10,134 nt of DNA from contig JAISXQ010000216.1 in assembly GCA_031270425.1 (NCBI GenBank), positions 1 to 10,134 of the forward strand, read 5' to 3'. The notes beneath the pieces were generated by a model. That model searched no databases, had not been told where the DNA came from, and saw only the letters and a program-made list of their open reading frames with translations. Of the stretch, positions 1 through 10,134 are shown one piece after another. Made by a program: the position numbers and the translations under genes. Origin of the DNA: Prevotellaceae bacterium (GTDB lineage Bacteria > Bacteroidota > Bacteroidia > Bacteroidales > Paludibacteraceae). Numbering within the stretch: position 1 is the stretch's first letter; each line of letters starts with the position of its first letter.

Positions 1-235
1 CTTCCAGATATTTCGATTTCCAAAGCTCTTCGCAGATTTCAAAAATATCCTGCTTCGACGTGTTTTTCAGCTGTTTATAAAATCCGTTCCCTATCTTGCC
101 TACTTCATTCATTTTTACGCCATAGACCAGGGCTTCTTCCCCTTCTTTGAAAAAGCGGCTCGACGTTTGGCGTGTTTTCTCGTCAGCGCAGTCTTTCAGG
201 GCTTGGCGGATTTCGGTGATTATTTTTTCCTTCAT
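1..235 (-). CDS. AlkD-like DNA alkylation repair protein, N-terminal part (cut by window edge)
   Basis: The minus strand reads openly from an ATG at 235-233 to the left edge, giving 78 residues with no stop. The protein begins MKEKIITEIRQALKDCADEK and continues with RFFKEGEEALVYGVKMNEVGKI and an EICEELWKSKYLE segment. This is the pattern I know from the N-terminus of the HEAT-repeat DNA alkylation repair family (AlkD/AlkC type), in which a basic, helical N-terminus precedes a 'YGVK...VGKI' stretch and an 'LWKS.YLEE' helix. Family members are glycosylases of about 220-240 residues that remove N3- and N7-alkylated purines, so roughly two thirds of the gene lies outside the window and the catalytic residues cannot be checked. 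It lies downstream of the helicase gene on the same strand, 122 bases away, and a probable terminator separates them, so it may be transcribed on its own. The upstream bases are A-rich with no strong Shine-Dalgarno sequence. I am fairly sure of the family and less sure of the precise subfamily. Confidence 0.8.
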   Translation of the reverse strand, partial: MKEKIITEIRQALKDCADEKTRQTSSRFFKEGEEALVYGVKMNEVGKIGNGFYKQLKNTSKQDIFEICEELWKSKYLE

Positions 236-271
236 ATTTCTTTCTATCGCTATTAACCAATTATTATGGCA

Positions 272-279
272 CAATAATA
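272..279 (-). promoter_or_regulatory. Possible -7 box for the AlkD-like gene
   Basis: On the minus strand this reads TATTATTG, one mismatch from the Bacteroidota -7 consensus TAnnTTTG, about 37 bases before the ATG at 235. A TTTG that could act as the -33 element lies 24 bases upstream (307-304), slightly farther than the usual spacing of about 20. The region is AT-rich, so a chance match is quite possible. Confidence 0.2.
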
Positions 280-328
280 CTAAAATATATCAATATTTCG
301 ATACAAAAAGGAAATTAAAAACCACCCT

Positions 329-351
329 AAAAAACATACCTGACAGGTTTG
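329..351 (-). terminator. Probable intrinsic terminator after the helicase gene
   Basis: Just after the helicase stop codon (358-360) the minus strand has CAAACC (351-346), loop TGTCA (345-341), GGTATG (340-335), then six T residues (334-329). The stem is six pairs with one A-A mismatch, followed directly by the T run, which is the layout of a weak rho-independent terminator. It would end helicase transcription before the AlkD-like gene. The short, imperfect stem keeps confidence moderate. Confidence 0.45.
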
Positions 352-357
352 CACTAA

Positions 358-2097
358 CTATCTTCTATTCCGTTCCCTGTTCCTCCATGGTTTAGCGGAA
401 GAAGCGGGCGATGAAGTCCGGCGGCTTTTCCTGTAATCTTCCGTACTGCGTCTGTCCTGTTTCTTTTCGCTGTACGATTTACTGCTTTTGGCTTCGCTAA
501 GCAAAACCTCATCCTGTCCGGCAAAAGCCTTCACAACCTGATCCAGCTGGTCGGCATATACATCGAAGAACGTAAATTTATTGGTAACTTCAATCGCTCC
601 TACGCTGATGGATTTATCGCCGGTTACATCGTTTATAATACCCAGTACGCGCTTGGGGTTCAATCCTTCGCGTTCGCCCAGATTCATTTTCAGCCGGACG
701 CGCTCGCCTGTTTTTTTACCTTTTTTCTTTTCGCCGTATCCGTCTTTGCTCTTTATTCTTTGTTCCCTGTTTTCGGGGATATTCAAATCTTCGGCATCTT
801 TGTAATAGCTTAAAAAACGGTTAAATTCGAGCGAAACAAAACGTTTGAGCAGTTCTTCCTTATCTAAGTATTCCAACTGTTTCATGATTTGCGTCATATA
901 GGCTCCGATTTGTTCTTCGTCCACTTCCACATTCTGCATACGGTCGATCATGTGGAAAAGCTGCTTTTTACAGACTTCCAAACCGTTCGGAATTTGCCGC
1001 TGTTCAAAGGGTTTTTTAAGCATGCGCTCAATATCCTTTATCTTGAATTTTTCTTTGGAATGAATAATGGATACCGAAACGCCTTTTTTGTTGGCGCGAC
1101 CGGTACGACCGCTACGATGCGTGTAAACTTCCACGTCGTCGGGCAGGTTGTAGTTGATAACATGCGTCAAGTCGTTCACATCCAAACCGCGTGCCGCCAC
1201 GTCGGTTGCAACGAGCAGCTGTACGTTGCGGATACGGAATTTCTGCATTACCGCATCGCGCTGCGCCTGCGACAAATCGCCGTGCAACGCATCGGCATTA
1301 TATCCGTCCCGCATCAGTTTCTCGGCGACTTCCTTCGTTTCCTGGCGGGTACGGCAAAATACAATGCCGTAAATATCGGGATTCAAATCCACAATGCGTT
1401 TCAGCGCCAGATAGCGCTGGCGGGCTTGCGACACATAATAGATATGCTCTACATTATCCGATCCCGAATTGCGCGCGCCTATTGTTATTTCTTCAAAATC
1501 TTTCATGTAACGGCGGGCAATATTCGCAATTTCCTTCGGCATGGTAGCCGAAAAAAGCGTGGTACGGCGGGTTTCGGGCGTATCTTGAAGTATCCTCTCA
1601 ATATCTTCCTTAAACCCCATGTTAAGCATTTCGTCGGCTTCGTCGAGCACCAAAAAGTCGATAGCCCCCAACGCCACTTTGCCGCGTTCAATCAAGTCGA
1701 TCAAGCGTCCGGGCGTGGCAACCAGTACTTGCGGCTGCCTGTCCAACTGGCGCAACTGTGTGCGGATGTCTTCGCCGCCATACACGGGAACAATACGCAA
1801 ATCGCGTAAATTCTTCGCGTAATTTTTCAGGTCGTTCGCAATCTGGATGCACAATTCGCGCGTGGGCGCCAATACCAATGCCTGCACCTGCGGGCGGTTC
1901 GCGTCTATCATATTAAGGATGGGCAAGCCAAAAGCGGCTGTCTTACCGGTTCCGGTTTGAGCCAGCGCCACTAAATCAGCCTTTTGCGAAAGCATAAAAG
2001 GAATTACTTTTTCCTGTACGGGCATAGGCTGTTCATAGCCGAGTTCTTCTATGGCAGAAAGAATCCCGACTTTTAAATTCAATTCGTTAAAAGTCAT
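358..2097 (-). CDS. deaD: DEAD-box RNA helicase with C-terminal DbpA-type RNA-binding domain (DeaD/CsdA type)
   Basis: This 579-residue protein is an ATP-dependent RNA helicase. All the usual motifs are present: Q motif around residues 21-28 (YEQPMPVQ), motif I AQTGTGKT (46-53), Ia PTREL (78-82), TPGR (128-131), DEAD (152-155), SAT (183-185), motif V ATDVAARGLD (297-306) and motif VI HRSGRTGR (327-334). Residues about 467-535 match the DbpA RNA-binding fold, including VRLKMNLGEREGLNPKRVLG and IGAIEV/FFDV-type strands. The last 43 residues (from 537) are a Ser/Arg/Lys-rich, probably disordered tail ending NRERNRR. Length and architecture fit DeaD/CsdA (about 630 residues in E. coli), a family tied to ribosome assembly and cold growth, but DbpA-like specificity cannot be ruled out, so the symbol is a best fit. 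The ATG at 2097 directly begins the conserved MTFNELNL segment. It is divergent from the polysaccharide operon and has a long leader. Confidence 0.96.
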   Translation of the reverse strand: MTFNELNLKVGILSAIEELGYEQPMPVQEKVIPFMLSQKADLVALAQTGTGKTAAFGLPILNMIDANRPQVQALVLAPTRELCIQIANDLKNYAKNLRDLRIVPVYGGEDIRTQLRQLDRQPQVLVATPGRLIDLIERGKVALGAIDFLVLDEADEMLNMGFKEDIERILQDTPETRRTTLFSATMPKEIANIARRYMKDFEEITIGARNSGSDNVEHIYYVSQARQRYLALKRIVDLNPDIYGIVFCRTRQETKEVAEKLMRDGYNADALHGDLSQAQRDAVMQKFRIRNVQLLVATDVAARGLDVNDLTHVINYNLPDDVEVYTHRSGRTGRANKKGVSVSIIHSKEKFKIKDIERMLKKPFEQRQIPNGLEVCKKQLFHMIDRMQNVEVDEEQIGAYMTQIMKQLEYLDKEELLKRFVSLEFNRFLSYYKDAEDLNIPENREQRIKSKDGYGEKKKGKKTGERVRLKMNLGEREGLNPKRVLGIINDVTGDKSISVGAIEVTNKFTFFDVYADQLDQVVKAFAGQDEVLLSEAKSSKSYSEKKQDRRSTEDYRKSRRTSSPASSAKPWRNRERNRR

Positions 2098-2255
2098 TTT
2101 ATTAGTTTTAGTACACGTTTTGAGCAGTCTTCCGGTGATATTTTCAATATTCGTTACTAAAAACGTGTACCCTCAATAAGCCAGCTGACCGATTACGGCA
2201 GCATTTTGGTCGGAATTTTTCGCCCGCAACGTATAAGTTGTTTTTAAATCGGGCA
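2098..2255 (-). promoter_or_regulatory. Structured 5' leader of the helicase mRNA
   Basis: If transcription starts just after the -7 box at 2263-2256, the helicase mRNA has a leader of about 150 bases with no convincing small ORF. It contains a perfect 11-base inverted repeat, GTACACGTTTT (2111-2121) with AAAACGTGTAC (2160-2170), closing a 38-base loop and ending 13 bases before the ATG. Near the 5' end there is a second stem: GCCCG (2222-2226) with CGGGC (2250-2254), enclosing CAAC (2227-2230) with GTTG (2237-2240). Long structured leaders are known for some cold-inducible RNA helicase genes; control of this gene by its leader is my inference. Confidence 0.5.
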
Positions 2256-2263
2256 CAAAGGTA
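2256..2263 (-). promoter_or_regulatory. -7 promoter box of the helicase gene
   Basis: The minus strand reads TACCTTTG, an exact match to the Bacteroidota primary sigma -7 consensus TAnnTTTG. It is preceded by an A-tract on the minus strand (2278-2268). No clear TTTG was found at the -33 distance. It points at the helicase gene and predicts a start near 2250, right where a GC-rich stem of the leader begins. Confidence 0.6.
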
Positions 2264-2311
2264 GTAATTTTTTTTTACCTGTCATACTCCAGAAATTCAA
2301 TAATTTGGTAT

Positions 2312-2319
2312 TATATTTG
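2312..2319 (+). promoter_or_regulatory. Candidate upstream -7 box for the polysaccharide operon
   Basis: TATATTTG exactly matches TAnnTTTG on the plus strand, 112 bases before the first export gene. No -33 TTTG lies at the expected distance; the nearest one (2304-2307) is far too close. The region is AT-rich, so this may be chance or a second, weaker promoter. Confidence 0.3.
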
Positions 2320-2338
2320 AGGTGTTTGCATTTTGACA

Positions 2339-2380
2339 TATCAGAGAATCGTAAAAATCATCAATTTATTTCGTCTGATA
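2339..2380. promoter_or_regulatory. 7-base inverted repeat upstream of the operon promoter (possible operator)
   Basis: TATCAGA (2339-2345) and TCTGATA (2374-2380) form a perfect inverted repeat with 28 bases between the arms. The right arm falls near the -33 position of the promoter whose -7 box is at 2395-2402, so a dimeric regulator bound here could affect polymerase. The arms are short and no regulator gene is in view, so this is tentative. Confidence 0.25.
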
Positions 2381-2394
2381 CCAGTATATTTTAA

Positions 2395-2402
2395 TATATT
2401 TG
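2395..2402 (+). promoter_or_regulatory. Likely -7 promoter box of the polysaccharide operon
   Basis: TATATTTG matches TAnnTTTG exactly and lies 28 bases before the ATG at 2431, predicting a leader of about 20 bases. The -33 position holds TTTC followed by G (2369-2373) rather than TTTG, with a 22-base spacer. An AAGAAAAGGG stretch (2421-2430) precedes the ATG and may help ribosome binding. Confidence 0.55.
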
Positions 2403-2430
2403 CACCATATTTCTCCAATAAAGAAAAGGG

Positions 2431-3240
2431 ATGGCACGTAAAATACCGATTATAATTTTCCCTGTTTTTTTTTCCGTTGTTATATTTAGCTCATGTATAA
2501 CATCGCAAAAAATAAACTACCTGCAAAAGCCGGGCATTTCCATTCCCGCTTATAAAGACACGCTTTCGTATCAGGATTACCGGTTGCGGACGGGCGACTG
2601 CCTGTATATAAGGGTATATACGCTCAACGACGATATTGGCAAGGTCTTTAACAGCGGGTCGAGTACGAATATGCAAAGCATGATGTCGTCCTCGGCGTCC
2701 GATCTTTTTACCTACATGGTAAGACCCGACGGAAACATCAATATTCCACTGTTCGACGATATTTATGTACGGGATAAAAGCGTCAGGGAGGTAAAAGAAC
2801 TATTAGAACAGAAATTAAAATCCCTGGATATGGAGCCGGAATCTACCGCTCCGTCAAGCGCTGTGGACGTTTACGTTGTAAAACGCTTTTTCAGCATAAT
2901 CGGAGCTGGGCTTTCGGGGCGCTATACTTTAAACAAGGATAAAGTAAACATATTCGAAGCTCTGGCTATGGCGGGCGACATCAGCCTGTACGGCGACCGG
3001 AGCAAGGTACGCATCGTGAGGGAAATTAACGAAAAAACGGAAATAAAGATATTCGACGTGCGGAGCGCCGATATACTTCACTCCGAATATTATTACATTG
3101 AGCCCAACGACGTTATATACATTCAATCGGTCAACGAACAGTTTTTCAGCATGACGCACCTGTCGGGCGTGTTGTCCACGACTTTTTCGACGCTTTCGTT
3201 CGGCATGTTGATATATAACTCGTTTTTCAAAAAAAATTAA
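2431..3240 (+). CDS. Wza-type polysaccharide export lipoprotein (first of two)
   Basis: This 269-residue protein is a predicted outer-membrane lipoprotein of the polysaccharide export family, whose members form the channel that carries capsule or exopolysaccharide across the outer membrane. A hydrophobic signal (residues 4-20) ends at Cys22 in an FSSC lipobox. The Poly_export region starts near residue 47 (YQDYRLRTGD) and includes MVRPDGNINIPL (96-107). One SLBB domain follows at about 154-205 (FSIIGAGLSGRYTL ... IFEALAMAGDI), then a PNDVIYI strand. The last about 25 residues are hydrophobic and could be the membrane-crossing helix found at the C-terminus of Wza. It is shorter than E. coli Wza (about 380 residues) and has one SLBB domain, which is normal for Bacteroidota. 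It opens the operon, and a related gene starts 34 bases after its stop. Confidence 0.92.
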   Translation: MARKIPIIIFPVFFSVVIFSSCITSQKINYLQKPGISIPAYKDTLSYQDYRLRTGDCLYIRVYTLNDDIGKVFNSGSSTNMQSMMSSSASDLFTYMVRPDGNINIPLFDDIYVRDKSVREVKELLEQKLKSLDMEPESTAPSSAVDVYVVKRFFSIIGAGLSGRYTLNKDKVNIFEALAMAGDISLYGDRSKVRIVREINEKTEIKIFDVRSADILHSEYYYIEPNDVIYIQSVNEQFFSMTHLSGVLSTTFSTLSFGMLIYNSFFKKN

Positions 3241-3274
3241 GAATAAATCCCGGATTGGTTTAATTTAATCGGAA

Positions 3275-4024
3275 ATGAAAGTAAGCAACCTTCAATTTTT
3301 TATCCTGTGTATCGTGCTGTTGACATCAACATCATGCTACACCTACCGCAATACGGGTTTATTACAGGAAAACAACCGGAAACTGCCCGTTTATGAAACT
3401 TCGGATTACAAAAAATATAAAATTCGCATAAACGATGAAATTATATACCGGATCATCACTATCGACGAAACGGTTTCAAAAATAATGCCCGCCTCCGCGG
3501 GATCCAGTACGCAAAACATGCTTTCTTACCGCGTACATTCCGACGGAACAGTCGACTTGCCTTTCCTGAACCGCGTTCCCGTTGAAGGACTGACCATTGA
3601 AGAAGCCGAAAAAACCGTTGGAGAAAGGATGAGGCAAATCATTCCCGACGCCGAAATAAAACTGACGCTCGCTAACAAGACTTTTACGGTAATAGGCGAT
3701 ATAAGTAGCGGCATCTTTCCTGTTTATAAAGAACGGTTGACAATCTTCCAAGCCATTGCCCTGTCGGGAGATTTACTGCAATCGGGCGACAGAAGGCACG
3801 TGCGCATTTTAAGGGAAAGCGACGAAGGAACTAAAATACTGGAATTCGACATTCGTCCGGCAAGCATTATCGAATCCGAATATTATTATATTTATCCCAA
3901 CGACATTGTTTATATCCGGCGCAGTCCTTCCAGTTTTTATAAAGTGGCAAACTATGGTTCTTTCTTAGGACTTATAACCAGTTCGATAACACTGTTTTTC
4001 ACGGTTTTGTATTATACGAAGTAG
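3275..4024 (+). CDS. Wza-type polysaccharide export lipoprotein (second of two)
   Basis: This 249-residue protein is a paralogue of the preceding gene. The signal peptide (residues 7-17) ends at Cys21 in a TSTSC sequence; the serine at -3 is less usual for a lipobox but acceptable in this phylum. The Poly_export region runs from about residue 47 (YKKYKIRINDEI) through YRVHSDGTVDLPFLNRVPVEG, and an SLBB domain follows (FTVIGDISSGIFPV ... IFQAIALSGDL), then SEYYYIYPNDIVYI, which closely parallels the first copy. A hydrophobic C-terminal helix ends in LYYTK. It would act in the outer-membrane export channel with the Wzc-type protein encoded next. Whether the two copies form a mixed channel, serve different chains, or one is a spare is not shown by the sequence. 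Its stop codon overlaps the first unit of an 8-base repeat array. Confidence 0.92.
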   Translation: MKVSNLQFFILCIVLLTSTSCYTYRNTGLLQENNRKLPVYETSDYKKYKIRINDEIIYRIITIDETVSKIMPASAGSSTQNMLSYRVHSDGTVDLPFLNRVPVEGLTIEEAEKTVGERMRQIIPDAEIKLTLANKTFTVIGDISSGIFPVYKERLTIFQAIALSGDLLQSGDRRHVRILRESDEGTKILEFDIRPASIIESEYYYIYPNDIVYIRRSPSSFYKVANYGSFLGLITSSITLFFTVLYYTK

Positions 4025-4080
4025 ACGGGTAAACAAGTAAACAGGGAATGAAAAATAAACAAAAGTAGACGAGTAATTTC
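4021..4080 (+). repeat. Degenerate 8-base repeat array, left of the Wzc-type gene
   Basis: Octamers GTAGACGG (4021-4028), GTAAACAA (4029-4036) and GTAAACAG (4037-4044) follow one another directly, starting inside the stop codon of the upstream gene. After a gap, GTAGACGA (4065-4072) and the partial unit GTAATTTC (4073-4080) appear. The same unit occurs in the opposite orientation at 6616-6639, so the match is unlikely to be chance. Confidence 0.6.
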
Positions 4081-4097
4081 CGATAGCTGTCGGGAAA
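4077..4097. repeat. Small palindromic hairpin before the Wzc-type gene
   Basis: CCGA (4080-4083) pairs with TCGG (4090-4093) around the loop TAGCTG. TTT (4077-4079) and AAA (4095-4097) extend the stem past one bulged G. Without a T-run after it, it is not a typical terminator. It could be a palindromic intergenic repeat or an RNA processing site in the operon transcript. Confidence 0.35.
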
Positions 4098-4124
4098 ATC
4101 AGAAACAGCAAATCATATATAATA

Positions 4125-6536
4125 ATGGAACAAAATAATAATTTAGATCAGCAATTCCAGGAAGAAGAATCCAGTTTTGACATTATGTACTGGGTATCTC
4201 TTGTGGTGCAACACTGGTATTTGTTTATAGTCTTTGTGTTGCTTGCTTTGGGTATGGCTTACCTGAAAAACAGGTCGTGGATGCCGTCATACCGTTCCGT
4301 GGGGAAAATCATGATCGACGAATACCGGTCGGCGGCGGGAACGCAGGCTATCATGCAGGGATTCGGCTTGCAGGCAGGCTACCGCAACGTCAACAACCAG
4401 GTAATCATGCTGGGTTCCTACGATTTATTATCAAAAGTTGTTGAAAGCATGCCCGAATTGAAAGTGGATTATATAAATACAGGACGCTTTAAAACACGTA
4501 ATCTTTATAAAACTTCCCCGATAGATATTCACATCGATTACCTGTCGCCGGAAGTTTACGACAATTATTTGTTTAAACTGACTTCCCACGCCGACGGCTT
4601 TTACAGCATCACGCTCGACGACGAAAAAAAATCCGAAGGATTTAAAATAAAAGGACGTTTCGGGGAATCGTTGCAGCACAATATGTTTTTCATTACCATA
4701 AACAAAAATCCTAATTTTAATGGAACGCCAGAGGTCTATTTCCGTTTCAGAAGCAAAGAACGCTTGGTTGCCGAATTTTCCCCGCGGCTTGGATTTAATT
4801 TTGTGAACGACGGAGCCTCCGTTTTAGATATATCGCTCGTAAGTCAAACGCCCGATAGAGACGTGGACTTTATCAACAAACTGTGCGAAACATTTTTAGC
4901 TCAAAACTTGGACAGGAAAAATGATGCGGCAAAAAAAACAATCCGGTTTATCGACGAGCAATTATTGACGGTATCCGAATCGCTTTCGAAATCGGAGGAC
5001 AGCATGACGAGGTTCAGGCAGGAAAACCAAATCGTCGATGTATCGAGCTATACCAGCGAACTGCTCGGAAAAGCCACCGGACTTGACGCTAAAAAGGCGG
5101 AGCTGGATCTGAAAGAAAAATACCTCAACCATCTGGAAAATTATCTTGCCACCAACATGGAACAAGGTTCCGTGCTTGCACCGTCGAGCATAGGGCTGAA
5201 CGAACCTCTGCTGATGCAACTGGTGCAGCAGCTAAACGACCTTCAAGCGAGAAGAAGTCTTATGGTGAAAAATCATCCGAACTATTCGCCGTTGACAAAA
5301 GAAATAGAACTGCTTAAAACAAGCATGTATGAGATTATAAAAAGCATGTACGCTTCGCTGGAAATACAAAAGAACGATGTAAAAAGCCGTACCCGGGAAG
5401 TAGAAAATCAAATAGCAAACCTGCCGAGCAAAGAACTCGAAATGATAGCCATCGAGAGAAAGTACCGCGTGGATGATAACTATTATACTTTTTTCCTGCA
5501 AAAAAGAGCCGAAGCCGAAATCCAACAGGCGTCGAACACGCCCGATAACGAAATTCTGGATAAAGCGCGCATCATATCCATAACAAACGCTGACGCTACA
5601 AGCAAAACGCTGACTACCTATCTGTTAATCGGGCTATTGATTCCATGCCTGATCATATTTTTGAAAGAATTCTTGAATAATACCATCCGATCTATAAAGG
5701 ATATTGAAAAAAATTCATCTTTCCCCATAATAGGCAGCATACGCCATACAAAGATTACCGACCCTGTTATTGTGGCAAAAAAGCCCCGGTCTTCTTTTAC
5801 CGAGATGTTCCGCGTAATCCGTACGCGCGTCGAGTTTATCGCCCAGCGTAAAATAAACATCACAATATCCGTTACATCAGCCGAATCGGGCGACGGAAAA
5901 ACCTATTTTTCCACCAACCTGGCAACTATTTATGCCATGACCAAGAAAAAAACGCTTCTGATAGATATGGATATTAGAAAGCCCAGTATTATGGGCGTCT
6001 TTGGGCAAGAGCAGGCTTACGGTCTTACGGATTACCTTATAGACGAATGTACGCTCGAAGATGTGATTGTGAAATTGGACGGGGTCGATTACGATATATT
6101 GCCGGGCGGTACGATTCCTCCGAATCCGGGAGAAATAATCCGTTCCGATCAATTAAAAGAGCTTATAACCAAATTGAAAACCATGTACGACTATATTATC
6201 ATAGATACAAGTCCTATTGGTCTGGTGGCGGACGCTTATTCAATCATACCGCTTGCAGATGTGAACCTGTTTATTGTCAGATATGAAAAGACAAATAAAA
6301 CTTTTTTCAAGAAGTTGGTTCATCAACTCAAATTGGATAAAGTCGAAAGGTTGTATGTTGTTTTCAATGATATACAGGAAAGCGGAGGCGGATACAAATA
6401 CAAAAAAGGCTATTACGGGGGGTACGGATATGGGTACGGATACGGATATGGATACGGATACGGATATTCTTCGAAAAAAAGGAAAAAACAGATACAAAAG
6501 CACAACCAGTATTATCAGGATGACGAGGATATTTAA
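4125..6536 (+). CDS. wzc: Wzc-type polysaccharide co-polymerase and tyrosine autokinase
   Basis: This 803-residue inner-membrane protein joins a Wzz chain-length domain to a bacterial tyrosine kinase, the Wzc/BY-kinase arrangement that controls polymerisation and links to the Wza channel. TM1 spans about residues 31-47, a large periplasmic part rich in predicted coiled coil follows, and TM2 is about 498-513. The cytoplasmic kinase has Walker A ESGDGKT (587-593), Walker A' LLIDMDIRKP (611-620) and Walker B IIIDTSP (691-697). The tail holds 14 tyrosines: a YKYKKGYY segment, eight more in a perfect Tyr-Gly alternation, then a basic patch KKRKK and a final QYYQDDEDI. Such tyrosine clusters are where BY-kinases phosphorylate themselves. 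No matching Wzb-type phosphatase is in view. The chosen ATG precedes the first membrane segment by about 30 residues, as usual for the family. It lies between two inverted arrays of an 8-base repeat. Confidence 0.95.
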   Translation: MEQNNNLDQQFQEEESSFDIMYWVSLVVQHWYLFIVFVLLALGMAYLKNRSWMPSYRSVGKIMIDEYRSAAGTQAIMQGFGLQAGYRNVNNQVIMLGSYDLLSKVVESMPELKVDYINTGRFKTRNLYKTSPIDIHIDYLSPEVYDNYLFKLTSHADGFYSITLDDEKKSEGFKIKGRFGESLQHNMFFITINKNPNFNGTPEVYFRFRSKERLVAEFSPRLGFNFVNDGASVLDISLVSQTPDRDVDFINKLCETFLAQNLDRKNDAAKKTIRFIDEQLLTVSESLSKSEDSMTRFRQENQIVDVSSYTSELLGKATGLDAKKAELDLKEKYLNHLENYLATNMEQGSVLAPSSIGLNEPLLMQLVQQLNDLQARRSLMVKNHPNYSPLTKEIELLKTSMYEIIKSMYASLEIQKNDVKSRTREVENQIANLPSKELEMIAIERKYRVDDNYYTFFLQKRAEAEIQQASNTPDNEILDKARIISITNADATSKTLTTYLLIGLLIPCLIIFLKEFLNNTIRSIKDIEKNSSFPIIGSIRHTKITDPVIVAKKPRSSFTEMFRVIRTRVEFIAQRKINITISVTSAESGDGKTYFSTNLATIYAMTKKKTLLIDMDIRKPSIMGVFGQEQAYGLTDYLIDECTLEDVIVKLDGVDYDILPGGTIPPNPGEIIRSDQLKELITKLKTMYDYIIIDTSPIGLVADAYSIIPLADVNLFIVRYEKTNKTFFKKLVHQLKLDKVERLYVVFNDIQESGGGYKYKKGYYGGYGYGYGYGYGYGYGYSSKKRKKQIQKHNQYYQDDEDI
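6423..6470 (+). repeat. Hexanucleotide microsatellite encoding a Tyr-Gly tail
   Basis: Seven tandem TAYGGR hexamers (mostly TACGGA and TATGGA) run from 6423 to 6464, followed by a partial unit, all in frame within the kinase gene and reading Tyr-Gly seven times and then Tyr. Because the unit is six bases, gain or loss of a copy changes tyrosine number without breaking the frame. Confidence 0.85.
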
Positions 6537-6543
6537 GTTTTGA

Positions 6544-6557
6544 GAGTTAAGAGTCAA
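6544..6557 (+). repeat. Two tandem GAGTYAA heptamers after the Wzc-type gene
   Basis: GAGTTAA (6544-6550) is followed directly by GAGTCAA (6551-6557). This short tandem motif sits in the same spacer as the octamer array and may be part of the same kind of degenerate intergenic repeat. Two copies could be chance. Confidence 0.25.
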
Positions 6558-6615
6558 GACCATGTAAGGATGATGATTAAAACCGGTAAATCCGAAATCG
6601 CAACACCTGGTTTAT

Positions 6616-6639
6616 TCGTCAACTCGTTTACTCGTCTAC
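6616..6639 (-). repeat. Tandem 8-base repeat array, right of the Wzc-type gene
   Basis: Three directly adjacent units on the plus strand, TCGTCAAC (6616-6623), TCGTTTAC (6624-6631) and TCGTCTAC (6632-6639), read on the minus strand as GTAGACGA, GTAAACGA and GTTGACGA. A weaker fourth copy (TGGTTTAT, 6608-6615) precedes them. They are the reverse complement of the units at 4021-4080. The array ends 13 bases before the gmd start codon. Confidence 0.65.
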
Positions 6640-6652
6640 TAATTTTAAACAG

Positions 6653-7798
6653 ATGAAAACAGCATTAATTACCGGAATAACCGGTCAGGACGGCGCTTAT
6701 CTCGCCGAGTTATTACTAAAAAAAGGCTATGTGGTACATGGGCTTAAACGGCGTTCGTCGTTATTCAACACCGACCGCATCGACCATTTATACCAGGAAC
6801 CGCACATCGAAAACCGGAACTTAATCCTCCATTACGGCGATTTGACCGATTCGATGAATTTAACCCGCATCATACAGGAAGTTCAACCGGACGAAATATA
6901 CAATCTGGCGGCAATGAGCCATGTAAAAGTCAGTTTCGATACGCCCGAATATACGGCAAATGCCGACGGAATCGGAACGTTGCGCATTCTCGAAGCAGTC
7001 CGCCTGCTTGGATTGGTTAAAAAAACAAAAATTTACCAGGCATCTACCTCCGAATTGTACGGTTTGGTTCAGGAAGTCCCTCAAAAAGAGACAACGCCTT
7101 TTTATCCCCGTTCGCCTTACGCGGTTGCAAAACTGTACGCTTACTGGATTACGGTCAACTACCGCGAAGCATACGGAATCCACGCCAGCAACGGCATCCT
7201 GTTCAATCATGAATCTCCGCTGAGAGGCGAAACCTTTGTTACCCGGAAAATAACACGAGCCGTATCGCGCATAGCCATGGGAATGCAGAAAAAACTGTTT
7301 TTGGGAAATCTCTCCTCGCAACGCGACTGGGGACATGCCAAGGATTACGTCCGCGCTATGTATCTTATTTTGCAGCAGGACGCGCCCGACGATTATGTTA
7401 TTTCGACCGGAGTTACCACCGAAGTACGTGAATTTGTCCGTATGGCTTTTTCCGAAATAGGAATCAGCATCCGGTTCGAGGGTAAGGGAGCCAGCGAAAA
7501 AGGATACATCAGTTCGATAGACGAAGCCGTATTCAAAGAAATCGTAGGCGCTGAATTTTTATCGGTTGTAAGCAACATCAACTTTCCGGTAGTTGAAGTG
7601 GACGCAAACTATTTCCGTCCCACGGAAGTGGATTTGCTTATCGGCGACTCATCCAAAGCCCACCAAAAACTGAACTGGGAACCGGAATACGACCTGAAAG
7701 CCCTGGTCGGCGACATGATGCAGTCGGATATAAAACTGATGAAAAAAGAAACGTATTTGAAAGACGGCGGGTTTCGGATTTTGAATTATTTTGAATAA
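6653..7798 (+). CDS. gmd: GDP-mannose 4,6-dehydratase
   Basis: This 381-residue cytoplasmic enzyme converts GDP-D-mannose to GDP-4-keto-6-deoxy-D-mannose, the first step to GDP-L-fucose and related deoxysugars. It is an extended short-chain dehydrogenase with the NADP-binding loop TGITGQDG (residues 7-14) at the N-terminus, followed by [15 protein letters not shown] and [10 protein letters not shown], both hallmarks of Gmd. Catalytic residues appear in place: Thr132 and Glu134 in STSELYG, and Tyr156 with Lys160 in [19 protein letters not shown] and [12 protein letters not shown], also typical of the family, follow. Length is close to the usual 370-380. The ATG at 6653 directly precedes the [12 protein letters not shown] strand, so the start is secure. 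The partner enzyme Fcl is encoded downstream, but a GxxExxY cassette separates them. Confidence 0.97.
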
Positions 7799-7801
7799 CT
7801 G

Positions 7802-7830
7802 GCACACGGATAACACGGATTTGTACGGAT
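7802..7830 (+). repeat. Left 29-base terminal inverted repeat of the GxxExxY cassette
   Basis: This 29-base stretch matches the reverse complement of 8220-8248 at 26 of 29 positions. It begins three bases after the gmd stop codon and contains ACGGAT three times (7806-7811, 7815-7820, 7825-7830), spaced 9 and 10 bases apart. It ends five bases before the GxxExxY start codon. Confidence 0.85.
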
Positions 7831-7835
7831 ATTTC

Positions 7836-8219
7836 ATGATACACAAGGAACTGACAAATAAAATTATCGCGACATTTTATAAAGTATATAATGAACTCGG
7901 ATTTGGATTCCTGGAAAACGTATATCAAAATGCTTTGTATCTGGAATTGTTGGAAGAAGGCTTTATGATAGAAGTACAAAAGCCGATAGATGTACATTAT
8001 AGAAATTGTGTAGTGGGAAAATACAAGGCGGATTTAGTCGTAGATAAAAAAGTTATTTTAGAATTAAAAGCCGTTGACTATTTAGTGTTGGAACATGAAC
8101 TTCAATTGATAAACTACTTAAAAGCCACAGACATGGAAGTTGGACTGTTGTTAAATTTCGGAGTAAAGCCCGAAATCAAACGGAAGATATTTACCAATGA
8201 CAGAAAAAAATCAGTGTAA
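7836..8219 (+). CDS. GxxExxY protein (PD-(D/E)XK-like small protein)
   Basis: The 127-residue product carries the family motif in GFLENVY (Gly-x-x-Glu-x-x-Tyr) within NELGFGFLENVYQNAL. A later YKADLVVDKKVILELKAVD segment gives an Asp followed by Glu-x-Lys, the arrangement of a PD-(D/E)XK nuclease core, and HELQLINYLKATDMEVGLLLNFG is also usual for the family. Members average just under 130 residues and have no established function that I know of; nuclease activity is a prediction from the fold. I chose the ATG at 7836 rather than an in-frame TTG at 7791. The TTG lies inside the end of gmd and would translate the flanking inverted repeat into a low-quality N-terminal extension, whereas MIHKELTNKIIATFYKVYNELG is the expected start. 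The gene has low G+C and AT-ending leucine codons unlike its neighbours, suggesting a separate origin. The right inverted repeat begins at the base after the stop codon. Confidence 0.88.
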   Translation: MIHKELTNKIIATFYKVYNELGFGFLENVYQNALYLELLEEGFMIEVQKPIDVHYRNCVVGKYKADLVVDKKVILELKAVDYLVLEHELQLINYLKATDMEVGLLLNFGVKPEIKRKIFTNDRKKSV

Positions 8220-8248
8220 ATCCGTTCAAGTCCGTGTTATTCGTGTGC
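8220..8248 (-). repeat. Right 29-base terminal inverted repeat of the GxxExxY cassette
   Basis: It starts immediately after the GxxExxY stop codon and pairs with 7802-7830, with three mismatches. On the minus strand it contains one intact ACGGAT (8225-8220) and altered versions of the other two. It ends 17 bases before the fcl start codon. In a shared transcript the two arms could form a long stem with the GxxExxY gene in the loop. Confidence 0.85.
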
Positions 8249-8265
8249 AAAAAAAAACATGACTT

Positions 8266-9327
8266 ATGAATAACGAATCTAAAATATACATCGCCGGACA
8301 TAACGGCATGGTTGGCTCGGCAATCAAAAGAAATCTGGAAAAACGAGGTTTCACCAATATTACAGGACGTTCTATCGATGAACTTAATTTGATGAACGAA
8401 AAGGAAGTCCTTCGTTTTTTTGAGGCGGAACGTCCCGAATACGTTGTGCTGGCGGCGGCAAAAGTTGGCGGAATTGTAGCCAACAACACCTACCGCGCAC
8501 AATTTATATACGAGAATTTGATGATACAAAATCATATTATTCATCAAAGCTACCGTTTTGGCGTAAAAAAACTGCTCTTCCTCGGTTCTTCGTGCATTTA
8601 TCCGCGCATGGCGGAGCAGCCTATCAAAGAGGAGAGTTTGCTTACCGGATTGCTGGAACCAACCAACGAACCTTACGCCATCGCAAAAATTGCAGGGATA
8701 AAGATGTGCGAGGCGTATCACGCGCAGTACGGTTGTAACTTTATTTCCATTATGCCTACGAATCTGTACGGACCGAATGACAATTACGACCTCGAAAAGT
8801 CGCATGTCCTTCCTGCGCTGATACGTAAAATGTATCTGGGAAAAAGTTTACAGGAAAACAACTGGGCAAACCTGCGAAAAGACCTGAACAAACGCCCCGT
8901 AGAAGGAACAGACGGAACGGCGTCCGAGCAGGAGATACTTGTTCTCTTGGACAAATACGGCATAAAGCGCGACGGGAACACTGTTTCGATAACTCTTTGG
9001 GGAAGCGGTTCGCCCATGCGCGAGTTCCTGCATGTCGACGATATGGCGGACGCCAGCGTTTTCCTGTTGCTGAATTACGATGCACCGGATACAATTCCGT
9101 CTCAGGTCAATGCCGGATGCGGAAAAGACGTGAGCATCTACAACCTTGCCGGAATCGTAAAGAAAACCATTGCTTACAACGGCGAAATTATTTGGGATAA
9201 GACAAAACCCGACGGCGCTCCCAAAAAGCTGCTCGACGTTTCAAAACTGACAAACCTGGGATGGACGCCGTCGATAAGCCTGGAAGAGGGCATACGGCAG
9301 GTTGTGGCGGCGTATATAACCCGCTAA
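8266..9327 (+). CDS. fcl: GDP-L-fucose synthase
   Basis: This 353-residue cytoplasmic enzyme (also called WcaG) epimerises and reduces GDP-4-keto-6-deoxymannose, the Gmd product, to GDP-L-fucose with NADPH. The nucleotide-binding loop is GHNGMVG (residues 11-17). The family motif FLGSSCIYP supplies Ser108 and Cys110, NEPYAIAK supplies Tyr137 and Lys141, and MPTNLYGP ... SHVLPAL supplies His180; these line up with Ser107, Cys109, Tyr136, Lys140 and His179 of the E. coli enzyme. It is about 30 residues longer than the E. coli protein because of an insertion at roughly 194-236 ([17 protein letters not shown] onward), which is common in Bacteroidota homologues. The ATG at 8266 is five residues before the first beta strand. 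It follows the GxxExxY cassette and precedes a lipoprotein gene, on the same strand as both. Confidence 0.97.
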
Positions 9328-9378
9328 ATCTACTATTTACCGTTTCAGGTTTACTCTAACATGCTTCATTATAGAGAA

Positions 9379-10134
9379 ATGAAATCACTTGTTTTTATCC
9401 TTTTTCCCATTTCCCTGCTCGTATCTTGCGGCGGCGATTCCAGTACAAAAGACGTCGAAAACCGCTTACTGAAAATAGAAGGGCTTATAGAAGAAAACGC
9501 TTACAGCCTGGCAAAATTGGAGATTGACAGCATTCATGCGCTCTATCCCCGCTTAGTTGATAAACGCCGGAAGGCTCAAACGTTTATGGATACAATTGTA
9601 CGCCGGGAGTCCGCCCGCACGATAGCATATTGCGATAGCGTATTGCTGTTAAAGAAAGAGAAAGTCAAGGTATTGGAACACGAATTTAAGTTCGAGAAAA
9701 ACGAAAAGTACCAACGTACAGGCAGTTTTGTTCATCGCGCATTACTTACGGAAACAAACGCCGGACGGATTTTCCTGAAAGCATACATCGATGAACTTGC
9801 CGGCTTTTACATAACAAGTTTTTATTCCGGCTCCAAGATAGCCCATACCCGCGTCGCTGTTTCTTGCGGCAATTCCTTCGCGGAAACGGCTGTGGTAGCT
9901 ATTTCAAACTCGTCCAACTACAATTTTACCGACAACGGACAACGCTGGGAAATGGTTACTTTTAAAGACGAAGAAGCCTTGCCCATCGCAGAATTTATTA
10001 CATATTACGCGGATAAGCAACTAAAAGTTACGCTTAGGGGAGACAGGGACTATTCCTATTTTTTATCAAATCAAGATAAGAAAGCCCTTACCGGGAGTTA
10101 TAATTTTTGGATCGAAAAAAAGGATATTGCCCTG
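9379..10134 (+). CDS. Unrecognised lipoprotein, N-terminal part (cut by window edge)
   Basis: An open frame runs from ATG 9379 to the right edge, 252 residues without a stop. It starts MKSLVFILFPISLLVSCGGD: a lysine, a hydrophobic core, and a lipobox with Cys17, so it is a predicted lipoprotein. Residues about 20-115 are charged and mostly helical, probably coiled coil (LLKIEGLIEENAYSLAKLEI and LLKKEKVKVLEHEFKFEKNE). The later half looks like mixed beta sheet (HTRVAVSCGNSFAETAVVAI, ITYYADKQLKVTL) and ends in a SYNFWIEKKDIAL segment. An in-frame ATG at 9361 would put six residues, including His and Arg, before the lysine; I prefer 9379 because it gives a normal signal peptide and follows AGAGAA. 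I do not recognise the family. It starts 51 bases after fcl with no visible terminator, so it may share the operon, but a role in polysaccharide export is not shown. Confidence 0.75.
   Translation, partial: MKSLVFILFPISLLVSCGGDSSTKDVENRLLKIEGLIEENAYSLAKLEIDSIHALYPRLVDKRRKAQTFMDTIVRRESARTIAYCDSVLLLKKEKVKVLEHEFKFEKNEKYQRTGSFVHRALLTETNAGRIFLKAYIDELAGFYITSFYSGSKIAHTRVAVSCGNSFAETAVVAISNSSNYNFTDNGQRWEMVTFKDEEALPIAEFITYYADKQLKVTLRGDRDYSYFLSNQDKKALTGSYNFWIEKKDIAL

Follow-up and report, generated by a model that had tools for sequence, protein, structure and literature searches.

The window, by which we mean the whole 10,134-nucleotide stretch of DNA analysed, is a 10.1 kb contig from a 1.39-Mb genome (G000) that is 55.6% complete. 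It carries two genes which, from their translations and from what is known of the enzymes, we take to be gmd and fcl, and between them lies a small GxxExxY gene closely framed by two inverted arms (Table 1). The arms are identical at 26 of 29 positions; in letter-shuffled flanks the best arm match averaged 16 and reached at most 19 of 29 (60 trials). The left arm stops five bases before the ATG and the right begins directly after the TAA. The sequence-only reading of this locus had described a tightly framed cassette lodged between gmd and fcl, and its arms, spacing and neighbours were all reproduced.

Table 1. Coordinates of the cassette and its neighbours in the window
Feature	Position	Strand	Remark
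gmd (GDP-mannose 4,6-dehydratase)	6653..7798	+	presumed from translation; upstream neighbour, co-directional with the cassette gene
gmd-fcl intergenic stretch	7799..8265		467 bp, of which the cassette is 447 bp (7802-8248)
Left arm	7802..7830	+	three clear words: CACGGAT 7805-7811, CACGGAT 7814-7820, TACGGAT 7824-7830
GxxExxY gene	7836..8219	+	127 aa; ATG 7836, TAA 8217-8219
Innermost right word	8210..8216	-	ATCAGTG (CACTGAT on the other strand), by reading; extension of the arm
Right arm	8220..8248	-	minus-strand words AACGGAT 8220-8226, CACGGAC 8230-8236, CACGAAT 8239-8245
fcl (GDP-fucose synthase)	8266..9327	+	presumed from translation; downstream neighbour, co-directional with the cassette gene

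Each arm is an array of a short word, CACGGAT or near it, repeated in tandem 9-10 bp apart. There are three clear words on the left and four on the right, counting one within the gene: the last GxxExxY codons themselves encode the ATCAGTG word, so the right array extends into the gene. Over its whole length the gene has a G+C content of 32.3%, against 46.6% for gmd and 47.3% for fcl. It is poorer in G+C, as the earlier reading held, but the size of the bias was not the 27-30% against 53% given there; single 60-base lines range from 25% up to 58%. The cassette contains no transposase, the GxxExxY gene being its sole gene, with PF13366 and TIGR04256 as the sole profile matches.

The scores of the window protein, 135.5 bits for PF13366 (cut-off 22) and 130.2 bits for TIGR04256 (cut-off 35), leave its assignment to the GxxExxY family standing. 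Besides G22-E27-Y30 it has D66, E76-x-K78 and Q90-xxx-Y94. A D...ExK...QxxxY set marks the RecB/Cas4 nucleases, and these residues are intact in 153 of 162 homologues, seven of the 162 rows containing X. The product is tentatively predicted to have a RecB/Cas4-like PD-(D/E)XK fold. Fe-S cluster cysteines are a mark of Cas4; the window protein has one cysteine in its 127 residues and so lacks the Fe-S set that Cas4-type nucleases carry, and no CRISPR genes were seen in the window. It is also short compared with the roughly 200 residues of Cas4/RecB nucleases (SSO0001, 4ic1) and the LHK-Exo alkaline exonuclease (3syy). The family is large: one length-limited search yielded 7,274 candidates, of which 7,258 were homologues at E <= 1e-3. 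Phages gave no sign of being its vector, as the window protein had no tblastn match in 50,697 phage records; one relative was found among 52 pattern-matched stretches of viral contigs. Relatives occurred in 8 of 72,556 plasmid records, all typed non-mobilizable. The GxxExxY gene of a Bacteroides finegoldii plasmid record (L357) lies tight between radA and a gene for an FAD-dependent protein.

Arms of this kind are common around GxxExxY genes. Our 162 loci came from 101 relatives' genomes, 46 of them with PF13366, and from 80 named genome contigs, most of which carry Bacteroidota titles, a few others being labelled Planctomycetaceae, Anaerolineales, Armatimonadota, Cloacimonadota or otherwise, by unchecked bin labels. 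Arms were scored at 156 loci, leaving out six with short flanks. An inverted-arm score of at least 18 was found at 100 of the 156, against 15 of 3,577 same-size intervals in the same loci, and a score of at least 15 at 112, against 49 of those intervals. Homologues that consistently lack flanking repeats, which the sequence-only reading had thought would speak against it, are thus not what we see. When loci were swapped as a control, the 99th percentile was high, at 29, since a word is common to the loci of a clade; the same-size intervals were used instead. The 56 loci scoring below 18 count against a pairing of nuclease and word.

The word itself varies between loci (CNGAT, CNGAG/CNAAG, CNAAT, CNGAA, CATAG), with 68 of the 80 named loci in the GAT class and nine unlabelled. 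On a protein tree of 162 rows, 46 of them without a word label, 76 of 78 GAT-word rows fall within a single clade of 97 rows, and 18 of 19 RAG-word rows within a clade of 38. The word labels change 40 times on this tree, compared with 73.5 times when shuffled, and none of 200 shuffles was as low; close relatives inflate this result and the deep forks are backed by few columns. The small GAA and TAG groups do not cluster, which also counts against pairing. Taking the tree as a whole, word class follows the GxxExxY protein clade.

At the 45 of 162 loci that could be anchored at both ends, the outer words lie 436-634 bp apart (median 493). By reading, the palindrome extends a few bases outward, as AATRGAA...TTCYATT. 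Outside it we found no target-site duplication beyond chance at these loci: the best of 63 offset-length combinations was equalled by 1% of shuffles, and 31 of the 63 lay above the shuffled mean.

The sequence-only reading had proposed looking for further copies of the arms, and they do recur in their own genome without the gene. In G000 there were 29 matches to a 35-base pattern of the GAT array, at most two mismatches being allowed, and none to its reversed control. Among 21 of these sites that were read, two being the window arms, ten are paired with an inverted copy no more than about 150 bases away. Part of the gene-less copies are hairpins of roughly 80-130 bp, and there are many single arms besides. 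The three hairpins tested for folding as single-stranded DNA had z-scores of -11.1, -9.0 and -7.9. Several hairpins have a common interior as well as common arms, which speaks for copying. Among 18 own-genome loci, three hairpins (L010, L011 and L024) are enclosed by another inverted repeat, GGCTGTCTCAAAA...TTTTGAGACAGCC, and four more are flanked by GGCTGTCTCAAAA on a single side; part of the copies may therefore have moved together with that repeat. In the L010 and L030 hairpins a small CCCGAT-type palindrome lies within an arm.

Copy number goes with the class of the resident gene for the two words covered, GAT and AAT. Across the 101 genomes, the GAT word was present in at least three copies in seven of nine with a GAT-class gene, against 6 of 92 others (Fisher 3e-6); set against genomes with PF13366 of other classes only, the comparison is with 4 of 37. 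The AAT word reached at least three copies in 5 of 10 AAT-class genomes and in 3 of 91 others (Fisher 1.6e-4). These counts include gene-flanking arms, which among the matches listed number three in G073, two each in G050 and G023, and one each in G072, G043 and G051; with these subtracted all six genomes still have at least three copies. The association has exceptions in both directions. At least three GAT copies without a GAT-class gene were found in G038 (63 copies, 62% complete), G091 (14, 99% complete), G070 (13), G020 and G077 (4 each) and G010 (3), and G031 has nine AAT matches without an AAT-class gene. Conversely, the pattern has no matches in G028 and G033, although the gene there is framed by arms of the GAT class, and five of the ten AAT-class genomes have fewer than three AAT copies. 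The GAT arms of G091 are similar, single and unpaired in the eight loci read (L163, L164, L198-L203), with arrays of other words beside two of them; this genome has no PF13366 or PF01797 match.

Part of the arm copies could be compared with the arms at genes. In the four loci in register, the closest copies were those of the own genome in every case, narrowly so in three, with mean differences for own and other genomes of 6.5 and 8.6 at L054, 11.0 and 11.5 at L166, 9.3 and 9.6 at L167, and 6.0 and 6.6 at L169. Outside this comparison stood L001, one base out of register, L045 and L154, which gave no arm, and L048, whose genome had no copies among those listed. By reading of six tiles of 190-200 kb, word hairpins were absent from those of G024 and G023 and numbered one to three in the others, a scarcity that counts against the pairing. 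A contig of G043 (C50, 31-521 and 1951-2450) carries tandem AAT-word arrays in steps of about 155 bp.

In G073 the reading frame of a capF-like gene (L165:3778-4953) runs through one gene-less GAT hairpin. Ten aligned capF-like homologues have stretches of variable length at this place; several shorter ones keep a piece resembling the right arm, P0186 has no likeness at all, and in P0199 and P0204 the hairpin peptide is multiplied in tandem. A loose pattern of the right-arm-like piece fits 44 of the 120 homologues listed. We rejected this gene as a clean case of presence and absence, since shorter homologues keep the arm-like piece. The adjoining wecB-like gene (L165:5017-6267) has a single arm in frame.

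The same layout is found around an unrelated gene. Genes for S23/PF05635 four-helix-bundle proteins are flanked by inverted word arrays with a score of at least 15 at 24 of 30 loci, against none of 390 intervals. Their words are mostly of 7 bp (L266-L295, from relatives), with an 8-bp word at L065. The window's own genome also has S23/PF05635 loci flanked in this way (L063, L065). As described in part of PMC4990558, S23 is the open reading frame of the 23S rRNA intervening sequence. As S23 genes share it, the layout does not require a nuclease. This is the main doubt over a nuclease reading, as both layouts may depend on a host process.

On balance, and with much room for doubt, the sequence comparisons lead us to see the 447-bp block as one of the copies of a small insertion element that resembles a REPIN/RAYT pair, with a RecB/Cas4-like nuclease as its protein. 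Its ends are two arrays of one short DNA word, inverted relative to each other, and its sole gene encodes the predicted nuclease. The nuclease would recognise its own words at the DNA level, probably where the array is extruded or forms a single-stranded hairpin, and would cut at or near the array. Hairpins would be copied in trans to new places, mostly between genes, while the gene-bearing cassette would be copied in cis and more rarely. The element would thus act as a REPIN/RAYT pair does, with an unrelated nuclease replacing the RAYT. A broader proposal, which we put forward tentatively and regard as somewhat doubtful, is that GxxExxY proteins act as the enzymes behind a large class of bacterial mobile repeats, each clade having a tandem and inverted word of its own. 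Their hairpins would be moved by a RecB/Cas4-like nuclease alone, with no DDE, HUH, serine or tyrosine recombinase, and S23 proteins would serve a sister class, mostly with 7-bp words, competing for the same intergenic landing places.

The strongest alternative is that the hairpins are spread by host processes such as replication slippage or template switching, or by a transposase in trans, and that GxxExxY, like S23, is a caught gene that survives otherwise. The S23 genes in the same layout would fit this, as would the GAT copies of G091, a genome with no PF13366 gene, and the nesting of some own-genome hairpins in another repeat. It does not fit the tracking of protein clade by word class, the association of resident gene class with copy number, or the retention of the nuclease residues in 153 of 162 homologues. 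A Y1 transposase also fails as the mobiliser. PF01797, the one transposase family for which the genomes were searched, has a match in 70 of 101, and none in G000 (55.6% complete) or in G043, which is 96% complete and has 16 AAT matches; a Y1/RAYT transposase was rejected as mobiliser on this ground. We consider a passenger role for the gene unlikely, though a serious contender.

The junctions in which these genes sit argue for insertion. The sequence-only reading had suggested comparing gmd-fcl junctions in relatives, and most of those examined are empty. A tblastn search with the gmd protein gave 30 loci, of which 29 were examined and one, L303, starting inside fcl, was left out. The two genes are adjacent in 25 of the 29, and 19 of these 25 have a gap of 0-68 bp. 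The occupied junctions hold GxxExxY in G000, a PF05635 gene in G024 and G064, gene-less word arrays in G033 (165 bp) and G062 (89 bp), and a different 118 bp in G067. G082 (L047), which was not in this set, carries a GxxExxY cassette at gmd-fcl as well; its words are of the AAT class and its protein belongs to a different clade, so that at least two entries into gmd-fcl must have taken place. At leuC-leuD, again with 29 of 30 loci examined (L348, starting near a contig end, was left out), 18 gaps are of 16-90 bp, five hold GxxExxY, one holds another repeat and five hold another small gene, three by a PF05635 match and two by resemblance. Three species of one genus (g2) show three states here: empty with 18 bp (G060), GxxExxY (G002) and a PF05635 gene (G034). 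The GxxExxY loci at leuC-leuD differ in word, with AAT, GAA and GAT all represented. By this comparison the GxxExxY cassette is an insertion. The minimal inserted element of the sequence-only reading, with a nuclease-like gene and no transposase, gains support from the empty junctions and the recurring arms; the homing-like movement proposed with it is so far not supported.

In a homing-like process the nuclease would cut an empty junction and break repair would copy the cassette in. The entry of GxxExxY into gmd-fcl in both G000 and G082, with different words and from different clades, and its presence in 5 of 29 leuC-leuD junctions are consistent with this. By reading, however, the empty gmd-fcl and leuC-leuD junctions have no obvious common sequence, PF05635 genes are inserted at these junctions too, and gene-less copies lie at many unrelated places. 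We think homing improbable; a REPIN/RAYT-like pair, and not homing to a fixed site, is what the gene-less hairpins and the clade-specific word suggest. More improbable still is a resident operon gene of benefit to the host, for example in defence, with arms that are regulatory or protective repeats and do not move. Such a gene could explain why the site is kept between genera, nine GxxExxY loci having common leuC-leuD-type flanks at 64-85% DNA identity, but not why empty is the commonest state at both junctions, why three congeneric species differ at leuC-leuD, or why two different classes have entered gmd-fcl.

GxxExxY cassettes lie in operons in the sense direction. Orientation was scored with a crude ORF caller in 125 of the 162 loci, the other 37 being unscorable; at the 110 with co-directional neighbours the gene is sense in 107 and antisense in three. 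S23 genes behave similarly, with 26 sense and one antisense. For the nuclease-based element this orientation suggests that GxxExxY would be expressed by read-through from the host operon. The least probable reading is that an RNA stem formed by the arms excises the gene from operon mRNA, or that movement is RNA-mediated, as the sense bias and the part of PMC4990558 placing S23 in 23S rRNA intervening sequences might suggest, but that bias is also expected if the gene needs read-through, and G-U-compatible mismatches between arms are not in excess either in 84 GxxExxY loci (165 wobble-type, 165 non-wobble) or in 16 S23 loci (25 and 47, opposite to the RNA expectation). The equal numbers suggest that the GxxExxY arms are kept as DNA and not as an RNA stem, a function we rejected for want of any wobble asymmetry.

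How the element would work is the known part of this picture; the unrelated protein and the other build of the repeat are the new part. REPIN/RAYT systems combine REP doublets with REP-associated tyrosine transposases, and parts of PMC3116915 and PMC3686654 describe several features that recur here. A gene is framed by inverted copies of the repeat, as in GxxExxY loci, and gene-less inverted doublets forming hairpins are dispersed in the genome. The number of repeats is tied to the presence of the cognate gene, an association that the GAT and AAT words show here with exceptions. Orthologous genes at one site have different repeat classes, comparable to the AAT, GAA and GAT words at leuC-leuD. 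Repeats sometimes remain without the gene in both systems; for RAYTs, part of PMC3686654 reports this and explains it by loss or switch. The differences are as clear. RAYTs are HUH Y1 transposases and the protein here is a predicted PD-(D/E)XK nuclease. Each arm here consists of three or four short words at a spacing of 9-10 bp, and the GTAG/GTGG tetranucleotide which, in the part of PMC3686654 consulted, stands next to the palindrome is by reading absent from both 29-base window arms on both strands. GxxExxY cassettes also sit inside operons on the sense strand, and the same layout is found with a four-helix-bundle protein. The unrelated protein and the missing tetranucleotide set the element apart from REPIN/RAYT as a member.

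Other known elements are less similar. MITEs with an autonomous DDE transposon likewise have terminal inverted repeats, short gene-less copies and mostly intergenic insertion, but the cassette has no transposase and the 45 anchored loci gave no target-site duplication. Rickettsia palindromic elements are read as part of a protein-coding frame; the in-frame capF-like hairpin can be set beside them by description only, and is from another phylum. The 23S rRNA intervening sequence with its S23 ORF is also a small element with a single small ORF (part of PMC4990558), and S23 homologues enter the same junctions here as GxxExxY. It differs in lying in rRNA and being excised by RNase III, according to the same part of that source, and GxxExxY arms bear no sign of selection for RNA pairing.

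In a search of 5.39 million papers, few of them preprints or from subscription journals, we found no published account of repeats around GxxExxY genes and no match to the six repeat words. The passages on GxxExxY in PMC8934634 and PMC12085832 contain nothing on repeats, and no assigned function for the family was found in the literature searched.

Word repeats of the GxxExxY type are present in many of the genomes examined. If the pairing of nuclease and repeat is real, the GxxExxY family would gain a role that can be tested at the bench, and a class of common palindromic repeats would be explained. The proteins credited with mobilising bacterial repeats would then include a nuclease superfamily as well. 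Through the match between word and clade one could study, as in a natural experiment, how sequence specificity arises in a small RecB-like nuclease.
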